Part shown: positions 1 through 64,000 of the stretch, piece after piece | How the letters are laid out: each line of letters starts with the position of its first letter | How positions within the stretch are numbered: position 1 is the first letter of the stretch | Virus record (IMG/VR): IMGVR_UViG_3300047548_001122 | Coordinates: 150,238-214,237 of that record | Strand: one strand, 5' to 3' | Length of the DNA: 64,000 bases | Source of the DNA: a virus | Made by a program: the position numbers and the translations under genes | The notes under the pieces: model-generated | Told to the model about the DNA's origin: nothing | The model's input: the letters and a program-made list of their open reading frames with translations, nothing else | Databases searched by the model: none

Positions 1-2
1 AT

Positions 3-1061
3 ATGGACAGAAATTTTAGTGATGGTCTAAATTGTAATGATGATGATATTGTCACACTTGCAGGTGTAGAAGATCGTTCTGAATTCTTTTTGAGTGGTGT
101 ATCGTTAAACGACCATTACATTTCTAAAATTGTGAATGAGAGAACTCGTCTAAAGAAAAGTACAATTACATTCAGAGAATCGTTTATTTCCGATCATAAA
201 TCTTGGACAAAATTTTCAAGAGAAACGTATAAAGATTTACAAATCATTGAATTTAGTTCCGATGCTGGAATGATTATTGACAATTTGAGTGTATGTTTTA
301 TTGATTATTCGGTTAATTCAAACGCTGTAGATGTTAAAGTTTATGGTGATAAAGAATTTGTGGAGTTTCATCATAAACTTTTACATAAGAATTTTAATAC
401 TTCTAAATCTAACATAGAATGGATGTATTCTGGTGATGGAAGTTCAGTGAGTATTCCACTATCATCGGAAAAATTACCAGTAACAGAAATGTATCCTTTT
501 CTAAAAGATGAAACTGTAGAAGAATATTATGATAGATATATGAACTCTTCTGCTTCGATTTTGCTTTTGATTGGACCACCAGGTACCGGTAAAACAACTT
601 TCATTAGAGGTCTGTTGCACTATACTGGTAAAAACGCACTTGTTACTTATGATGAAAAACTTCTAGAAAAAGATTATGTGTTTGCTAGATTTCTGGAAGA
701 TGATGCCAACTTTATGATTATTGAAGATGCTGATAATTTTATCATCTCAAGAAAAGAAGGTAATACGATGATGCATCGATTCTTGAATGTTGGTGACGGT
801 CTTGTTGGTGTAAAAGGTAAAAAATTAATTTTCTCTACGAATCTACCTTCTATTGATGATATTGATTCTGCTTTGATTCGTCCTGGCCGTTGCTTTGATA
901 TTCTTCATTTCGATAACTATACTGAAGAACAGGCTAAGAACATTTCTAAAAAACTCAATATTGAATTGGTTAAGAAAGATAATGGAACTTATTCTTTGGC
1001 GGAAGTATTTCATAATGAAATTAAAGCACCAAAAAATACGAAAAAAATGGGTTTTTATTGA
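3..1061 (+). CDS. AAA+ ATPase, BCS1-like
   Basis: The C-terminal half is a clear AAA+ ATPase: Walker A GPPGTGKTT at about residues 191-199, Walker B FMIIEDAD at 237-244, a sensor-1 Asn near 280 and an RPGR arginine-finger-type motif near 293-296. The first 160 residues are not recognised. The arrangement (unknown N-terminal domain plus a BCS1-type ATPase) suggests a protein remodeller rather than a clamp loader; it does not resemble T4 gp44, although it sits where gp44 would be expected, directly before gp62. The ATG is at base 3, so a start further upstream, outside the window, cannot be excluded. Its stop overlaps the next ATG by one base (TGATG), implying coupled translation. ATPase identity is sure; substrate unknown. 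Confidence 0.85.
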   Translation: MDRNFSDGLNCNDDDIVTLAGVEDRSEFFLSGVSLNDHYISKIVNERTRLKKSTITFRESFISDHKSWTKFSRETYKDLQIIEFSSDAGMIIDNLSVCFIDYSVNSNAVDVKVYGDKEFVEFHHKLLHKNFNTSKSNIEWMYSGDGSSVSIPLSSEKLPVTEMYPFLKDETVEEYYDRYMNSSASILLLIGPPGTGKTTFIRGLLHYTGKNALVTYDEKLLEKDYVFARFLEDDANFMIIEDADNFIISRKEGNTMMHRFLNVGDGLVGVKGKKLIFSTNLPSIDDIDSALIRPGRCFDILHFDNYTEEQAKNISKKLNIELVKKDNGTYSLAEVFHNEIKAPKNTKKMGFY

Positions 1062-1444
1062 TGAGTCCCTTTGATTATGTTAATCAGATTCTACAGGGTA
1101 AGAAGAATCTGATTGTGGATGAAATTACTGAGAAAGACTATTCTCCGTTTCTGACAAACCGCAGTCTATCCTACCATATGGACTGTCTTATGTTTGCGAA
1201 TGAGATGAACACCCGCCATTTTGTTGACAAAAAACTTCAGAATGATTTTTTACTAAATACCATACGGTCAAGAAAAAGACCGTTTGCGAAGTGGGCTAAG
1301 TCTGAAAAAAGCGAAGATATAGAATGTATTAAACATTACTTCAATGTATCAGATTCTAAGGCTTTAGAAATCTCCCGTCTACTAAGCAAAGAACAAATCC
1401 AAGCCCTAAAACAAAAAATAGAAACCGGTGGATTGAGGAAATAA
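1061..1444 (+). CDS. 62: Clamp-loader small subunit (gp62-like)
   Basis: Small subunit of the T4-type sliding-clamp loader, which with gp44 loads the gp45 clamp for the polymerase. The 127-residue product carries features I know from T4-like phage gp62: an N-terminal PFDYVNQI segment, a YSPFLTNRSLSYHMD stretch and a KRPFAKWAKSEK stretch (T4 has YSKFMVENALS and KRYGKWAK). T4 gp62 is longer (about 187 residues); the short form is usual in the cyanophage-type branch. A TTG three bases upstream keeps the frame open, but the ATG at 1061 is preferred. Location immediately before regA matches T4-like gene order. gp44 and gp45 are not visible and may lie upstream. Confidence 0.85.
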   Translation: MSPFDYVNQILQGKKNLIVDEITEKDYSPFLTNRSLSYHMDCLMFANEMNTRHFVDKKLQNDFLLNTIRSRKRPFAKWAKSEKSEDIECIKHYFNVSDSKALEISRLLSKEQIQALKQKIETGGLRK

Positions 1445-1445
1445 A

Positions 1446-1847
1446 ATGGTAGATATTAATAAATTCGTAGAAGTTCAATTGGTAGAACAAGATGATTTTC
1501 TAAAGGTCAGAGAAACCTTAACCAGAATTGGTGTATCGTCAAGAAAAGAGAGAATTCTTTATCAGTCATGTCATATCTTGCACAAGCAAGGTAAATATTA
1601 TATTGTACATTTTAAAGAATTGTTTGCTCTTGATGGTAAACCTTCAAATATTACAGAGAATGATATACAAAGACGTAATGCTATCGCCAACCTTTTAGAA
1701 GAATGGGGATTAGTAAAAATCATGAACAAGAAAGTTATGGAAGATAACTTAGCACCAATACATCAAATTAAAATTATTTCCTTCAAGGAAAAAGATGATT
1801 GGGAATTAATACCAAAATACAATATAGGTAAAAAAGAAAAGATTTAA
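1446..1847 (+). CDS. regA: Translational repressor RegA
   Basis: RegA binds start regions of early phage mRNAs and blocks ribosome entry, switching early gene expression off. The 133-residue sequence tracks T4 RegA nearly block for block: DDFLKVRETLTRIGVSS, LYQSCHILHKQGKYYIVHFKELF, a RRNAIANLLEEWGLV segment and the C-terminal WELIPKYNIG. Length is close to T4 RegA (122 residues), with a short lysine-rich tail extra. It follows gp62 by one base, so the two are in one operon, as in T4. Likely targets would be the neighbouring replication genes; no target site was identified here. Confidence 0.95.
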   Translation: MVDINKFVEVQLVEQDDFLKVRETLTRIGVSSRKERILYQSCHILHKQGKYYIVHFKELFALDGKPSNITENDIQRRNAIANLLEEWGLVKIMNKKVMEDNLAPIHQIKIISFKEKDDWELIPKYNIGKKEKI

Positions 1848-1856
1848 GAAAAAGTC

Positions 1857-1885
1857 TTGACATAATATAAATATTGTTGTATAAT
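1857..1885 (+). promoter_or_regulatory. Consensus sigma70 promoter
   Basis: TTGACA (1857-1862) and TATAAT (1880-1885) are separated by exactly 17 bases, a perfect match to the bacterial housekeeping consensus. It starts 10 bases after regA ends and would drive the small gene at 1910, and possibly Hsp20 if the hairpin at 2087 is read through. Its perfection suggests an early promoter read by unmodified host RNA polymerase. Confidence 0.85.
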
Positions 1886-1909
1886 TGTGAAAAACGTTAT
1901 GGTGTTATC

Positions 1910-2092
1910 ATGAAAGAAAAAAAGATTCGACTGATAAATAAATATACAAAAGAGATTGTATATACAAGGGATTACGATAATGTAGTTAAAGAGGGTGTGA
2001 ATGAATTCATACAAGTCTTTAATGAAAGTAATCCCCAAAGAACTTATCTTGTCAATAGAGAAGCCTTTACTATTGACAAGAATAAGTCGTGA
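1910..2092 (+). CDS. Small hypothetical protein
   Basis: Sixty-residue, lysine-rich product of unknown function (begins MKEKKIRLINKY). The frame opens further upstream, but the ATG at 1910 is the first one downstream of the predicted transcription start of the promoter at 1857-1885. The Shine-Dalgarno sequence is weak. It is the first gene after a perfect sigma70 promoter and is followed at once by a hairpin, so it may be a short monocistronic early gene. Confidence 0.55.
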   Translation: MKEKKIRLINKYTKEIVYTRDYDNVVKEGVNEFIQVFNESNPQRTYLVNREAFTIDKNKS

Positions 2093-2115
2093 TGCCTTCG
2101 GGGTCACGAAATTTT
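2087..2115 (+). terminator. Rho-independent terminator after small early gene
   Basis: TCGTGA (2087-2092) pairs with TCACGA (2104-2109). Inside lies a GCC-TTCG-GG type tetraloop top, and the stem is followed by AATTTT. The 5' arm includes the stop codon of the gene ending at 2092. The T tract is short, so termination may be partial. Confidence 0.6.
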
Positions 2116-2140
2116 AACTTGCTTAATTAAGGAGAAAAAT

Positions 2141-2632
2141 ATGACACGTATTTCATTTGGACCTTTGTTCCATCAAACTCTTGGCTTTGAAAATTTCATT
2201 CGTGATGTTGAAAAACTTCTAGACACAGAAGTTAAGCCAACAACCTTTCCACCACATAACATTATCAAAGTAGATGAGAATCGTTATATCGTGGAACTTG
2301 CTGTTGCTGGTTTTTCAAAAGATGAAATTGAAATTACAAGGCAAGATGGTTCGTTGAAGATTGTTGGTAATAAAAATCATGAAGATATGGGACAAGCACA
2401 ATATCTATATCATGGAATTGCTGCACGTTCATTCACAAAAACAATTACGATTGCTGATACTGTAGAAGTTCACAGTTCAGAATTCAAAGATGGTGTTCTG
2501 CGTATTGGTCTTATTAATGTTATTCCAGAAAGTAAGAAACCAAAACGTATTGAAATTGGTAGTGAGTTGAAATTCTTTGAGCCACAATTGTTGCAAGAAG
2601 AAGTTTCCACTAAAACTAAAAAAGCAGCTTAA
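2141..2632 (+). CDS. Small heat-shock protein, Hsp20 family
   Basis: A 163-residue alpha-crystallin-type chaperone that would hold unfolding proteins during infection. The core beta-sandwich is visible: NIIKVDENRYIVELAVAGF and KDEIEIT (about residues 44-66), then GSLKIVGNK, and a GIAARSFTKTITIAD segment typical of IbpA-like proteins, followed by FKDGVLRIGL. The C-terminal IxI/V anchoring motif is represented weakly (KRIEIG). A strong AAGGAG precedes the ATG by 7-8 bases. Hsp20 genes beside gp62/regA/gp43 are common in cyanophage-type myoviruses. It is flanked by hairpins at 2087 and 2636, so it may be expressed as its own unit. Confidence 0.9.
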   Translation: MTRISFGPLFHQTLGFENFIRDVEKLLDTEVKPTTFPPHNIIKVDENRYIVELAVAGFSKDEIEITRQDGSLKIVGNKNHEDMGQAQYLYHGIAARSFTKTITIADTVEVHSSEFKDGVLRIGLINVIPESKKPKRIEIGSELKFFEPQLLQEEVSTKTKKAA

Positions 2633-2635
2633 ATT

Positions 2636-2660
2636 ATGGGGGCTCTGCCCCCATTTATGG
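2636..2660 (+). terminator. GC-rich hairpin after Hsp20 gene
   Basis: A near-perfect stem ATGGGGGC-TCT-GCCCCCAT (2636-2654) begins right after the Hsp20 stop codon and is followed by a short T-containing stretch (TTATGG). It is the most GC-rich stem in the area. It could be a terminator, or an mRNA 3'-end protecting hairpin, because the T tract is poor. Confidence 0.55.
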
Positions 2661-2672
2661 AGAAAATAATAT

Positions 2673-2861
2673 ATGATGAGAAAAGATCATAGCTTTCGTT
2701 TACCGAAAGAAGTCAAACGCTTGTTGTCTACTATGCCAAGTGCAGATTCGCACAAATACAAAAACCTAATGATTGAAGCAATCATCACAGGATCAAAAGA
2801 AGTTCCCAGAGAAAAGAAAAAAAATAGGAATAAATCAGTAGTTGAAATAGAATCTGAATAA
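2673..2861 (+). CDS. Small basic hypothetical protein
   Basis: Sixty-two residues, very rich in Lys/Arg, with an N-terminal FRLPKEVKRLL segment that looks like the strand-helix start of a ribbon-helix-helix DNA-binding fold; this is only a resemblance. A GGAG lies 11 bases before the ATG, and a second in-frame ATG follows at 2676. Its TAA overlaps the next ATG (TAATG), so it is coupled to the deaminase gene. Confidence 0.6.
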   Translation: MMRKDHSFRLPKEVKRLLSTMPSADSHKYKNLMIEAIITGSKEVPREKKKNRNKSVVEIESE

Positions 2862-3292
2862 TGAAACCAAAATTCCTTTCAGCTCACATGAAAGTTGCTG
2901 AAGTGTATTCGGAGCTTTCTTCAGCTAAGAGATTAAAGGTTGGTGCTGTAATTGTAAAAAACGATACAATTATAGGTATTGGTTATAACGGAACACCTTC
3001 AGGTTGGAATAACAATTGTGAATCACATATAATAAATGATGCCGGTGATTACGATTTGAAAACTAAACCAGAAGTGATTCACGCCGAATCAAATGCTATT
3101 TCCAAAGTTGCAAAATCTACAAACTCAACTGAAGGTTCATATATGTTTGTAACTCATGCACCTTGTTTGGAATGTGCAAAACTAATACACCAATCTGGAA
3201 TTACTAGAGTATATTATAAAAATACTTATAGAAATGATGATGGTGTAAAATTTTTAGAAAAATGCGGTGTTAAGATATTGAATATACAATGA
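2861..3292 (+). CDS. Deoxycytidylate (dCMP) deaminase
   Basis: Converts dCMP to dUMP, feeding thymidylate synthesis (a ThyX gene lies at 40137). The zinc-dependent cytidine-deaminase signature is complete: HAE at residues 74-76 (zinc His and catalytic Glu) and PCLEC at 101-105 (two zinc Cys). KVGAVIVKNDTIIGIGYNGTPSG is the typical N-terminal substrate-binding segment of dCMP/ComEB deaminases. Length of 143 residues is normal. It follows the preceding gene with a one-base overlap and belongs to the nucleotide-supply block before the polymerase. Confidence 0.92.
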   Translation: MKPKFLSAHMKVAEVYSELSSAKRLKVGAVIVKNDTIIGIGYNGTPSGWNNNCESHIINDAGDYDLKTKPEVIHAESNAISKVAKSTNSTEGSYMFVTHAPCLECAKLIHQSGITRVYYKNTYRNDDGVKFLEKCGVKILNIQ

Positions 3293-3306
3293 AAGAATAA
3301 AAAAAA

Positions 3307-3756
3307 ATGTTATGCTTACCTGATGATATGATAGGTAAACCAGTAGGATTTACCTGTTCAACCTTTGATCTACTTCATGCGGGACATATATTGATGCTTG
3401 CTGAATGTAAACAAATCTGCGATTATTTGATTGTTGGTTTACAAACTGACCCAACAATTGACCGACCAACAGTAAAAAATAAACCAATACAATCTGTAGT
3501 TGAGAGATACGTACAACTCTCTGCCGTCAAATTTGTTGATGAAATTATAGTTTATGAAACTGAAAAAGATTTAGAAGATTTGTTGATGTTTCTACCTATA
3601 ACGATTCGAATTTGTGGTGTAGAATATAAAGATAAACCTTTAACTGGTCTAGATATTTGTGAAAGTAGAGGAATAAAAACATACTATAATTCCAGAAGCC
3701 ATAGGTTTAGTTCAACTGAATTACGTAAGAGAGTTTATGAAAAGGAAAAATCATGA
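3307..3756 (+). CDS. Cytidylyltransferase-family protein (TagD-like)
   Basis: A 149-residue nucleotidyltransferase of the HxGH superfamily. CSTFDLLHAGHI (about residues 17-28) holds the HxGH nucleotide-binding motif, and HRFSSTELRKR near the C-terminus corresponds to the second signature (RTxGISTT in TagD). This family makes CDP-glycerol, CDP-ethanolamine or ADP-heptose-like activated groups; the true substrate here cannot be told. It may serve glycan modification with the sugar island at 15-21 kb, or nucleotide metabolism. It overlaps the next gene by four bases (ATGA). Confidence 0.85.
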   Translation: MLCLPDDMIGKPVGFTCSTFDLLHAGHILMLAECKQICDYLIVGLQTDPTIDRPTVKNKPIQSVVERYVQLSAVKFVDEIIVYETEKDLEDLLMFLPITIRICGVEYKDKPLTGLDICESRGIKTYYNSRSHRFSSTELRKRVYEKEKS

Positions 3757-4124
3757 GTAAAGTGTTTACGGATGTGGCAACATTCATGTCTGCTGCTGGG
3801 CAATCTATCAATCAAGATAATTCACAACAGGCAGAATTGTATTTGAAACTTATTGAGGAAGAATACGAAAAGGAATTTAAAGAAGCAAGGCAATTAAATG
3901 ATGATGTATTGACAATCGATGCATGTTTTGATACAATATGGGTTATCGTTGGTTATATGCTGTCGAGAGGTTGGGATTGTGAAAGAATATGGGACGAAGG
4001 TGCTCTAAGTAATCTCAAAAAGATTGATAGGGCAACACAAAAAGTTTTGAAGCGAGAAGATGGTAAAGTTTTGAAACCTGAAGGATGGCAACCTCCTGAT
4101 TTTAGTAAATTTGTTAAAAAATGA
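3753..4124 (+). CDS. MazG-like NTP pyrophosphohydrolase
   Basis: A 123-residue all-alpha NTP-PPase. The metal-binding pattern EEEYEKEF (about residues 35-42) followed by a DACFDTIWV segment (56-64) corresponds to the ExxE...ExxD signature of the MazG/HisE group. The C-terminal SNLKKIDRATQKVLKREDGKVLKPEGWQPPD tail, split by charged residues, is characteristic of phage members. Such enzymes cleave (d)NTPs to monophosphates; in phages they are thought to recycle host nucleotides or lower alarmone levels. Good AAGGA ribosome site. A second MazG-like gene lies at 61185. Confidence 0.8.
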   Translation: MSKVFTDVATFMSAAGQSINQDNSQQAELYLKLIEEEYEKEFKEARQLNDDVLTIDACFDTIWVIVGYMLSRGWDCERIWDEGALSNLKKIDRATQKVLKREDGKVLKPEGWQPPDFSKFVKK

Positions 4125-4138
4125 AAGGCATCAATATA

Positions 4139-4360
4139 ATGAATGAAGTAATTAAAAAACTCGTAGAAACAAATAAAAACATTACTAAAGCTTACAAGTA
4201 TGATTTGTTTTACCGCGACTATGATGACATGGTAGAACTAATTGGTCTTGTTGATGACCCAACTTATGACATGAAAGATTTTGAAGGTAGGGAAATGTTA
4301 TTCCCTAAACGTTGGTTAACTCTAGAAGTATATGATTCGAAAATGGAGATTTCAGTATAA
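4139..4360 (+). CDS. Hypothetical protein
   Basis: Seventy-three residues, acidic, no recognised domain. An ATG at 4121 in the same frame overlaps the previous stop (ATGA), but AAAGG lies 9 bases before the ATG at 4139, which I prefer. It ends with a one-base overlap onto the next gene, so it is part of the run leading to the polymerase gene. Confidence 0.65.
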   Translation: MNEVIKKLVETNKNITKAYKYDLFYRDYDDMVELIGLVDDPTYDMKDFEGREMLFPKRWLTLEVYDSKMEISV

Positions 4361-4665
4361 TGGCTATTAAACTAATTACATTTAAAACCAATCAAACACT
4401 TATCGGTTCAGTAACCGATAATGATGACTTTGAAACAGTCACCATTCGTGAACCAGTACAAGTAGTTGTTGTACCTCCACGGTCACAAACCGACCAAGGT
4501 GGAATTGCTTTTTCTCCTTATCTGGAATACAGTAGTGAATTTAAAACGGGAATCAAACTCAATAAGTCTGATATTTTGTGTATCAATACTCCACTGGTTG
4601 AATTGGAAAATCAATACAATCAAATTTTCGGTTCAGGAATTCAAATCGCATCAACACTCGTTTAA
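4360..4665 (+). CDS. Conserved T4-like phage protein upstream of gp43
   Basis: A 101-residue protein of a type I know from cyanophage-like myoviruses, where it is encoded near the polymerase gene. Features: N-terminal IKLITFKTNQTLIGSV, a SPYLEYSSEFKTGIKL middle and a C-terminal LENQYNQIFGSGIQIA. The short beta-rich N-terminal half has been compared with an LSm-like fold, but that is inference and no RNA-binding role is shown. The polymerase ATG follows the TAA directly, with no gap. Confidence 0.75.
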   Translation: MAIKLITFKTNQTLIGSVTDNDDFETVTIREPVQVVVVPPRSQTDQGGIAFSPYLEYSSEFKTGIKLNKSDILCINTPLVELENQYNQIFGSGIQIASTLV

Positions 4666-7221
4666 ATGAAAAAATATTACACCAACGTTTCGACATACGG
4701 AAATAATATTCTATTTCGAGGTGTAAAAGACGGTCGGAGAGTTAAGATGAAAATCCAATACTCTCCGACTTTGTTTTTACCGACAAATAAAACTACTGAA
4801 TGGAAAAATCTATTTGGTGAGAGTCTTGAACCAAAAAGGTTTGAGACTATTCGTGATACTAGAGATTTTATCAAACGTTATGATGAGGTGTCAAATTTTA
4901 AAATTTATGGTAATTCAAGTTTTGAATATGCTTTTATTGCTGACACACAACCAGGAATGATCGACTGGAATATTAATGACTTAAAAGTTTCTATTATTGA
5001 TATTGAGGTCGGATCAGAAAATGGTTTTCCTGACCCATACAAAGCAACAGAGCCAATTACAGCTATTGCTATTCGTGATTTGAATGGTGACATGGTGGTT
5101 TATGGTTGTGGTGACTATGATAAAGAAAAAGATGAAACGAACAAAGATAAGAATGTTAAGTATGTGAAGTGTCGTGATGAATATACTCTTTGTAAAACTT
5201 TTCTTGATGATTGGGAGAAAGATTATCCTGATGTAATTTCTGGTTGGAATATTAAGTTCTTTGATATTCCATATTTGGTCAATCGTTTCAATCGTATTCT
5301 TGGTGAAGAAGTTACTAAAAAACTTTCACCTTGGAATAATGTTTACGGCCGAGAAAAAATCATACGTGGTAAAAATATGACTTCGTATGATTTAACTGGT
5401 GTAGCTACACTAGATTATATTGAATTGTATAAGTGGTATGCGCCTGGCGGTAAATCGCAAGAGTCTTATCGATTGGATAATATTGCTCACGTAGAACTAG
5501 GTAAGAAAAAGATTGATTACTCAGAATATGATAATCTACACCAACTATATCGTTTAAACTATCAAAAGTTTATTGAGTATAACATCGTTGACGTTGAACT
5601 TGTTTTTGAACTAGAGAGTAAATTAAAACTCATTGAACTTGGTTTGACTCTTGCTTACGATACGAAAACTAATTACGAAGATATTTTTGCTCAAACTAGA
5701 ATGTGGGATTCAATGATATATTCTTATTTGTTTGAGAAAAATATTATCGTACCACCCAAGATTATAAAAAATAAAACAGAGGCTTTTGAAGGTGCTTATG
5801 TTAAAGAACCTCAAGTTGGTATGCATAATTATGTGGCAAGTTTCGACTTGAATAGTCTATATCCTCATTTGATGATGCAATATAATATTTCACCAGAAAC
5901 ACTGATTAATCATGAAGATTACACAGATGACATGCGTGAAATTCTAGGTCAAGTTATTAATGTTGATCGAATGATTGACAGAAAGATCGACACTAGAAAA
6001 CTAAAAGATGTTACGATAACACCTAATGGCCAATTCTTCAGAACAGACATTCAAGGTTTTCTTCCTAAAATGTTGGAAGAAATGTACGAAGATCGGAAGA
6101 AGTTTAAGAAATTAATGTTGAAGTCTAAACAAGATTATGAAAATGAAACTGATGAATTTAAGAAATACGAAATTAAAAAACTTATTGCCAGATACGACAA
6201 CCTACAGTTGGCTAAAAAGGTATCACTTAATAGTGCTTACGGTGCTTTGGGTTCTCAATATTTTAGGTTTTATGATTTGCGTATGGCCTTGGGTGTCACC
6301 ACTGCTGGTCAACTAAGTATTCGTTGGATCGAAAAAGCATTAAATGAATACTTAAATAAATTATTAAAATCAGAAAATGAAGATTATGTTATCGCCTCTG
6401 ATACAGACTCGATTTATCTCCGTCTTGGTGAGCTTGTTGATTCGGTCTTTAAAGACAAATCGAATTCTAATGCAATCATCGCCTTCATGGATAAAGTCTG
6501 TGAACAGAAAATACAACCTTTTATTGATAAGAGTTATCAAGAACTTGCTTCGTATGTTAACGCATACTCACAAAAAATGCAAATGAAACGTGAAGGTCTT
6601 TCTGATAAAGGTATTTGGACAGCAAAGAAAAGATATATTCTAAACGTGTACAACAATGAGGGTGTTCAATACAAAGAACCTCAAATCAAAGTTATGGGTT
6701 TGGAAATGGTAAAGTCATCGACTCCTGCTGCTATACGAGAAAAGATGAAAGAAGTAATTCAGTTAATGATGAAGGGTAGTGAAAGTGATGTTCAAGAATT
6801 TATTTTGAACTTCCGGGAAGAGTTTAAGAAACTGCCTCCTGAAGATATATCTTTTCCCCGCGGATTAAATGGGTTGACAGATTACGCTGATTCTGTTATG
6901 ATGTATAAGAAAGGCACACCTATACATGTACGTGGTGCAATTCTTTATAACCATTATTTGAAAAAGTATGAACTTCTGAAAAAGTATCCTTTAATTCAAG
7001 AAGGTGAAAAACTAAAGTTTACTTATTTGAAAGTACCTAATCATTTTAAAGAGGATGTCATTTCGTATCCAGGTAGATTACCTAAAGAGTTTAACTTGAG
7101 TGAATATATTGATTATGAAACTCAGTTTAGTAAGGCTTTCGTTGAACCTGTTAAAGTTATACTTGATTGTATGGGATGGCAAGTTGAGAAACAAAATTCT
7201 ATAGAGAGTTTTTTTGGATAG
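4666..7221 (+). CDS. 43: DNA polymerase, family B (gp43)
   Basis: Replicative polymerase with proofreading. The exonuclease motif I DIE is at residues 112-114; WNIKFFDIPYLVNRF is the Exo II region and YNIVDVELVFEL the Exo III region. Polymerase motif A DLNSLYPHLMM begins at Asp394, motif B KKVSLNSAYGALG is near 517-529, and motif C SDTDS has its Asp pair at 579 and 581. At 851 residues it is near T4 gp43 (898). The ATG abuts the previous stop without a spacer, so translation is probably coupled, and the neighbouring RegA may regulate it. No intein or split is seen. Confidence 0.97.
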   Translation: MKKYYTNVSTYGNNILFRGVKDGRRVKMKIQYSPTLFLPTNKTTEWKNLFGESLEPKRFETIRDTRDFIKRYDEVSNFKIYGNSSFEYAFIADTQPGMIDWNINDLKVSIIDIEVGSENGFPDPYKATEPITAIAIRDLNGDMVVYGCGDYDKEKDETNKDKNVKYVKCRDEYTLCKTFLDDWEKDYPDVISGWNIKFFDIPYLVNRFNRILGEEVTKKLSPWNNVYGREKIIRGKNMTSYDLTGVATLDYIELYKWYAPGGKSQESYRLDNIAHVELGKKKIDYSEYDNLHQLYRLNYQKFIEYNIVDVELVFELESKLKLIELGLTLAYDTKTNYEDIFAQTRMWDSMIYSYLFEKNIIVPPKIIKNKTEAFEGAYVKEPQVGMHNYVASFDLNSLYPHLMMQYNISPETLINHEDYTDDMREILGQVINVDRMIDRKIDTRKLKDVTITPNGQFFRTDIQGFLPKMLEEMYEDRKKFKKLMLKSKQDYENETDEFKKYEIKKLIARYDNLQLAKKVSLNSAYGALGSQYFRFYDLRMALGVTTAGQLSIRWIEKALNEYLNKLLKSENEDYVIASDTDSIYLRLGELVDSVFKDKSNSNAIIAFMDKVCEQKIQPFIDKSYQELASYVNAYSQKMQMKREGLSDKGIWTAKKRYILNVYNNEGVQYKEPQIKVMGLEMVKSSTPAAIREKMKEVIQLMMKGSESDVQEFILNFREEFKKLPPEDISFPRGLNGLTDYADSVMMYKKGTPIHVRGAILYNHYLKKYELLKKYPLIQEGEKLKFTYLKVPNHFKEDVISYPGRLPKEFNLSEYIDYETQFSKAFVEPVKVILDCMGWQVEKQNSIESFFG

Positions 7222-7224
7222 ATT

Positions 7225-8040
7225 ATGTTACAAGTGATATTTCCTTTTGTTACTGCGGTGGCTTTATCGGCCATCGCAGCTTATTATTCCGTTATAGGTT
7301 TAGCACAAATATTTCCTGGTTCTTTTTGGCCAATCATTATCATGGGGTCTGTATTAGAACTGTCCAAGTTAGTGACAGTTTCATGGTTATACAACAATTG
7401 GACAGATACAATTGGAGTTATGAAATACTATTTTTTGGTATCTATAATTCTTTTAATGACTATTACCTCAATGGGTATTTTTGGTTACCTTTCAAAGGCT
7501 CATTTGGAAACAAATATAATTGTAGGTGCTAATAGTGTTCAAATCAAAACATTAGAACAACAAGAAAAGATAGTAAAAGAAAGACTCGATTACCTATTAA
7601 AAAGAGCTGGCGATCCTGCAACTGCATCTAAAAAGATAGATAAACAAATACAAGAAACGCAACAAGAATTAAAAGAAATAAATGAAAAGAAGTTGCCTCT
7701 ATTAACTGAAGAGAATAAACTAACGGCAGAAATAGGCCCAATTAAATATATTGCCGAGGCTTTATACACAAAAGATGATCCAAACTTTATAGATAAAGCT
7801 GTACGTTTCGTAATACTAATCATCATAGTTGTTTTTGATCCACTGGCAGTTCTTCTTTTGATCGCTTCAAATCAATCGTATAGAAAATACAAAGTGAAAA
7901 ATGAACCAGAGGAAAATAAAAAAACACCCAAGAAGAAAAAGGTTGACAACTCTACAGCACCTAGTGTAGAATTGTTTGCGAAAGAAGATTCAGAATTAAT
8001 ACCTAAATCAAAGATTGCTAATATTGGAGAAATACAATGA
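7225..8040 (+). CDS. Membrane protein with coiled-coil loop
   Basis: A 271-residue protein with about four membrane segments: residues 4-30, 33-55 and 68-92 near the N-terminus and one at about 190-212. Between the third and fourth lies a roughly 95-residue, Lys/Glu-rich coiled-coil stretch. A charged, Lys/Pro-rich tail follows. Genes of this kind stand between polymerase and UvsX in several aquatic T4-like phages, but no function is known to me. A role in anchoring replication to the membrane would be speculation. It overlaps uvsX by four bases. Confidence 0.75.
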   Translation: MLQVIFPFVTAVALSAIAAYYSVIGLAQIFPGSFWPIIIMGSVLELSKLVTVSWLYNNWTDTIGVMKYYFLVSIILLMTITSMGIFGYLSKAHLETNIIVGANSVQIKTLEQQEKIVKERLDYLLKRAGDPATASKKIDKQIQETQQELKEINEKKLPLLTEENKLTAEIGPIKYIAEALYTKDDPNFIDKAVRFVILIIIVVFDPLAVLLLIASNQSYRKYKVKNEPEENKKTPKKKKVDNSTAPSVELFAKEDSELIPKSKIANIGEIQ

Positions 8041-9092
8041 GTTTAATGGAAAAGTTAAAAAAAGGTTCGACTATCAAGGAAACATCAATACTTGCTAAGT
8101 CCGAATTCTTTACAGAAAAAGATATGATTCGAACCGATGTGCCTATGGTAAACGTTGCATTATCAGGTTCACTAGATGGTGGCCTAACACCAGGTTTAAC
8201 TATGTTTGCTGGACCATCAAAACACTTTAAGACAGCGTTTGCTCTTTTAATGGCTTCGGCTTACTTGAAGAAATATAGTGATGCTGTCGTTTTGTTCTAC
8301 GATTCAGAATTTGGTACTCCTCAAAAATACTTTGAAACTTTTGGTATCGATACTGATAGAGTTCTACATACACCAATTACAGATGTTGAAGAATTAAAGC
8401 ACGACATTATGAATCAAATGCAAAACATCTCAAAAGGTGAACGTGTAATTATTATTCTAGATTCCATTGGTAACTTAGCATCGAAGAAAGAGATTGAAGA
8501 TTCTCTTGAGGGCAAATCTGTTGCTGATATGACTAGAGCTAAACAGATGAAATCTTTGTTTAGAATGATTACTCCACACCTAACAATTAAAGACATACCA
8601 ATGATTGTTGTCAACCACACTTATAAAGAAATTGGTATGTTTCCGAAAGATATTGTTGGTGGTGGTACAGGTTCTTATTACTCAGCAGATACAATTTGGA
8701 TTCTTGGTCGTCAACAAGAAAAAACCGGAACAGAAATTACCGGTTATAACTTTATCATCAACATTGAAAAGTCGAGATATGTTCGTGAGAAGTCCAAGAT
8801 TCCAATTACAGTAGCTTTCGACGGTGGTATTCAAAAGTATTCTGGTCTACTAGACATTGCATTAGAAGGAAGTTTTGTTGTTAAACCTGCAAATGGCTGG
8901 TATGCAAAAGTAGATCAAGAAACTGGTGAAGTATTAAACAAAGTTCGATTTGATGATACACAAACAAAAGAATTTTGGAGTGATATTTTAACTAATGAAA
9001 AATTTAAAGAATATGTAAGGAAACGTTATGAAATTGCTTATGGAAATATTATGCAAGATATTCCCATGGATGAAGAAACAACAGAGTCCTAA
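8037..9092 (+). CDS. uvsX: RecA-like recombinase UvsX
   Basis: Strand-exchange protein for recombination-dependent replication and repair. The Walker A GPSKHFKT at residues 59-66 is the T4 UvsX type (GPSKSFKS in T4) rather than bacterial RecA (GPESSGKT). A catalytic Glu lies in the DSEFG segment near 89-93 and Walker B VIIILD at 137-142. Length of 351 residues is close to T4 UvsX (391). Overlaps at both ends (four bases upstream, 23 downstream) place it in one operon with polymerase and helicase. Confidence 0.95.
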   Translation: MSLMEKLKKGSTIKETSILAKSEFFTEKDMIRTDVPMVNVALSGSLDGGLTPGLTMFAGPSKHFKTAFALLMASAYLKKYSDAVVLFYDSEFGTPQKYFETFGIDTDRVLHTPITDVEELKHDIMNQMQNISKGERVIIILDSIGNLASKKEIEDSLEGKSVADMTRAKQMKSLFRMITPHLTIKDIPMIVVNHTYKEIGMFPKDIVGGGTGSYYSADTIWILGRQQEKTGTEITGYNFIINIEKSRYVREKSKIPITVAFDGGIQKYSGLLDIALEGSFVVKPANGWYAKVDQETGEVLNKVRFDDTQTKEFWSDILTNEKFKEYVRKRYEIAYGNIMQDIPMDEETTES

Positions 9093-9384
9093 GTATTCCA
9101 TAGATTATAGGGATGAAAATACCTATTTTACCATACTTGATGGTAAATATCAAAACGTCACCGTAACTTACTCGCAAACCCAATTCTTTGAAGATGAGGG
9201 TTTTGCGAGGTTAAAATTCAATTATAATGTCATAGATTCTTCAACATTTGCCTTAGAACAGTTGACAGACGATCAAGAATTTGTTATAATGTTAGGTGAT
9301 ATCTTACAAGACTACATTCTAGTGAAGGCAAAAAATCTTGAAACAGTTAGAGACAGTAATTCTGAAGAACTTGATTTTCAATGA
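9070..9384 (+). CDS. Hypothetical protein between uvsX and helicase
   Basis: A 104-residue protein without recognised domain; begins MKKQQSPKYSIDYRDEN. The frame is open from 9028, but the ATG at 9070 is preferred because it reduces the overlap with uvsX to 23 bases. The position corresponds to a small gene often found between UvsX and gp41 in cyanophage-type genomes. Its 3' end overlaps the helicase start by 47 bases. Confidence 0.65.
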   Translation: MKKQQSPKYSIDYRDENTYFTILDGKYQNVTVTYSQTQFFEDEGFARLKFNYNVIDSSTFALEQLTDDQEFVIMLGDILQDYILVKAKNLETVRDSNSEELDFQ

Positions 9385-10744
9385 AGAGTATACCCGTAAA
9401 GTATTTCCTTTCATAAAACACGAATATTTTTCAGATAACGTACACAAAAAATTCTTCAATGAAGTAAAACGTTTTATTGAAGAATATAAAACTCCTCCTA
9501 CCTACGAATCACTACTCATCGATTTTACCGAATCTAAAAGATTAACACAAACCGAAGTGAACGGTTGTGTTGATTTGTTGCGTGAACTAAATTCAAATAA
9601 GAATGAAAGTTCCGAAATGGAATGGCTGATTGACCAAACAGAAAAGTTTTGTCAAGATAAAGCAATCTATAATGCAATCATGAATTCGGTCAGTATTCTT
9701 GACCAAAGTGGTGAAGATAAGAAATCTAAAGGTGAGATACCTAAACTTCTCAGTGATGCATTGGCCGTATCTTTTGATAATCATATTGGTCATGATTATG
9801 TAAATGATTTTGATGCACGGTATGATTTCTATCACAAACAAGAAACGCGGATTCAATTTGACCTTGATATCTTTAATAGGATTACCAAAGGTGGTCTTCC
9901 AATTAAAACTCTGAATATCGCACTTGCTGGCACAGGCGTTGGTAAATCTTTGTTCATGTGTCACGTTGCCGCATCTTGTATATCACAAGGTAAAAATGTT
10001 TTGTATATTACACTTGAGATGGCCGAAGAAAAGATTGCAGAACGTATAGATGCTAATCTTTTGAATGTAGACTTGAATGAGTTATATACTTTGACTAAAG
10101 ATGATTATGGTCGAAAGTTTAATCACCTGAAAACCAAACTCAATGGTAAATTAATCATCAAAGAATATCCGACTGCATCGGCATCAACACTTCATTTCAG
10201 AGCTTTGTTGAATGAATTGCAATTGAAGAAGAATTTTAAACCTGATATTGTGTTTATCGATTATCTGAATATTTGTTCATCATCTCGTATTAAACCTGGT
10301 GCGAACGTGAATAGTTATTCTTATATCAAAGCAATTGCAGAAGAACTTCGTGGTCTTGCAGTTGAATTTGCTGTGCCTGTTGTTTCTGCTACACAGACAA
10401 CTAGAAGTGGTTTTACAAATACTGATCCTGGTCTAGAAGATACTTCAGAATCTTTTGGTCTGCCAGCAACAGCAGACTTTATGTTTGCTTTGATTAGTAC
10501 TGAAGAACTTGAACAGTTGAATCAGATTATGGTGAAACAGTTGAAGAATCGTTACGGTGATCCAAATCATTTCAAACGATTCGTTGTAGGTATTGATAGA
10601 GCTAAGATGAAATTGTATGATGCTGAACCTGATGCACAGAATGATATTTCAGATTCAGGTCAACCAAATGATACACCTCCATTAAATACATTTGGTAATC
10701 GTGAGAGTAAATTTAACAAAAACTTTGGCGGAATTAAAGTATGA
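9338..10744 (+). CDS. 41: Replicative DNA helicase (gp41, DnaB-like)
   Basis: Hexameric 5'-3' helicase that unwinds DNA ahead of the fork and pairs with the gp61 primase (39106). It has a DnaB-type RecA fold: Walker A GTGVGKSL at about residues 198-205, an ITLEM segment near 224-228 and Walker B IVFIDY near 304-309. The N-terminal ETVILKNLIFNEEYTRKVFPFI matches the T4 gp41 N-terminus, which supports the TTG at 9338 as start even though it overlaps the previous gene; GAAGG lies about 10 bases upstream. Length of 468 is close to T4 (475). Confidence 0.93.
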   Translation: MKQLETVILKNLIFNEEYTRKVFPFIKHEYFSDNVHKKFFNEVKRFIEEYKTPPTYESLLIDFTESKRLTQTEVNGCVDLLRELNSNKNESSEMEWLIDQTEKFCQDKAIYNAIMNSVSILDQSGEDKKSKGEIPKLLSDALAVSFDNHIGHDYVNDFDARYDFYHKQETRIQFDLDIFNRITKGGLPIKTLNIALAGTGVGKSLFMCHVAASCISQGKNVLYITLEMAEEKIAERIDANLLNVDLNELYTLTKDDYGRKFNHLKTKLNGKLIIKEYPTASASTLHFRALLNELQLKKNFKPDIVFIDYLNICSSSRIKPGANVNSYSYIKAIAEELRGLAVEFAVPVVSATQTTRSGFTNTDPGLEDTSESFGLPATADFMFALISTEELEQLNQIMVKQLKNRYGDPNHFKRFVVGIDRAKMKLYDAEPDAQNDISDSGQPNDTPPLNTFGNRESKFNKNFGGIKV

Positions 10745-11856
10745 GTTTGAATAAAGATCAAGCAATTTATTGTGCGAATGTATTCTCAAACTATTTCGAT
10801 AGATTCGAAAGAATAGATGAATACATGCGTGAACAAAAGTTGTCATCTATGTCAGAGAGGTCACCAACACTTTTTGGTATGGGACCTGAAGATGATTTGT
10901 TTTCAGACTTCACGGTTTCACCAGAAAAAATGAACTTTGAAGTTGTCGAACTTTCGCAAGAAAAGTGGGACATTTATTTGAATATGATTTCTTCTCATTC
11001 AAACATGACAAGTATTCCTGGTCGCTGCTTGAGATTGGCTGTACTAGAAACTACAACCAATAAATGGTGTGGTTTTATTAGACTAGGTTCGCCAGTAATT
11101 AATTGTAAACCTAGAAATGAAATGTTGGGTCAAGTGTTCACTCAAACTGAAGGTGGCGCACAGTTATTTAATCGATGCGCTATCATGGGTTTTGTTATTG
11201 TACCTGCACAGCCATTTGGTTATAATTACCTTGGTGGTAAATTGATGGCTGCGATTTGTACTACACATGAAGTACGTGAAATGTTGAACAAGAAATATAA
11301 CATGACAACTTGTTTGTTTGAAACAACCAGTTTATACGGTTCAACTAAGGCTGTATCACAATATGATGGCATGAAACCTTATATTCGATACAAAGGTTTG
11401 ACAGATAGTGATTTTCTTCCTATGTTACATGGTAAAACATACACCGATCTAAAAGAATATATGGAAGAAATTATTGGTGAACCACTCGCACCAGAAGGTG
11501 CTTCTAGTCGTAAACTAAAGATATCAAATGCCATGGTGTCACATATCAATACTGCTTTGAAGGGTACACCAGAAGGTGCCAAGTTTAAAAAGACCATAGA
11601 AAATGCAAAGAATCTGAACGAACAAAAGCGTTACTATGTTTCAGATTATGGGTTTAGTAACATGGTTGACTTTGTTAATGGAAAAACAACTAAACTGATT
11701 GCTGGTGAAAACTATGAAAAGTTTCATTTGAAAAACATAATTGAGTGGTGGAGAAAGAAAGCCATTAACAGATTTGAAACGTTAAAGACTGAGAATAGAC
11801 TTAGGACAGAGATCGAAGTCTGGACAGGCGAAAAAGAGATTGACATTATTCGGTAG
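10741..11856 (+). CDS. DUF4338-like protein
   Basis: A 371-residue protein resembling the DUF4338 family, which includes DruA of the Druantia defence system. Visible hallmarks are the segments LRLAVLETTTNKWCGFIRLGS, FGYNYLGGKLMAA and FETTSLYGSTKAVSQYDGM. Homologues occur in aquatic T4-like phages; the biochemical role is unknown to me. It is tightly linked to the helicase (ATGA overlap), so it is expressed with replication genes. Family assignment by memory of motifs, not by search. Confidence 0.65.
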   Translation: MSLNKDQAIYCANVFSNYFDRFERIDEYMREQKLSSMSERSPTLFGMGPEDDLFSDFTVSPEKMNFEVVELSQEKWDIYLNMISSHSNMTSIPGRCLRLAVLETTTNKWCGFIRLGSPVINCKPRNEMLGQVFTQTEGGAQLFNRCAIMGFVIVPAQPFGYNYLGGKLMAAICTTHEVREMLNKKYNMTTCLFETTSLYGSTKAVSQYDGMKPYIRYKGLTDSDFLPMLHGKTYTDLKEYMEEIIGEPLAPEGASSRKLKISNAMVSHINTALKGTPEGAKFKKTIENAKNLNEQKRYYVSDYGFSNMVDFVNGKTTKLIAGENYEKFHLKNIIEWWRKKAINRFETLKTENRLRTEIEVWTGEKEIDIIR

Positions 11857-11865
11857 TCCTGATAG

Positions 11866-11873
11866 GATAAATA
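11866..11873 (+). promoter_or_regulatory. T4-type late promoter box (GATAAATA)
   Basis: GATAAATA followed by CT fits the T4 late promoter form TATAAATACT with one change. It lies 23 bases before the ATG at 11897 in the only gap between the replication operon and the next gene. The predicted start would fall around 11879-11881, inside the hairpin listed next. Confidence 0.6.
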
Positions 11874-11890
11874 CTCCATTATAAGTGGAG
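11874..11890 (+). promoter_or_regulatory. Hairpin hiding the ribosome-binding site
   Basis: CTCCA (11874-11878) pairs with TGGAG (11886-11890) across a 7-base loop. The 3' arm contains the GGAG ribosome site of the gene at 11897. Read-through mRNA from the helicase operon contains both arms and would be blocked. mRNA started at the overlapping late promoter lacks the 5' arm and would be open. Confidence 0.5.
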
Positions 11891-11896
11891 ATTTAA

Positions 11897-13081
11897 ATGG
11901 CAGGCAATGCAATAGAAACCGCGAAACAAGAAAACGGATCAAAAGTTTATTTCGAATTAGTAATAGAAAACGGAAAAGACCCGGACAAAGATTTTGCTGT
12001 TTTAGCGACAGCTGTAAAAAAAGTATATTCTAATGTAAATAATGAGTGGATGGAATCTTATGCGAAACAGGCACGAGCCTTGAAAGAATATATTGGTAGA
12101 AATAAGGGTTATGAGTACTCCCGTGATGATGGGTTTATGCCATTTATTGAAAACATTGCGAAACAAAAATGTGGTGTTTCAGTTAAAGATCGTTGGGACC
12201 CTGCTGACATTTACATGGTAAAAAAATCCAAAAGAAAAGAAATTGAAGCCAAAATAAAACAGATAACATCCACTCCAGATAAAGATACAAACCTATTGGC
12301 ATTAAATGATTACATGAGAGAACTGATGCAATCTCTTGATATGTTACCAGTTTCATTAAAAGCTATTAAAAAATCCACAACAAAGGCTAAAGCTGAACCT
12401 GCGAACATAGGAGCTAAAGGTAAAAAAGTTTCTTTTGAAGTTGTTCCAGGTTCAGTAAAATGTTTATTAGATTTTGGACATAAAACTCCAAACGAATTCG
12501 ATACGGGTGAATTTGCATTTGATTTTAAAGTTGGTGATGAAGAGATTCACGGACAAGCTCGTAACTTTCAGTATTCAAAAGCAAGAAACTTAGTTCAAAC
12601 GGATTTGACACCAAAAGGTCGGTCTGGTGGTGCAAAACTTGGTAAAGTATCTTCTGAAGCATTAGATACTTTTTTAAAAAAAATTAATTTGCCAAGACCA
12701 GCATCTGCTGCCAAAGATCCAAATATTGATTTGCCTGGTGAATGGAAAAAAGAAAATATTGATTATTGGATAAAGTATATAGAAAATCTAAAGAGTGAAA
12801 AGATTGCTGGCCGACCTATTGATTTAGGTGGACTGAAAGTAAAAAATGGTAATAAAGAAACTGTGGGTGCAGAAGAAGTAATCAAAAATGCTATTATATC
12901 TGAAAATAAAACAAGAAGTTCTGCTGGTCGTTTTTCATCCAAGTTGATTGGATTAAGATGGGCTTATACATGGGCTTTAATAGAAAAAAAAGGAAAGATG
13001 GATGAATGGTTACAAACTTTATATTATGGTGCTAAAAAAGAATTTGGTGGTAAAAACGGACCATTTTTAAAAATATACTAA
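11897..13081 (+). CDS. Uncharacterised late protein
   Basis: A 394-residue protein with no domain I can name. It contains a KDRWDPADIYMV segment near residue 100, a Lys/Ala-rich linker around 155-180 and a second half with FDFKVGDEEIHGQARNF. Similar proteins occur in cyanophage-type genomes beside the ligase-like gene that follows. A late box and hidden ribosome site upstream suggest late-only translation, so a virion or assembly role is possible. The following gene starts two bases after its stop. Confidence 0.65.
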   Translation: MAGNAIETAKQENGSKVYFELVIENGKDPDKDFAVLATAVKKVYSNVNNEWMESYAKQARALKEYIGRNKGYEYSRDDGFMPFIENIAKQKCGVSVKDRWDPADIYMVKKSKRKEIEAKIKQITSTPDKDTNLLALNDYMRELMQSLDMLPVSLKAIKKSTTKAKAEPANIGAKGKKVSFEVVPGSVKCLLDFGHKTPNEFDTGEFAFDFKVGDEEIHGQARNFQYSKARNLVQTDLTPKGRSGGAKLGKVSSEALDTFLKKINLPRPASAAKDPNIDLPGEWKKENIDYWIKYIENLKSEKIAGRPIDLGGLKVKNGNKETVGAEEVIKNAIISENKTRSSAGRFSSKLIGLRWAYTWALIEKKGKMDEWLQTLYYGAKKEFGGKNGPFLKIY

Positions 13082-13082
13082 T

Positions 13083-14312
13083 ATGAAATTTTTAGACTTT
13101 TTAGTAGAAGCCAAAAATGAAGGCGCAAATCTACACCTAGAACATCTAGAAGATAATATATTTAATTTTGGTGTAAATGGTACTCGACAATCAATTGATT
13201 TTTTAAGATCATTAAGAGATATGTTAGCAGGTCATTCACAATCAAAAGTAAATATTACAACAAAATGGGATGGAGCTCCAGCTGTTATATGTGGAATAAA
13301 TCCTGAAAACGGAAAGTTTTTTGTTGGAACAAAATCTGTTTTCAACAAAGATGGTAAATTAAATTACACCGATGATGATATTGATAAGAATCATCCTGGT
13401 GGGGGATTAAATGAGAAATTAAAAATAGCATTGGCCTTTTTACCAAAACTTGGCATCAAAGGTATATTACAAGGTGATTTGTTATTTACCAAAGGTGATA
13501 TACAATCAGAAACAATTGACGGACAAAAATATATAAAGTTTCAACCAAATACTATTGTGTATGCGGTGCCAACCGATTCAGTTATGGCTAAAAAAATGTT
13601 AGCCTCTCAAATGGGAATAGTTTTTCATACTTCTTATTCAGGAAGAACGATAGATACATTGAAAGCCTCCTTCAATATTGACATTGGAAATTTAACACAA
13701 ACTAAAGACGTTTGGTTCCGAGATGCTTCTTTTGTTGATGCGTCTGGTACTGCAACATTCACCGATAAAGAAACTCAAGCAATAACCTCTCTATTATCTC
13801 AAGCAGGTAGAGTTTTTCAAACCATAAATCCTGTCGTGTTAAATAGAATATCCTCTGGAATATTTAAAGAACAAATTAAGACATTCAATAATACAAAGAT
13901 TAGATCAGGACAAAAAATAACAAATACTGGCCAACATGTTTCAGAATTAATTAAATATATTGAAGATAAACTAAACAAAGAAATACTTGTTGCAAAAAAA
14001 GAAGATACAAAGAAGAAAAGAATTGCCGAAAAGAATGAAGTGATGAGGTTCTATAGAGGAAGTGCCAATCAATTAAAATCTGTTTTTGATTTGATGAACT
14101 TAATAGTTGATGCTAAGTTAATGATAATAAGAAAATTGGAATCAATCAAATCTTCAGTAGATACCTTTGTTAGAACAGAAGATGGTTATAGAGTTACTGG
14201 TCCAGAAGGGTTTGTGGCAGTAGATAGAATAAGTGGTGGTGCATTGAAGTTAGTTGATCGACTAGAATTTAGTCAGACCAACTTTAATGCCGCAAAAAAT
14301 TGGAGCAAATAA
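13083..14312 (+). CDS. Ligase-like nucleotidyltransferase with capsid-targeting-like N-terminus
   Basis: A 409-residue protein with the motif series of the covalent nucleotidyltransferase (RNA/DNA ligase and capping) superfamily: KWDG at 61-64 (motif I, with the Lys that would carry AMP), LQGDLLF at 129-135 (motif III-like), PEGFVAV at 374-380 (motif IV-like) and LKLVDR at 388-393 (motif V-like). Related uncharacterised proteins occur in many T4-like phages. The N-terminus MKFLDFLVEA resembles the T4 internal-protein capsid-targeting peptide MKTYQEFIAEA, with a predicted cleavage after LVE. Expressed with the late gene upstream. Activity and substrate unproven; a catalytically dead member is possible. 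Confidence 0.7.
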   Translation: MKFLDFLVEAKNEGANLHLEHLEDNIFNFGVNGTRQSIDFLRSLRDMLAGHSQSKVNITTKWDGAPAVICGINPENGKFFVGTKSVFNKDGKLNYTDDDIDKNHPGGGLNEKLKIALAFLPKLGIKGILQGDLLFTKGDIQSETIDGQKYIKFQPNTIVYAVPTDSVMAKKMLASQMGIVFHTSYSGRTIDTLKASFNIDIGNLTQTKDVWFRDASFVDASGTATFTDKETQAITSLLSQAGRVFQTINPVVLNRISSGIFKEQIKTFNNTKIRSGQKITNTGQHVSELIKYIEDKLNKEILVAKKEDTKKKRIAEKNEVMRFYRGSANQLKSVFDLMNLIVDAKLMIIRKLESIKSSVDTFVRTEDGYRVTGPEGFVAVDRISGGALKLVDRLEFSQTNFNAAKNWSK

Positions 14313-14584
14313 TGGCATACGACTTAAATAAAATATTACAAGAATATGGAGATGATGATTTCGGTTTCTCCGCTGTTTCTGAAGAAGAGTATAATGCTGT
14401 AATCAATGAGAAAGCTGATACAGCGGAAGAGTTTCAAGCAAGATTACAACAAGTTGAGAAATTAGTTTTACCATTCTTCACAAAACTTTTACAAACATCC
14501 GATAAAGAATACATATATTGGCCAAACAGAAAAAAATTAGTTGAAGATCAGATACAAAAGATACTTAAATTAACAAGAGGTTAA
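14312..14584 (+). CDS. Small conserved phage protein
   Basis: Ninety residues, acidic N-terminal half (GDDDFGF) and helical C-terminal half. It begins MAYDLNKILQEYG; the ATG at 14312 overlaps the previous stop (TAATG). It has no recognised domain. It stands directly before the Fe-S scaffold gene, which starts one base after its stop, so the two are co-translated. Confidence 0.65.
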   Translation: MAYDLNKILQEYGDDDFGFSAVSEEEYNAVINEKADTAEEFQARLQQVEKLVLPFFTKLLQTSDKEYIYWPNRKKLVEDQIQKILKLTRG

Positions 14585-14585
14585 T

Positions 14586-14975
14586 ATGGCATATTCAACT
14601 CAAGTATTAGATCATTACGAAAATCCTAGAAACGTAGGTAAATTTGATATAGGTGATGAAAGTGTTGGCACAGGATTAGTAGGTGCTCCAGCTTGTGGTG
14701 ACGTTTTGAAATTGCAGATAAAAGTAGAAGATAATATTATCACTGATGCGAAATTTAAAACATATGGTTGCGGTAGTGCTATTGCTTCGTCATCATTAGT
14801 AACTGAATGGGTCAAAGGAAAAACACTTGAAGAAGCGGGTGCAATTAAGAACACTGAAATTGCAGAAGAGTTAGCTCTACCACCAGTAAAGATACATTGT
14901 TCAATCTTAGCTGAAGATGCTATTAAAGCAGCAATCAAAGACTATCAAGATAAAAACTTAACAAAGGCTGCATAA
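14586..14975 (+). CDS. iscU: IscU/NifU-type Fe-S cluster scaffold
   Basis: Scaffold on which [2Fe-2S] clusters are assembled from cysteine-desulfurase sulfur. All three cluster Cys are present: C37 (APACGD, with the conserved Asp39), C62 (YGCGS) and C105 (KIHCSILAEDA). The LPPVK motif read by the HscA chaperone is intact at 98-102, so the protein could plug into the host Isc machinery. The 129-residue length is that of bacterial IscU. No desulfurase is seen in the window, so host IscS would be needed. A phage IscA homologue is at 47210. ATG starts next gene at the stop (TAATG). Confidence 0.93.
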   Translation: MAYSTQVLDHYENPRNVGKFDIGDESVGTGLVGAPACGDVLKLQIKVEDNIITDAKFKTYGCGSAIASSSLVTEWVKGKTLEEAGAIKNTEIAEELALPPVKIHCSILAEDAIKAAIKDYQDKNLTKAA

Positions 14976-15247
14976 TGTTAAAACAAATAAATGGTCGTTG
15001 GGCTTTAGTTTCGAAAAAAACTCAAAGACCTCTTGCCTATTATAAAGGCGAAGGTAAACCATCGGATGAGTGGGTAAAGAAGCAAGAAGCAAGAATTCAG
15101 ATGTTCAAATCTATGAATGAACAACAAGAATTTGTTTCAAAGGCAGGCGCAGGAGAATGGGGTAGACCCGAAACCACAAGAAAATATATAGAAGATACAC
15201 CAGGACAAAAAGTTCAAAGATTTAAGAAATATATAAAGAATATATAA
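14975..15247 (+). CDS. Small basic phage protein
   Basis: Ninety residues, Lys-rich, with an N-terminal INGRWALVSKKTQRPLAYYKG segment seen in hypothetical proteins of T4-like phages. No domain recognised. Coupled to iscU by a one-base overlap and the last gene of that late operon, ahead of the glycan island. Confidence 0.65.
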   Translation: MLKQINGRWALVSKKTQRPLAYYKGEGKPSDEWVKKQEARIQMFKSMNEQQEFVSKAGAGEWGRPETTRKYIEDTPGQKVQRFKKYIKNI

Positions 15248-15266
15248 TTATTTTATGGAGTAGAGA

Positions 15267-16100
15267 ATGAAAGATTTGATTATAGGATGTTCCACCAACT
15301 ACGATTGGTCTAAGTTAAAATATTGGATCAATTCTATCAATGCATCAGGATTTGAAGGTGATAAAATCCTGATTCTAATGAACTGTGATGCTGAAACAGT
15401 TAAAAAAATTACAGAAGCAGGTTTCGGTGTAATTGGATTCAATCAAGATGAACAAGGTAATTTGAGTTATAGTTCTTCAATGCCTGTCCACACCGAAAGA
15501 TTTTTACACATCTACAATTATTTAAAAGACAGAGACTATCGTTATGTAATCACAACCGATGTTAAAGATGTTGTCTTTCAAAAAAATCCTATCGAATATC
15601 TTGAAGCGGAATGTATTTCTAAAAATCTAATTTTTGCTTCCGAAAGTATCAAGTATAAAGACGAACCTTGGGGTGACCAAAACCTAAAAGAAACTTTTGG
15701 TCCATACATCTACGAACAGTTTAAGAACAATGAAATCTTCAACGTTGGTGTTTTGGCTGGTCACGGCTACGCTATTCGTGATTTAGCTTTGAACATTTTT
15801 GTCGCTAGTTTAAATCGTCCTATTCCAATTTGTGACCAATCTACGTTTAATTTCCTCATTAGTCAAAACCCTTACACCTCATTGAGTAAGTATTGTTTCT
15901 CTGAAGATGGTTGGGCTGCACAACTAGGAACAACAGGTGATCCATCAAAATCTGCACAATTCGATCCTTTGTTACTCGAAGAGAAACCAAAATTTGATGG
16001 TAATATTGTAACTACATCAAAAGGTAAAGAATTCTATATTGTACACCAATATGATAGAGTTCCAGAAATGAAAAAGGTCATTGAGGAAAAATTTGCATGA
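15267..16100 (+). CDS. Putative glycosyltransferase (GT-A-like)
   Basis: A 277-residue protein with a GT-A-type look: N-terminal nucleotide-binding start KDLIIGCSTNYDW, a YRYVITTDVKDVVFQKNP segment (about residues 92-109) whose Asp pair is where the metal-binding DxD motif would be, and later EIFNVGVLAGHG and a CDQSTFNFLI segment, as in bacterial polysaccharide transferases. GGAG lies 10 bases before the ATG. It opens a run of overlapping sugar genes and overlaps the next by four bases. Donor and acceptor unknown. Confidence 0.7.
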   Translation: MKDLIIGCSTNYDWSKLKYWINSINASGFEGDKILILMNCDAETVKKITEAGFGVIGFNQDEQGNLSYSSSMPVHTERFLHIYNYLKDRDYRYVITTDVKDVVFQKNPIEYLEAECISKNLIFASESIKYKDEPWGDQNLKETFGPYIYEQFKNNEIFNVGVLAGHGYAIRDLALNIFVASLNRPIPICDQSTFNFLISQNPYTSLSKYCFSEDGWAAQLGTTGDPSKSAQFDPLLLEEKPKFDGNIVTTSKGKEFYIVHQYDRVPEMKKVIEEKFA

Positions 16101-17053
16101 AACGTCTATTGTTTGTAGTTCATCGTTATGCTCCTTATCCTGGCGGTTCTGAAAATTATGTCAGAGATATGGCCGAAGAATGTGTTCGGAGAGGACATGA
16201 TGTTTCTGTTTTCACTGGCGAACACAAAGGCGATTTGAATGGAGTAAAAGTTACATCAGACGTAAATATTCTAGGTCAAAAGTTTGATCTCATTATCGTT
16301 CATGGCGGCGACGTTGGCTTACAAAATTTAGTATTGATGAACGCAGAAAGAATACCTTCACCAATACTATTCATGATTATAAAACCATCCGAAAGTCCTG
16401 TTTATATTCATGCGATGAACACCGTAAAATACCTAGGATGTTCTGCACCAGAGGATTATGAATTATTGAAAAAACATAATCACATGAATAAGTGTGTTAG
16501 AGTTATTCATGGTATAGATGAAAAGATATCAGTTGGTATGACAGGTTTTAGAGAGAAGTATGGTATAGAAACAAAATATATGTTTTTATCGTGTGGAGGT
16601 TTCTGGCCAAATAAAGCAATGAATGAACTCGCACAAATATTCAATGATATTGGAAGAGATGATGCTACGCTAGTATTAACAGGTTATGATAACAGACATA
16701 ACATTCGTCCAATTGATACGAAATATGTTAAGACATTTATGATAGAAGATAGAGAAGATGTTTTGTCGGCCATTCGTGATGCAGATTTATACATTATGCA
16801 TTCCTTCAGTGAAGGGTTTGGTTTAGTTCTTCTAGAGTCTATGTTAAATAAAACTCCTTGGGCTTCTAGAAAAATTGCTGGTGCTAATTTAATGAGTGAG
16901 TTTGGATTTACATACGAAAATGACCATCAACTTAGAGAATATATTTTAGATTTTGATGGTAATAAAGATGCACAAATAGAAAATGCATATGAGTATGTAA
17001 CATTAAATCATATGATAAAAAATACAGTTGATGATATTATGAGGTTAGTATGA
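16097..17053 (+). CDS. Glycosyltransferase, GT-B fold (GT4-like)
   Basis: A 318-residue GT4-type enzyme. The N-terminus has the HRYAPYPGGSENYVRDMA motif that ends in GG for acceptor binding, and the C-terminal half has the donor-binding HSFSEGFGLVLLESM motif (EGFGxxxLE) near residues 234-248. It would transfer a sugar from a nucleotide donor to a glycan or protein. Length is slightly under the usual 350-400. It overlaps both neighbours by four bases, so the sugar genes are read as one operon. Confidence 0.85.
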   Translation: MKRLLFVVHRYAPYPGGSENYVRDMAEECVRRGHDVSVFTGEHKGDLNGVKVTSDVNILGQKFDLIIVHGGDVGLQNLVLMNAERIPSPILFMIIKPSESPVYIHAMNTVKYLGCSAPEDYELLKKHNHMNKCVRVIHGIDEKISVGMTGFREKYGIETKYMFLSCGGFWPNKAMNELAQIFNDIGRDDATLVLTGYDNRHNIRPIDTKYVKTFMIEDREDVLSAIRDADLYIMHSFSEGFGLVLLESMLNKTPWASRKIAGANLMSEFGFTYENDHQLREYILDFDGNKDAQIENAYEYVTLNHMIKNTVDDIMRLV

Positions 17054-17685
17054 ATTTTACTTTTGGTATTCTTACAAAATACGATGATGAAGAAAAACTA
17101 AAAGAAGTTATAGACTCGATACACAATCTAAACATTCCGGAAAATGGTGGTGATTATCAAGTTTTGGTAATAGGCGAAAAGAAAGTAGAAGGATCAAAAT
17201 ATGAGAGGTACATTTATTTTGATGAAACTGCCAAACCAGCCTGGATAACCAAAAAGAAAAATTTATTGGCTCGTGCCGCAAATTTTCAAAACATTGTTTT
17301 AATGCACGATTACTTTGTTTTTGATAAAGATTGGTATAAAAACTTTTTAGAGTTTGGAAATGATTGGGACATTTGTTCTTGTCCACAATATCTAATAAAC
17401 GGTAAACGACATTTTACCGATTGGGTTTGTTGGGATTCACCTTTATTTCCGAGATATACTTCATTACATTATGATGATTGGTCACATGTGAATTACATGT
17501 ATCAATCTGGCGGTTTCGTTGTTGCAAAAACACAGTTGATTATTGATAATCCATTCAATGAACAATTAGGTTGGGGTCAAGCTGACGATGTTGAATGGTC
17601 TCTCCGAGTGAGACATAGATACAAGTATGTTTGTAATGGAAAAAGTATAGTGAGACATAATAAGGTACATCGTGATGCGAAATAA
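17050..17685 (+). CDS. Putative glycosyltransferase (GT2-like)
   Basis: A 211-residue protein resembling a short GT-A enzyme: FTFGILTKYDDEEKLKEVIDSI start, IVLMHDYFVFDKDWYKNF in the middle (HD in place of DxD) and a GWGQADDVEWSLRV segment (about 179-192), the ED/D-type catalytic region found in GT2 enzymes. Short for a GT2, so it may contain only the catalytic core. Part of the overlapping glycan operon. Confidence 0.7.
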   Translation: MNFTFGILTKYDDEEKLKEVIDSIHNLNIPENGGDYQVLVIGEKKVEGSKYERYIYFDETAKPAWITKKKNLLARAANFQNIVLMHDYFVFDKDWYKNFLEFGNDWDICSCPQYLINGKRHFTDWVCWDSPLFPRYTSLHYDDWSHVNYMYQSGGFVVAKTQLIIDNPFNEQLGWGQADDVEWSLRVRHRYKYVCNGKSIVRHNKVHRDAK

Positions 17686-19045
17686 ATTAATTATATTTGA
17701 CTTAGATGGTGTTTTGATTGAATCTAGAGAATTGCATTATCACGCTCTTAATGATGCATTAAGAAAAGTCGATGAACGTTATGTAATTGACCGAGAAGAA
17801 CACCTCAGTGTTTATGATGGTTTAAACACCACTAGAAAACTTGAAATGTTGACCGAAAGAAAAGGTCTGCCTACGAGTTTCTACGATCAAGTATGGCAAG
17901 ATAAACAGTCAGCAACTTTTGAATTAATCAAACAGTTTCCAAAAAATCCAACCTTAATAGAATTTTTCAGTAGTCTAAAATCGCAAGGTATAAAAGTTGC
18001 CGTTGCAAGTAACTCTATACGTGAAACGGTAAAGCTTGCTTTAATATCTATAGGTGTGTTAGAATATGTAGATTACTTTGTAAGTAATGAGGATGTTAGG
18101 AGACCCAAGCCATATCCAGAGATGTATTGGCAATGCATGACCGTTTTAAATGCATTGCCAAAAACTACAGTTATCTTTGAAGATAGTCACATTGGTAGAG
18201 AGGGTGCTTTAAATTCTGGAGCTCACTTAATTCCATTAAAAGATTCTTTTGATTTGACCAAAGACAAAATAGACGATGCGCTTGATATATTAAATGGAAT
18301 TAAAAAAACAAATATACCATGGAGAAATAAAAAAATGAATGTATTGATACCAATGGCAGGCGCAGGTAGTAGATTTGCTGCAGCAGGTTATACTTTTCCA
18401 AAACCTCTAATCGAAGTTCGTGGAAAACCAATGATTCAGGTTGTTGTGGAAAATCTTAATGTTGAAGCGCACTTCATTTTCATTGTACAAAAAGAACACT
18501 ACGAAAAGTATAATCTAAAACAATTGTTGAATCTTATTGCTCCAGGTTGCGACATAATCCAGGTTGACGGTATAACAGAAGGTGCTGCGTGTACAACATT
18601 ACTCGCAAAAGAACTTATTAATAACGGTGAACCTCTATTGATGGCAAACTCGGATCAATTTGTTGAGTGGAATTCCAATGAGTGTTTATATGCATTTACT
18701 GCTGATACTATCGATGGTGGTATAGTTACTTTTGAAGCCACGCATCCAAAGTGGTCTTTTGCTAAATTGGATGAAAATGGTTTTGTTTCAGAAGTTGCGG
18801 AGAAAAAACCAATCTCGAATATTGCAACGGTAGGAATATATTATTGGAAACAAGGTAGCGATTATGTTAAGTATGCTGAACAGATGATACAGAAAAACAT
18901 TCGTGTCAATAATGAATTCTATGTTTGTCCAGTATTTAATGAAGCAATTGCCGATGGTAAAAAGATAAGAACCAAACATATCGAAAGAATGTGGGGAATA
19001 GGAACACCAGAAGATTTAAATTACTTTTTGGAGAACCATAAATGA
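17675..19045 (+). CDS. HAD phosphatase fused to sugar nucleotidylyltransferase
   Basis: Two enzymes in one chain. Residues 1-210: HAD phosphatase with FDLDGVLIES (motif I), VASNS (motif II), RRPKPYPEMY (motif III) and IFEDSHIG (motif IV). From Met221 on: nucleotidylyltransferase with the signature GAGSRF...FPKPLIEVRGKPMI, a MANSDQF segment (metal site) and a C-terminal GIGTPEDL. Such enzymes make NDP-sugars; a phosphatase plus nucleotidylyltransferase suggests a heptose-like or phosphosugar route. The internal ATG at 18335 has GGAG 10 bases upstream, so the second enzyme may also be made alone. GTG at 17672 is an alternative start. Confidence 0.85.
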   Translation: MRNKLIIFDLDGVLIESRELHYHALNDALRKVDERYVIDREEHLSVYDGLNTTRKLEMLTERKGLPTSFYDQVWQDKQSATFELIKQFPKNPTLIEFFSSLKSQGIKVAVASNSIRETVKLALISIGVLEYVDYFVSNEDVRRPKPYPEMYWQCMTVLNALPKTTVIFEDSHIGREGALNSGAHLIPLKDSFDLTKDKIDDALDILNGIKKTNIPWRNKKMNVLIPMAGAGSRFAAAGYTFPKPLIEVRGKPMIQVVVENLNVEAHFIFIVQKEHYEKYNLKQLLNLIAPGCDIIQVDGITEGAACTTLLAKELINNGEPLLMANSDQFVEWNSNECLYAFTADTIDGGIVTFEATHPKWSFAKLDENGFVSEVAEKKPISNIATVGIYYWKQGSDYVKYAEQMIQKNIRVNNEFYVCPVFNEAIADGKKIRTKHIERMWGIGTPEDLNYFLENHK

Positions 19046-19770
19046 GAGTTGCTGTCGTATTGACCGGACACCTAAGGTGCTGGAAACAAGTGTTTCCGAA
19101 TTTTAAAGAAAAAGTAATTGATCGATATAACCCAGATATATTCATTCATACTTGGGATGAAGAAGGCTGGTGGATACCTGGTGATAAACAAAATGAAAAA
19201 GGTTTCTTTGAGGGTACACCTGAGATTGTAGATCAAGAAGTGATTGATGCTTACAAACCTTTATACTTTGTAAAAGAATATTGGGACGATTTTAATCAAC
19301 ACTTCGAACAGTGTGGAACTTATTTTAAAAACTTCGCACACAGACCAAAAAATATACTTTCGATGTATTATAAAATGCATCAAGGATTTTCTTTGGTTGA
19401 AAAACATCTGGCACAACTACAGGGAAATTATGATCTAGTCATTCGTATGCGACCAGACATGGTTTTTCATGAGGATCTTCCTGATTTTAATATGGGAACT
19501 TTCTATACTATTGCTCACAGAAATCATCTAGGTCAAGGAACTGGAGATTTGATGCAAGTTGGTAGTGTGGGACAAATGTTATTCTTTACAAAAATTATTT
19601 GTTTTATTTCTGAATTATATAAACAAACAGACTTATTATGTCCTCATGTTATAACTGAACAACATATAACAAATTTAAGATTGAACTGGAAAGAATTTAA
19701 TATCAACAAAACTTTAATGCATACGCCGAAGGGTGCTTATGTAGAAATGGATAAAATAAATGCTGAATGA
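19042..19770 (+). CDS. Putative glycosyltransferase-like protein
   Basis: A 242-residue protein beginning MRVAVVLTGHLRCWKQVFPNF and containing YDLVIRMRPDMVF (about residues 130-142). These features occur in a family of uncharacterised capsule or LPS glycosyltransferase-like proteins in bacteria and large viruses. The RPD element is where the nucleotide-sugar site is expected. Function assigned mainly from motif resemblance and its place in the sugar operon; it overlaps neighbours at both ends. Confidence 0.6.
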   Translation: MRVAVVLTGHLRCWKQVFPNFKEKVIDRYNPDIFIHTWDEEGWWIPGDKQNEKGFFEGTPEIVDQEVIDAYKPLYFVKEYWDDFNQHFEQCGTYFKNFAHRPKNILSMYYKMHQGFSLVEKHLAQLQGNYDLVIRMRPDMVFHEDLPDFNMGTFYTIAHRNHLGQGTGDLMQVGSVGQMLFFTKIICFISELYKQTDLLCPHVITEQHITNLRLNWKEFNINKTLMHTPKGAYVEMDKINAE

Positions 19771-20434
19771 AATTTTAAAATTAGATGATGGTCCAATTAA
19801 GTATGAGCCAAGTGGCCGTGGACATATTAAGATGGTGGGACATTCTGTGCCATACAGTATTATGCAAAAAGAATTTGATTTTTTACATAATATCATTGTA
19901 GAAAATAATTTACAAAGAGGTTTCGAATTAGCCACAGCATTCGGTATTTCCGGTACAGCAATAGGCACAGCTTTCAAAAAAACAGGTGGAAAGTTTGTAA
20001 CCATGGATGCGTATATTGAAGAGAAGTATGATAACGCAGGAACGTATGAACATTTCCAAAAAGAAGTTTATGAAAAGTCTGATGGATATAAAAGTGTAAA
20101 TTATCTCATAGATAAATTTGAATTAAGAGATACGATGTTTGCTGAAATTGGTTGGTCTCCAGACGATGTTGACAGTATAGTTGGAAAACATTTCACGGAA
20201 AAATTAGATTTTGTATTTTTGGATGCTGGACATTTTGGCGACCAGATGATTAAAGATATTAAAGAAATAAATAAACACTTAGATGAAAAATTTGTTTTTG
20301 TGTTCCACGATATTTACCCTTGGAGTTGCACACAAGAAGTTCATAATCTGTGTATAGAATTGTTTGGAAAAGATATTGATATTAAACTTCCTTATCCGGA
20401 AGGAGAAAATTTAGGCATAATTTCATGTTTATAA
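19760..20434 (+). CDS. SAM-dependent methyltransferase (class I, Methyltransf_24-like)
   Basis: A 224-residue protein with a Rossmann-type methyltransferase outline: RGFELATAFGISGTAIGTAF at about residues 53-72 (glycine-rich SAM site), FVTMDAY (acidic end of strand 2), LDFVFLDAGHFGDQMIKDI (strand 4, DAGH) and FVFHDIYPW. These elements match the family that methylates sugars or small molecules. In the glycan operon it probably caps or modifies a sugar. It overlaps upstream by 11 bases and downstream by 10. Confidence 0.75.
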   Translation: MLNEILKLDDGPIKYEPSGRGHIKMVGHSVPYSIMQKEFDFLHNIIVENNLQRGFELATAFGISGTAIGTAFKKTGGKFVTMDAYIEEKYDNAGTYEHFQKEVYEKSDGYKSVNYLIDKFELRDTMFAEIGWSPDDVDSIVGKHFTEKLDFVFLDAGHFGDQMIKDIKEINKHLDEKFVFVFHDIYPWSCTQEVHNLCIELFGKDIDIKLPYPEGENLGIISCL

Positions 20435-20889
20435 TTTCACATAGAGCTAATTTAAACGGTCCAGACCCATCAATCGAAAATAAACCTGAATCAATTGTTC
20501 ACGCTATCGATCAGGGATTTTCGGTTGAGGTTGATCTTCGAATGAAAGATCAAAAACTATATTTTGGACATGATGAAGCTCAATATGAAACTGATATTAA
20601 TTTTTTAAAGAAGTACAAACAATATCTATGGATTCATTGTAAAGAAATGGAAACCATGGAGTTTTGTCTTGAACAGGCTCTACACTGTTTCTGGCATAAC
20701 GATGATGATTATACACTGACAAATTACAGATATGTCTGGGCATACCCCGGAAAAGAACCTGTCGGCAAACTAACGATAATGGTGATGCCAGAAAGGCACT
20801 GGAGTCCAGAAGAAACCCTATCAAAAAAACCATTTGGAGTATGCACAGACTACCCTTATGCGTATCAAGATATTATAAATAAGAGATAA
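20425..20889 (+). CDS. Short glycerophosphodiesterase-like protein
   Basis: A 154-residue protein with the GDPD/PI-PLC catalytic pattern: SHRANLNGP with His6-Arg7, the acidic pair in SVEVDLRM (Glu35, Asp37) and GHDEA with His49. These residues correspond to the HR, ExD and H of glycerophosphodiester phosphodiesterases. It is only about 60% of the usual family length, ending after CTDYP, as in short phage and bacterial relatives near capsule genes. It may act on a phosphodiester in a teichoic-like or capsular glycan. Last gene of the glycan operon. Confidence 0.7.
   Translation: MFIISHRANLNGPDPSIENKPESIVHAIDQGFSVEVDLRMKDQKLYFGHDEAQYETDINFLKKYKQYLWIHCKEMETMEFCLEQALHCFWHNDDDYTLTNYRYVWAYPGKEPVGKLTIMVMPERHWSPEETLSKKPFGVCTDYPYAYQDIINKR
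20874..20881 (+). promoter_or_regulatory. Exact T4-type late promoter box (TATAAATA)
   Basis: TATAAATA, the exact T4 late -10 sequence, lies inside the end of the GDPD-like gene and 33 bases before the ATG of the large internal-protein-like gene at 20915. No other promoter is visible there. Confidence 0.6.
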
Positions 20890-20914
20890 AATAACACTGC
20901 TGTAGAGGCGGAGA

Positions 20915-23659
20915 ATGAAATTTAAAGACTTTCTAACAGAAAAGAAAGAAGTACATGCCGTAATGGCCTTTGGGAGAATGAATCCCATAACTTCTGGCCA
21001 CGAAAAATTAGTCAACGCTGTCAAAAAAGTTGCTGCCAAAGTTGGCGGTTCACATATTATCGCACTATCACATTCTCAAGACCCAAAGAAAAATCCTCTC
21101 ACAGCCGCACAAAAAGTCAAATACGCCAAAGGTGCATTTCCTGGCACAAATTTTGTTGCTGCATCTAAAGACGCACCTACATTCTTTGAACACGCCGAAA
21201 AACTATACAAACAAGGTGTAACACATTTACATATGATTGGTGGTTCTGATCGCGTAGAAGAATATAACAAATTACTTCACAAATATAATGGCACACATAA
21301 AGGTGCTCGTTTCAATTTTAAAACCATCGAAGTACATTCTGCTGGTGAACGTGATCCTGATGCAGATGGCGTCGAAGGAATTTCTGCAAGTAAGATGCGT
21401 GAGGCAGCAAGTAAAGGAGACTTTAATACTTTTAAGAAAGGTGCTCCGTCAACAATGTCAGTCGATCTAATGAAACAAATGTATAAAGATGTACGCAAAG
21501 GTATGAACCTTAAAGAAAGTATTAATGAAGAATTTGAAGAACTTTTGATTGAAGGTGTTCACGACAAAGGTATTTTTAAAGCTGTATTTTTAGCAGGTGG
21601 TCCAGGTTCAGGTAAAGATTATGTATTGAGTAATACACTTGATGGTCATGGTTTAACTGAAATCAATTCTGATAAGGCTTTAGAATTTTTAATGGACAAA
21701 AAAGGTCTCGATAAAAGAATGCCTGCAAGTGAAACGGAAGCTAGAGATAAAGTTAGAGCTAAAGCAAAAAATGTTACAGAGCTTCGTCAAAGACTTGCAT
21801 TACAAGGAAGAAATGGACTAATCATTAATGGTACTGGTGATGATGTTGAAAAAGTAACAAGAATCAAATCTAAGTTGGAAGAATTAGGTTACGACACTTC
21901 AATGATTTTAGTGAATACGAATGATGAAGTATCTGCTCAAAGAAATATTGAACGTGGTCAAAGAGGTGGTCGCACAGTACCAGAAACCATTCGTAAAGAA
22001 AAATGGGACAATGTTCAAAATGCTCGTACTGAATATGCAAAACTTTTTTCTAATAATTATATGGAGTTTGATAACTCCGAAGATTTGAGACAAGCTCCTC
22101 CTGATGTTGTTAAAAGTAAAAAAATGGAGATGATGCAACTGTTTAAAAACGTACAACAGTTTGTTGCACAACCTCCTCAATCACCTGCTGCACAAGAGTG
22201 GGTAGCAAATGAATTAGAACAAAAAGATACTCTTAAACCACCAAAAAATGGTGTTGAACAAGTTGTACCACATGGTTCGAGTGCAGCAGAAGAAGCCAGA
22301 AAATTAGGATTACAATATTATGGTTTCGGTAGATATGGTAAAAACGGAAAAACTACACACCGTTCCATTCATGATAAACTTGTACAAGTTACTGATAAAA
22401 AACCAGAACAACCTAAACTACCTACACCTGGTTCTTCACCAATTTCAAACAAAAAAAATGTTTCAGAAGAAATTAATATTGATGAAGAATTTAACGAAAT
22501 GCTTGATTCTTTAGATGAAGATTTACGTAAATGGTTTGACCCAAAACATCCAGAAGGTGGTTGGAAAAGAATTAACTCTAAAGGTGAAGCTATAGGTCCT
22601 TGCGCTCGTGAACCAGGTGAACCAAAACCAAAATGCATGTCAAACGAAAAGAGAGCTAAGTTGAGTAAACAAGAAAGAGCTTCTGCTGTTGCTGCAAAAC
22701 GCAAACATGATCCTATTGCAGATAGATCGGGTAAAGGTGGTAAACCAGTAAACGTTTCCAATTTTGGAAAAGGTAAATTGTCTGAATCTGTAACAGTTTC
22801 AATTACTGGTGATACTGTTGATGAAGTTAAAGATTTCTTCAACACAATGGGATCAAATTTAAATACAACTACAGAACAATATGCATTATCAGATTCCAAA
22901 AAAGAATTGATAACTCTGGGTAAATTTACTCAACCATTTGGTGAGAAAATGGAAAATACCACCATTACAAATGATATGGTTGAAAATATGCTTGAACAGA
23001 AAGAACCTAATTTACTCAAAGACAAGAGTGGTAAAGTTAGGGTATTCATGTTAAGATCGGTAGCGGCTAAAGAAGCTCATACAAGTCAAGGTACAGTTTT
23101 AAAGTATAAAAACGGTTATGTCGTTAAACTAAAAGAGGAGATTGAAGATGTTGAAGTTTATAAAGGAACTATTCGGAATTGGATTGAAGAATCCAGAAAA
23201 ACATGGATTGGAGGGAGCAACCAGAGCACCCAACGAGGACTTCTCACAGAGAGTGGAACAATATCAAACGGAAGTTCCGAAGGTAGAGGAACCGAAAGTA
23301 GAAGAATTGAAAGTGGAGAAACCAAAGAAGAAACAACCATCCAAGAAGCCTGCGAAAATAACTCCACAACCGCAACCAAAAAAATCACCCTCGCAGAAAT
23401 CAAACAGAGGCAGAAAGCCAAACACCAAAAACAAATCGACGAAATAGATCGAGGTATTGAACCTGGCATATCAATGGCTGGTGCTGGCGAAGGCATCGGC
23501 CGTGATATGGGTGAAAAAATTAAAAAAAGGTCACATAAAGTTACTGTTGTTGAATTAACTGGTGATGAAACAACAGCATCTATTGGTGACCAAAAAGAAG
23601 ATGAGTTAAAGAAAAAAGGTATCTCACTAACTACATTTAAAAAGAGAAACTACATATGA
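20915..23659 (+). CDS. Modular protein: capsid-targeting-like tag, nucleotidyltransferase, P-loop kinase
   Basis: A 914-residue multi-domain protein. Residues 1-9 (MKFKDFLTE) resemble the T4 capsid-targeting peptide. Residues 14-195: HxGH-type nucleotidyltransferase (MAFGRMNPITSGH, then ISASKMR at 156-162), closest in look to NMN/pantetheine-phosphate adenylyltransferases. After an ELLIEG linker, residues 220-390 form a P-loop kinase (GGPGSGKDY at 228-236) resembling zeta-toxin/AAA_33 kinases. Residues 516-620 (DEDLRKWFDPKHPEGGWKR, GPCAREPG, NEKRAKLSKQERASA) are a Cys-containing basic module common in aquatic phage proteins. The rest is basic and less ordered. Nucleotidyltransferase plus kinase recalls NadR. 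Another frame inside residues 745-845 also looks coding. Confidence 0.8.
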   Translation: MKFKDFLTEKKEVHAVMAFGRMNPITSGHEKLVNAVKKVAAKVGGSHIIALSHSQDPKKNPLTAAQKVKYAKGAFPGTNFVAASKDAPTFFEHAEKLYKQGVTHLHMIGGSDRVEEYNKLLHKYNGTHKGARFNFKTIEVHSAGERDPDADGVEGISASKMREAASKGDFNTFKKGAPSTMSVDLMKQMYKDVRKGMNLKESINEEFEELLIEGVHDKGIFKAVFLAGGPGSGKDYVLSNTLDGHGLTEINSDKALEFLMDKKGLDKRMPASETEARDKVRAKAKNVTELRQRLALQGRNGLIINGTGDDVEKVTRIKSKLEELGYDTSMILVNTNDEVSAQRNIERGQRGGRTVPETIRKEKWDNVQNARTEYAKLFSNNYMEFDNSEDLRQAPPDVVKSKKMEMMQLFKNVQQFVAQPPQSPAAQEWVANELEQKDTLKPPKNGVEQVVPHGSSAAEEARKLGLQYYGFGRYGKNGKTTHRSIHDKLVQVTDKKPEQPKLPTPGSSPISNKKNVSEEINIDEEFNEMLDSLDEDLRKWFDPKHPEGGWKRINSKGEAIGPCAREPGEPKPKCMSNEKRAKLSKQERASAVAAKRKHDPIADRSGKGGKPVNVSNFGKGKLSESVTVSITGDTVDEVKDFFNTMGSNLNTTTEQYALSDSKKELITLGKFTQPFGEKMENTTITNDMVENMLEQKEPNLLKDKSGKVRVFMLRSVAAKEAHTSQGTVLKYKNGYVVKLKEEIEDVEVYKGTIRNWIEESRKTWIGGSNQSTQRGLLTESGTISNGSSEGRGTESRRIESGETKEETTIQEACENNSTTATKKITLAEIKQRQKAKHQKQIDEIDRGIEPGISMAGAGEGIGRDMGEKIKKRSHKVTVVELTGDETTASIGDQKEDELKKKGISLTTFKKRNYI
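23148..23447 (+). CDS. Possible overprinted gene inside the large modular protein gene
   Basis: In the +1 frame relative to the 914-residue gene, a 99-residue frame starts with ATG at 23148, with AGAGGAG ending about 9 bases upstream. The product begins MLKFIKELFGIGLKNPEKHG, which looks like a natural amphipathic start, and ends in a Lys/Pro-rich, highly basic tail of repeated VEEPKVEELKVEKPK type. The host frame in this stretch reads as unusual Ser/Thr/Glu-rich sequence, so the alternative frame may be the older one here. Coding is not proven. Confidence 0.45.
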   Translation: MLKFIKELFGIGLKNPEKHGLEGATRAPNEDFSQRVEQYQTEVPKVEEPKVEELKVEKPKKKQPSKKPAKITPQPQPKKSPSQKSNRGRKPNTKNKSTK

Positions 23660-24183
23660 AGTCATTTACTCAATTCATAAACGAAGAAGTTGAAATTCTG
23701 GATGAAATGCCTGGTGCCAATATGGACACCAGAGCGGTTCATCAACATCTGAAAAAACAAGGATGGAAATTAACCAGAAGTTCTGGCAATCATGATGTGT
23801 TTACTCATCCAGATGCTAAACATCACATTCCCGTTCCTCGTCACAAACAATTGAAAGCTCCTTTAGTTCGTGGTATCTTAAAACAAGCTAAAGTAAATGA
23901 AGAAGTTGAATTGGATGAAACTGCTGCATGGCAACGTAAAGAAGGTAAAAATCCTGAAGGTGGATTAAACCGTAAAGGTATCGAATCGTATCGCCGTGAA
24001 AATCCTGGTTCTAAACTATCGATGGCTGTAACTACTCCTCCATCAAAACTAAAACCAGGTTCAAAGGCTGCAAAGAGAAGAAAATCCTTTTGTGCAAGAA
24101 TGGGTGGTATGCCTGGTCCAATGAAGGATGAAAAAGGTCGTCCAACAAGAAAAGCATTATCTTTGCGTAAATGGAACTGCTAA
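23656..24183 (+). CDS. HicA-like domain protein with capsid-targeting-like N-terminus
   Basis: A 175-residue, three-part protein. Residues 1-18: MKSFTQFINEEVEILDE, like the T4 capsid-targeting peptide, ending in a possible LxE cleavage site. Residues 25-78: HicA mRNA-interferase-like double-stranded-RNA-binding fold, with HLKKQGWKLTRSSGNHDVF (catalytic His in GNH), HHIPVPRHKQLKAPLVRGILKQA. A VELDE linker follows (near 83-88). Residues 90-175: AWQRKEGKNPEGGLNRKG and KRRKSFCARMGG modules known from phage hypothetical proteins (DUF6321-like). No HicB antitoxin is nearby. ATGA overlap links it to the 914-residue gene. Confidence 0.75.
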   Translation: MKSFTQFINEEVEILDEMPGANMDTRAVHQHLKKQGWKLTRSSGNHDVFTHPDAKHHIPVPRHKQLKAPLVRGILKQAKVNEEVELDETAAWQRKEGKNPEGGLNRKGIESYRRENPGSKLSMAVTTPPSKLKPGSKAAKRRKSFCARMGGMPGPMKDEKGRPTRKALSLRKWNC

Positions 24184-25482
24184 ATGGCACAGTTTAGAAC
24201 CGACAAAAACATTATCGATTCGGGTCAAGTATTTACTCGATATGAGATAATGATGTTATCTGATAGGCTGACACCATCTGGTACAGCCACAGATGCGTTC
24301 GGTCGTTTACGTGTTGCTGAACCACATACTCTTTTTGATTCACAACATCAAGACGTTGAAAATGATAAATGGGATACACTCATTACAGGTTCGGGCACCA
24401 AAACACATTTACCAAATGAATCTGTAATTGCTTTAGAAATTGGTACTGCAAATAACGATGGTATTATTCGTGAAACACTAAGAACAATGCCATACCAACC
24501 AGGCAAATCATTGTTGATTATGAGCACATTTGCTATGGGACAACCAAAAGCGAACGTTGTTCAGAGAGTAGGATATTATGGAGCAAATAACGGAATTTAT
24601 TTTGAAAACGATTCTGGAAATAACTATGTTGTATTAAGAAGTTCTGTTACAGGAAATGTTGTAGAAACTAGAGTTGCACAAACAAATTGGAATGTGGATA
24701 AATTTGATGGTACGGGATATTCGAGTCAGGGAACAGGACCAGAACACGTTGATGGAATAAATGTAAACAAATCAAATCTTTTTTGGATTGATATTGAATG
24801 GCTAGGCGTTGGTGATGTTCGATGTGGTTTTTTGAATGACGGCCTATTAAAAACTGCACACATATTTCATAACGACAATAAAAACAATACAACTTATATG
24901 CGTAGTGCAATTCAACCATTGCGATATGAAATATTTAACAAAGGTGTTACAACATCAAATACGCTGATGCGTCAAATTTGTTCTACAGTCATATCCGAAG
25001 GTGGTTATACACAAATTAATCAATCAAGGTCAGCATCAAATCCTTTGGCTGGTAAAAACTTAACTGTTAGTATTAATAACCCAATGGTAAGCCTTCGGTT
25101 AAAAAATGGTAGAACAAATGCTGTCGTTGTACCTGTTGCAATTGATATGTATGGATTACAAGCAACAGCATTTAAATATAGAGTGTATGAGAATGTCACA
25201 AGTTTAACCGGTCCATCATGGGTTACAACCGACGCCGCAAGTGCAGTTGAGTATGATATATCGGCAACGGCAATGACTGGTGGAACTTTACTTAAAGAAG
25301 GTATTTTCAAAGGATTAGAAGTTGCAAAAGAAGTTAATTTGTTACAACTATTAGATGGTGTTATACAACTAACAAGAAAAATAAATGCAAACACTGGCGA
25401 CATATTCACGGTTGCAATAGAACCAACAACAAACAACGATGATGCTATCGTAGCATTATCATGGCAAGAACACATTAATTAA
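24184..25482 (+). CDS. Putative virion structural protein
   Basis: A 432-residue protein, rich in Asn/Thr/Gly and beta-strand-like sequence, beginning MAQFRTDKNIIDSGQVFTRYE. I recognise no catalytic motif. Composition, size, lack of signal peptide and place between internal-protein-like genes suggest a capsid or tail component; proteins of this style occur in aquatic T4-like phages. The ATG follows the previous stop directly (TAAATG). No promoter visible between them. Confidence 0.6.
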   Translation: MAQFRTDKNIIDSGQVFTRYEIMMLSDRLTPSGTATDAFGRLRVAEPHTLFDSQHQDVENDKWDTLITGSGTKTHLPNESVIALEIGTANNDGIIRETLRTMPYQPGKSLLIMSTFAMGQPKANVVQRVGYYGANNGIYFENDSGNNYVVLRSSVTGNVVETRVAQTNWNVDKFDGTGYSSQGTGPEHVDGINVNKSNLFWIDIEWLGVGDVRCGFLNDGLLKTAHIFHNDNKNNTTYMRSAIQPLRYEIFNKGVTTSNTLMRQICSTVISEGGYTQINQSRSASNPLAGKNLTVSINNPMVSLRLKNGRTNAVVVPVAIDMYGLQATAFKYRVYENVTSLTGPSWVTTDAASAVEYDISATAMTGGTLLKEGIFKGLEVAKEVNLLQLLDGVIQLTRKINANTGDIFTVAIEPTTNNDDAIVALSWQEHIN

Positions 25483-25497
25483 AAATAGGAGACTCAA

Positions 25498-26904
25498 ATG
25501 TTTCAAGACAAACTAACAAGAGAAATTGCTGCAGCTGCTGCACAAATCAAAACAGAACCACCAAAGAATGAAGTTAATTCTGAGTCTGTTGAGGGTGCAG
25601 TCGTTTCTGTTATGACGAATGAAGAACTAAAAGGCAATCAACACAAGATTGATGCTAACAAAAACGGCAAAGTTGATGCACATGACTTTAAACTTCTTCG
25701 TGCCAAGAAAGGTAAAACGGTAGAAGAAGGCATTAAAGGTGCTGGTATAGGTGCTGCTGTAGGTTCTGTTGCTGGTGGACCGATTGGTGCAGCAGTTGGT
25801 GGTGCTTTGGGGCATGTAGCAGGTGAAGTTCTATCAAGTGCTAAGAATAAAACAAAAGCTATGTATCGTATTGCAAAAGGTCCTTCGATGGCCGACAGCA
25901 AAATAAAGAAAGAAGAAGTTGAAGAACTCGATGAATTGTTTGGAAAAGGTAAATTACCAGCAATTGCAGCATATCACAAAGAAAAAGGTGCTGAAGCTAA
26001 AGGTAAGATGGAAACAATTAGAAGTGGTAACACTAAACTTCCTGTTCCAAAATCTACATCTGCTAAAATCTTTTCTAAAGATGCTGAAGCTAAATATCAT
26101 TCAACTCAGGAGAAAAGAGCAAAATCTTTGATGAAAAAAGAAGAAGTTGAATCCGTTGAAGAGGGATTTGGTGATCTAGTTAAAGGTATTAAACGTGTCG
26201 TTGCCGGTAAAAAGAGTCCTAGTGCCGTAAGAGATGCACACTTAGCAAAATCTGCTTTTAGTACAGATCCGAAAGTTAAAGAGCGTGAAGGTCGCCGTTA
26301 CGATAAAGTGGATAACTTCATGATGAAAAAAGAAGAAACGGAATTGGATGAAGCCTTTCCAACTGTAGCTGATGCTAGAAAACGTATGGCTGCAAAAGAA
26401 AGTGGTTTCGAGAAAAAGAAAATTTCTACTGGTACAGTTTACTCACGTAAGTATAAGGCAGAACCAGAAGAGAATGATGAAGCGCCAAAGAAAAAGGCCA
26501 AGACCATGAAAGAAATGTTGAGTATCTATTCAGCAGGTGGCGCCGAAGCTTTGGTAGAAAATCTCATGATCGAAGAACCATCACAAGATGAATATAAAAA
26601 GGAAGTTGAAACTGCTCAGGCAAAAGCTGACGGTAAAATTCGTAACGATAAAGGTATAGCTAAAGCAGCATCACAGGGTGTAAAGATGGAAGAAGTTGAA
26701 ATTGAAGTTCTTGATGCAGATGAAATCAATGGAGTTCAGATTGACAATATTGAAGAGCGCCACATGACTGATGCTGAAATGGATAAACGTGAAGAAATCG
26801 TTAAGTCAATGAAAAAAGGTATTCAAGGTTTCAAAGATCGTTATGGCGATAAAGCAAAAAATGTAATGTATGCTACTGCAACCAAATTGTCCAAAAAGGA
26901 TTAA
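25498..26904 (+). CDS. Modular internal-type protein with EF-hand loop, glycine zipper and VEELDE linkers
   Basis: A 468-residue, Lys/Glu/Ala-rich protein. Residues 52-63 form a calcium-binding-type loop (DANKNGKVDAHD), followed by LLRAKKGK. Residues 81-109 are a glycine zipper (GAGIGAAVGS repeated) able to insert in a membrane. Then short modules are separated by near-identical linkers: KKEEVEELDE (137-146), KKEEVESVEE (213-222), KKEETELDE (277-285) and MEEVEIEVLDADE (397-409). LxE ends resemble T4 prohead-protease sites. The C-terminal KAKNVMYATATKL is a common phage element. Strong GGAG upstream. Likely a virion protein processed in the capsid. Confidence 0.7.
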   Translation: MFQDKLTREIAAAAAQIKTEPPKNEVNSESVEGAVVSVMTNEELKGNQHKIDANKNGKVDAHDFKLLRAKKGKTVEEGIKGAGIGAAVGSVAGGPIGAAVGGALGHVAGEVLSSAKNKTKAMYRIAKGPSMADSKIKKEEVEELDELFGKGKLPAIAAYHKEKGAEAKGKMETIRSGNTKLPVPKSTSAKIFSKDAEAKYHSTQEKRAKSLMKKEEVESVEEGFGDLVKGIKRVVAGKKSPSAVRDAHLAKSAFSTDPKVKEREGRRYDKVDNFMMKKEETELDEAFPTVADARKRMAAKESGFEKKKISTGTVYSRKYKAEPEENDEAPKKKAKTMKEMLSIYSAGGAEALVENLMIEEPSQDEYKKEVETAQAKADGKIRNDKGIAKAASQGVKMEEVEIEVLDADEINGVQIDNIEERHMTDAEMDKREEIVKSMKKGIQGFKDRYGDKAKNVMYATATKLSKKD

Positions 26905-26906
26905 AC

Positions 26907-28334
26907 ATGAAGAAGATGTCTGACGTTTTCAAATCCATTCGTTTTGCCAAAATGGACCCAAAACACGATAAGCCCGAAATTGGTGGTTCGAAAGATGACG
27001 AGGAACATTATACTGTTGGTGAAAAGGAATATGAACAACAGGTAAAACATGTAAAAAAGCGTGCTATGCAAGAAGAAAAGAAAGACAAATATGATGAAGG
27101 TGAATATGACCGAGAAGGCGATATGGCTAAATCTGATCTTCGTTCTATCATTGCAAATGCAAAAAGATTGCATGATATGATCGAAGATTCGGCTAACCTT
27201 CCTGAATGGGTGCAGTCTAAAATTACTGTTGCTGAAGATTATATTTCTACAGTTGCTAATTATATGACATCAGAAATGAGTGAAGGGGTATCTGATAAGT
27301 TGTACAAATCTCATCAAGATTTGCGTAAGAAGAGTGGGTTACCTCATCCCGATTACTACAAAGCATTAGGTAAATCTTATGACATTGAAGATGATAAAGA
27401 ACGCCTTACACATCAATCTGAATTAAAGAAAAAATATGGTGTGAAAGAAGAGGTTGAACTTGAAGAGTCCTCTAAATTTGCAAAAATTTTTGATAAGAGA
27501 GTCAAACAAAGAGAACTCAATAAATTACCTAAAGAACCAAAAGGTGAATATGAACGTAAAGTGGACAAGTATTTGAAGAAGAAATATAACAAAGAAGAAG
27601 TTGAACTTCAAGAAGGTCGTCCATCACAACGCCATCCATTAGAGGGTCATGAGTATCACAAAAAGTCTAATGAAGAATTGATTGGTATTGCTAAAGATGC
27701 ACATGCGGCTGCTGAAGCAATGAAGGGTCACAGTACCAGAGCAGAAAACAAATATCGTGACCAAGCAAATGATTCTGCAACAGTACGTTATTTCCGACAA
27801 AAGAGTGGTATGCCTGACTGGTACAAAAAGAAGTATGGTCATGTCAAAGAAGGAGTAGAACTTGAAGAGGGTTTACAACAAACTCTTAGAAAAGTTGTTC
27901 CTGGTTATGCAAAGAAACAAATAAACGATAAAATGGACCGTGAAAAGTTTGGTAGAAGAGATGTGGATAAAGACGAGAATTATTATCGTTATAAAAAAGT
28001 CCTCGACAAATTAAAAAAAGAAGATGTTGAACAATTAGAAGAAAAGAATGTTCCAACTTCTCCAGAAAAATGGGCTCAAGCCAAAGCACAAGCAAAGGCC
28101 AAGTTTGACGTTTATCCTTCTGCCTATGCAAATGGTTGGGCTGCAAAGAAATATAAAGCAATGGGTGGTGGTTGGAAATCAGTCAGTGAAGAATCTATTT
28201 TAGAGTCTCGTAAGGCTGAAATTGTCAAAAAGATAGTTAAGAGTAAAAAAACTAATAGTGATGATAAATTTGAACCTAACCCTATCATGTCGAAAGATGA
28301 AGATAGGGGCAGAGATAACATAAATAACAAGTAA
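26907..28334 (+). CDS. Modular internal-type protein with repeated VELEE linkers
   Basis: A 475-residue, highly charged protein built of modules joined by repeated linkers: VKEEVELEE (179-187), NKEEVELQE (228-236), VKEGVELEE (313-321) and KKEDVEQLEE (370-379). The N-terminal module (about 65-124, DMAKSDLRSIIANAKRLHDMI onward) and the module at 383-424 (SPEKWAQAKAQAKAKF, FDVYPSAYANGWAAKKYK) recur in proteins of aquatic phages. No enzyme motif seen. Starts two bases after the previous gene and is clearly related to it in style. Candidate polyprotein cleaved at LxE sites. Confidence 0.7.
   Translation: MKKMSDVFKSIRFAKMDPKHDKPEIGGSKDDEEHYTVGEKEYEQQVKHVKKRAMQEEKKDKYDEGEYDREGDMAKSDLRSIIANAKRLHDMIEDSANLPEWVQSKITVAEDYISTVANYMTSEMSEGVSDKLYKSHQDLRKKSGLPHPDYYKALGKSYDIEDDKERLTHQSELKKKYGVKEEVELEESSKFAKIFDKRVKQRELNKLPKEPKGEYERKVDKYLKKKYNKEEVELQEGRPSQRHPLEGHEYHKKSNEELIGIAKDAHAAAEAMKGHSTRAENKYRDQANDSATVRYFRQKSGMPDWYKKKYGHVKEGVELEEGLQQTLRKVVPGYAKKQINDKMDREKFGRRDVDKDENYYRYKKVLDKLKKEDVEQLEEKNVPTSPEKWAQAKAQAKAKFDVYPSAYANGWAAKKYKAMGGGWKSVSEESILESRKAEIVKKIVKSKKTNSDDKFEPNPIMSKDEDRGRDNINNK
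28320..28326 (+). promoter_or_regulatory. Possible late promoter box (ATAAATA)
   Basis: CATAAATAAC lies at the extreme 3' end of the preceding gene and 32 bases before the ATG at 28359, the same spacing as the TATAAATA box before 20915. Weaker match to the T4 late box, so only a candidate. Confidence 0.35.
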
Positions 28335-28358
28335 AAACAATTTTTAGGAGAAATAAAA

Positions 28359-28697
28359 ATGCCTTTATTTTCAGCAACAGATGCAAACACCGGTGCCCCA
28401 AAATGGGCAGTAGCTAGTGGTCTTGGTGTGTCTGCAAATGGATTTACATTATATGCAAACACCACTTCTGGTGCATACGTAAGTGGCGCAGCAGTTGGTG
28501 TTTTTGGTGTTAACGCAACAGAAATCGGTCTAGCAAATAATGCCTTAAATAAACCAGCACATACTGGTTGGGTATTAAGAACGCAAGGTACTGGTGGTCG
28601 TGCAGGTCGTATTCAAACTGAAGTTCTTGTAGCCGGCGGTATGAGTGCTGACACTTCAGCAACAGCTAACGACAACGTTGTTTACGCCAATACCTAA
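28359..28697 (+). CDS. Small putative virion protein
   Basis: A 112-residue, Ala/Gly/Thr-rich protein (MPLFSATDANTGAPKWAV start, GWVLRTQGTGGRAGRIQTEVL in the second half). Composition and size fit a small capsid-decoration or tail protein; similar proteins are found in aquatic T4-like phages, but the exact role is not known to me. Strong TTAGGAG ribosome site, suggesting abundant product. One-base overlap with the next ATG (TAATGAG). Confidence 0.65.
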   Translation: MPLFSATDANTGAPKWAVASGLGVSANGFTLYANTTSGAYVSGAAVGVFGVNATEIGLANNALNKPAHTGWVLRTQGTGGRAGRIQTEVLVAGGMSADTSATANDNVVYANT

Positions 28698-29116
28698 TGA
28701 GATACGAGGACGATAGCATCGAATCTGCTTCGACACCTAAAACCATTCAGGCAGGTCAAGCAATCGATGCACATGAACCATCAGGTGAGGATTCAATCTC
28801 AGCATTGAATCCGAACGTGATTACTGAAATCAATTTCAGACTCAGAAATGAACTGAATGAAATATTACTCAATGCCGATCAAGGTATTCAAAAAATAAGA
28901 AAGACCTTGCATCGGTATGGGTTTGATTTACCTGCTATTTACGAGGCAGATAGAGAAGGTGATGAACTAGTCATTGAATTAAATCAATTTGGATTCGATG
29001 ATATAGAGAGTAATATATACATTTTGTATTATATGACTGATAAAGGAGTTTATGAGTTTTATGCTGAAATTGGTGATGACGAACGTATGGATGAACTATT
29101 GTCCGACGGTATTTAA
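28697..29116 (+). CDS. Hypothetical protein
   Basis: A 139-residue acidic protein with an unstructured N-terminal 45 residues and a helical region around 50-80 (RLRNELNEILLNADQGIQKI). No domain recognised. Linked to the preceding virion-type gene by a one-base overlap, so it probably shares late expression. Confidence 0.6.
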   Translation: MRYEDDSIESASTPKTIQAGQAIDAHEPSGEDSISALNPNVITEINFRLRNELNEILLNADQGIQKIRKTLHRYGFDLPAIYEADREGDELVIELNQFGFDDIESNIYILYYMTDKGVYEFYAEIGDDERMDELLSDGI

Positions 29117-29127
29117 AAAGAAAAATA

Positions 29128-29520
29128 ATGGTTTTTGATAATTTGACTAGTGAAAATATAATGCTTTATGCAATGAAGATTTATGATAGACCAGATTGCA
29201 TCATGAGTGAGTTTAAAGAAGATATGAAACGATTCAACTATTTAAAAAGGTTGTTTCGTAGGTATAGAAAAATAGGTGAAATAAAAGAACGTTTAGTTCT
29301 GAATCACTTGGTTGTTCTTTATAACGTTTTTGGTGCTGAAGCAATGACCAGAATGTTATTTTTTAAAATGTCAAAAGATGACCTACCAATAGTAAAAACA
29401 TATCTTTTATTTTTAAGTTGTATGCCAGAAATTGTAAAGGGTATAAAAGGACAAGATATACTTTCTTCCGATATACCTGTTGATTTAAAGATAGCTGAAG
29501 TTTTAAGAGAAATAAAATGA
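29128..29520 (+). CDS. Conserved T4-like phage protein
   Basis: A 130-residue helical protein beginning MVFDNLTSENIMLYAMKIYDRP. The stretch DMKRFNYLKRLFRRYRKIGEIKERLVLNH (split here by description) and LYNVFGAEAMTRMLFFKM is typical of a small conserved gene in cyanophage-type myoviruses; its function is unknown to me. ATGA overlap with the next gene. Confidence 0.7.
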   Translation: MVFDNLTSENIMLYAMKIYDRPDCIMSEFKEDMKRFNYLKRLFRRYRKIGEIKERLVLNHLVVLYNVFGAEAMTRMLFFKMSKDDLPIVKTYLLFLSCMPEIVKGIKGQDILSSDIPVDLKIAEVLREIK

Positions 29521-29744
29521 CCAACGAATTTAAAAAACAATGTGGTGAAGGAATGTATTGGTGCAACACTGATAAAAAGTGTAAACCAATACAGGAAGAT
29601 ATGCCCACAAATAATGCTGGAGGTGGTGCTGTTGCAGGCATTGGTGTTGGTCCACAAGGTGAACCTGGTATAAACAAAAAGAAAAAAAGAAATTTAATCC
29701 CTTTAATGGCCTTTATGAGAAGAAAAGCAAATGTGGCTTCTTAG
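29517..29744 (+). CDS. Small Cys-containing phage protein
   Basis: Seventy-five residues. The N-terminal CGEGMYWCNTDKKCKP holds three Cys in a knot-like arrangement found in small conserved proteins of aquatic T4-like phages; a Gly-rich linker and a basic tail follow. No signal peptide. Function unknown. It overlaps both neighbours. Confidence 0.65.
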   Translation: MTNEFKKQCGEGMYWCNTDKKCKPIQEDMPTNNAGGGAVAGIGVGPQGEPGINKKKKRNLIPLMAFMRRKANVAS

Positions 29745-30246
29745 TTTTTTATCGACAGAGTTTTTGGAGTATGTTGTTAATTCAGTATTGATTTTGGGTA
29801 TTGTTGGTACTATCGTAGGATTTTTTGGCGGCAAAATACCTTTTGTCGGGTCTTATTTAAATATTATTAAATATGTTTCTATTGTTCTATTCTGCATTGG
29901 TTTATATTGGAAAGGTGGAATGAGTGTAGAAAAAGAATGGCGTCAAAGAGTTGAAGAGATGGAAGCAAAAGTAAGAGCTGCCGAAGAAAAGTCAAAAGAA
30001 GTAAACACTGAAATAGAAACGAAAGTAGTTCAAAAAACTAAAGTAATCAGAGAAAAGGGTAAGATACAGATTGAATATATCAATCGTTTAGTTGAAGGTA
30101 AAACGGTTGAAATCGTAAAAGATATGAGTGCAGAAGAAAGAGCAGTTTTTGAAGCAAAACAAAAAGAATTATTAGATTCAATCAAAAATTGTCCAATACC
30201 TAGAATTATTATAGAAGAACATAATAAAGCGACAGAATCAAAATGA
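29731..30246 (+). CDS. Membrane protein with coiled coil (inner-membrane spanin candidate)
   Basis: A 171-residue protein with two hydrophobic segments (about 16-33 and 45-62), then a long charged coiled coil (about 70-150) and two Pro/Ile residues near the end. An N-terminal anchor with a periplasmic coiled coil is the layout of an Rz-type inner-membrane spanin, although those usually have one membrane segment. Two small lipoprotein genes follow with ATGA overlaps, and an endolysin gene is 0.9 kb away, so a lysis role is reasonable. Confidence 0.6.
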   Translation: MWLLSFLSTEFLEYVVNSVLILGIVGTIVGFFGGKIPFVGSYLNIIKYVSIVLFCIGLYWKGGMSVEKEWRQRVEEMEAKVRAAEEKSKEVNTEIETKVVQKTKVIREKGKIQIEYINRLVEGKTVEIVKDMSAEERAVFEAKQKELLDSIKNCPIPRIIIEEHNKATESK

Positions 30247-30509
30247 AATCATACACTATTTTATTAAGTTTATTACTTGTTGGTTGTTCGACAACTGTAC
30301 CTGTCGTAGCAAAGTTTCCAGAAGCACCAAAATCTTTAACAGAAAATTGTTCACCGTTGAAAAAAATAGACGGTGAAACTGTTTCTATTGTAGATTTGCA
30401 CAAAGTTGTGGTTGAAAATTACACCACACATCATGAATGTGCCATAAAGGTAGAATCTTGGAATGAATGGTATATTAAACAGAAACAAATATTTGAGGAA
30501 ATAAAATGA
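30243..30509 (+). CDS. Small lipoprotein (outer-membrane spanin candidate)
   Basis: Eighty-eight residues with a lipoprotein signal peptide: positive start MKSYT, hydrophobic core and lipobox LLVGC (Cys15). The mature part begins STTVPVVAKFPEAPK, Pro-rich like an Rz1-type outer-membrane lipoprotein. Its position right after a membrane-anchored coiled-coil gene fits the i-spanin/o-spanin pair. Two further Cys in the mature part are unusual for Rz1. Confidence 0.65.
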   Translation: MKSYTILLSLLLVGCSTTVPVVAKFPEAPKSLTENCSPLKKIDGETVSIVDLHKVVVENYTTHHECAIKVESWNEWYIKQKQIFEEIK

Positions 30510-30859
30510 AATATTTAATGATTGCAGTATTATCAATTTCTTTAATGGGTTGTACTACTATTAAAAAATATTGGCCAAGAGATCATGACCCCGTTATGTT
30601 TAGTCAGTTAGTTGAAATTGATAGAATGGTTGAAATGGTAGATTGTGAAAATCCTGATTGGCGTATGGCTGAAAATTTAAGTTCACATTTATCCAGATAT
30701 ACTGAATGGCGTCAAGACCCACAAGCGGAAAATATTAAAGGTTTACATTCTCATACTGTTCGTATGAGTAAAGGTGGCAGTAAAACGTTTTGTGAACTCG
30801 GTAAAAAAACTGCTGCACAAAGAATACAAGCAGCTAAAAGTGCATGGGAGGGAAGATAA
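30506..30859 (+). CDS. Second small lipoprotein
   Basis: A 117-residue protein with lipobox LMGC (Cys16) and signal peptide. The mature part is TTIKKYWPRDHDPVMF..., with two further Cys. No known domain. It overlaps the preceding lipoprotein gene by four bases and the following gene by one, so it belongs to the lysis-region operon. It could be a spanin partner or an envelope-modifying lipoprotein. Confidence 0.6.
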   Translation: MKYLMIAVLSISLMGCTTIKKYWPRDHDPVMFSQLVEIDRMVEMVDCENPDWRMAENLSSHLSRYTEWRQDPQAENIKGLHSHTVRMSKGGSKTFCELGKKTAAQRIQAAKSAWEGR

Positions 30860-31047
30860 TGCATCCATTAGAACAAGAAATACAAGCTCTTAATGAAGCT
30901 TATGAAAACGGTGATATAGACCGAAATGAAAGAGATTATTTGTTGCTCGAAATCAGAGATATTAGAGCAGCACAAGAATGTGCAGGTGACGAACAATTAG
31001 CAAGACAAATATTTCAAGCCTGCAATATAGCAATGGCAGTACTTTAA
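30859..31047 (+). CDS. Small hypothetical protein
   Basis: Sixty-two residues, acidic and helical (MHPLEQEIQALNEAYENGDI). The first ATG after the lipoprotein stop is at 30859 (TAATG overlap), with GGAGGGA just upstream. It contains two Cys and no membrane segment. Unknown function. Confidence 0.55.
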   Translation: MHPLEQEIQALNEAYENGDIDRNERDYLLLEIRDIRAAQECAGDEQLARQIFQACNIAMAVL

Positions 31048-31051
31048 AATT

Positions 31052-31099
31052 ATGCAACAGGAATCTTGTCCTATTTGTGGTGGCAAACATAAAAAATAA
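31052..31099 (+). CDS. Possible 15-residue peptide with zinc-knuckle-like motif
   Basis: A tiny frame, MQQESCPICGGKHKK, lies in the 66-base gap before the endolysin gene. CPICGG plus His is a zinc-knuckle-like element. There is no clear ribosome site, so it may be a leader peptide, a remnant of a longer zinc-finger gene or chance. Confidence 0.25.
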   Translation: MQQESCPICGGKHKK

Positions 31100-31113
31100 A
31101 GGATGAATTATCT

Positions 31114-31731
31114 ATGGAATTAACTAAAGAACAATTAAAACAATTATTACCAAAAAACCCATACATTAATCAATGGCACCATGCACTAAGTCAGTTATTA
31201 CCTGACTATGAAATCAATACTCCACAAAGAATTGCATCATTCATTGCACAATGCGCTCATGAATCTGGTAATTTTATTTTTCTTACAGAAAATCTAAACT
31301 ATAAAGCAGAAAGTCTAATGAAGGTATTTCCAAAATACTTCAAAGATATAACTACTGCAAAAGCTTATGAAAAGAAACCGGAAAAGATTGCAAACAAAAT
31401 TTATGCCAATCGCATGGGTAACGGCGACGAAACTAGTGGCGATGGTTGGCGTTATCGTGGACGTGGACTAATTCAATTGACTGGTAAAACAAATTATCAG
31501 TGGTTTGCTGCATCACTTGAAATTTCACCAGAAGAAGCCGCAGAATATACACAAACATTTGAAGGTGCTGCACAGTCAGCATGTTGGTTCTGGGAAACTA
31601 ATAAGTTAAACAATGAAGCTGACAAAGGTGATATTAAAGTAATGACTCGTAAAATCAATGGTGGTTTCATTGGACTAGAAGATCGTATTAAACACTATAA
31701 TCACGCTCTTCATGTTTTAGGAGTGCATTAA
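31114..31731 (+). CDS. Endolysin, GH19 chitinase/lysozyme-like
   Basis: Peptidoglycan hydrolase that would open the cell wall at lysis. The 205-residue sequence has the GH19 hallmarks: AQCAHESGNF with catalytic Glu50, the second acidic site near Glu59 (LTENLNYKAESL), and GWRYRGRGLIQLTGKTNY (about 110-127). No signal peptide, so it needs a holin. Candidates for that are the small membrane proteins at 31970 and 32449. The length matches single-domain phage GH19 endolysins of Gram-negative hosts. AAAGGA upstream. Confidence 0.92.
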   Translation: MELTKEQLKQLLPKNPYINQWHHALSQLLPDYEINTPQRIASFIAQCAHESGNFIFLTENLNYKAESLMKVFPKYFKDITTAKAYEKKPEKIANKIYANRMGNGDETSGDGWRYRGRGLIQLTGKTNYQWFAASLEISPEEAAEYTQTFEGAAQSACWFWETNKLNNEADKGDIKVMTRKINGGFIGLEDRIKHYNHALHVLGVH

Positions 31732-31973
31732 TGAAATATCTAGCAATTTTATTTTTACCACTATTGGTGGCATGTCAAGAAAATTATCGTTATCCTTGCC
31801 AGGACCCCGATAATTGGGAAAAGAAAGAATGTCAAAAACCTTATTGTAGCGCAAACGGAACTTGTCCTGAAGATTTAACTCCATATGAAAAAGATAAAGT
31901 TGGAGGATTACCAGGAAATACAAATATAACACAGCCTGCACAACAGATGCCAAAAAAAGGAGAATGTAAATGA
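31731..31973 (+). CDS. Cys-rich small lipoprotein
   Basis: An 80-residue lipoprotein with lipobox LVAC (Cys15). The mature part contains the segment YRYPCQDPDNWEKKECQKPYC and CPEDL, a Cys pattern that I know from a small conserved lysis-region gene of aquatic T4-like phages. It has five Cys after the lipidated one plus a late Cys. It overlaps the endolysin stop by one base. Function unknown, probably envelope-associated. Confidence 0.7.
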   Translation: MKYLAILFLPLLVACQENYRYPCQDPDNWEKKECQKPYCSANGTCPEDLTPYEKDKVGGLPGNTNITQPAQQMPKKGECK

Positions 31974-32449
31974 TTAACGAATTATGGTCAGGAGAAAGAT
32001 ACACAACTGAAGAATTAAATGCTCGTTTGAAATTTTTTATTGGTATTGTTTTGGGCTTGACTTTATTTGGTATTGTTTTCGTTGTTCTCTACAGTCTTAT
32101 TTTCGTAACTCAGCCAATGAATGGTATGAGTCCTGTTGATAACAAGTTCTTTGAATTGATTATTCCAATTGCTACATTTTTAACAGGTACACTGTCAGGC
32201 ATCATGTTGGCGGGTGACGATAAAGAATTAAGAGCAAAGGCTATTGATGCTGCAAACAAACCTTATACACCACCTCCATCACCACCATCAGTAACACCAA
32301 AAGTTGGTTCATCGTTTACACCAAGCGCTGCACCAGTTTCAAGTTCTTTTGATACTGTGATGAACAGTGTACCTTCATTTGTCGCAAGTGAAGTTTCAGG
32401 ATTTGGTGGTAAACCAGCACCATCACAACCAGAACATCCGGAGAAATAA
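31970..32449 (+). CDS. Membrane protein, holin candidate
   Basis: A 159-residue protein with two hydrophobic segments (about 20-44 and 62-82) and a Pro/Ser-rich C-terminal half (PPPSPPSVTP). Two-helix membrane proteins beside an endolysin are often holins or their partners, but the long Pro/Ser tail is not typical. It overlaps both neighbours (ATGA upstream, TAATG downstream). Confidence 0.55.
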   Translation: MINELWSGERYTTEELNARLKFFIGIVLGLTLFGIVFVVLYSLIFVTQPMNGMSPVDNKFFELIIPIATFLTGTLSGIMLAGDDKELRAKAIDAANKPYTPPPSPPSVTPKVGSSFTPSAAPVSSSFDTVMNSVPSFVASEVSGFGGKPAPSQPEHPEK

Positions 32450-32673
32450 TGAACTTTTTCACCAAAATGCTCTCAGGAGAAGGTGAAAATAATCCAAGTA
32501 GTAAGAGAGTAATTACGTTTTTAGCTTTCTTATTACTTGCTGTTGGATTTATTGCAGAAATGTTTTTTGAAAAAAAAGTAAACCCTACTACATATGAATA
32601 CATGATGTATATTGTCATAGGTGGTTTAGGGTTTACTGCATCTGAAAAATTTACTAAAAAGGATACAAAATGA
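32449..32673 (+). CDS. Small two-helix membrane protein, holin candidate
   Basis: Seventy-four residues with two hydrophobic segments (about 20-38 and 50-65), a short loop and a charged end (KFTKKDTK). Size, topology and place 0.7 kb after the endolysin fit a class II holin. No direct proof. Overlaps the next gene by four bases. Confidence 0.6.
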   Translation: MNFFTKMLSGEGENNPSSKRVITFLAFLLLAVGFIAEMFFEKKVNPTTYEYMMYIVIGGLGFTASEKFTKKDTK

Positions 32674-32858
32674 AAAGATTACTAACTATTGCTTTACTAG
32701 CATTGATGCCTTTAGCCTATGCGGATTGTCATGCTGCCGAAGAAAAAAAAGTTTGCGTTAAAGAGTTCGATAACAAAACTAAAAAAGAAAAAGAAGTTTG
32801 CAAAACTATCAAAGTTCATAAGAAACTTGAAGGCACAAAGATTCCTGATAAAAAATAA
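32670..32858 (+). CDS. Small secreted Lys-rich protein
   Basis: Sixty-two residues with a signal peptide (MKRLLTIALLALMPLAYA, cleavage after AYA) and a mature part of about 44 residues rich in Lys/Glu with three Cys (DCHAAEEKKVC, then EVCKT). It would be periplasmic. It closes the lysis-type operon. Function unknown. Confidence 0.6.
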   Translation: MKRLLTIALLALMPLAYADCHAAEEKKVCVKEFDNKTKKEKEVCKTIKVHKKLEGTKIPDKK

Positions 32859-32868
32859 AGGTTAAGTA

Positions 32869-33609
32869 ATGCCACTCACTAGAATAACTACCGAAAATAT
32901 CTCCAATACTGCTATTGGGATACAGGATTTAAATGCGGATACAGTAAATTCGTTAATGTCTACTTCCAATTCTGCGTTAAGTATTGCCACTAGTGCTAAT
33001 TCCAATACTGGCGTTGTATCTGGAACATATGGAGGTATAGCTATAAATCCAATAATAGTGACAGATTCTAGAGGAAAAATAACTTCCGCTACAAATGGTG
33101 TTGGTTTTTTACTTTATAGGTTAAATGATAATATTGTTGGTAGTAATGCTACAGGAAATCAAAAAGTTTTTGATAAGGCTGTAACATTAGAGGGTAGTAC
33201 ACAATATGAAATAGAAGCTCAATACGCATTTTCCAAAACATCTGGCACCACTAGTCATAACTTTCAAATAGGATTTGGTGGAACAGCAACACTTAATAAC
33301 ATAGCATATCATACTTCCTTTAAATATAATACTGGTAGTTTTACTTCAGCTCCAACAACAGACAGTTTGCACTCATTTATACAAGTTCCAACTCAAACTA
33401 CAATTTTATCAGGATTAACTTCTGCTGCTGCATACATAGTAATCTCAATTAGAGGAACAGTTTCAATAAATGAAGCGGGAACTTTTCAACCAAATTATAG
33501 TTTGACTACTGCTCCAGGCGGAGCTTACACTGTTGCTTTAGGAAGTTATATTAAACTCACTAAAATAGGATCCGCTGGTTCTGATGTTGTTATTGGAACT
33601 TGGGCATAA
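32869..33609 (+). CDS. Putative tail-fibre/virion surface protein
   Basis: A 246-residue, Thr/Ser/Asn/Gly-rich beta protein beginning MPLTRITTENISNTAIG and having SGTYGGIAINPIIVTDSRGKITSATNG at about 50-76. This repeat-like segment is shared in style with the minus-strand gene at 49772 (TVTAGTYGGGANAASFVVDAQGRITAASN), a fibre-neck motif found in many phage fibres. GGTTAAG-type ribosome site. Starts the adhesin block. Confidence 0.65.
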   Translation: MPLTRITTENISNTAIGIQDLNADTVNSLMSTSNSALSIATSANSNTGVVSGTYGGIAINPIIVTDSRGKITSATNGVGFLLYRLNDNIVGSNATGNQKVFDKAVTLEGSTQYEIEAQYAFSKTSGTTSHNFQIGFGGTATLNNIAYHTSFKYNTGSFTSAPTTDSLHSFIQVPTQTTILSGLTSAAAYIVISIRGTVSINEAGTFQPNYSLTTAPGGAYTVALGSYIKLTKIGSAGSDVVIGTWA

Positions 33610-33623
33610 TTAATAGGGAAAAA

Positions 33624-33989
33624 ATGGCACATTTTGCACAATTGAATGAAGAAAATAAAGTTATTCAAGTTATCGTAGTTCACAATAATGAACTAATGCT
33701 TGATGGTGAAGAAAACGAAACAAAAGGAATTTTGTTTTGTAAATCTCTATTTGGTGAAGAAACTAAATGGAAACAAACGAGTTATAATGGAACTTTTAGA
33801 AAAAATTATGCTGGAATAGATTACACATATGATGCGGTCAAAGATGCTTTTATCCCACCAAAACCATATAATTCTTGGTCACTAAACGAAACAACATGTT
33901 TGTGGGAAGCACCTACACCATATCCTACTGATGGCCAACCTTATATTTGGAATGAAGAAACAACCAGCTGGGTACTAGTTGCAGAATGA
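33624..33989 (+). CDS. Conserved phage virion-associated protein
   Basis: A 121-residue protein of a family widespread in aquatic T4-like phages: MAHFAQLNEENKVIQVIVVHNN start, ETKWKQTSYNGTFRKNYAGIDYTYD middle (described in pieces), FIPPKPYNSW and a Trp-rich C-terminus. The frame opens at 33600, but MAHFAQ at 33624 is the family start and has GGGAAA upstream. Role unknown; often beside tail-fibre genes. Confidence 0.75.
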   Translation: MAHFAQLNEENKVIQVIVVHNNELMLDGEENETKGILFCKSLFGEETKWKQTSYNGTFRKNYAGIDYTYDAVKDAFIPPKPYNSWSLNETTCLWEAPTPYPTDGQPYIWNEETTSWVLVAE

Positions 33990-34354
33990 CAACATACATA
34001 AACAGCGGTAACATAGAACAAACAGCAGTCGATGAATTTGTTAAACCAAAAATAACATCGATCACTGTTACAAATAGTAGCTATGTTGCCACTGGAGCTA
34101 ACACCGTATCAACAAGTGGTGGATACGTACAAATAGTCGGATCAAGTTTTAGTAGTCCGATGCAAGTGTTTTTGGACCCAATAGGAACAAATAGAGTAGA
34201 AACTACAACATCAGCAACAGCAGTAACGTATGTAAGTTCCACAACAATTAATGTGCAACTACCAGCAAAAGCAGCAGGAAATTATACATGTTTTATTGTG
34301 AGAACATCAGATGGTCAATTCGCAACAAAAATTAACGGCATAAGATACGCATAA
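33986..34354 (+). CDS. IPT/TIG-like adhesin domain protein
   Basis: A 122-residue beta protein resembling one IPT/TIG immunoglobulin-like domain: PKITSITVTNSSYV, GGYVQIVGSSFSSPMQVFLD, then TTINVQLPAKAAGNYTCFIV. The same domain begins the large fibre that follows, so this may be a separated paralogue of its N-terminus. It overlaps upstream by four bases. Confidence 0.65.
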   Translation: MTTYINSGNIEQTAVDEFVKPKITSITVTNSSYVATGANTVSTSGGYVQIVGSSFSSPMQVFLDPIGTNRVETTTSATAVTYVSSTTINVQLPAKAAGNYTCFIVRTSDGQFATKINGIRYA

Positions 34355-34357
34355 AAA

Positions 34358-37300
34358 ATGACACAAAAAATATCCTCAGTAAACATTGAAGCTGCGACAC
34401 TGGCATCTTTTTCTGGACCAACAATTGCAAATGTTTCTATTGCGAATTCAACATATACAATATTAGATGATACAGCAGTTTCAAATGCTGGAGGTTATGT
34501 CGTCATCACTGGTAGTAACTTTCAATCAGGCGCTCAAGTTTTATTTGGAAGCACTTCAGCATGTACGGTTACTTTTGTAGATTCGACTCAACTGAATGTT
34601 CAAGTTCCCGCATTAACATCTGGTAGTTATGTGGTGTATGTACAAAATGGTGATGGTTCAACAGCAATTAAATTAAATGGTATTACATCAAGTCCAATAC
34701 CAGTTTGGTCAACAGATAGTACTTTAACACAACAAGATTCTGGCGCAGTAATTAGTATTTCTTTGGCAGCACCATCCGATTCAAATGTTACATATTCTCT
34801 TGCACAAGGAAGTTCTTTACCAAGTGGAACCACACTAGCAGCAAATGGATTGTTTAGTGGTACAGTTACAATAGAAAATGAAACGACTTACAATTTTACG
34901 GTTAATGCAATCGATGATGAAAATCAAGATGCTTCGAGGTCGTTTAGTATCACAATTGCAACTGGAGACCCATACTACTATCTCACAACTCTACATTTAT
35001 CCGGCGAAACACCCGCAAATAATTGGTTAACTGATGTAAGTACAAATAATTTTGCATTAACTGTAAATGGTGATGCAAAGCCAACATCATTTAGTCCATA
35101 TGAAACCAATTGGGGCGTTTACTTCGATGGATCGGATGATTATGTTTATGCAGCAGCAAACGCTGCCTTTGATTTACCTGGAGATTTCACAATCGAATGT
35201 TGGGCTAATTTTAGCAATTTAGGAGGAAACAGATTACTAATTGATACTTATATTGCTGGAGATAATGCATCTTATCAGTTATACTGGAGAACCACAGGAA
35301 GTTCAATCGTATTTTATACTCCTGGTGATGGCGTCATTTTACAGGATCCATCATCCTCAACAGTTGTGATAAACAAGTGGTATCATATTGCTGTTGTAAG
35401 AAGTGGTACAACAGCAAAACTTTATATTGATGGTCAAGAAAAAGCGTCAGCAACACTGACTAGAGATTTAACACATGGAAATGATCTTGCGTTAGGTATT
35501 CAGAAAACTTCACTTACTAATGATTTAACTGGATATATTTCTAACGTTCGTATTGTAAAAGGTACGGCGGTCTATACCTCAAACTTCACACCATCAACAT
35601 CACCATTAACAGCAATATCAGGTACAACTTTCTTGGCATGTCAATCCAATAGATTTGTTGACAATAGCACTAATAACCTTCCTCTTATTGTTAGTGGCAC
35701 AGTAAATACAACTAGTTATGGTCCATTTACAGAAACAGATTTAGTAACTGGTAGTGCATATTTTGATGGTTCTGGAGATTATTTAACTGCTTCTGCTAAC
35801 TCCAGTTTAGCTATGGGAACAGGAGATTTTACAGTAGAATTTTGGATCAATCTTAATGTATCTCAATCATCAGATGTTATTACTTTATCCCCCGGCGGTT
35901 GGTCGATTATTCTGTTCTCGGGAGATTTGTATTTTCAAACAGGTCGCGGCGGCGGAAGTTTAAATAATTATTTCACTGTAGGAACATATATTCCATATAA
36001 ATCTTGGGGACACGTTGCATATGTTAGGTCTGGTGGTACTGGAAGATTTTATGCGAATGGTGTAGCGGTGGGAACGCCTGTTGCCGACTCTACGAATTAT
36101 TCTTCAACACAAACTTCTGTTTTAATAGGCGGAGGTGCAAGTCCTGCTTACGGAGCATTAGCAGGTTATATTTCAAACATTCGCATAGTAAAAGGTGTTG
36201 CTTTATATACCGGCAACTTTACACCTCCTGTAAACACTTTAGTTCTAACTGGATCATCACCTTACTCCAATACAACAAACGTAAACACTACATTTAGTTC
36301 ATCTAACACCAGTCTGCTAACACTACAAAACAGATTTGGTGAAAACAATAATCGTTTTGTTGATACATCTGGAACCAATAATATTATTACAAGAGTTGGC
36401 AATTCAACACAAGGTACATTTAGTCCGTTCAGTAAAACTGGTTGGAGTAATTATTTTGATGGTACAGGAGATTATGTTACATTTTCTAACTCATCACAAT
36501 TTGCATTTGGCACAGGACCATTTACCATTGAATTTTGGATTAATGCTCCTTTAAATAATGATAAGTTTATTTTAGGAGGAAGAACCGCAATCGGAACGAT
36601 GCATATTACTACTGGAGGTTTTAGTAGTACCGCTGGAGTTTTAAGATATGTTGGTTCGTCAACGATTGTAAGCTCGAATGTTATCACTGACAATACATGG
36701 CACCATTGTGCAATAGTTCGAGATGGAAGTAATAACATTACATTATACGTGGATGGCGTATCTGTTGGAACTGGAACTGATACTACAAACTATACTACTA
36801 CTAGTGGAGAATGGAAAATTGGATCAAATGATAATTTTGCCGGTAGTAATTTACTAACAGGTTATTTGTCCAATATGCGTATCATAAAAGGTACCGCACT
36901 TTATACATCCACATTCACACCATCAACAACTTCACTAACAGCAATTGCAAACACTAGTCTATTAACGTGTCAATCAAATCAATTTGCTGATAGTAGCAAC
37001 AACAATTTAACTTTAACTGTCAATGGTAATCCTAGCGTTCAACCATTCAGTGCATTTAAACCAACTTCTGAATGGTCATTAAGTACAGTTGGTGGTAGTA
37101 TGTATTTTGATGGGTCTGGAGATTATTTGTCGTGTCCAAACAATGCAAATTTAAATCCAAACACTAATGATTTTATTATGGAAGCTTGGGTTTACATTAC
37201 TGGAACAACAGGGTCGAATCAAGGATTTAATGGAAAAGGAACAGCGGGTACCGATGGATACAGTTTTTACATAACAAATTCTCTTGTTCTGTCTTTCATA

Positions 37301-38257
37301 TGGAATGGAACAGGAGGAGCAACAATCACAGCTGGAACATTAAAATTGAACAATTGGCATCATGTAGCTGTAGTTAGAAACAGTGATGTCATTCGACTAT
37401 ATTTGGATGGCGTTGGTGCAGGTAGTTCTACTAGTTGCACCACAGATATAACCACCACCGGTATAAAATATATTGGACAAGCAAGAGGTGCCAATGTAAT
37501 GAAAGGATACATGTCGGGTTATCGAATGATAAAAGGTAATTTGCCAGCTGGTTATGATGCAACATCTAGCACCATCACTGTTCCGCCAGCGCCACCAGAA
37601 GTAGTTAAATCATCTTCTCTAATACTTGGTGGAACTAATGGTGGCATTATAGATTATACAACAAAAAATAATTATGAAACTGTAGGTAATGTACAGCTGA
37701 GAAATAACATTGTAAAGTATGGAAATAGTTCAATGTATTTTGATGGAAATGGAGATTTTCTTTTACTTGGAAACACAAATCTAATAACATTTAATGGTTC
37801 TTCCACATTCACAGTAGAAGGATGGTTTTATCAAACTGCATATGATTCTACCTCAGGATTTATGAATAATGTGGTAGGAGACTTAACACCAAATGGCACT
37901 TATGGTGATGCGCTTTATTGGTCAATAGGTATGAATTCAGCAAATAAACCTGCCATTAGATGGTATGGAGGTCCTACGGTGTGTGATGCTACGAATGCTT
38001 TATCTTTGAATACGTGGAATCATGTTGCTTGGGTTGTGAGTAATGGAGCAGTTAAAATTTTCATAAATGGTGTACAAGAAACTTTAACGGGTACAACAAC
38101 TATAACAGCCGCAGCAGGTTCAGTGGGATATCTTGTTCTTGGCGCTGATAGGGGAAAATATTATACTGGTTATATTGACGATCTTCGCATTACTAATGGA
38201 TATGCACGTTATACATCCAACTTTACGCCGCCAACAACAGCATTCAAATTAAAATAA
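34358..38257 (+). CDS. Large tail fibre/adhesin with five LamG-like domains
   Basis: The largest gene here, 1299 residues. Residues 1-110: IPT/TIG-like domain (GGYVVITGSNFQSGAQVLFG). About 115-200: putative Ig-like domain (SLPSGTTLAANGLFSGTV). Then five concanavalin-A/LamG-type repeats of 210-230 residues, each with a YFDGSGDYL-like strand (near 252, 464, 695, 912 and 1124), an FTIEFW-like strand and a WHHVAVVR-like strand, then SNMRIIKGTALYT. LamG folds bind sugars, so this is a candidate receptor-binding protein. The repeats differ enough to suggest recombination or diversifying selection rather than recent duplication. Confidence 0.85.
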   Translation: MTQKISSVNIEAATLASFSGPTIANVSIANSTYTILDDTAVSNAGGYVVITGSNFQSGAQVLFGSTSACTVTFVDSTQLNVQVPALTSGSYVVYVQNGDGSTAIKLNGITSSPIPVWSTDSTLTQQDSGAVISISLAAPSDSNVTYSLAQGSSLPSGTTLAANGLFSGTVTIENETTYNFTVNAIDDENQDASRSFSITIATGDPYYYLTTLHLSGETPANNWLTDVSTNNFALTVNGDAKPTSFSPYETNWGVYFDGSDDYVYAAANAAFDLPGDFTIECWANFSNLGGNRLLIDTYIAGDNASYQLYWRTTGSSIVFYTPGDGVILQDPSSSTVVINKWYHIAVVRSGTTAKLYIDGQEKASATLTRDLTHGNDLALGIQKTSLTNDLTGYISNVRIVKGTAVYTSNFTPSTSPLTAISGTTFLACQSNRFVDNSTNNLPLIVSGTVNTTSYGPFTETDLVTGSAYFDGSGDYLTASANSSLAMGTGDFTVEFWINLNVSQSSDVITLSPGGWSIILFSGDLYFQTGRGGGSLNNYFTVGTYIPYKSWGHVAYVRSGGTGRFYANGVAVGTPVADSTNYSSTQTSVLIGGGASPAYGALAGYISNIRIVKGVALYTGNFTPPVNTLVLTGSSPYSNTTNVNTTFSSSNTSLLTLQNRFGENNNRFVDTSGTNNIITRVGNSTQGTFSPFSKTGWSNYFDGTGDYVTFSNSSQFAFGTGPFTIEFWINAPLNNDKFILGGRTAIGTMHITTGGFSSTAGVLRYVGSSTIVSSNVITDNTWHHCAIVRDGSNNITLYVDGVSVGTGTDTTNYTTTSGEWKIGSNDNFAGSNLLTGYLSNMRIIKGTALYTSTFTPSTTSLTAIANTSLLTCQSNQFADSSNNNLTLTVNGNPSVQPFSAFKPTSEWSLSTVGGSMYFDGSGDYLSCPNNANLNPNTNDFIMEAWVYITGTTGSNQGFNGKGTAGTDGYSFYITNSLVLSFIWNGTGGATITAGTLKLNNWHHVAVVRNSDVIRLYLDGVGAGSSTSCTTDITTTGIKYIGQARGANVMKGYMSGYRMIKGNLPAGYDATSSTITVPPAPPEVVKSSSLILGGTNGGIIDYTTKNNYETVGNVQLRNNIVKYGNSSMYFDGNGDFLLLGNTNLITFNGSSTFTVEGWFYQTAYDSTSGFMNNVVGDLTPNGTYGDALYWSIGMNSANKPAIRWYGGPTVCDATNALSLNTWNHVAWVVSNGAVKIFINGVQETLTGTTTITAAAGSVGYLVLGADRGKYYTGYIDDLRITNGYARYTSNFTPPTTAFKLK

Positions 38258-38258
38258 T

Positions 38259-38399
38259 ATGTGGGCACTGAATACATTTTTCTTTTTTATTATATTGATC
38301 GCTATAAGAACTGGTGAACTTTTTGCTTTAATTCCTAGTCTTATCGTTTATATTATACTCCTAACAGTTTGGGAAAATCAAATAAAAGATAAATACTAG
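38259..38399 (+). CDS. Small membrane protein
   Basis: A 46-residue frame with two hydrophobic stretches (WALNTFFFFIILIAIRT and FALIPSLIVYIILLTVW) starting one base after the fibre stop. It ends in IKDKY, whose codons form the late promoter box at 38388. Too short for routine gene calling; plausible small membrane protein. No clear ribosome site. Confidence 0.45.
   Translation: MWALNTFFFFIILIAIRTGELFALIPSLIVYIILLTVWENQIKDKY
38388..38395 (+). promoter_or_regulatory. T4-type late promoter box (GATAAATA)
   Basis: GATAAATACTAG repeats the ten-base core found at 11866 (GATAAATACT). It lies 20 bases before the ATG at 38416, with CGGAG between, so it should give a short-leader late mRNA. Confidence 0.6.
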
Positions 38400-38415
38400 T
38401 TAAACGGAGAAAACG

Positions 38416-38610
38416 ATGAGTCCCAAAATGATCGAAGCTGCTTTTCAAGGAGCTAAACAAATGTATGAATCAGGTGATGTCACTAGAGATGATTACTTAA
38501 AGATGTTAAAAAGCATCGATACGGAAAAAATACCTTCCACCACCGAAAACGATACCAAAAAACAAGAATTGAGAACTTTGATTGATGATGCTATTTTATC
38601 GGTAGAATAA
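38416..38610 (+). CDS. Small hypothetical late protein
   Basis: Sixty-four residues, helical, acidic C-terminus (MSPKMIEAAFQGAKQMYESGDV start). It has a good CGGAG ribosome site and sits right behind a late promoter box. No domain recognised. Confidence 0.6.
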   Translation: MSPKMIEAAFQGAKQMYESGDVTRDDYLKMLKSIDTEKIPSTTENDTKKQELRTLIDDAILSVE

Positions 38611-38611
38611 A

Positions 38612-39049
38612 ATGCTGCAAGATCAAGACGAAATAAACCTCAAGGTAGATGTAAGCGTACTTAAAGAAAAAGTATCGACACTCACAATACTTTGTGATAA
38701 AATGGACAGAGTAATTGAAAAGTTGGCAGACAGTCAACTAGATTTGTCATCACAAATTTATAGAGATATGGAAAAAAGAAAAGAAGAAACTGTTGGTGAC
38801 ATTAAAGAATTACATTCTAGAATTACTACCGTCGATAGAAATTTATCCGATAAGATTGAACTTACCGAACGTAGAATTATGGATGAAATTAAATCTTTAC
38901 GTGACCACATTACCGAACATAATCAAAAAGAAGATGATGCCATGCAAACCCTTACCCAATGGAAATGGATGATTGCTGGTGGTGTCATCATATTGGCATG
39001 GGTAATTTCCAACATAAAATTTGAATCTTTGGTAAAGTTATTTTTATAA
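38612..39049 (+). CDS. Coiled-coil protein with C-terminal membrane anchor
   Basis: A 145-residue protein: residues 1-115 are a long Lys/Glu/Asp-rich coiled coil; residues 118-137 (WMIAGGVIILAWVISNI) are a membrane segment followed by a short tail. Topology is that of a tail-anchored protein. Similar proteins occur near fibre and primase genes in aquatic T4-like phages, function unknown. It ends just before the sigma70 promoter at 39051. Confidence 0.65.
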   Translation: MLQDQDEINLKVDVSVLKEKVSTLTILCDKMDRVIEKLADSQLDLSSQIYRDMEKRKEETVGDIKELHSRITTVDRNLSDKIELTERRIMDEIKSLRDHITEHNQKEDDAMQTLTQWKWMIAGGVIILAWVISNIKFESLVKLFL

Positions 39050-39050
39050 C

Positions 39051-39079
39051 TTGATATAGATTTGTTTTTGTGTTATAAT
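39051..39079 (+). promoter_or_regulatory. Sigma70-type promoter before primase
   Basis: TTGATA (39051-39056) and TATAAT (39074-39079) with a 17-base spacer. One mismatch to consensus. It lies in the 56-base gap before the primase gene and starts the early nucleotide/replication block at 39.1-45.5 kb. Confidence 0.8.
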
Positions 39080-39105
39080 TTGATTTTGAGAAAAAATTTA
39101 TTGTT

Positions 39106-40137
39106 ATGTCCTTGTCTATTGATACAAAATATGTTCGCCTAATCTCCTCTCGTCTGAGGAATTTTAAACAGAAGAATGACAACCTGTTTAATTTCTCTTG
39201 TAATTTTTGTGGTGATTCACAGAAAAACAAAACTAAGGCTCGAGGATATGTTTTCGAAAAAGCTGGTGGTCTTTTCTATAGATGCCACAATTGTGGTATA
39301 AGTACAAATGTTGCCAATCTCATCAAACATACAGATGCCGCTTTATACCAAGAATATATTATGGAGCGATACAAGTCTGGCGAATCGGGTAACTCCAATT
39401 ACCAAAAGCCAACTTTCGATATACCGCAACCAAAGTTCGATAAAGTTAAAAAGCAAACTGTATTCGAATATGCAGAACCCATTTCAAAACTCCCAAGTGG
39501 ACATTTTTGTTTAACATACGTACAAAAAAGAAAGATACCCGAAAGGTTCTACGATAAGTTATACTTTACTACAAATTATGAAAAGTTCATCAAGACTTTA
39601 ATACCTGATTGTGAAAAAGAATTAACGAAAGACGCAAGACTTGTAATTCCTTTTTATAATGAGTATAATGAGTTAATTGCTGTAACTGGTCGATCACTTG
39701 AATCTGGTAATAAAACACTTCGTTATGTAACTGTGCGAACAAATGATTCTACAAATAAATTATTGTATGGCATGGACACCGTTGATTTGAATGAGCCCGT
39801 AAAGATTGTTGAAGGACAGATAGATTCTCTGTTTCTAAATAATTGTGTTGCATCAGGTGACGGTAATCTATCAATCGCTGCAAAAAATATTGATTGTAAG
39901 AAAAAGATTTTAATTTTTGATAATGAAAAAAGAAATCGTGAAATTTTGAAGATGATGCAGGATGCAATCAAATTAGGTCATGATATTGTTATTTGGCCTG
40001 ATTCTATTGAACCCAAAGATATTAATGAAATGGTTATGTCGGGTATTTCACCTCTCGAAATTGAAGAAATTATAAGTAATAACACATTTTCTGGTTTGGA
40101 AGCTCAGACTAGATTTACATTTTGGAAGAAAATATAA
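39106..40137 (+). CDS. 61: DNA primase (gp61)
   Basis: Makes RNA primers for lagging-strand synthesis with the gp41 helicase. Residues 31-63 form the zinc ribbon (C32-x2-C35 and C60-x2-C63, in FSCNFCGD and YRCHNCG). The TOPRIM catalytic core follows: VKIVEGQIDSLF with the conserved Glu, the ASGDGN loop and KILIFDNE with its Asp. Length of 343 equals T4 gp61 (342). The gene is far from gp41 here, unlike the adjacent placement in T4. One-base overlap with thyX. Confidence 0.93.
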   Translation: MSLSIDTKYVRLISSRLRNFKQKNDNLFNFSCNFCGDSQKNKTKARGYVFEKAGGLFYRCHNCGISTNVANLIKHTDAALYQEYIMERYKSGESGNSNYQKPTFDIPQPKFDKVKKQTVFEYAEPISKLPSGHFCLTYVQKRKIPERFYDKLYFTTNYEKFIKTLIPDCEKELTKDARLVIPFYNEYNELIAVTGRSLESGNKTLRYVTVRTNDSTNKLLYGMDTVDLNEPVKIVEGQIDSLFLNNCVASGDGNLSIAAKNIDCKKKILIFDNEKRNREILKMMQDAIKLGHDIVIWPDSIEPKDINEMVMSGISPLEIEEIISNNTFSGLEAQTRFTFWKKI

Positions 40138-40799
40138 TGAAAGTTGAATTGATTAGTTATTCGCAACCTGAAGTTCGTTTTGTTGAAAACACCACAGAAT
40201 TGGTTGCATTTTGTGCTAGAGTATCAAACCCTAGTAATCAAATGAATAAAGAAACAAGTGAGAAGCTGATTCGTTATTTAATTAAACATCAACACTGGTC
40301 ACCACTTGAGATGGTCAGTATGTGTTTGGAAATTGAAACGACCCGTGACATTGCAAGACAAATTCTTCGTCACCGTAGTTTCAGTTTTCAAGAGTTTAGT
40401 CAACGATATGCTGACCCAACTGCTGAACTAGATGAAACATTTGTTTATCGTGAAGCAAGACTACAAGATGTAAAGAATCGTCAGAACAGTATTGAAACAG
40501 ATGATGATTATTTGCAAGAAAGATGGGAAGCAGAACAGGCTTCTGTTATTCTACAATCGATGAAGTCCTATAAATGGGCTATTGATAATGGTATTGCCAA
40601 AGAACAAGCCAGAGCAGTTCTACCTGAAGGCTTGACCAAATCACGTTTGTATATGAATGGAACCTTGCGTAGTTGGATACACTATATACAACTCCGTTCC
40701 GCAAACGGCACACAGAAAGAACACATGGAAATTGCACATAAATGTGCAGAAGTAATCGCCAAAGTATTTCCTATGGCGAATGAATTTATAGAAAAATAA
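40137..40799 (+). CDS. thyX: Flavin-dependent thymidylate synthase ThyX
   Basis: Makes dTMP from dUMP with FAD and methylene-tetrahydrofolate. The ThyX signature RHRxxSxQExSxR is exact: RHRSFSFQEFSQR at residues 78-90. The C-terminal LRSWIHYIQLR segment with YMNGTLRS matches the substrate-binding region. The frame opens earlier at 40122, but ATG at 40137 overlaps the primase TAA (TAATG) and gives the normal length of about 220. Works with the dCMP deaminase at 2861. Confidence 0.95.
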   Translation: MKVELISYSQPEVRFVENTTELVAFCARVSNPSNQMNKETSEKLIRYLIKHQHWSPLEMVSMCLEIETTRDIARQILRHRSFSFQEFSQRYADPTAELDETFVYREARLQDVKNRQNSIETDDDYLQERWEAEQASVILQSMKSYKWAIDNGIAKEQARAVLPEGLTKSRLYMNGTLRSWIHYIQLRSANGTQKEHMEIAHKCAEVIAKVFPMANEFIEK

Positions 40800-40816
40800 T
40801 AACTGGAGCAGAATTA

Positions 40817-42613
40817 ATGGAAAATATCATCAATGGTATTACGGTAGACTATTCACGCGATAATTTGTTTGATGAATTAGGAATTAAACGATTAAAAGAA
40901 TCGTACATGAAAGAAGAAGAAAACTCTCCGCAAGAAAGGTTTGCATATGTATCAAAAGCTTTTAGTAGTAATCCAGAACATGCACAAAGACTTTATGATT
41001 ATAGCAGCAAGCATTGGCTTAGTTATTCTACTCCCATTCTTAGTTTTGGCCGTTCTAAGCGCGGTTTGCCTATCTCTTGTTTCTTACCTTATTTGGATGA
41101 TAGTGCTGAAGGCTTGGTCAATACGTTATCAGAAGTCAACTGGCTTTCAATGTTAGGAGGAGGAGTTGGAATTGGACTTGGTATACGATCCGCTGACGAT
41201 AAAAGTGTTGGCATCATGCCTCACTTGCGTACTTACGATGCTAGTAGTTTGGCTTATAGACAGGGGAGAACACGCCGTGGCTCCTATGCTGCTTACCTTG
41301 ATGTGTCTCATCCCGACATTCTTATCTTCTTAGAGATGCGTAAGCCTACGGGCGATCAGAATATGCGCTGTTTGAATTTACACCATGGAATTAACATTAC
41401 AGATAAATTCATGCAATTAATTCAAACGTGCATGGAAGATCATCACGCTGATGATACATGGGAACTTGTTGATCCACACTCAGGTGAAGTAAGAGATAAA
41501 GTTTCTGCTCGTGAATTGTGGCAACGTATACTTGAAATGCGTATGATGACTGGTGAACCATATCTACACTTCATCGATACAAGTAATCGTATGATGCCAG
41601 AGTTTCAAAAGAAAAAAGGACTGAGTATCAAGCAATCAAACTTGTGTAGTGAAATTATTTTACCAACTGATAAAGATCGAACGGCAGTTTGTTGCTTATC
41701 GTCTGTTAATTTGGAGTATTATGATGAATGGAAAGATAGTGAACTTTTTCTTCGGGACATTGCAGAGATGCTGGATAACGTACTTCAGTACTTTATTGAC
41801 AATGCTCCTAGCCATATCAGCAGAGCGAGGTTCTCTGCTGAGCAGGAGCGCAGCATTGGTGTGGGCGCTCTCGGTTTTCATGCTTATTTACAGAGAAATA
41901 ATATACCGTTTGAATCGGCGTTAGCAACAAGTGCTAACAATAAAATGTTTAGTCACATACGAAAAGGATTAGATCATGCAAATATTGAATTGGGTAAAGA
42001 ACGTGGTGAAGCACCCGATGCTGTGGGTACCGGTTTCCGTTTCTCTCATCTTATGGCTATCGCACCAAATGCTTCTAGCTCCATTATTATGGGTAACACT
42101 AGTCCTAGTGTCGAGCCTTACCGTGCTAATGCTTACAGGCAAGATACTCTATCTGGTGCTCACCTCAATAAAAACAAATTCCTAGATAAAATTATTCAGG
42201 AGAAATGTAATGCAGACACAAAACTGGATTACCAAGAAATCTGGTCATCTATCATTGCTAACGACGGTTCCGTCCAACATTTGGAATTCTTGGATGAATG
42301 GACAAAAGATGTCTACAAAACTAGTATGGAAATTGACCAAAGATGGATTGTGGACCACGCAGCTAACAGACAAAATTACATTGACCAGGCGCAATCCATT
42401 AACACCTTTTTTAGACCTGATGTAAATGTCAAGTATCTACACGCAGTACATTTTCAAGCCTGGAAACAGGGGTTAAAGACATTGTATTACTGCCGCAGTG
42501 AAAAATTAGCTAAAGCTGATAAGGTTTCAAAACGAATAGAAAGAAAAGTTATTGAAGAAATCGATTTGAAAGCCTTAGCAACTGAAGATGTTTGTTTAGC
42601 TTGCGAAGGGTAA
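40817..42613 (+). CDS. nrdA: Class I ribonucleotide reductase alpha subunit, no ATP cone
   Basis: Reduces ribonucleotides to deoxyribonucleotides, with NrdB (44459). Catalytic residues are visible: redox Cys88 (PISCFLPY), thiyl-radical Cys277 (SNLCSEI) and a second redox Cys in AVCCLSSVNL (about 293-294), plus the C-terminal shuttle pair CLAC at 593-596. At 598 residues it is well short of E. coli NrdA (761), and its N-terminus begins directly in the helical domain, so the allosteric ATP cone is missing. That should make it insensitive to dATP inhibition at that site. Local use of strings such as CGTGGCTCC shows somewhat GC-richer codons than neighbours. Confidence 0.95.
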   Translation: MENIINGITVDYSRDNLFDELGIKRLKESYMKEEENSPQERFAYVSKAFSSNPEHAQRLYDYSSKHWLSYSTPILSFGRSKRGLPISCFLPYLDDSAEGLVNTLSEVNWLSMLGGGVGIGLGIRSADDKSVGIMPHLRTYDASSLAYRQGRTRRGSYAAYLDVSHPDILIFLEMRKPTGDQNMRCLNLHHGINITDKFMQLIQTCMEDHHADDTWELVDPHSGEVRDKVSARELWQRILEMRMMTGEPYLHFIDTSNRMMPEFQKKKGLSIKQSNLCSEIILPTDKDRTAVCCLSSVNLEYYDEWKDSELFLRDIAEMLDNVLQYFIDNAPSHISRARFSAEQERSIGVGALGFHAYLQRNNIPFESALATSANNKMFSHIRKGLDHANIELGKERGEAPDAVGTGFRFSHLMAIAPNASSSIIMGNTSPSVEPYRANAYRQDTLSGAHLNKNKFLDKIIQEKCNADTKLDYQEIWSSIIANDGSVQHLEFLDEWTKDVYKTSMEIDQRWIVDHAANRQNYIDQAQSINTFFRPDVNVKYLHAVHFQAWKQGLKTLYYCRSEKLAKADKVSKRIERKVIEEIDLKALATEDVCLACEG

Positions 42614-42624
42614 ACTGAAATAAA

Positions 42625-43263
42625 GTGGCCACGATTGGTTTATTTGTTCAACACCCTAAATGTTCAGTTCAATCGTGCAATGGTATAATCAAAGCACTTG
42701 GATCAGATTACACATATAAATTATTTACTAAACATGAAATCGAAAACGACTTTTTCAATTCTGTGGACCTCGTATGCTTTCCTGGTGGTGTCGGTGATAG
42801 TGATGCTTATGACACATATTTTAAATCTAATGGGCGTCTTATCACCGACTACATCAAAAATGGTGGAAGATATCTTGGTATCTGTATGGGTGCCTACTGG
42901 GCTGGTCCTGATTATTTTAATATTTTGTACGGATCCAGACCAACGCAATACATCAAACGACCAAACACTTGCACAAGAAGGTCATATTCAAAAGCAGTGG
43001 AATGTAACTGGAATGGCACACAAGATAGATTCTTCTTTTACGATGGACCTGCATTTGTCGGAAATTCAGAATACTTCGAAACAGTTGCACGATATAAAAA
43101 TGGTGACGCAGCAGCAATAATTCAAGGAAATATAGGTTTAATTGGTCCACACTTAGAAGCAGAAGAGTATTGGTACGATAAACCATATTTGCACAGACAT
43201 TGGAATGAAGGCAGACATCATGGTTTGTTGAAAAAATTTGTAGACAAATTAATGGAGAAATGA
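42625..43263 (+). CDS. Class I glutamine-amidotransferase-like protein (BPL_N type)
   Basis: A 212-residue protein with a GATase-1/BPL_N-like fold: VDLVCFPGGVGDSDAYD at about 48-64 and the nucleophile elbow GGRYLGICMGAYWAG at about 79-93 with the Cys in GICMGA. A His near the end (GPHLEAEEY, with Glu following) would complete the triad. The related BPL_N domain occurs in eukaryotic biotin ligase N-termini and bacterial proteins of unknown role. Start is GTG at 42625 with weak ribosome site. Placed between nrdA and nrdB. Confidence 0.75.
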   Translation: MATIGLFVQHPKCSVQSCNGIIKALGSDYTYKLFTKHEIENDFFNSVDLVCFPGGVGDSDAYDTYFKSNGRLITDYIKNGGRYLGICMGAYWAGPDYFNILYGSRPTQYIKRPNTCTRRSYSKAVECNWNGTQDRFFFYDGPAFVGNSEYFETVARYKNGDAAAIIQGNIGLIGPHLEAEEYWYDKPYLHRHWNEGRHHGLLKKFVDKLMEK

Positions 43264-43264
43264 T

Positions 43265-43444
43265 ATGATTGGTGAGTTATTACTTGCTGGATTCATATCA
43301 GCATTAGGATGGATGAGTGCTAATTGGACCGTGGATAAATTAATGTCTGAGAAAACAGAAACACAGATTTGTTCAGAGTGGAAAGAAGAACTTCAGTCAG
43401 ACGGTACAATTCAACGAACAAGAACCTGTAACCCTAAAAAATAA
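43265..43444 (+). CDS. Small membrane-anchored protein
   Basis: Fifty-nine residues: an N-terminal hydrophobic helix (IGELLLAGFISALGWMSANW) and a polar C-terminal part with two Cys (QICSEWKEEL... RTCNPKK). Starts one base after the GATase-like gene stop. No match recognised. Real gene likely because of tight packing. Confidence 0.55.
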   Translation: MIGELLLAGFISALGWMSANWTVDKLMSEKTETQICSEWKEELQSDGTIQRTRTCNPKK

Positions 43445-43445
43445 A

Positions 43446-44081
43446 ATGGCACATTTAGTAGCGAACTTACCACCAGTACATTGTTATGTGCGAAAAGAAT
43501 TTTTATATGACTTTCAAAAAGGACACGGAGAGTATGAACCGTGTATATGGGTATCGATTAAAAGTATTCGTGGTCAAGCATTTAGAATAGAAAGTTATTT
43601 ACCAAACTATGGAGCACTTTATGACAAACTACCTCTCCATGCGTATGTATCACGCACAGAGAATCTTGACCCTACAAAGTTTTTACCTTTAGATACATTG
43701 CAAATTTGGGATTGCTTTAGTTACGATTTTACTATTATACAAAAACCGTTTCTAAGAAATCTTTCTGCAAAGTTTTATGCAAAAGATAAAAATTTTTATC
43801 AAGGTAATTATATGTTCACTGTAGACCACTCTGCACCAGACTTTAATATCATTGATACGAGTTATGCGGAATGGCCAGAAGATCATAAGAGTTTTAATTT
43901 CTTAGAAATGGATAATGGACAATATGCTGCACAACCAAACAATCGTTGTTTATTTTTTGATGCGGCAAGTAATCCAAAAGAATTAAAGTTTCCAGATTTT
44001 AAAGTTTGTACTAAAAAATATGTAGTTGAACAAAATCCAAAATGGGCACTAGGTGACACAGACACCGTAATGTATGAATAG
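43446..44081 (+). CDS. Conserved phage protein of unknown function
   Basis: A 211-residue protein, aromatic-rich, beginning MAHLVANLPPVHCYVRKEFLYDF, with QIWDCFSYDFTIIQKPFL and a C-terminal KWALGDTDTVMYE. Cyanophage-type myoviruses carry similar proteins near nrd genes; function not known to me. Starts one base after the preceding stop. Confidence 0.65.
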   Translation: MAHLVANLPPVHCYVRKEFLYDFQKGHGEYEPCIWVSIKSIRGQAFRIESYLPNYGALYDKLPLHAYVSRTENLDPTKFLPLDTLQIWDCFSYDFTIIQKPFLRNLSAKFYAKDKNFYQGNYMFTVDHSAPDFNIIDTSYAEWPEDHKSFNFLEMDNGQYAAQPNNRCLFFDAASNPKELKFPDFKVCTKKYVVEQNPKWALGDTDTVMYE

Positions 44082-44089
44082 GAGAAAAT

Positions 44090-44224
44090 ATGGCTAAGCA
44101 AAGTGGAACATCAAAACACAAATCGGTACACAAAAGAACTAAACAAGGTGGTCAGAAAAAAACATCATCTATGAATAAAACTGAAAAAAGAACTTATAAA
44201 AAATATAGAGGACAAGGACGATGA
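44090..44224 (+). CDS. Small, very basic protein
   Basis: Forty-four residues, about 40% Lys/Arg: MAKQSGTSKHKSVHKRTKQG... KKYRGQGR. A strong AGGAG ribosome site lies 7 bases upstream, and the stop overlaps the thioredoxin ATG (ATGA). The composition is like a small ribosomal or nucleic-acid-binding protein. Similar short basic genes precede nrd or thioredoxin genes in T4-like phages. Confidence 0.65.
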   Translation: MAKQSGTSKHKSVHKRTKQGGQKKTSSMNKTEKRTYKKYRGQGR

Positions 44225-44466
44225 AAAAAATATTAAGATTCACAGCATCATGGTGTGGTCCATGTAAGTCACTAGCAAAAACACTAGAACAAATCGAAAC
44301 AAATATACCTATTGAAGTGATTGATATTGACGTTCATCCTGAAATCGCAACTGAATTTGGAATACGTGGAGTTCCAACTCTCGTTATGATGGAAGATAAT
44401 GTCGCAACAAAAAGAATAGTAGGAAGTCAAACAATACAAGAATTAGAGGCATTCATCCATGATTAA
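44221..44466 (+). CDS. Thioredoxin-like protein
   Basis: Eighty-one-residue mini-thioredoxin with the exact active site WCGPC (residues 11-15), the cis-Pro in GVPTL (near 56-60) and the central DIDVHPEIA strand. It lacks the usual N-terminal extension. Placed between nrdA and nrdB with an 8-base overlap into nrdB, it most likely re-reduces the NrdA C-terminal Cys pair. Confidence 0.9.
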   Translation: MKKILRFTASWCGPCKSLAKTLEQIETNIPIEVIDIDVHPEIATEFGIRGVPTLVMMEDNVATKRIVGSQTIQELEAFIHD

Positions 44467-45451
44467 AAAGCAAAATACAAAATTAACAGACGAAAGAACC
44501 GCATTTAAACCCTTTGCTTATCCTTGGGCTTACAATGCATGGTTGCAACACGAACAGGCTCATTGGCTTCATTCTGAAGTTCCTATGATTGAAGATGTAA
44601 AAGATTGGAAAAATAAATTAACAACAGAACAAAAACAATTTTTAACACACATCTTTAGATTTTTTACGCAAGGTGACATTGATGTGGCTGGTGGATATGT
44701 TAAAAACTATTTACCATATTTTCCACAACCAGAAGTTCGTATGATGTTACTTGGTTTTGCTGCTCGTGAAGCTTTACATATCGCAGCATACTCACACTTG
44801 ATTGAAACATTAGGACTGCCTGACACAATGTACAATCAATTCTTAGAATATCAGGCAATGAGGGACAAACATGATTATGTTCTTGGTCTTAGCGCACAGA
44901 ATGGCGATGCTGCTTCTACTGCTACTCACATTGCAGTATTCTCTGCTTTCACCGAAGGGATGCAACTATTCAGTTCCTTTATCATGTTACTTAACTTCCC
45001 ACGCCACGGTGCGATGAAAGGTATGGGACAAATCGTTACTTGGTCTATCGTCGATGAAACGATGCATGCCGAGAATATGATTAAATTATTTCGTACATAT
45101 ATTGAAGAGAACAAAGAAATTTGGAACGATGATTTAAAATCGAGAATATATACTATTGCAGAGAAAATGGTTGAACTAGAGGACAAGTTCATTGATTTAG
45201 CATTTGAGATGGGTCCTATGGAGAATCTAGATGCAAAAGATGTTAAGTCTTATATTCGCTATATTGCTGACCGCAGGCTTATTTCTCTTGGTCTTAAAGG
45301 GATTTTTAAAGTAAAGAAAAATCCTTTACCTTGGGTCGAAGAAATGATTAATGCACCAATTCACGGCAATTTCTTTGAGAATCGTGTAACAGATTATGCA
45401 AAAGGTGCTTTATCTGGTCAGTGGGATGATGTATGGGGTAAAGCCGCATAA
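44459..45451 (+). CDS. nrdB: Class I ribonucleotide reductase beta subunit
   Basis: Radical-generating subunit for NrdA. Metal ligands and radical Tyr are intact: Asp73 or Asp75 (GDIDVAGG), Glu104-x2-His107 with Tyr111 seven residues on (REALHIAAY, matching E. coli E115, H118, Y122), Glu166 (FTEGMQ) and Glu200-x2-His203 (DETMHAEN). Hence a class Ia/Ib-type Tyr radical enzyme, not the Tyr-less Ic type. Length of 330 is normal. Last gene of the block; followed by a late box and hairpin. Confidence 0.95.
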   Translation: MIKKQNTKLTDERTAFKPFAYPWAYNAWLQHEQAHWLHSEVPMIEDVKDWKNKLTTEQKQFLTHIFRFFTQGDIDVAGGYVKNYLPYFPQPEVRMMLLGFAAREALHIAAYSHLIETLGLPDTMYNQFLEYQAMRDKHDYVLGLSAQNGDAASTATHIAVFSAFTEGMQLFSSFIMLLNFPRHGAMKGMGQIVTWSIVDETMHAENMIKLFRTYIEENKEIWNDDLKSRIYTIAEKMVELEDKFIDLAFEMGPMENLDAKDVKSYIRYIADRRLISLGLKGIFKVKKNPLPWVEEMINAPIHGNFFENRVTDYAKGALSGQWDDVWGKAA

Positions 45452-45453
45452 TA

Positions 45454-45460
45454 CTAAATA
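45454..45460 (+). promoter_or_regulatory. Possible late promoter box (CTAAATA)
   Basis: CTAAATA occurs right after the nrdB stop, in the 113-base gap before pstS. The same seven-base box precedes the iscA gene (47184) and, on the other strand, the minus-strand fibre genes (49995-50001). Cyanophage late promoters are often of this form. Confidence 0.4.
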
Positions 45461-45463
45461 TGA

Positions 45464-45490
45464 AGTCTGATTATCTTCGATGGTCGGACT
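45464..45490 (+). terminator. Strong hairpin after nrdB
   Basis: AGTCTGATTATC (45464-45475) pairs with GATGGTCGGACT (45479-45490) around a TTC loop: 12 pairs, three of them G-U or U-G pairs. It is followed by an A-rich rather than T-rich run (ATTAAAAAAAA), so it is not a standard intrinsic terminator. It may be an mRNA-end or processing hairpin between the nrd block and pstS. Confidence 0.45.
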
Positions 45491-45508
45491 ATTAAAAAAA
45501 ATTTCAAA

Positions 45509-45530
45509 TTGTGACAATCCCGTTACAGTT
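45509..45530 (-). promoter_or_regulatory. Pho-box-like repeat upstream of pstS
   Basis: On the minus strand the sequence reads CTGTAACGGGATTGTCAC, close to the E. coli PhoB box (CTGTCATAAAGTTGTCAC), with two TGT-type half-sites 11 bases apart. It lies 35-56 bases before the pstS ATG. The orientation is opposite to the gene, which is unusual, so this is a candidate only. Confidence 0.35.
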
Positions 45531-45564
45531 GAATTGTTTTAGTAGTCTAACCATAGGAGATAAT

Positions 45565-46575
45565 ATGAAGAAGTTTTTAACATCTTTTCTATTCGCAGTA
45601 TCTTCAGTTGCATCGGCAGTAGATATAACTGGAGCAGGCGCAACATTTCCATTTCCAATCTATGCAAAGTGGGCTGAAGCATACAAAGCACAAACTGGCA
45701 TTGGTCTGAATTATCAATCAATAGGTTCAGGTGGTGGCATCAAACAAATCAAATCAAAAACAGTTGATTTTGGTGCCTCTGACATGCCGTTGAAATTAGA
45801 AGAACTTGATAAAGAAGGTCTTGTACAATTCCCAGCAATTATTGGTGGTGTTGTTCCCGTAGTAAATGTTGAAGGTGTTAAACCTGGACAATTGAAATTA
45901 ACAAGTGAAATTATCTCATCGATTTATCTGGGCAAAATTACAAAATGGAATGATAAATTAATCGTAGATTTAAATCCTGATGTAAAATTACCCAACCAAA
46001 GTATTACAGTTGTGCATCGTTCAGATGGTTCCGGCACTACATTTCTATTCACAAATTGGTTGAGCAAAACTAATAGTGATTGGAAAACAAATGTAGGTGA
46101 AGGCACCGCTGTAAAATGGCCTACAGGTATTGGTGGTAAAGGTAATGAAGGTGTTGCGTCGATGATTATGCAAGCAAAAGGTAGTATTGGTTATGTAGAA
46201 TATGCATACGCTAAAAAGAATAAGTTGTCACACACATTATTGAAGAATCGTGATGGTAAATTTGTGGAACCTGATGATGAAACATTCAAATCTGCAGCAA
46301 GTAATGCAGAGTGGTCGACAACAAATGGAATGTATAACATATTAACCGATCAAAGTGGAAAAAATAGTTGGCCAATTACAGGAGCATCTTATATCTTAAT
46401 GCATCGCCAACAACAAGATCCACTAGTCGGCAAAGCAGTTTTAAAGTTTTTTAGTTGGGCGTATAACAATGGTTCTGGAATGGCGACAGAATTAGATTAT
46501 GTGCCTTTACCAAAAGAAGTAGTATCAAAAGTCCGTGTGGAGTGGACAAAATTTAACCTAGGAGAAATTAAATGA
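45565..46575 (+). CDS. pstS: Phosphate-binding periplasmic protein PstS
   Basis: Periplasmic phosphate receptor of the host Pst transporter. Signal peptide at 1-18 (MKKFLTSFLFAVSSVASA). Phosphate-contact motifs: GAGATFPFPIYAKW, IGSGGGIKQI with DFGASDMPL, and HRSDGSGTTFLFTNWL. At 336 residues it is full length. The open frame begins at 45511, but GGAGATA lies before ATG 45565 and only that start gives a signal peptide. Overlaps the barrel gene by four bases (ATGA). A host-derived auxiliary gene: it would boost phosphate uptake for phage DNA synthesis. Confidence 0.96.
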   Translation: MKKFLTSFLFAVSSVASAVDITGAGATFPFPIYAKWAEAYKAQTGIGLNYQSIGSGGGIKQIKSKTVDFGASDMPLKLEELDKEGLVQFPAIIGGVVPVVNVEGVKPGQLKLTSEIISSIYLGKITKWNDKLIVDLNPDVKLPNQSITVVHRSDGSGTTFLFTNWLSKTNSDWKTNVGEGTAVKWPTGIGGKGNEGVASMIMQAKGSIGYVEYAYAKKNKLSHTLLKNRDGKFVEPDDETFKSAASNAEWSTTNGMYNILTDQSGKNSWPITGASYILMHRQQQDPLVGKAVLKFFSWAYNNGSGMATELDYVPLPKEVVSKVRVEWTKFNLGEIK

Positions 46576-47141
46576 AATTAGTAAAAACATTATCACTAAC
46601 ATTATTATTAATCACAGGACTTGCTCAAGCACAAAACAAAGGTTATACAAGTTTAGAATACTACGACGAACATAATCGTGCAACTAATGCTGATAACATT
46701 GCAGGTGCGATAGTTGTTGGTATCAAAACAACTGATAATTGGGATTATAGTTTGAAAGCTTCTGGTAGTCAAACAGAGTTGGGAAATGGTTCTATCAGTA
46801 CAGCAATAGAAACACGTATACGTAAAAATTTTCCAAAAGCATTGGGTGTTCTTTCACCATGGGTTGGAATTCGTTTAGGAGAATCAATCAAATCTTCGGA
46901 ACATTTTAGTTATTATGCTGCTGAAGGTGGCGTAAAGTTTCCATTATTTGGTAATTTTAGTGGCGATGTTGGATATCGTTACAGAGATGCTTTTACTCAT
47001 GATTCTTACAAAACAGACCGAGTTTATGGTCTAGTAAGTTATGCTCTAACCAAGCAAGATAGTATTGCTGTACGTTTTTCACGTAGTTATGGTGATGAAG
47101 AAAAAGATGTATGGCGTTTGAATTACACACGTTCATTCTAA
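46572..47141 (+). CDS. Putative outer-membrane beta-barrel protein
   Basis: A 189-residue protein with signal peptide (MKLVKTLSLTLLLITGLAQA) and a mature part of alternating polar/apolar strands (WDYSLKASGSQTEL, SPWVGIRLGES, SYYAAEGGVKFPL, GDVGYRYRDAF, RVYGLVSYALT, SIAVRFSRSY), ending VWRLNYTRSF. The terminal Phe with Tyr two before is the usual BAM-recognition signal. About eight strands fit an OmpA/OmpX-size barrel. Translationally coupled to pstS, so it may form a phosphate-entry pore or alter the cell surface during infection. Family unknown. Confidence 0.75.
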   Translation: MKLVKTLSLTLLLITGLAQAQNKGYTSLEYYDEHNRATNADNIAGAIVVGIKTTDNWDYSLKASGSQTELGNGSISTAIETRIRKNFPKALGVLSPWVGIRLGESIKSSEHFSYYAAEGGVKFPLFGNFSGDVGYRYRDAFTHDSYKTDRVYGLVSYALTKQDSIAVRFSRSYGDEEKDVWRLNYTRSF

Positions 47142-47156
47142 TAAATGAAAGTTGAT

Positions 47157-47180
47157 AAAGCCCCGAAAGGGGCTTTTTTT
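47157..47180 (+). terminator. Strong rho-independent terminator
   Basis: AAAGCCCC-GAAA-GGGGCTTTTTTT: a seven-base-pair GC-rich stem with a GAAA loop and seven T residues. The best intrinsic terminator in the window; ends the pstS-barrel operon. Confidence 0.95.
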
Positions 47181-47183
47181 CGT

Positions 47184-47190
47184 CTAAATA
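47184..47190 (+). promoter_or_regulatory. Possible late promoter box (CTAAATA)
   Basis: CTAAATAAAG directly follows the terminator T tract and lies 19 bases before the iscA ATG at 47210, with AAGGAG in between. Its position, immediately behind a terminator and before a gene, supports a promoter. Confidence 0.5.
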
Positions 47191-47209
47191 AAGATCAAAG
47201 GAGAAACAT

Positions 47210-47530
47210 ATGATAACAATGACCGAACTTGCATCGAGAAAAACTAAATTATCACTCGAAAAAAGAGGCAAAGGCTTAGGAATAAAAGTTGGTGTAAGAA
47301 CTACAGGTTGTAGTGGTCTAGCATATGTTCTCGAATATGTGGATTCACCATTGGAAACGGATACTATATACGAGTCCAATGGTGTTAAAATTTTTGTTGA
47401 TCCAAAAAATATTCCTTATCTAGAAGGTATGGAAATAGATTGGAAAAGAAATGGACTTAACGAAGGTTTCGACTTCATCAACTCTCTCGAAAAAGCAAGA
47501 TGTGGTTGTGGCGAGAGTTTCACTGTTTAA
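47210..47530 (+). CDS. iscA: IscA/ErpA-type Fe-S carrier
   Basis: A-type carrier that moves Fe-S clusters (or iron) to target proteins. All three Cys are present at the canonical spacing: C34 (TTGCSGLAY), C98 and C100 (RCGCGESF), as in E. coli IscA (35, 99, 101). It has 106 residues, family-typical. AAGGAG upstream. Together with IscU at 14586 it makes two-thirds of a core Isc pathway encoded by one phage. No other Isc genes seen near it. Confidence 0.94.
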   Translation: MITMTELASRKTKLSLEKRGKGLGIKVGVRTTGCSGLAYVLEYVDSPLETDTIYESNGVKIFVDPKNIPYLEGMEIDWKRNGLNEGFDFINSLEKARCGCGESFTV

Positions 47531-47539
47531 GGAGAAAGT

Positions 47540-47983
47540 ATGAAAAAGTTTTATTCTTTGGTTGGATTTTTATTTCTTTGTTTAGTTTTACCCGTATCAG
47601 CAAAAACTCCACAAGGTGTCATGTATGATGCACAAATCGTCCGTGTAAACGATGGTGATACCGTAGTTATTGCTGCACCTTTTTTACCACAACCTTTGAA
47701 ACCAGAATTGGCAGTTAGAATTTATGGTGTAGATACACCAGAAAAAGGACACAGAGCGCAATGCCCTAGTGAAGATCAAAGGGGTCAAGCTGCAACAGTT
47801 TTTACAAAAAATGCTGTTGCTAAATCCCTAAAACGTCAAGTTATTTTATATGGTTGGGATAAATTTGGTGGTCGTGTATTAGGTGATATTGTTTTAGATG
47901 GACAAAGTTTACGTGCAATGTTAATTCAAAATGGGTTTGCTCGCGAATACTTTGGTGAAGCAAAGCAATCATGGTGTAATTAA
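47540..47983 (+). CDS. Secreted thermonuclease-like (SNase) protein
   Basis: A 147-residue staphylococcal-nuclease-fold protein with a signal peptide (cleavage near residue 21, PVSA). Active-site pattern: VNDGDTVVI with Asp40, RIYGVDTPE with Arg60, Asp65 and Glu68, and GGRVLGDI with Arg112; catalytic Arg-Glu-Arg set is therefore present. It would cut DNA or RNA in the periplasm or outside, perhaps to scavenge nucleotides or destroy superinfecting DNA. Three Cys in the mature part could form disulfides. Strong AAGGAG. Confidence 0.88.
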   Translation: MKKFYSLVGFLFLCLVLPVSAKTPQGVMYDAQIVRVNDGDTVVIAAPFLPQPLKPELAVRIYGVDTPEKGHRAQCPSEDQRGQAATVFTKNAVAKSLKRQVILYGWDKFGGRVLGDIVLDGQSLRAMLIQNGFAREYFGEAKQSWCN

Positions 47984-48132
47984 TGGCTTCGTTGAAACAC
48001 CATTGCGAGGCCTGTTCCTCAGAATTCACTATTCGTTATGATGAATCTGCTTGTGAGGATGATCCACACTTTTGCCCCTTCTGCGGCGAATATTTAATTG
48101 AGACAGAAGATTTTGATGATGAAGATGAATGA
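47983..48132 (+). CDS. Small zinc-ribbon protein
   Basis: Forty-nine residues with two Cys pairs, HHCEACSSEF and FCPFCGEY, spaced as a zinc ribbon, and a very acidic C-terminal tail (TEDFDDEDE). Starts on the stop of the nuclease gene (TAATGG) and overlaps the next gene by four bases. Similar small zinc-finger genes are common in T4-like cyanophages. Function unknown. Confidence 0.75.
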   Translation: MASLKHHCEACSSEFTIRYDESACEDDPHFCPFCGEYLIETEDFDDEDE

Positions 48133-48530
48133 CCTGGACACATAACGGCGTAGAATTTACTTCTGAATTGGCCGAAGGTTATTTTGGTTTCGTATATTTA
48201 ATCACTCATACTCTTACCGGCAGAATGTATGTCGGTAAGAAGTTCTTTACTAAATCTAAAACAAAACAAGTTAAAGGTAAGAAAAAGAAAATCAGAGTAG
48301 AATCTGATTGGGCTGATTATTATGGTTCAAATGAACAGTTAGCAAATGAAGTAAAGGGAAAAGAATCTGAATACACTAGAGAGATTCTTCACCTCTGCAA
48401 ATCAAGGTCGGAATGTTCCTATTGGGAAACTTGGGAGATTTTCAATAGGCACGCTTTACTTAAAGAAGAATACTACAATCAATGGGTTTCTTGTAAGATT
48501 CGGAAAAATCACGTATTAAAACGTGATTGA
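48129..48530 (+). CDS. GIY-YIG-like endonuclease-related protein
   Basis: A 133-residue protein with FGFVYLITHTLTGRMYVGKKFF at about 19-40, in which GFVYLI...MYVG corresponds to the GIY-YIG motif, and later DYYGSNEQL, REILHLCKSRSE and the Glu in YWETWEIF that matches the catalytic Glu. T4-like cyanophages carry close relatives, often called putative endonucleases. It may be a free-standing homing or repair-type nuclease. Its 3' end overlaps the convergent fibre gene by 15 bases. Confidence 0.75.
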   Translation: MTWTHNGVEFTSELAEGYFGFVYLITHTLTGRMYVGKKFFTKSKTKQVKGKKKKIRVESDWADYYGSNEQLANEVKGKESEYTREILHLCKSRSECSYWETWEIFNRHALLKEEYYNQWVSCKIRKNHVLKRD

Positions 48531-49436
48531 ACCTGCGCCTGTAAATTTATAGTATGTGTAACCATCACCAGGAGTTGTAATTGTTGGTGATCCTGTAGTT
48601 GATGCTTGAAAAGCAGTTCCCAAATGTCTGACTATAATTACACCCGAACCGCCATTACCGCCGCGACCGGCAGCACTGTTATTACCTGCACCACCTCCGC
48701 CGCCGCCACCTGAATTGGCGCCACCCGCACCACCTGTACCTACTACTCCCGCACTACCAGTACCACTATTTCCACCATTCGAACCCCCAGTACCACTTCC
48801 TGCAGCTGCGCCACCGCCGCCGCCACCTCCATTGCCGCCGTTACCGCCAGTACCACTGTTAGACATACCAGCACCACCTCCACCACCAGCATAATATGTA
48901 GATCCACCTGAAGGCCAAACCTCACCTATGCCGCCGGTACCACCAACAAAAGCAGAAGCCGGAGTTTGTCCAACAGCGCCTTTGCCGCCACCGCCGGCAG
49001 ATTGATAGGTGCCGCCGCCGTTATTACCTTGGCCGCTTGTGTTTGTGCCCGCTGTTGCGCCGCCACCACCTGAGCCTCCAGAAGTTGCTGGACCTGCCGC
49101 ATCGGCACCTTGACCAGCACCACCACCTACAGCAGTTAAAGAAAAACCAGTGGTGTTTGAACCATTTGTTCCTCTTGTTGCGTTTGATGATGTTGTTCCG
49201 CCGGCACCTACTGTAAAACTATAAGTTCCTGATGGACCACTTATAGTTCCTGTCAACATACCACCAGCACCGCCACCACCACCCGGACTGTAGTTAGTTA
49301 CTCCACCGCCGCCTGCGCCGCCGCCGGCAACAACTAGATAATCTAATGATGTTGGTCTTCCAGAAGGATTTGCAGTATTTCTTTTATTAAATCTTTGTTC
49401 TCTGAAAGACTGTTGAGTAAATGCTTTGATTGACAT
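48516..49436 (-). CDS. Glycine-rich tail-fibre adhesin
   Basis: A 306-residue protein with a 200-residue core of Gly-rich runs (AGGGGGAG, GGNGGNGGGGGGG and similar), resembling the polyglycine-II helix bundle of T-even gp38-type distal adhesins. N-terminus (MSIKAFTQQSFREQRFNKRN) binds presumably the fibre tip; C-terminal SGVIIVRHLG and GDGYTYYKFTGAGSITF are common to such phage adhesins. The Gly runs make the DNA locally GC-rich and repetitive, typical of a host-range-switching region. On the strand opposite to all neighbours. Confidence 0.8.
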   Translation of the reverse strand: MSIKAFTQQSFREQRFNKRNTANPSGRPTSLDYLVVAGGGAGGGGVTNYSPGGGGGAGGMLTGTISGPSGTYSFTVGAGGTTSSNATRGTNGSNTTGFSLTAVGGGAGQGADAAGPATSGGSGGGGATAGTNTSGQGNNGGGTYQSAGGGGKGAVGQTPASAFVGGTGGIGEVWPSGGSTYYAGGGGGAGMSNSGTGGNGGNGGGGGGGAAAGSGTGGSNGGNSGTGSAGVVGTGGAGGANSGGGGGGGAGNNSAAGRGGNGGSGVIIVRHLGTAFQASTTGSPTITTPGDGYTYYKFTGAGSITF

Positions 49437-49437
49437 T

Positions 49438-49770
49438 TTAGGTTATTTCCGATCCAAAAATACCAAAAGAAATATTAGATGTCGAAGCATAAACTGTAAC
49501 GACATCTGTATTCCCTAATGTTAAACCTAATGTTAAACCTATACTGTCTCCACTCTGAACAACATTATTATTCGTAATATAGTGTTTAGCTTCAAGTGTT
49601 TGTCCTGCTGGTCTAACTGCTATACTGTAGTTGGAATTTGATATAGCACTTGCATTAGCTATAGTAATAGTGGAAATCACTGCTTGAGTTGCTTCTGGTA
49701 CCGTATACAAAGTAGTATTTGTAAAGGCTGTTGGATTCGATTGACCTAGTACTTTAAAATTTTGTGCCAT
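49438..49770 (-). CDS. Putative fibre-associated protein
   Basis: A 110-residue beta protein, MAQNFKVLGQSNPTAFTNTTLYTVP start, Thr/Ser/Asn-rich. It resembles small fibre or spike-associated proteins of aquatic phages. It lies one base upstream (on the minus strand) of the adhesin gene and shares its operon. Confidence 0.65.
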   Translation of the reverse strand: MAQNFKVLGQSNPTAFTNTTLYTVPEATQAVISTITIANASAISNSNYSIAVRPAGQTLEAKHYITNNNVVQSGDSIGLTLGLTLGNTDVVTVYASTSNISFGIFGSEIT

Positions 49771-49771
49771 T

Positions 49772-49972
49772 TTACATTCCCGATAACATTAACATTGTTG
49801 GTATTGATGATTCTGCGCTGCCGCCTCCAGTACTAACCGCAACATTAGATGCAGCAGTAATTCTACCTTGTGCATCGACGACAAATGAAGCAGCATTGGC
49901 GCCCCCACCATACGTTCCTGCGGTCACTGTGGTATTTGCTAGATTGTGCGATTTTACTTTTGTATTTGACAT
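49772..49972 (-). CDS. Short fibre-motif protein
   Basis: Sixty-six residues containing the fibre-neck repeat TVTAGTYGGGANAASFVVDAQGRITAASN, related to the segment at residues 50-76 of the gene at 32869. First gene of the minus-strand fibre operon, starting about 23 bases after a CTAAATA box. May be a fibre N-terminal module separated from its body. Confidence 0.6.
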   Translation of the reverse strand: MSNTKVKSHNLANTTVTAGTYGGGANAASFVVDAQGRITAASNVAVSTGGGSAESSIPTMLMLSGM

Positions 49973-49994
49973 GAATACCTCTTGAATTATACAC

Positions 49995-50001
49995 TATTTA
50001 G
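49995..50001 (-). promoter_or_regulatory. Late promoter box for minus-strand fibre operon
   Basis: Read on the minus strand: CTAAATAGTG, 22 bases upstream of the ATG at 49972, with AAGAGG as ribosome site. Matches the CTAAATA boxes at 45454 and 47184. Confidence 0.5.
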
Positions 50002-50022
50002 TCGAACTCACAATTACCGTTA

Positions 50023-50045
50023 TTTATGTTGTGCTGCAACATAAA
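50023..50045. repeat. Perfect inverted repeat between divergent operons
   Basis: TTTATGTTG-TGCTG-CAACATAAA: nine-base-pair perfect inverted repeat with a five-base spacer. It lies between the minus-strand fibre operon and the plus-strand array beginning at 50075. No T tract on either strand, so it is more like an operator or RNA hairpin than a terminator. Confidence 0.6.
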
Positions 50046-50074
50046 ATAGGATATATACTTGTATAGGAGATTTT

Positions 50075-50215
50075 ATGCAATTACTGAAAAAAATACTAAA
50101 CGTTTTTATACCCGACACAAAAACCGATATAGAATTATTTATTGAATCGAAACAACCAAAGACCACAGCTGATGTGGAACATTGGATACAAGTTTATAAC
50201 TATAGGAGACACTAA
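50075..50215 (+). CDS. Small hypothetical protein
   Basis: A 46-residue frame, MQLLKKILNVFIPDTKTDIEL... DVEHWIQVYNYRRH. Good AGGAG ribosome site. Short proteins with a KPKTTADVEHW-like segment are frequent in aquatic phages. Its last codons (AGGAGACAC) supply the ribosome site of the next gene, which begins two bases after the stop. Confidence 0.6.
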   Translation: MQLLKKILNVFIPDTKTDIELFIESKQPKTTADVEHWIQVYNYRRH

Positions 50216-50216
50216 A

Positions 50217-50465
50217 ATGTTTTATAACTTCCCACCCGTACCAACTTTTAATGAGGTCGTTGATCGTCAAAAAGATTTTGCTAAGGCTTTCGTTGACCTC
50301 AAAGTAGAAGGTTATAAGTCTTTTTCTAAGGCTTTCGACCATGCTACATATTCCTTTTTTACTACATATACCAAAGAGTCTGAAAAATTTGTAGTAGGAT
50401 TAGGAAACTATGCAAAAGAAGCTATTGACTACGACCCAGCAAAAGTACAATCAAATAAAAAGTGA
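50217..50465 (+). CDS. Small helical protein, phasin-like in outline
   Basis: Eighty-two residues, helical: MFYNFPPVPTFNEVVDRQKDFAKAF, then DLKVEGYKSFSKAFDHATYSFFTTYTKESEKFV. The pattern of aromatic-spaced amphipathic helices recalls phasins (polyhydroxyalkanoate granule proteins), but this is only a visual resemblance. The ATG at 50217 has TAGGAG upstream; the open frame extends to 50142 without a ribosome site. Confidence 0.55.
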   Translation: MFYNFPPVPTFNEVVDRQKDFAKAFVDLKVEGYKSFSKAFDHATYSFFTTYTKESEKFVVGLGNYAKEAIDYDPAKVQSNKK

Positions 50466-50679
50466 TTTAAAATTGTGGTCAACCGTTGAAAGGAATGGGT
50501 GGTATATAAAATTCTCTATTCTTAGAGATGAATGTGTATTACTCATTTTTGTTTCGGGAGACACATATCAAACTATCATAAGATATTTTGGTAATGAAGA
50601 TGAAGCAGTAAAATATATCAATTTTATCTGCGAAAAAGATCCAAGAATTATGTTACAAGGTGACGAGAACCCGGCTTAA
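50410..50679 (+). CDS. Hypothetical protein
   Basis: Eighty-nine residues from the ATG at 50410, which overlaps the previous gene by 56 bases; a TTG at 50476 is a shorter option. Contains YIKFSILRDECVLLIFVSGDTYQTII. No domain recognised. It ends inside the terminator hairpin at 50668. Confidence 0.45.
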   Translation: MQKKLLTTTQQKYNQIKSDLKLWSTVERNGWYIKFSILRDECVLLIFVSGDTYQTIIRYFGNEDEAVKYINFICEKDPRIMLQGDENPA

Positions 50680-50697
50680 TGTCGGGTTTATTTTTTA
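50668..50697 (+). terminator. Rho-independent terminator
   Basis: AACCCG (50668-50673) pairs with CGGGTT (50683-50688) and is followed by TATTTTTTAT. The stop codon of the gene ending at 50679 lies in the loop. The next gene starts in the tail. Confidence 0.7.
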
Positions 50698-51011
50698 TGC
50701 CGATTGAAAAAACTTGTCCACAATGCGGTACGAAACATCAAAAGAGAGGACCTTATTGCTCAAGGTCTTGCGGTAATGTTCGCGTTCATACCGAAGAAGA
50801 TAAAAAGATTCGCCGCAAAAAACTCATAGAATATCACCAAACTCCTGAAGGTATAGCTACACAAGAAAAATCTCGCCGTATGGTTATTGCCATGAATAAA
50901 GGTGAAGATTGGACACAAGTGTCCGTTGAAGATTTTGCTGTTGACATTCCTGATGTAACCGACTATAATGAATTTTATGATTCATCGTGGGGTCGGGCAG
51001 AAAAATGGTAG
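50697..51011 (+). CDS. Zinc-finger protein
   Basis: A 104-residue protein with TCPQCGTKHQKRGPYCSRSCGN at 6-27 (four Cys, zinc-ribbon type), then a basic helix (DKKIRRKKLIEYHQT) and an acidic tail. Related proteins occur across T4-like cyanophages. An ATG at 50679 is in frame but lies inside the terminator, so MPIEKT at 50697 is preferred. No function known; DNA binding is likely. Confidence 0.7.
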   Translation: MPIEKTCPQCGTKHQKRGPYCSRSCGNVRVHTEEDKKIRRKKLIEYHQTPEGIATQEKSRRMVIAMNKGEDWTQVSVEDFAVDIPDVTDYNEFYDSSWGRAEKW

Positions 51012-51012
51012 C

Positions 51013-51041
51013 TTGACAAAACTTATTGGTACGTGTATAAT
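51013..51041 (+). promoter_or_regulatory. Perfect sigma70 promoter
   Basis: TTGACA (51013-51018), 17-base spacer, TATAAT (51036-51041). Perfect consensus. The expected start (about 51047-51050) coincides with the ATG at 51047, so the mRNA would have no leader. Confidence 0.85.
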
Positions 51042-51046
51042 AAGTT

Positions 51047-51457
51047 ATGATTATCAATGGAAAAGTACCGAAATTACATTTATCGGCAATTAATCATTTT
51101 GCCGAGTTACTTTTCACACCACAAAAAATTGTCAGAATTGAAATAACTATAAAATACCTAAAGATGCAATTTCTTGGTTCGGCTTACATAGATAGTTATG
51201 ACCTAAAAGGAAAACCGGATTCATTTGTCGTTGAAATAAATCGTTCATTATCTACTGAAGATAAACTTAAAACTTTAGCACACGAAATGGTACACATTAA
51301 ACAATTTTCGTGTGGATATTTAAATGAATCGATGACAAGATGGCGAGGCAAAAAAGTGGACGTATATTGTTATGATTATGATGAATTGCCTTGGGAAATT
51401 GAAGCCGAATCTTATGGTCTTAATCTTTACGAATCCTTTATTTACAATCATAAATGA
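51047..51457 (+). CDS. SprT-like zinc metallopeptidase
   Basis: A 136-residue protein with the zinc-protease motif HEMVH (in LAHEMVHIKQF, near residue 84-88) and a downstream PWEIEAESYG whose Glu may be the third ligand or family-typical acid. The small SprT-like fold occurs in phages and in DNA-protein-crosslink proteases. The ATG is only 6 bases after the -10 box, implying leaderless translation; the next Met (residue 40) would cut the domain. It overlaps the next gene by four bases. Confidence 0.8.
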   Translation: MIINGKVPKLHLSAINHFAELLFTPQKIVRIEITIKYLKMQFLGSAYIDSYDLKGKPDSFVVEINRSLSTEDKLKTLAHEMVHIKQFSCGYLNESMTRWRGKKVDVYCYDYDELPWEIEAESYGLNLYESFIYNHK

Positions 51458-51726
51458 AAGACCTATTTAAATTTTTACCTCAAATACTTTCTGCATTGCC
51501 AGAACTATCAAAGTATGTTAAAATAATTCCTATTTTATTGTTATTGGCAGGCCTTGGGTATGGAGCATTTTACTATTTTACCAACTATAAAGATCCTTAT
51601 AAATGCGTAAACAATCAAGTCTTTGAACAAATCAGAGTGGATTCGAATGTTTATGTTTTTAAGGGAGATACATGCATTGACGGACAAAGGAGTTATAATG
51701 AATCTGAACAAAAAAGCCGCGATTAA
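51454..51726 (+). CDS. Single-span membrane protein
   Basis: Ninety residues with one membrane helix (about 23-45, IIPILLLLAGLGYGAFYYF) and a C-terminal part with two Cys (YKCVNN..., DTCIDG). Unknown function. ATGA overlap with the SprT-like gene. Confidence 0.6.
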   Translation: MKDLFKFLPQILSALPELSKYVKIIPILLLLAGLGYGAFYYFTNYKDPYKCVNNQVFEQIRVDSNVYVFKGDTCIDGQRSYNESEQKSRD

Positions 51727-51988
51727 AACCGCAAAAATAACCTTAGGATTTTCTTTTCTAGTTTTGTTGTTTTCAATTATACTTGCAAACATAACTATAG
51801 AGGTTTTTCTTGGTGTAGTTTTCGTTCTAATACTGGGTATCTTCATTCGATTAATATATCAAATTTGTTTGAGTGATATTGAATGGGAAGAAAAATATAA
51901 AGAGCGTGAAGCTATGTGGCAAAAAATAGATGAGAAAAGACAAGCTATGCTTGATGATCGTCAAAAATCAGTTAAGAATAATGAATGA
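51698..51988 (+). CDS. Two-span membrane protein
   Basis: Ninety-six residues: two hydrophobic helices (about 16-34 and 37-58) and a charged helical tail (EEKYKEREAMWQKIDEKRQ). The ATG at 51698 has AAAGGAG upstream; the frame is open earlier but without a ribosome site. Overlaps the previous gene by 29 bases. Confidence 0.6.
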   Translation: MNLNKKAAIKTAKITLGFSFLVLLFSIILANITIEVFLGVVFVLILGIFIRLIYQICLSDIEWEEKYKEREAMWQKIDEKRQAMLDDRQKSVKNNE

Positions 51989-52388
51989 CATTGAAAAAAT
52001 AATTGCTGATAAAAAGGTGAGAGTTAAGTTTTTACTTGATGATGCTGATTTTCTCGATGAAGATGGTTATCCCACCGAACAAGCTCTAGAAGTCGTTGAA
52101 AAATGGCATTGGGATGATATACCTGGTTGGTTTCAATTCATCAAGTCAATTTGGCATCTCCATTCTTGGGGTTGGAAAGAAAAACTTGAACCTCACGATT
52201 GGAATGGAAAATTTGAACAATATAAAAACAGAATGGTGCAACGCCATTATGTTTCCACTGGTGGTTGGTCTGGCAACGAATCAATCATTGGTGCTATGCA
52301 AAGAAACGATATGATGTGGCATTTGAATTGGGTACAATCACGCCGAGGTGGCCATTATATTTTTGAGGAGTATCATCTTGCGGATTGA
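51981..52388 (+). CDS. Hypothetical phage protein
   Basis: A 135-residue, Trp-rich protein (KWHWDDIPGWFQF, WHLHSWGWKEK) with a GGWSGNESIIGAMQRNDM segment and RRGGHYIFEEY near the end. The second half recurs in hypothetical proteins of many tailed phages; function not known to me. The ATG at 51981 overlaps the preceding stop by eight bases. Confidence 0.65.
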   Translation: MNDIEKIIADKKVRVKFLLDDADFLDEDGYPTEQALEVVEKWHWDDIPGWFQFIKSIWHLHSWGWKEKLEPHDWNGKFEQYKNRMVQRHYVSTGGWSGNESIIGAMQRNDMMWHLNWVQSRRGGHYIFEEYHLAD

Positions 52389-52662
52389 TTTGAACCAAAA
52401 TAATACAAGAGTTTATCATAGCACACTTTCAATTGGTTATGCATCTGAAATGAATATGAGTCCAAGTATGGATCCAAAACAAGTTGAGCAAGAAATAAAG
52501 AGAAAGTTGACCTCAATGCTTGTTCAAAAATTATTTGAAGATGGTTATATTGAATTCACGAAAGAAACAAACCCAACCGATTTCAATCGTGTGTTTCGTG
52601 CTAGAATTGTGACAGTGGATAAGAATGTAGTAGGTGAATTAAGAAAAAATAGTATCATATAA
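52378..52662 (+). CDS. Hypothetical protein (TTG start)
   Basis: Ninety-four residues from a TTG at 52378, preceded by GAGGAG at a 7-base spacing; an in-frame ATG at 52348 lacks a ribosome site. Contains MDPKQVEQEIKRKLTSMLVQKLFEDGYIEF. No domain. Overlaps the preceding gene by 11 bases. Confidence 0.55.
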   Translation: MRIDLNQNNTRVYHSTLSIGYASEMNMSPSMDPKQVEQEIKRKLTSMLVQKLFEDGYIEFTKETNPTDFNRVFRARIVTVDKNVVGELRKNSII

Positions 52663-52672
52663 AGGAGATTCA

Positions 52673-53452
52673 ATGACCCGAAAAAACTCTGTTCCTAATG
52701 TAGACCTTAGAGTTATTCATGCTGAAAACGACAACTCTATAAAACAAACAAAAACAAAAACAATGACACATACATTAAAGGTTAGAATAGATGATTTAAA
52801 AACTTTCGAACCACTTACAGATAATCAAAAAAAATTCTTTGATGCATATAAGAGACAAGATTATTTTATAGCACTGCATGGAGTAGCAGGTACAGGGAAA
52901 ACATTTTGTGCATTATATAAAGCTCTTGAAGAGGTATTGGATAGAAATAATCCCTTTCAAAAAATAATCGTAGTTCGTTCGGCAGTACAGTCGAGAGAAA
53001 TCGGTCATTTGCCAGGTGATGTAAGTGATAAGATGGAAATCTATCAACAACCATATAGACAAATTTGTGAAACATTATTTGGTCGCAAAGATGCATGGGA
53101 TAGATTAGAAGAGCAGGGTCATATTGAGTTTATCAGCACCAGTTTCATTCGAGGAATGTCATTTGATAATGCAATCATTATTGTGGACGAAATGCAAAAT
53201 CTTTCCTTCGAAGAGATTGATACAGTAATGACACGGGTTGGTTATCGTTCAAAAATTATGTGGTGTGGTGACTATAGACAAACCGATTTGAATAAAAAGA
53301 AAAATGATGTAAGTGGTATTTTAAAATTCTTTGAAATCGCTCATCACATGGATGCATTTACGAGAATTGAATTTAGTGTTGATGATATTGTGAGAAGTAG
53401 CTTAGTGAAAGATTATATTGTAGCAAAACTTAAAGTTGAGGACTTTACATAA
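52673..53452 (+). CDS. phoH: PhoH-like ATPase
   Basis: A 259-residue PhoH-family P-loop ATPase. N-terminal FEPLTDNQKKFFDAY, Walker A GVAGTGKT at 70-77, VVRSAVQSREIGHLPGD, Walker B IIIVDEMQN (about 165-173) and a CGDYRQTDL sensor. phoH is among the most common auxiliary genes of aquatic phages; it belongs to the Pho regulon in some bacteria, but its role in infection is unsettled. Strong AAAGGAG. Confidence 0.94.
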   Translation: MTRKNSVPNVDLRVIHAENDNSIKQTKTKTMTHTLKVRIDDLKTFEPLTDNQKKFFDAYKRQDYFIALHGVAGTGKTFCALYKALEEVLDRNNPFQKIIVVRSAVQSREIGHLPGDVSDKMEIYQQPYRQICETLFGRKDAWDRLEEQGHIEFISTSFIRGMSFDNAIIIVDEMQNLSFEEIDTVMTRVGYRSKIMWCGDYRQTDLNKKKNDVSGILKFFEIAHHMDAFTRIEFSVDDIVRSSLVKDYIVAKLKVEDFT

Positions 53453-53461
53453 GGAAATATT

Positions 53462-53908
53462 ATGACCATATATTATGACGATAAACGTGATTATTCTGTA
53501 ATAGTTGAAGGTTGGGTAAGAGATTTCATTGATACTATGGACCACGAAGATGATTTGTATCCTGGAAATGAATCTGGTGATACACCATTCGGTGTTAAAA
53601 TCATTTTCGATGGTTTTGGATATGATGAAGAAACAGATGAAGAAAATGCGGATCGAAATACCCAATCCTTTGCTGTATTCGTTCACAAAAATTCTTTGAC
53701 CGAAGAATTCCCTCCACACGAACTCACACCTTGGGCATTAATTCACCGACCAAAAGAAGAAGTTTGCATTTATGCTTGGTATGATGTTGCGGCCGATTTG
53801 GTTGATATTATTCCATTCGAGGATAATAATTCAACAGAACTAGATCCGAAATTCGTTACAGAATTAATTTTCAAAATACAAGAAAGGGATTATGGTGAAT
53901 CAGCTTGA
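53462..53908 (+). CDS. Acidic hypothetical protein
   Basis: A 148-residue, strongly acidic protein (many Asp/Glu, for example EETDEENADR). No known domain. AAGGA upstream. Net charge suggests a binding partner or DNA mimic, but there is no further support for that. It overlaps the next gene by 17 bases. Confidence 0.6.
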   Translation: MTIYYDDKRDYSVIVEGWVRDFIDTMDHEDDLYPGNESGDTPFGVKIIFDGFGYDEETDEENADRNTQSFAVFVHKNSLTEEFPPHELTPWALIHRPKEEVCIYAWYDVAADLVDIIPFEDNNSTELDPKFVTELIFKIQERDYGESA

Positions 53909-54167
53909 GATAAAATTCTTTTGGCCACTTACTGAACAGATATCACTTGATTTGGATTATAGTAATTGTGAAAAACCAAAATTAACAACAACTACGAATT
54001 ATAATGTACTTAATACAGGTCTCTACACTCTTGCGAGTTCAAATACACAATGGTCAACCTACATTAATATTGATGAGAATAATTTTGTAGTTAAAACAAA
54101 TAAAGAAATACCTTGGTATCGTAGTTTAATATTTAAAATTATTGGAATTAAATTGGAGAAAAAATGA
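53892..54167 (+). CDS. Hypothetical protein
   Basis: Ninety-one residues, beta-rich, begins MVNQLEIKFFWPLTEQISLD. AAAGGG lies about 7 bases before the ATG. No domain. Overlaps the following gene by four bases (ATGA). Confidence 0.55.
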   Translation: MVNQLEIKFFWPLTEQISLDLDYSNCEKPKLTTTTNYNVLNTGLYTLASSNTQWSTYINIDENNFVVKTNKEIPWYRSLIFKIIGIKLEKK

Positions 54168-54670
54168 GTTTAGTCAAATACGCAGAAAATGAATTAGACC
54201 GTATTGGTATGACCGATGATGGAGATATGAATGGCATGATGCGAAAGCATTTGTTACACATGGTCAAAGAGTTTGCAGATGAAGGACACACCGGTTTCTC
54301 TGCTAGTTATGCATTACAATGCCTTGAAAAATTAATGCGATTCAAACCACTGTCACCACTGACCGGTGAAGATGATGAGTGGACAGAAGTAACCCGAATA
54401 AGTGGTTATCCTCATTTTCAAAACAAACGATGCAGTTCAGTATTTAAAGAGGGTCAAAATGGTGAAGCATATGACATCGATGGCAAGGTATTTTGGGAAT
54501 GGTATCGTGATGAAGAAACTGGTGAAGCGTATAAATCATATTACACTTCGTTCGAAAGTCGTGTGCCTGTAACTTTTCCATATATTGTACCCGATGAACC
54601 CATTTACGAGTATCGAAAGTCCGATTCAGAACCACAATCACCACCACAGAACGAAAATGGATTATTGTAA
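54164..54670 (+). CDS. Conserved phage protein
   Basis: A 168-residue protein of a type found in many unrelated tailed phages: helical start, FADEGHTGFSASYALQCLEKLMRF, PLSPLTGEDDEWTEV and RCSSVFKEGQ... AYDIDGKVFWEW, then SRVPVTFPY. No activity known to me. GGAG upstream; the stop overlaps the next ATG (TAATG). Confidence 0.7.
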   Translation: MSLVKYAENELDRIGMTDDGDMNGMMRKHLLHMVKEFADEGHTGFSASYALQCLEKLMRFKPLSPLTGEDDEWTEVTRISGYPHFQNKRCSSVFKEGQNGEAYDIDGKVFWEWYRDEETGEAYKSYYTSFESRVPVTFPYIVPDEPIYEYRKSDSEPQSPPQNENGLL

Positions 54671-54906
54671 TGAAGTACTACACCATATGCTATCCTGACT
54701 ATAATACACTTGGTCAAGATTATGTACATTGGGAAACACTATCAGAAAAAGAAATTCTTAATGATTATTGGAATTATTGGTCAAATAAAATGGCAGAACT
54801 TGACCAACACCATTTAATCACAAAAGAAAATTGCATTGATGATTGGTGTGTTATTCATTGGGCAGAAAGAAATTATTGGCGTGAGATGAAGGACTGTATA
54901 GCGTGA
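54670..54906 (+). CDS. Hypothetical protein
   Basis: Seventy-eight residues, Trp/Tyr-rich (YWNYWSNKM, WCVIHWAERNYW). Similar short proteins occur after the preceding gene type in phage genomes. No domain known. Overlaps both neighbours. Confidence 0.6.
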   Translation: MKYYTICYPDYNTLGQDYVHWETLSEKEILNDYWNYWSNKMAELDQHHLITKENCIDDWCVIHWAERNYWREMKDCIA

Positions 54907-55085
54907 ATCAATTACACACACAATTTAAAGTTGTAGAATTCTATGACCAAGCGAAAAACAAAATTTGGAAAGTAGAACTACAATACAAACAAGATATCAA
55001 AGATTCATATGGTAATATTGTTAATGCCGGTTATTGGACTACTGTACCTAGAGAACGATTTAATATGATAGAAGGTGTTTCATGA
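54903..55085 (+). CDS. Small hypothetical protein (GTG start)
   Basis: Sixty residues, begins with GTG at 54903 in a GTGA overlap with the previous stop. Sequence HTQFKVVEFYDQAKNKIWKVEL is beta-like. Unknown function; ATGA overlap with the next gene. Confidence 0.5.
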   Translation: MNQLHTQFKVVEFYDQAKNKIWKVELQYKQDIKDSYGNIVNAGYWTTVPRERFNMIEGVS

Positions 55086-55801
55086 GAAGCAATTTTTTTG
55101 AATTTACTTGGTCTGAATACAATCATTTTCATTTTTACTTGACATTGCCTACAGAAGATTCTGAAGATAAGAATCTTAAAATGTATGTTGGTTTTTGGAA
55201 ATTATATTTCTTCATTGGTTTTTGGCCTGTAGCACCTAAAAAGATTGATTGGGAATTAGGACAAATTTCTAATCAATATGGTTTTTCCTACTTTGAAAGA
55301 AACCTGATGATTTATCGTGGAGAAAAGCCTACGATATTTTTTGAAATGCCCTGGTCTTGGCAAATCGTTCGACACGACCTTTTAATGCCTGATGGAAAAG
55401 TTTATCACAGTAACCGTTGGGACTATGATGGTAAAAAAATAGGCCGACATTTATCTTGGTTTGATATCTTTAATGGTTGGAAAGATAAACGAATACAAGA
55501 TCGTTTAAAGAAAAAATGTACGAAAAAAATGGATTTGGTACACTACACTAAAGATGGCCGAAAGCAAGAAGCAGTCATTACATTTACCGGCGAAGAAAGA
55601 GAATGGCGTTGGAAATGGTTTACATGGTTGCCATTATTCAATAAGGTTTCAAGAGTAATTTCTTGTGATAGTAACGTTGAATTGGGTAAAAGAGCAGGCA
55701 GCTGGAAAGGCGGCATGATGGGTTGGTCTTGTGAGTGGGATTTACATGAAAGTATGGAGATGGCCTTTAGGAGATGGTATGACAAATGGGACGGAAACTA
55801 G
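55082..55801 (+). CDS. Hypothetical protein, Trp-rich
   Basis: A 239-residue protein without membrane or signal segment, very rich in Trp/Phe/Tyr, with WGFW-like segments (VGFWKLYFFIGFWPV) and a C-terminal GSWKGGMMGWSCEWDLHESMEMAF. Similar proteins are scattered among phages; function not known to me. Overlaps both neighbours. Confidence 0.65.
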   Translation: MRSNFFEFTWSEYNHFHFYLTLPTEDSEDKNLKMYVGFWKLYFFIGFWPVAPKKIDWELGQISNQYGFSYFERNLMIYRGEKPTIFFEMPWSWQIVRHDLLMPDGKVYHSNRWDYDGKKIGRHLSWFDIFNGWKDKRIQDRLKKKCTKKMDLVHYTKDGRKQEAVITFTGEEREWRWKWFTWLPLFNKVSRVISCDSNVELGKRAGSWKGGMMGWSCEWDLHESMEMAFRRWYDKWDGN

Positions 55802-56006
55802 ATGCGAGTGTCACGCTTGCATCAAAGAATTTAATATCACTGCCGGCGGACAAGGAATTTTCGGCAGTTTGCCTTTAAGTTCCACCAAAATGATTCTTTG
55901 CCCAAAATGCGGCAATAAAAGATGTCCTAAGGCAAGCGACCATCGTTTAGAATGTACAGGCAGTAATGTACCTGGACAACCAGGCAGTATTTACTATAAG
56001 TCTTGA
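55779..56006 (+). CDS. Small zinc-binding protein
   Basis: Seventy-five residues with several Cys pairs: CECHACIKEF, LCPKCGNKRCPKASDHRLECTG and a GQPGS end (given in pieces). The segment KRCPKASDHRLEC occurs in many phage proteins and probably forms a zinc site. The ATG at 55779 lies in the end of the preceding gene (23-base overlap); the open frame starts earlier without a ribosome site. The -35 of the next promoter overlaps its stop. Confidence 0.7.
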   Translation: MTNGTETRCECHACIKEFNITAGGQGIFGSLPLSSTKMILCPKCGNKRCPKASDHRLECTGSNVPGQPGSIYYKS

Positions 56007-56031
56007 CAGGCAACCTTTTATGCTGTATAAT
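56003..56031 (+). promoter_or_regulatory. Perfect sigma70 promoter
   Basis: TTGACA (56003-56008), 17-base spacer, TATAAT (56026-56031). Perfect consensus, with a leader of about 45 bases before the ATG at 56083. Third perfect sigma70 promoter of the window. Confidence 0.85.
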
Positions 56032-56082
56032 ATACAAAATCGAGGTTGAATTCTTATTGATGACATAGAGAGTGTACCCATA

Positions 56083-56643
56083 ATGTTTACTCAAGAACAA
56101 AAAGATCATATTCAAGAAGTAAAAAAGAAAATTCAAATGCACATTGTCGAAGTTTGGATGTATGATGTAAAATACACCAGAGCTCTTAGATTAGATAAAA
56201 TAAATTTATCTGGTGGTGCAATTGCTTCTTTGCTTCAAGGTGAAGAACCGAAAGACTGGGATTTTTATTTCGAAGATCAAATGTCATGTGAAAACTTTGA
56301 ACAGGCTATTCTTAGTAACGTAGATAAAGTTGAAGTTGCTGATGTAGATCCAAAATATGGAGATTATATCGGACAAAATGGCAAAATGATTACTGCTAAT
56401 GCTATTACAATGAAAGACGGTAATTCATTCATCACGAAATTTTATGGTGAAATTGATGACATTAAAAAAGAATTTGATTTTTTACATTGTACACCACACT
56501 ATAGTTTGAAAGAAGAAAAACTTTACATTAGTTATAATCAATATGATGCTTGCGTAAATAAAAAACTTATCGTAAACAATCCAAAAAAAGTTAAAAGTCA
56601 CCGTATTTTAAAATTTAAAGAGAGAGGTTATCACCGTGTCTGA
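56083..56643 (+). CDS. Nucleotidyltransferase-like phage protein
   Basis: A 186-residue protein with LSGGAIASLLQGEEPKDWDFYF at about 43-64, which resembles the GG...(x)P-x-D-x-D pattern of tRNA-nucleotidyltransferase/poly(A)-polymerase-like folds, although the usual Arg-Asp after GG is missing. Later FDFLHCTPHYSLKEEKLYIS and a conserved-looking C-terminus (RILKFKERGYH). First gene after a perfect early promoter, so expressed early. Enzyme function is an inference. Confidence 0.6.
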   Translation: MFTQEQKDHIQEVKKKIQMHIVEVWMYDVKYTRALRLDKINLSGGAIASLLQGEEPKDWDFYFEDQMSCENFEQAILSNVDKVEVADVDPKYGDYIGQNGKMITANAITMKDGNSFITKFYGEIDDIKKEFDFLHCTPHYSLKEEKLYISYNQYDACVNKKLIVNNPKKVKSHRILKFKERGYHRV

Positions 56644-56845
56644 TTCTAAAAATGAGATTCTTATGGATAGAAATGATTTGTCAGCAATTATGGAAAAAAT
56701 TGAAAAGGTCAACAGCGAAGGACCTTTTTTCATTCGTCAAAAAGAAACAGATACAGAAAATACATTTCCAGATGAGGAAATTTTTGAAATTGAGGTGCCA
56801 TTGACAATCAATGGAATTTTTGGTCTTTTTACTTTTAAGGTATAA
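56636..56845 (+). CDS. Small acidic protein (GTG start)
   Basis: Sixty-nine residues from a GTG at 56636 with AGAGAGG upstream. Acidic, no domain. Overlaps the preceding gene by eight bases. Confidence 0.5.
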   Translation: MSDSKNEILMDRNDLSAIMEKIEKVNSEGPFFIRQKETDTENTFPDEEIFEIEVPLTINGIFGLFTFKV

Positions 56846-56847
56846 AA

Positions 56848-57075
56848 ATGGAAGATATCATTGCTGATGATGAAATTCTTGAATCTGCTGCTAATGTAGA
56901 TGATTGTATGATGGACATGGTTGAAAAAGGTTTTGGCATCAATGCTATCAATGGTATTGTATTGGCCAGATTATTCATGTTAAATCGTGAAACAAATAAT
57001 GAAAATGATTTTTTTAAATTTCTGACCGATATGAAACAATCTAATGCTTATCAAGCACCTAAAACTTTGCAATGA
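56848..57075 (+). CDS. Small acidic hypothetical protein
   Basis: Seventy-five residues, acidic and helical (EDIIADDEILESAANVDD). No domain. Its TGA overlaps the next ATG by one base. Confidence 0.55.
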   Translation: MEDIIADDEILESAANVDDCMMDMVEKGFGINAINGIVLARLFMLNRETNNENDFFKFLTDMKQSNAYQAPKTLQ

Positions 57076-57215
57076 TGTACGCCGCAATAATTTATAACCT
57101 TGTGATATTGGCAGGCACAGCATATCTTGTGCAAGTATATAATTGGTCACCAGCAACGTTTATATTATCCATTCTTTTATTGTTTACGTTCCGTGAAATA
57201 GATGAACTCAAATAA
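57075..57215 (+). CDS. Small membrane protein
   Basis: Forty-six residues with two hydrophobic stretches (AAIIYNLVILAGTAYLVQVY and ATFILSILLLFTF). The MYAAIIYNLVILAGTAYLV start is like a small conserved phage membrane protein. One-base overlap with the preceding stop. Confidence 0.6.
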   Translation: MYAAIIYNLVILAGTAYLVQVYNWSPATFILSILLLFTFREIDELK

Positions 57216-57217
57216 AA

Positions 57218-57373
57218 ATGAATATACTTTTTCTTATACTTGATGTTTATCTTGCTTATACATTCTATACTTGGTCTACAGAATTTCAGAAACAAGGCAA
57301 AAACATTCTATCTTTAATTTCTTTTTTATCTAGCACTTATTTTGGCGCAATGATTTTGGTGCGAATACTATGA
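57218..57373 (+). CDS. Small membrane protein
   Basis: Fifty-one residues, hydrophobic N-terminus (NILFLILDVYLAYTFYTW) and C-terminus (LISFLSSTYFGAMILVRIL). Starts two bases after the preceding stop; its TGA overlaps the next ATG (ATGA). Unknown function. Confidence 0.55.
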   Translation: MNILFLILDVYLAYTFYTWSTEFQKQGKNILSLISFLSSTYFGAMILVRIL

Positions 57374-57609
57374 ATGAAAAAATAAAACAATTGGCAGAGA
57401 AAGCAGGTTTCCATCTATGGGAAAATGAACCGTGGAAACCAGAAGGTGCTGTTGTTGATTGGTCATGTAATTATGATTCTGAATTGGAAAAATTTGCTGA
57501 GTTGATTATTCGTGAATGTGGCTTATCGTTGAATCCTATGTTGCGTGATATGATTAGTCGTGGACATGCATACGATTTAATTAAACAAAATTTTGATATT
57601 GAAACGTGA
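57370..57609 (+). CDS. MNEKI-type small phage protein (paralogue 1)
   Basis: Seventy-nine residues: MNEKIKQLAEKAG start and KFAELIIRECGL in the middle. This pattern (MNE+I, aromatic middle, FAELI-REC) defines a small family frequent in T4-like phages; three further copies are at 60994, 61570 and 62598. This copy lacks the usual HFGV end. Function unknown. Confidence 0.7.
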   Translation: MNEKIKQLAEKAGFHLWENEPWKPEGAVVDWSCNYDSELEKFAELIIRECGLSLNPMLRDMISRGHAYDLIKQNFDIET

Positions 57610-57616
57610 GTAATGA

Positions 57617-58213
57617 ATGTTTATTTTTGATGTAGAAACCCTTGGCAAGCAATCTCATTCAGTGATTCTATCGATGGCATGTATCTATTTTAATCCTGAT
57701 GAAGATATAAATTTTCGTGAATTAAAAGAATCGGCCTTCTTTGCAAAGTTTGACGCTGAAGATCAGATAAAGAGATTGAATCGTAAAGCAGGAAAATCCA
57801 CCATTGAATGGTGGGCAAAGCAATGTGATAATGTACGAAACAAATCATTCAAGCCATCAAGTATCGATGAAAAATTTGAAGATGGTTATGAGCGTATGCG
57901 TGAATGGGTAAAATCCAAAAACGATACAAAATGTTGGGTTTGGGCTCGAGGCAATTTAGATCAGTTGGTTATGGATGATATTGAAGAATCTATTGGCCTC
58001 GAGCCAATTTTTCCTTATGCTCGATGGCGTGATGTGAGAACTGCTATCGATTTTCTTTATGGCACAATGAATGGTTACGTTGAAGTTGATGTACCGCCAT
58101 GGGTTGAAGAGTTTGATCCACAATTACATATAACCAAACATGATCCAGTTGATGATTGTGTTTTTGATGCGATGATGCTAAAATATGGAAAAACACAAAT
58201 TCGGGATGAATGA
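57617..58213 (+). CDS. DEDD 3'-5' exonuclease (DexA/RNase T-like)
   Basis: A 198-residue exonuclease: FDVETLG at 4-10 (motif I, Asp/Glu pair), RGNLDQLVMDDI at about 111-122 (motif II with Asp) and HDPVDDCVFDAMM near 174-186 (motif III with the catalytic His and Asp). It would trim DNA or RNA ends; T4 has a comparable early exonuclease, DexA. The ATG at 57617 is the only one giving motif I. Confidence 0.88.
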   Translation: MFIFDVETLGKQSHSVILSMACIYFNPDEDINFRELKESAFFAKFDAEDQIKRLNRKAGKSTIEWWAKQCDNVRNKSFKPSSIDEKFEDGYERMREWVKSKNDTKCWVWARGNLDQLVMDDIEESIGLEPIFPYARWRDVRTAIDFLYGTMNGYVEVDVPPWVEEFDPQLHITKHDPVDDCVFDAMMLKYGKTQIRDE

Positions 58214-58784
58214 AAAAATATTCATTATAGCTGGCAATTATAATGAATATAAAGATTGGGTGCAAAAAAACATGGCGCGCCTATATTCAGAAAATAATTC
58301 AATCAGTTTATCAAATTTTGTTTATGTTGATAGTATCGATAGACTTCGCGGCCGAAAAGAGGTGCATGGGTTTTTTATTGGGTCGTATGAAAATAGAGCC
58401 GACTATCGAAAGATAAAAGCTTATATTGAGATAGTAAATTCTGTAAACAAAGTAATAAAAAATGATCTTGCTGACCCCGATGATGTAAAAGCAGTCGTTA
58501 AAAAAATAAATGGCGGAAGCTTATACGGCACAATTCCAAGTGGTAACGCAGCACCCTATACAAAATTTAACGAAACAAGGTTTTGTCCCGTAGTCGTTTA
58601 TCATCAAAATAAAATAATAGATTCAAAAACTTGGGATGAAGAATTGTGGGTAGAACGAGGTGAAGATTATTATGGTTTAATGAGCTCACAATTGGTAAAT
58701 AAAAAAGTTAGGGTAATTGACCGTGAAGAGTGGTTAAAATCACCAGTGATAGTTAAAGATATAAACTATGTTGACAGGAGTTAA
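58206..58784 (+). CDS. Hypothetical protein
   Basis: A 192-residue protein. The first 75 residues (KIFIIAGNYNEYKDWVQKN, then YVDSIDRLRGRKEVHGFFIGSYENRADYRKI given in part) look like a nucleotide-binding alpha/beta domain common in phage hypotheticals; the rest is unassigned. Eight-base overlap with the exonuclease gene. Confidence 0.6.
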   Translation: MNEKIFIIAGNYNEYKDWVQKNMARLYSENNSISLSNFVYVDSIDRLRGRKEVHGFFIGSYENRADYRKIKAYIEIVNSVNKVIKNDLADPDDVKAVVKKINGGSLYGTIPSGNAAPYTKFNETRFCPVVVYHQNKIIDSKTWDEELWVERGEDYYGLMSSQLVNKKVRVIDREEWLKSPVIVKDINYVDRS

Positions 58785-58789
58785 AAAGT

Positions 58790-59200
58790 ATGTTAGAATG
58801 TTTAATAGTGGGTGACAGTATTGCTGTCGGTGTTTCACAAGTAAGGCCTGAGTGTCAAGCAATCGCTAAGAGTGGTATTAATTCCTCGAATTGGAATAAA
58901 CTTCATTTACACAAATTAAAACCCACAAAAACTTTAATTATTAGTTTAGGTGCCAATGATTTGGGTATTAATACTGAAGGTAATATTCGTTCGTTGAGAA
59001 CAATGGCAAATGCTGAAAAAGTATTTTGGTTGTTACCTAGTCAAAAACTAAAACCGAAACAAGTTGAAGCTGTGAAACAAGTTGCATCAGAATTTGGTGA
59101 TACAGTAATACCACGACCAGAAAAAGATATTTCTGGTGATGGTGTTCACCCAACCTATAAAGGTTATAAAGTTTTAGCTGAACAAACTAAGGAACATTAA
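58790..59200 (+). CDS. SGNH/GDSL-type hydrolase
   Basis: A 136-residue, small SGNH hydrolase: block I VGDSIAVG with the Ser nucleophile (about 7-14), block III GANDLG with Asn (about 53-58) and block V DGVHPT with Asp and His (about 116-121). The Gly of block II is also plausible in SGINSSNW. Such enzymes deacetylate sugars or cleave esters; without a signal peptide it is cytoplasmic or virion-borne. Substrate unknown. Overlaps the next gene by one base. Confidence 0.85.
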   Translation: MLECLIVGDSIAVGVSQVRPECQAIAKSGINSSNWNKLHLHKLKPTKTLIISLGANDLGINTEGNIRSLRTMANAEKVFWLLPSQKLKPKQVEAVKQVASEFGDTVIPRPEKDISGDGVHPTYKGYKVLAEQTKEH

Positions 59201-59385
59201 TGAAAATTTTAACTACTACAACCTTTGGTCGTCCTGTATCCTTTAACTGTGCTTTGATTAGTCGAGTTGAAGAACACGTTTCAGAAAATCAAAAAACCTG
59301 GATTTATACTGGCAATGAAATGTTGGGCATTATCATTGATATGTCTTACCTTGAAGTTGTGGGATTTTTGAAAGCAATCGAATGA
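59200..59385 (+). CDS. Small hypothetical protein
   Basis: Sixty-one residues, beta-like, MKILTTTTFGRPVSFNCALIS start. TAATG overlap upstream and ATGA overlap downstream. No domain. Confidence 0.5.
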   Translation: MKILTTTTFGRPVSFNCALISRVEEHVSENQKTWIYTGNEMLGIIIDMSYLEVVGFLKAIE

Positions 59386-59597
59386 ACATGATATGGAAAA
59401 CTTTAGCGCCGTATAAAAAAGTTTATTATGATGAATCTAGTGGCCTTATTTTTGGTATAGTTCTATATAATGTATCTGATGGTACAGCTCAAGGATATTA
59501 TAATAATAAACTTATTGGTGATTTTATATCTGAAGATAAAGCAAAAAATGCCGTTGAGAATCACCATGCAGTTGAATTAATGGAATATCCACAATGA
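59382..59597 (+). CDS. Small hypothetical protein, related to next gene
   Basis: Seventy-one residues: IWKTLAPYKKVYYDESSGLIFGIVLYN, later YYNNKLIGDFISEDKAKNAVEN. The pattern (aromatic start, tyrosine-rich strand, GxI, then a DFIS..A..AV helix) is shared with the following gene, so the pair may be old duplicates. ATGA overlaps on both sides. Confidence 0.55.
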   Translation: MNMIWKTLAPYKKVYYDESSGLIFGIVLYNVSDGTAQGYYNNKLIGDFISEDKAKNAVENHHAVELMEYPQ

Positions 59598-59842
59598 AAG
59601 AATATAAGTGGGAACGCCATCGTGATAATTATTATTACTATGAGATCGATACTGGCAAAATTCGTGGACTTGCATCGAAGATAGCCTTGAGTGAAATTTG
59701 GATCGGACTCATATACATTGGTGACATGTCATATACGATTAATGATGAAAAACATTTAGGTCAGTATATTACAATGGAATTTGCAAAAGAGGCAGTACAA
59801 AGATTTTGGGACATTCAAAATAGGACTTTACTCGAGCAATGA
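59594..59842 (+). CDS. Small hypothetical protein, related to preceding gene
   Basis: Eighty-two residues: YKWERHRDNYYYYEIDTGKIRGLAS, then HLGQYITMEFAKEAVQRFW. Similar layout to the gene at 59382 and to short phage proteins with a YYYEIDTGKIRG strand. Function unknown. Confidence 0.55.
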   Translation: MKEYKWERHRDNYYYYEIDTGKIRGLASKIALSEIWIGLIYIGDMSYTINDEKHLGQYITMEFAKEAVQRFWDIQNRTLLEQ

Positions 59843-60021
59843 AAAATTTTTTAAGGACCACACTACCATTAATTATAATCGGTATATTGGTAATAATGTT
59901 TTTAATTTTTATGCCGCAACCTAAACAGCAGGTTGTAAATTGTAGTCTGGTGGAAATATCGCCTGATTTTACAGCCGAACACCGCAAGGAGTGTAGAATG
60001 ATACGAGGCACAAAACTATGA
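59839..60021 (+). CDS. Small single-span membrane protein
   Basis: Sixty residues, hydrophobic helix at 7-26 (TTLPLIIIGILVIMFLIFM) and a 34-residue tail with two Cys (NCSLVEIS, KECRMI). Layout is like the next gene, suggesting paralogy. ATGA overlaps on both sides. Confidence 0.55.
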   Translation: MKNFLRTTLPLIIIGILVIMFLIFMPQPKQQVVNCSLVEISPDFTAEHRKECRMIRGTKL

Positions 60022-60206
60022 AATTCTTTTCAAGTCCGTTGAATTGGTTGATCGCCTTTGTGGGATTATTGTGTATTGCATTGGTGTTCATTATGATGCG
60101 AAACCTGGATTATCGTACCGAACAATGCACTGAGAAAAAAGGTACAATGGTAAGAACGTTAGAAGGTTGGCGATGCCTTGATGTGCGAGAATTGAAACTA
60201 GATTAA
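60018..60206 (+). CDS. Small single-span membrane protein
   Basis: Sixty-two residues, helix at about 8-28 (LNWLIAFVGLLCIALVFIMM), then a tail with two Cys (EQCTEKK, WRCLDV). Its TAA shares bases with the stop of the convergent minus-strand gene (TTAA). Confidence 0.55.
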   Translation: MKFFSSPLNWLIAFVGLLCIALVFIMMRNLDYRTEQCTEKKGTMVRTLEGWRCLDVRELKLD

Positions 60207-60388
60207 TCGATCAAATAGTCTTTGAATGTACAGGATGCGGTGATTTTGCTATTTTTAAGTTTTAGTGTTTCTTTGGCAGCATCCATTTCACGGGTACATT
60301 CCGCTTCGGTTTTATAGGTGTTGAAGATTGAACCCATATGTTTATGGGGTGGTGTAGAGGTGAGGACGACAATAAGTAATAACCACAT
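60203..60388 (-). CDS. Inverted small gene, related to plus-strand gene at 60576
   Basis: Sixty-one residues on the minus strand: MWLLLIVVLTSTPPHKHMGSIF, then KTEAECTREMDAAKE and a C-terminal KITASCTF. The plus-strand protein at 60576 has the same plan (MWTLIVMLHAV, PP, GSI, a Cys and an ANC end), so both are real and related. ATG at 60388 matches the relative's start. A TATAAATA stretch lies just upstream on its strand (60394-60401), too close to leave room for a ribosome site. Confidence 0.55.
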   Translation of the reverse strand: MWLLLIVVLTSTPPHKHMGSIFNTYKTEAECTREMDAAKETLKLKNSKITASCTFKDYLID

Positions 60389-60414
60389 ATGGGTATTTAT
60401 AAAGGCGAATAAAA

Positions 60415-60576
60415 TTGAAAGAATATACTGCATTATCGGACAGTGATAAGTATGAGTTGATAAATGAGTTTTTCAAGACTACGCCAGGTTTACCAAACCC
60501 TGACAATCAGCCTATGATCGTGAAAACTCTGTTTAAATTTTTTCTGTATAGTAAAGGGTATGAGGTGCCCAAATAA
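60415..60576 (+). CDS. Small hypothetical protein (TTG start)
   Basis: Fifty-three residues from a TTG at 60415: KEYTALSDSDKYELINEFF, then PNPDNQPMIVKTLFKFFLYSKGYEVPK given in part. Amphipathic and plausible; AAAGG lies about 10 bases upstream and the stop overlaps the next ATG (TAATG). No ATG available in frame. Confidence 0.45.
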   Translation: MKEYTALSDSDKYELINEFFKTTPGLPNPDNQPMIVKTLFKFFLYSKGYEVPK

Positions 60577-60752
60577 TGTGGACTTTAATTGTAATGCTTC
60601 ATGCGGTATCTCCAGATATACCGCCATCAAAGGGTTCTATACTGTTACCTACAAAAGGGTATGAGGAATGTTTACAGTCTAGGGATTCTGTAATCAAAGG
60701 GTGGGGGTCGAATATGTATAGAGTAACGGCTAATTGTATTAGGATGAAATGA
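60576..60752 (+). CDS. Small secreted-like protein
   Basis: Fifty-eight residues with a short hydrophobic start (MWTLIVMLHAVS), a PP turn, a GSILLPTKGYEECLQ segment and an ANCIRMK end. Two Cys may form a disulfide. Same plan as the inverted gene at 60203-60388. ATGA overlap with the next gene. Confidence 0.55.
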   Translation: MWTLIVMLHAVSPDIPPSKGSILLPTKGYEECLQSRDSVIKGWGSNMYRVTANCIRMK

Positions 60753-60994
60753 TGAATAAAATTTTATATAAGACGGTGAAGGTTATCTATAACGCTCACG
60801 TTAAATGTTATGATGTTTATTATCGGAACTGGTTTACTTGGCACTTGGACGAGAGGTATTGGTATGATGAAGATCCGAGGCACCCTGTGCATCATAAGAG
60901 TAAGGAACAAGCCAAAAACCGAGCGATTGAACGAGCTGAGTCTTTACTGAATACGGTAGAAGTTTTTCGAAAATCGAATGTATTTTATTATTGA
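60749..60994 (+). CDS. Small aromatic hypothetical protein
   Basis: Eighty-one residues, Tyr/Trp/His-rich in the first half (YDVYYRNWFTWHLDERYWYDED), then a helical second half. Two adjacent ATGs (60749, 60752). No domain. The TGA overlaps the next ATG. Confidence 0.5.
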   Translation: MMNKILYKTVKVIYNAHVKCYDVYYRNWFTWHLDERYWYDEDPRHPVHHKSKEQAKNRAIERAESLLNTVEVFRKSNVFYY

Positions 60995-61188
60995 TGAATA
61001 AGAAAATTGAAGAGATTATGCGGAATCATGGGTTGCACAAGAATATATCCCAGGACTGCCAGCATCGTATGGAGATGTTATCTGAGCTGATAGTTCGGGA
61101 ATGTGCTAGCGTAGCGCATACCTGTATAGATGACGAGTGGTTTGATGTAGGTGGTGCGATACTGGATCATTTTGGTGTGAAGAAATGA
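60994..61188 (+). CDS. MNKKI-type small phage protein (paralogue 2)
   Basis: Sixty-four residues: MNKKIEEIMRNHG start, ELIVRECASVA, and ILDHFGVKK end. Member of the MNE+I/ELIVREC/HFGV family with copies at 57370, 61570 and 62598. The TTG at 60991 precedes the preferred ATG. Confidence 0.65.
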   Translation: MNKKIEEIMRNHGLHKNISQDCQHRMEMLSELIVRECASVAHTCIDDEWFDVGGAILDHFGVKK

Positions 61189-61448
61189 ATGAACTCCTGG
61201 TGATACTACAGGAAGAATGTGCCGAGGTTTCTCAAGCAATCTCCAAGATACACCGATTCGGTATGGAGGCACAAAACCCTGAGACTAGGGAGCATAATAT
61301 TGATGCCTTGCATAAAGAGGTGGGAGATTTACTTTGCATGGTTGAACTTTGCATTGAAAAAGGTATATTTTCGGAAGAAGAGTTATTCCTGTATACCGCC
61401 ATGAAACGAGAAAAACTCAAAAAATGGTCAAATATTCCTATAGATTAA
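61185..61448 (+). CDS. MazG-like protein
   Basis: An 87-residue MazG-like NTP pyrophosphohydrolase: LQEECAEVSQAISKIHRFG at 8-26 (EExxE metal site) and ALHKEVGDLLCMVEL at about 41-55 (ExxD site). It is a minimal all-alpha form. ATGA overlap upstream. Second such enzyme after 3753; both may hydrolyse unwanted NTPs. Confidence 0.8.
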   Translation: MNELLVILQEECAEVSQAISKIHRFGMEAQNPETREHNIDALHKEVGDLLCMVELCIEKGIFSEEELFLYTAMKREKLKKWSNIPID

Positions 61449-61573
61449 TTTTCCTCCTACTACTCTTCGGATGTACCAATCCTACCACAATCCGAGTAAT
61501 CAGCGTTTCCGACGGTTCTAATGACCACTGTATAAAGAATAACCATATAGTCTGCGAGTATAGTACAAAATGA
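61424..61573 (+). CDS. Tiny lipoprotein
   Basis: A 49-residue frame, MVKYSYRLIFLLLLFGCTNPTT with lipobox LFGC (Cys17), followed by a 30-residue mature part with two Cys. It overlaps the MazG-like gene by 25 bases and the next gene by four (ATGA). The lipobox makes it very likely to be real. Confidence 0.65.
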   Translation: MVKYSYRLIFLLLLFGCTNPTTIRVISVSDGSNDHCIKNNHIVCEYSTK

Positions 61574-61788
61574 ATGAACGAATTCAATCCTTAGCCGAAG
61601 AATCCGAATTTTCACTGAAAGACCTACACCTACAGAACGATAATTTTCAACGATTCGCCGAACTCCTCATTCGAGAATGTATAGAGGTTATACGTAAAGC
61701 CGAGAGAACGCCGCCAGGGTTTTTCTATGCCAAGGGTGCCAATATCCTTGAAGTGGAAATTTATAAACATTTTGGAGTTGAAAAATGA
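61570..61788 (+). CDS. MNERI-type small phage protein (paralogue 3)
   Basis: Seventy-two residues: MNERIQSLAEESEF, RFAELLIRECIEV and IYKHFGVEK end. Complete member of the small repeated family also at 57370, 60994 and 62598. Overlaps both neighbours by four bases. Confidence 0.7.
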   Translation: MNERIQSLAEESEFSLKDLHLQNDNFQRFAELLIRECIEVIRKAERTPPGFFYAKGANILEVEIYKHFGVEK

Positions 61789-61958
61789 TACAAATGCGAT
61801 GGTATGCTACAGTAAATAGACCCGAACCGAGACTGCAATATCGTCAACAATATGATGTTACTATTCGTGCAGGGCTAAACTGGTCAAATGAAGAACTGGC
61901 TAGAACTGCAAAATATGAGTGGTCAGATTGGATGGATGTACCTATGGTGAAAGAATGA
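61785..61958 (+). CDS. Small hypothetical protein
   Basis: Fifty-seven residues, MIQMRWYATVNRPEPRLQYRQQYDV, Trp-rich second half (NWSNEELARTAKYEWSDWMDV). No domain known. ATGA overlaps both sides. Confidence 0.55.
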   Translation: MIQMRWYATVNRPEPRLQYRQQYDVTIRAGLNWSNEELARTAKYEWSDWMDVPMVKE

Positions 61959-62116
61959 TGATGACAGAATTTGAACAAGATTGTATGCATTTTCATGGTA
62001 AAGTACTCACCGGTAAGTATAAGCATTATTGTTCGGACTTCGATTATTTACCTATAGATGAAACCTGTACCGAATTTGAATATTGCCTTTGCGAATGGGA
62101 GAATGATGACCAATGA
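61955..62116 (+). CDS. Small Cys-rich protein
   Basis: Fifty-three residues with five Cys: MMMTEFEQDCMHFHG, HYCSDFDYLPIDETCTEFEYCLC. The DFDYLPIDETC segment is found in small proteins of many phages; metal binding possible. ATGA overlaps both sides. Confidence 0.6.
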   Translation: MMMTEFEQDCMHFHGKVLTGKYKHYCSDFDYLPIDETCTEFEYCLCEWENDDQ

Positions 62117-62289
62117 TTACATATAATATAGCACCCCGTGAGATACAGGAAGCCATTGATAAAGCGGCCTATTTCCTGTTAGAATCAAAGAAAGCAGGTA
62201 TTGCATATGGTACGGCGATTACAGAAAAACACCTAGAAAACCTGTATAAACTACAGATGACCGTCCTGAGTAGAGTAGATTCAAAATAA
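62113..62289 (+). CDS. Small hypothetical protein
   Basis: Fifty-eight residues, helical, MITYNIAPREIQEAIDKAAYFL. No domain. ATGA overlap with the preceding gene. Confidence 0.5.
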   Translation: MITYNIAPREIQEAIDKAAYFLLESKKAGIAYGTAITEKHLENLYKLQMTVLSRVDSK

Positions 62290-62291
62290 CC

Positions 62292-62456
62292 ATGAATATA
62301 TTTAAACACATATATTGGGCGGTTCGATACGGTGACTGGGATTGTGGTTGGGAACTGTATGATGGAAAACCCATGTTAAATGTATTCCATTTCTGGTATG
62401 ACGGCCATTGGACGGGGTTTCACCTTTATAAGTTATGGGTTTCGGTGCATTACTGA
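62292..62456 (+). CDS. Small Trp-rich protein
   Basis: Fifty-four residues, MNIFKHIYWAVRYGDWDCGWELYDG, then FHFWYDGHWTGFHLY. The Gly/Trp/Tyr pattern is unusual but repeated in small phage proteins. One-base overlap with the next gene. Confidence 0.55.
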   Translation: MNIFKHIYWAVRYGDWDCGWELYDGKPMLNVFHFWYDGHWTGFHLYKLWVSVHY

Positions 62457-62608
62457 TGAAAGGTCCCCGAGAATTAAAAAATTATGTGGCTAGACACCGA
62501 AAACACCTGAAGGCCATACACTGGGACAGTCTATTGATATTTAAACTTGAACGGTGTAAAAAGTGGTTTAAACGAAATAAACGAGTGGATTGGAAAGATG
62601 ATGAATGA
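62456..62608 (+). CDS. Small basic protein
   Basis: Fifty residues, very basic (MKGPRELKNYVARHRKHLKAIHW, then CKKWFKRNKRV). Possible nucleic-acid binder. It overlaps the preceding stop by one base and the next gene by 11 bases. Confidence 0.5.
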   Translation: MKGPRELKNYVARHRKHLKAIHWDSLLIFKLERCKKWFKRNKRVDWKDDE

Positions 62609-62822
62609 ACGAATTGGAGAACTTTGGGACAAGGCTGCGGAAGGTACGATGGACTACTCTTGGGAAAGTCAAACTAAATTTATGGAGAGATTTGCTGAGT
62701 TGATTATCCAAGATTGTATCTATACTATACAGATGAAGATACCGAGAAATGGAAAAACACCAGAAAACCTTCGTAGTTATGAACATGTAAGAGATATCCG
62801 AGAACGATTTGGAGTAGAATAA
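62598..62822 (+). CDS. MNERI-type small phage protein (paralogue 4)
   Basis: Seventy-four residues: MMNERIGELWDKAAEG, RFAELIIQDCIYTI and IRERFGVE end. Fourth member of the repeated family. The frame opens at 62547, but the family start fits 62598 or 62601. One-base overlap with the next ATG. Confidence 0.65.
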   Translation: MMNERIGELWDKAAEGTMDYSWESQTKFMERFAELIIQDCIYTIQMKIPRNGKTPENLRSYEHVRDIRERFGVE

Positions 62823-62965
62823 TGCCTAGATTTATTGTTGACCTCTGGCTAGATGGGTATGAAACCGAAGAAGATATGATAGAAGCCTGTGAGGATTTTA
62901 TCTATGAGCAATTAAACATGACATCCAGCTCCGTAACAATTACTCTATTGGAGGATGTGGAATGA
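62822..62965 (+). CDS. Small conserved phage protein
   Basis: Forty-seven residues, MPRFIVDLWLDGYETEEDMIEACEDF, then QLNMTSSSVTIT. Proteins with this MPRFIVDLWLDGYE start are common in phages of aquatic bacteria; unknown role. Overlaps both neighbours. Confidence 0.65.
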   Translation: MPRFIVDLWLDGYETEEDMIEACEDFIYEQLNMTSSSVTITLLEDVE

Positions 62966-63141
62966 AAGAACATTTTAAAAAACAAATTGAAGATGGTGCG
63001 ACCGACATGTTTTTTTATGCTATGGAAGACAATGATGGTAATTTAAAGATTGACCGCCATCGTGGTACAATCGATACAATTCCCACTATGGAATATCTAA
63101 GACACCTCACCGATGGAATTCCACTATTCAAGAAAATCTGA
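62962..63141 (+). CDS. Small hypothetical protein
   Basis: Fifty-nine residues, MKEHFKKQIEDGATDMFFYAMED, acidic/basic mix. GGAGGAT lies upstream, and the stop overlaps the next ATG by one base (TGATG). Confidence 0.5.
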   Translation: MKEHFKKQIEDGATDMFFYAMEDNDGNLKIDRHRGTIDTIPTMEYLRHLTDGIPLFKKI

Positions 63142-63326
63142 TGAACAAAATAATCAAAGTATCCCATAATGATACACAAATAGCCGTTACCGTACAGACC
63201 ATTCAAGGGTATGAGATCCACCTGTATAATGAGAATGGGTACGTAGAACTCCATAGTAAAGCCGATGATATAGACACCGCACTAGAATACCACCAGTACC
63301 TATGCGAAAAGTGTAGTATGAAATAA
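63141..63326 (+). CDS. Small hypothetical protein
   Basis: Sixty-one residues, beta-rich, MNKIIKVSHNDTQIAVTVQTI, ending in YLCEKCSMK with a CxxC pair. Last gene of the overlapping array before the 278-base non-coding gap. Confidence 0.5.
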   Translation: MNKIIKVSHNDTQIAVTVQTIQGYEIHLYNENGYVELHSKADDIDTALEYHQYLCEKCSMK

Positions 63327-63349
63327 CCATTCTGCGGATCATTGGTTTT

Positions 63350-63398
63350 ACAGAATATCCTACTGTAGAATAGAGTATAACAGAATATCCTACCGTGG
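63350..63398 (+). repeat. Two imperfect direct repeats, 30-base period
   Basis: ACAGAATATCCTACTGTAG (63350-63368) and ACAGAATATCCTACCGTGG (63380-63398) differ at two positions. The even 30-base period (about three helical turns) would put both copies on the same DNA face, as for operator pairs. Confidence 0.75.
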
Positions 63399-63538
63399 TG
63401 ATGTACTGGATATGCTGCGCGAACGCACTACCTATAGACCATTGAAAACCAGAGCTTTCCTTTAAAAAGACGACCGTACTAAAATTCGAACGGTTTTCCC
63501 AGGTTTCCTAATGTTGTCACTCTGATAACCATTCTGGC

Positions 63539-63566
63539 TTGCCATTTTACGTGGTTGTGTTATACT
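63539..63566 (+). promoter_or_regulatory. Sigma70-type promoter (TTGCCA-16-TATACT)
   Basis: TTGCCA (63539-63544) and TATACT (63561-63566) with a 16-base spacer; leader of about 30 bases to the ATG at 63605 containing a strong AAAAGGAG. The next promoter (63808) has the same -35 and -10 hexamers and spacing. Confidence 0.7.
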
Positions 63567-63604
63567 GTAACCGTGGTAGAGGTTCTTAAAAAAAGGAGAA
63601 TACC

Positions 63605-63799
63605 ATGTCAGAAATGCAACTATCTGGACCCCTTTTCAAAGTGACAATGACCGAGTATGAGCGTGGTTATGGCCAGCGTGAAATGGGCGTTAAGTTTTTT
63701 ACAACGGAATTCGAAGCTAAAGAATTTTGTTTCAATTATAACAACCCTCCTGGCGACCCCGATTGTTTCTACCGTGCAAGTTATCAAAAAGTAAACTAA
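63605..63799 (+). CDS. Small hypothetical early protein
   Basis: Sixty-four residues, MSEMQLSGPLFKVTMTEYERGYG, then NNPPGDPDCFYRASYQKVN. It has its own promoter and a strong ribosome site, so it is likely well expressed early. No domain recognised. Confidence 0.65.
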   Translation: MSEMQLSGPLFKVTMTEYERGYGQREMGVKFFTTEFEAKEFCFNYNNPPGDPDCFYRASYQKVN

Positions 63800-63807
63800 A
63801 ATAATGC

Positions 63808-63835
63808 TTGCCATCCTGGCCATTACCTGTATACT
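63808..63835 (+). promoter_or_regulatory. Sigma70-type promoter (TTGCCA-16-TATACT), leaderless
   Basis: TTGCCA (63808-63813) and TATACT (63830-63835), 16-base spacer. The expected start (about 63841-63843) falls on the ATG at 63842, so the mRNA would be leaderless. Confidence 0.65.
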
Positions 63836-63841
63836 ATAGGC

Positions 63842-64000
63842 ATGGTTAAGAGAAAAGATAAATTCGATATAAGTGAGGCCTGCGGTTGGGTCGGTATGTT
63901 ACTGATCCACGCTGCGACCCTTCCTACTAGTCTGGGTGTGATTCTGGGATATAGTGATAAACTGCCACCACTGAGCATGGTTCTGATGGTCTGGAGTGGT
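63842..64000 (+). CDS. Partial membrane protein, runs off the window
   Basis: Fifty-three codons are visible, open to the window end: MVKRKDKFDISEACGWVGMLLIHAATLPTS (split here) then LGVILGYSDKLPPLSMVLMVW. Two membrane helices are likely. Aquatic T4-like phages carry a small membrane protein of this type. It begins at the predicted transcription start, with no room for a ribosome site. Confidence 0.65.
   Translation, partial: MVKRKDKFDISEACGWVGMLLIHAATLPTSLGVILGYSDKLPPLSMVLMVWSG

What the first reader, a model, noticed from the sequence alone, without database searches (positions are those of the whole stretch)
23656..24183. HicA-like mRNA-interferase domain carried behind a capsid-targeting-like tag, without HicB
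Residues 25-78 match the HicA fold (GW...R..GNHDVF, HIPVPRH, LVRGILKQA). HicA toxins normally sit beside a HicB antitoxin; none is nearby. Here the domain is flanked by a possible LDE cut and a VELDE cut. A toxin-like RNase delivered with the DNA could hit host mRNA or a host defence at once. It could also be an RNA-binding module without activity.
Basis: partly seen in the sequence, partly recalled or inferred. Interest (0 to 1): 0.75.

Follow-up and report, generated by a model that had tools for sequence, protein, structure and literature searches.

The report
HicA toxin module in phage-head precursor
A T4-like phage carries a HicA-type RNase-toxin domain, without its antitoxin, as one exchangeable cassette in a protein that looks built to enter the virus head, be cut loose by the head protease and probably be injected with the DNA, which suggests a way phages could ship toxin-like proteins into hosts.

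Summary
Both residues needed for HicA toxicity (Gly44, His46) are present and invariant in 33 distinct modules. No HicB was found in the 214-kb record or above cutoff in 7 relatives' records. The phage encodes a T4-type gp21 head protease, whose T4 specificity is L/I-x-E. The HicA module turned up in 61 viral contigs as a movable cassette in multi-module proteins; in 35 of 36 distinct contexts (26 different upstream partners) an L/I-x-E site ends exactly where it begins (about 3 expected from linker composition). Leucine there uses all six codons, so the residue is selected, not the DNA. In one gene without upstream modules the start codon sits at the same residue. [quoted passage not shown] Best reading: a head-packaged, protease-released, probably injected HicA-type effector. 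Packaging and cutting are strongly inferred; RNase activity and injection are untested.

The parts
23656..23706 (+). Capsid-targeting-type tag, aa 1-17, MKSFTQFINEEVEILDE, ending in predicted gp21 cut ILDE|M
   Evidence: Sequence; same kind as T4 CTS (PMC9026906); orthologues MKTFKAFISEEVELLDE, MKSFKQHLEE; helix 4-17 at low confidence
23698..23706 (+). Predicted cut site 1: L15-D16-E17
   Evidence: L/I-x-E exactly before the module in 35 of 36 contexts
23707..23919 (+). HicA module freed by the two cuts, aa 18-88 (Pfam core aa 28-79 = 23737-23892); 8.1 kDa, pI 9.8
   Evidence: PF07927 49.7 bits; model and Foldseek; pI
23785..23793 (+). Gly44-Asn45-His46, equivalent to B. pseudomallei HicA Gly22-Ser23-His24
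   Evidence: Alignment; Gly and His invariant in 33 modules; mutant data in PMC3969222
23911..23919 (+). Predicted cut site 2: L86-D87-E88
   Evidence: Sequence; disordered segment 82-97; motif reappears just after the HicA core in relatives
23920..24183 (+). DUF6321 module, aa 89-175, pI 11.1, plus stop
   Evidence: PF19846 82.5 bits at aa 97-173; pI
20874..20881 (+). TATAAATA, T4-type late promoter octamer before the operon (suggestive only)
   Evidence: One of 3 exact matches in the window against 8.3 expected by chance
20915..23659 (+). Upstream gene: tag MKFKDFLTE, cytidylyltransferase/NMNAT-like domain, Zeta_toxin-type kinase, further modules
   Evidence: homologous cytidylyltransferase in S-CREM2 virions
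24184..25482 (+). Downstream gene: virion structural protein (phrog_1645, E 2e-102)
25498..26904 (+). Multi-module protein with EEVEELDE and EETELDE linkers
26907..28334 (+). Multi-module protein with EEVELEE, EEVELQE and EDVEQLEE linkers; shares cassettes with HicA-bearing relatives

Best explanation
The ORF is the precursor of a T4-type internal head protein. Probably made late, its N-terminal tag draws it into the prohead core; the phage's gp21 protease cuts after ILDE17 and VELDE88, freeing a basic HicA module that begins at Met18 and a basic DUF6321 module. Both stay in the head with the DNA and enter the next host. There the HicA module, which keeps Gly44 and His46, acts on RNA at once, most likely cutting host transcripts (general shut-off, or disarming an RNA-dependent defence). 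Shown here: domain, key residues, no detectable HicB, protease gene, placement of the cut motifs, cassette exchange between proteins. Inferred from homologues and T4: virion presence, cleavage, injection. Only proposed: RNase action and its target. Step confidences: head-packaged cargo about 0.8; cut at these sites about 0.8; active RNase about 0.45. The figure below is for the chain as a whole.
For: HicA domain, fold and toxicity residues (PMC3969222). gp21 protease, gp22 and gp23 in the same record; T4 gp21 cuts after L/I-x-E and T4 tags direct internal proteins into the head (PMC9026906). L/I-x-E exactly at the module start in 35 of 36 contexts and 25 of 26 partner clusters, about 3 expected; absent inside the HicA core; all six Leu codons used; other modules show the same placement. 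L050 starts translation at the same residue. Cassette swaps between tag and DUF6321. Modular relatives detected in virions: S-CREM2 ORF160 and tagged ORF154, S-SCSM1 gp029 labelled virion protein. Both cut sites predicted disordered. dN/dS 0.17.
Against: No proteomics for any HicA-bearing member; no cut site has been mapped in this group. The producing cell would make an antitoxin-free RNase unless it is masked, sequestered or narrow in target; no evidence on which. DUF6321 is preceded by L/I-x-E in only 25 of 65 sampled contexts, S-SCSM1 has QVSE there, and L031 has VEE before HicA. The HicA family also contains members without demonstrated activity. Late promoter evidence is a single octamer.
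Confidence: 0.45

Rival explanations
1. Same delivery, no catalysis: the HicA fold serves as a basic nucleic-acid-binding head module (DNA condensation in the head, or binding host RNA after entry).
For: Module core is strongly basic (pI 11.2, net +9) like the DUF6321 piece; other cassettes are small, basic and of unknown function; HicA is a dsRBD-like fold (PMC3969222).
Against: Gly and His required for toxicity are invariant in 33 modules, as is PRHxQLKAPL; a mere binding role need not keep them.
Confidence: 0.33
2. The L/I-x-E linkers are recombination or flexible-linker sequences only; the protein is a multi-domain protein that is never cut.
For: Acidic linkers are repetitive and would favour recombination; exceptions to the motif exist.
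Against: Residues L/I and E are kept while codons vary over all six Leu codons and the rest of the linker changes; composition alone predicts about 3 of 36; a gp21 with this known kind of specificity is encoded; L050 starts at the same residue.
Confidence: 0.1
3. Not head cargo: a free intracellular toxin or orphan toxin-antitoxin remnant that acts inside the producing cell.
For: Phages do carry free HicA genes and even HicAB pairs (PMC10865869).
Against: Tag, flanking cuts, operon with virion-type proteins and virion-detected modular homologues; no HicB; module never seen paired with HicB in the loci read.
Confidence: 0.07
4. Injected decoy: the HicA module interferes with a host HicAB or related defence by binding its antitoxin or RNA targets rather than by cutting RNA.
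For: HicA domains are linked to anti-phage contexts (PMC10865869); T4 IPI is an injected counter-defence protein (PMC9026906).
Against: Titrating HicB would free host HicA, which seems counterproductive; no direct evidence either way.
Confidence: 0.05

Closest known systems
T4 internal head proteins (IPI, IPII, IPIII, Alt) with capsid targeting sequences
   Same: Short N-terminal tag of the same look, L/I-x-E cut, gp21-type protease in the genome, basic cargo (PMC9026906)
   Different: Here one precursor holds two cargo modules with a second cut between them, relatives hold many; one module is a HicA domain; virion presence of this protein is untested
HicA toxins of HicAB type II toxin-antitoxin systems
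   Same: Pfam family, fold, Gly-x-His
   Different: No HicB in the record; fused to a tag and DUF6321; context not among the 14 listed in PMC10865869
Cyanophage modular virion proteins (S-CREM2 ORF160, S-SCSM1 gp029) and DUF6321 proteins
   Same: Shared cassettes and C-terminal DUF6321; reported in virions
   Different: No HicA module in them; previously listed as hypothetical or 'virion protein' without a modular description in the passages read
phiKZ/SPN3US ejection proteins cut by the prohead protease
   Same: Protease-processed head proteins ejected into the host (PMC5694885)
   Different: There propeptides are removed; shuffled multi-cargo arrays are not reported in the passages read

Membership tests
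HicA domain (PF07927) | Score above the curated cut-off | tested here: met
   49.7 bits vs 27
HicA domain (PF07927) | alpha-beta-beta-beta-alpha dsRBD-like fold | tested here: met
   Model pLDDT 83, top six PDB matches HicA or HicA-like
HicA domain (PF07927) | Gly and His needed for toxicity | tested here: met
   Gly44 and His46, invariant in 33 modules; requirement from PMC3969222
HicA toxin | RNase activity and growth arrest | not testable with these tools
   Needs bench assay
HicAB toxin-antitoxin system | Cognate HicB beside or fused to HicA | tested here: not met
   No PF15919 or PF05534 match in the record; neighbours are other genes
T4-type internal head protein | N-terminal targeting tag of 10-19 residues ending in L/I-x-E | tested here: met
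   17 residues ending ILDE; rule from PMC9026906
T4-type internal head protein | gp21-type protease encoded by the same phage | tested here: met
   PF03420 118.8 bits, phrog_207 E 1e-72
T4-type internal head protein | Present in virion and cut by gp21 | not testable with these tools
   Only homologous modular proteins have virion mass spectrometry
T4-type internal head protein | Late expression | tested here: inconclusive
   One TATAAATA 34 nt before the operon's first gene
DUF6321 (PF19846) | Score above cut-off | tested here: met
   82.5 bits vs 28.5 at residues 97-173

The most novel reading that the evidence does not exclude
T4-like phages of this group make shuffled 'polyproteins' of host-acting cassettes, HicA among them, that are packed in the head, cut apart by the head protease into separate effectors and injected together; HicA here is an antitoxin-free RNase that attacks the new host right at entry.
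Probability: 0.35. Interest if true: 0.9.

Novelty: new variant of a known kind. Interest (0 to 1): 0.74.

Why it matters
Phage-injected proteins are mostly uncharacterised and hard to recognise. If cassette arrays punctuated by L/I-x-E mark them, injected proteins in many aquatic T4-like phages become readable from sequence, and a toxin-antitoxin domain is seen turned from a bacterial self-toxin into phage cargo. It also poses a directly testable question: how a phage makes an antitoxin-free RNase without harming its own late expression.

Tried and rejected
A mixed alignment of HicA and DUF6321 modules (A2) misaligned and was not used. A scan of GTDB genome contigs with the module alignment found no relative, so no host or cellular source could be named. 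tblastn of residues 1-90 against annotated phages found only weak HicA hits, most to unrelated phages, none with the tag. The expectation that DUF6321 always follows L/I-x-E failed: 25 of 65 contexts; several of the rest are short ORFs that start near the module. No paper naming DUF6321 and none on HicA in head-targeted phage proteins was found in the open library. The binomial p is not used as evidence because contexts are related; partner clusters and shuffles are reported instead.

Full report
What is there. The ORF at 23656-24183 (+) encodes 175 aa, starting at an ATG that overlaps the previous stop. It has three parts: a 17-residue acidic tag, MKSFTQFINEEVEILDE; a HicA domain (PF07927, residues 28-79, 49.7 bits, E 3.9e-13); and DUF6321 (PF19846, residues 97-173, 82.5 bits). 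PHROGs calls the HicA part 'toxin' (phrog_353, E 4e-16). AlphaFold with 33 module sequences gives alpha-beta-beta-beta-alpha at pLDDT 83, and the six best PDB matches are all HicA or HicA-like, best B. pseudomallei HicA in 6g26 (TM 0.78, rmsd 1.0 A). In the full-length model (only four sequences, pLDDT 65) the segments below pLDDT 50 are 1-18 and 82-97, which hold the two predicted cut sites.

Key residues. Against B. pseudomallei HicA, Gly44-Asn45-His46 align with Gly22-Ser23-His24 (the solved chain carries H24A, visible in the alignment). Gly22 and His24 are required for toxicity; Ser23 is not (PMC3969222). Gly and His are invariant in 33 distinct modules, as is PRHxQLKAPL with K or R at x. 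dN/dS on the module has a median of 0.17 (203 pairs), so the domain is kept by selection.

No antitoxin. The window is part of a 214,237-bp T4-like virus record. HicA occurs once. Neither HicB family is found in it, nor above cut-off in seven relatives' records; a diverged antitoxin outside these two families cannot be excluded. The neighbours are a 914-aa tagged cytidylyltransferase/Zeta_toxin-type kinase protein and a virion structural protein.

The head machinery. The same record holds gp21 (PF03420, 118.8 bits), gp22 (PF25623), gp23 (PF07068) and gp67/gp68-like core genes; gp23 is 64% identical to cyanophage major capsid proteins. T4 gp21 cuts after L/I-x-E, and T4 internal proteins are drawn into the head by 10-19-residue N-terminal tags that are then removed (PMC9026906). 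The gp23 of this phage reads QQLTE|ATPTN near the expected propeptide end (inferred).

A cassette. Two scans of viral contigs brought in 50 and then 61 loci with the module. It appears in proteins of 155-1431 aa, mostly as one of many modules. In 36 distinct upstream contexts, falling into 26 clusters of unlike upstream partners (18 clusters downstream), an [LI]xE ends exactly at the module's first residue in 35; the exception is VEE in L031. The per-position background is 1.3%; shuffling the last 8 residues of each context predicts 2.9 hits. In the first set of loci no position from 1 to 64 of the module carries the motif, and it reappears at offsets 65-76. The same placement holds for other modules: 20/20 for the KFDVYPSAYANGW module, 15/17 for GRPSQRHPLEG, 13/14 for AKDxxEY, 6/6 for LSxxTLxSY; two further anchors gave mixed results. 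Leucine at P3 uses all six codons, with Ile in six cases; P1 Glu uses both codons; EEVEQLDE occurs in eight DNA spellings. So the amino-acid pattern is selected, not the DNA. In L050 HicA is the first module of a short protein, and its start codon falls on the residue where other versions would be cut.

Natural swaps. Genes in the slot of this ORF in relatives show tag-[CWPGYKP]-DUF6321, tag-[CWPGYKP]-[GLWANIRAKRARG]-DUF6321, tag-[CWPGHKP]-HicA-DUF6321 and tag-HicA-[CWSGYKP]-DUF6321, with L/I-x-E or close variants at nearly all junctions. In several of these phages the HicA cassette instead lies in a multi-module gene about 3 kb downstream.

Virion evidence from relatives. In the mass-spectrometry virion proteome of Synechococcus phage S-CREM2 (PMC10665884, Table 3), ORF160 (7 unique peptides) is a modular protein with the same cassettes and junctions such as ENLEE|KKNCW and TEISE|GKKDA; it matches the HicA-bearing L086 protein over 194 aa (E 2e-13, outside the HicA part) and the 914-aa protein of this window (E 1.5e-8). 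ORF154, a cytidylyltransferase with the tag MKNFSSFLTEA, was also detected (3 peptides). In S-SCSM1 the DUF6321 protein gp029 is labelled 'virion protein', in line with that phage's published proteome (PMC9602691; the protein list itself was not seen). The same paper notes that NMNAT-like proteins recur in cyanophage virions, and a cytidylyltransferase was found in S-SM1 virions (PMC3037559).

Mechanism. Best reading: late synthesis (a TATAAATA octamer lies 34 nt before the operon; suggestive only), uptake into the prohead by the tag, gp21 cuts at E17 and E88, release of two basic pieces (pI 9.8 and 11.1), retention with the DNA and entry into the next cell, where the HicA module acts on RNA. 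Shown: domain, residues, lack of recognisable HicB, protease gene, placement of the motifs, cassette exchange. Inferred from homologues and T4: packaging, cutting, injection. Not shown: RNase activity and target. The main difficulty is how the producing cell tolerates an antitoxin-free RNase; masking in the precursor, quick sequestration or narrow specificity would each solve it, and the first is testable. The main rival is the same delivery with a non-catalytic nucleic-acid-binding role.

Known versus new. HicA, DUF6321, capsid-targeting tags and gp21 processing are all known. HicA in this setting is not among the 14 contexts of the 2024 survey (PMC10865869), and no paper describing cassette arrays cut by the head protease turned up (open-access papers only, so this is weak evidence of absence). 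It is filed as a new variant: a member of the HicA domain family, not a HicAB system, and built like a T4 internal protein.

Noticed in passing
window 20915-23659 (+): The 914-aa neighbour carries a second toxin-like domain, Zeta_toxin PF06414 (46.8 bits, aa 222-370), starting just after LLIE|G and behind a tagged cytidylyltransferase domain; no antitoxin was looked for. The same pairing recurs in L001 and L132.
   Followed up: partly
G000:127802-128617 (outside the window): A 271-aa protein between gp67 and gp68 carries EEVQLEE-type linkers and a TSDYKIGPSGRKIRAH module also seen in the HicA-bearing L019 protein, tying the cassette family to the head-core cluster.
   Followed up: partly
L021:4830-9125: A 1431-aa HicA-bearing protein has a weak Intein_splicing match (E 6e-4, below cutoff) at aa 873-1027.
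   Followed up: no
L174, L187, L189, L192 and others: DUF6321 also occurs as a short ORF of about 90 aa starting near the module (MAKTPAWQRKE and similar), and in small podophage-sized genomes of pelagiphages.
   Followed up: no
window 13083-14312 (+): DUF6267 protein (380 bits) with the same kind of N-terminal tag, MKFLDFLVEAKNE.
   Followed up: no
window 15267-20889 (+): A run of genes whose N-termini suggest glycosyltransferase- or sugar-modification-type enzymes lies between the replication genes and this operon; not searched.
   Followed up: no
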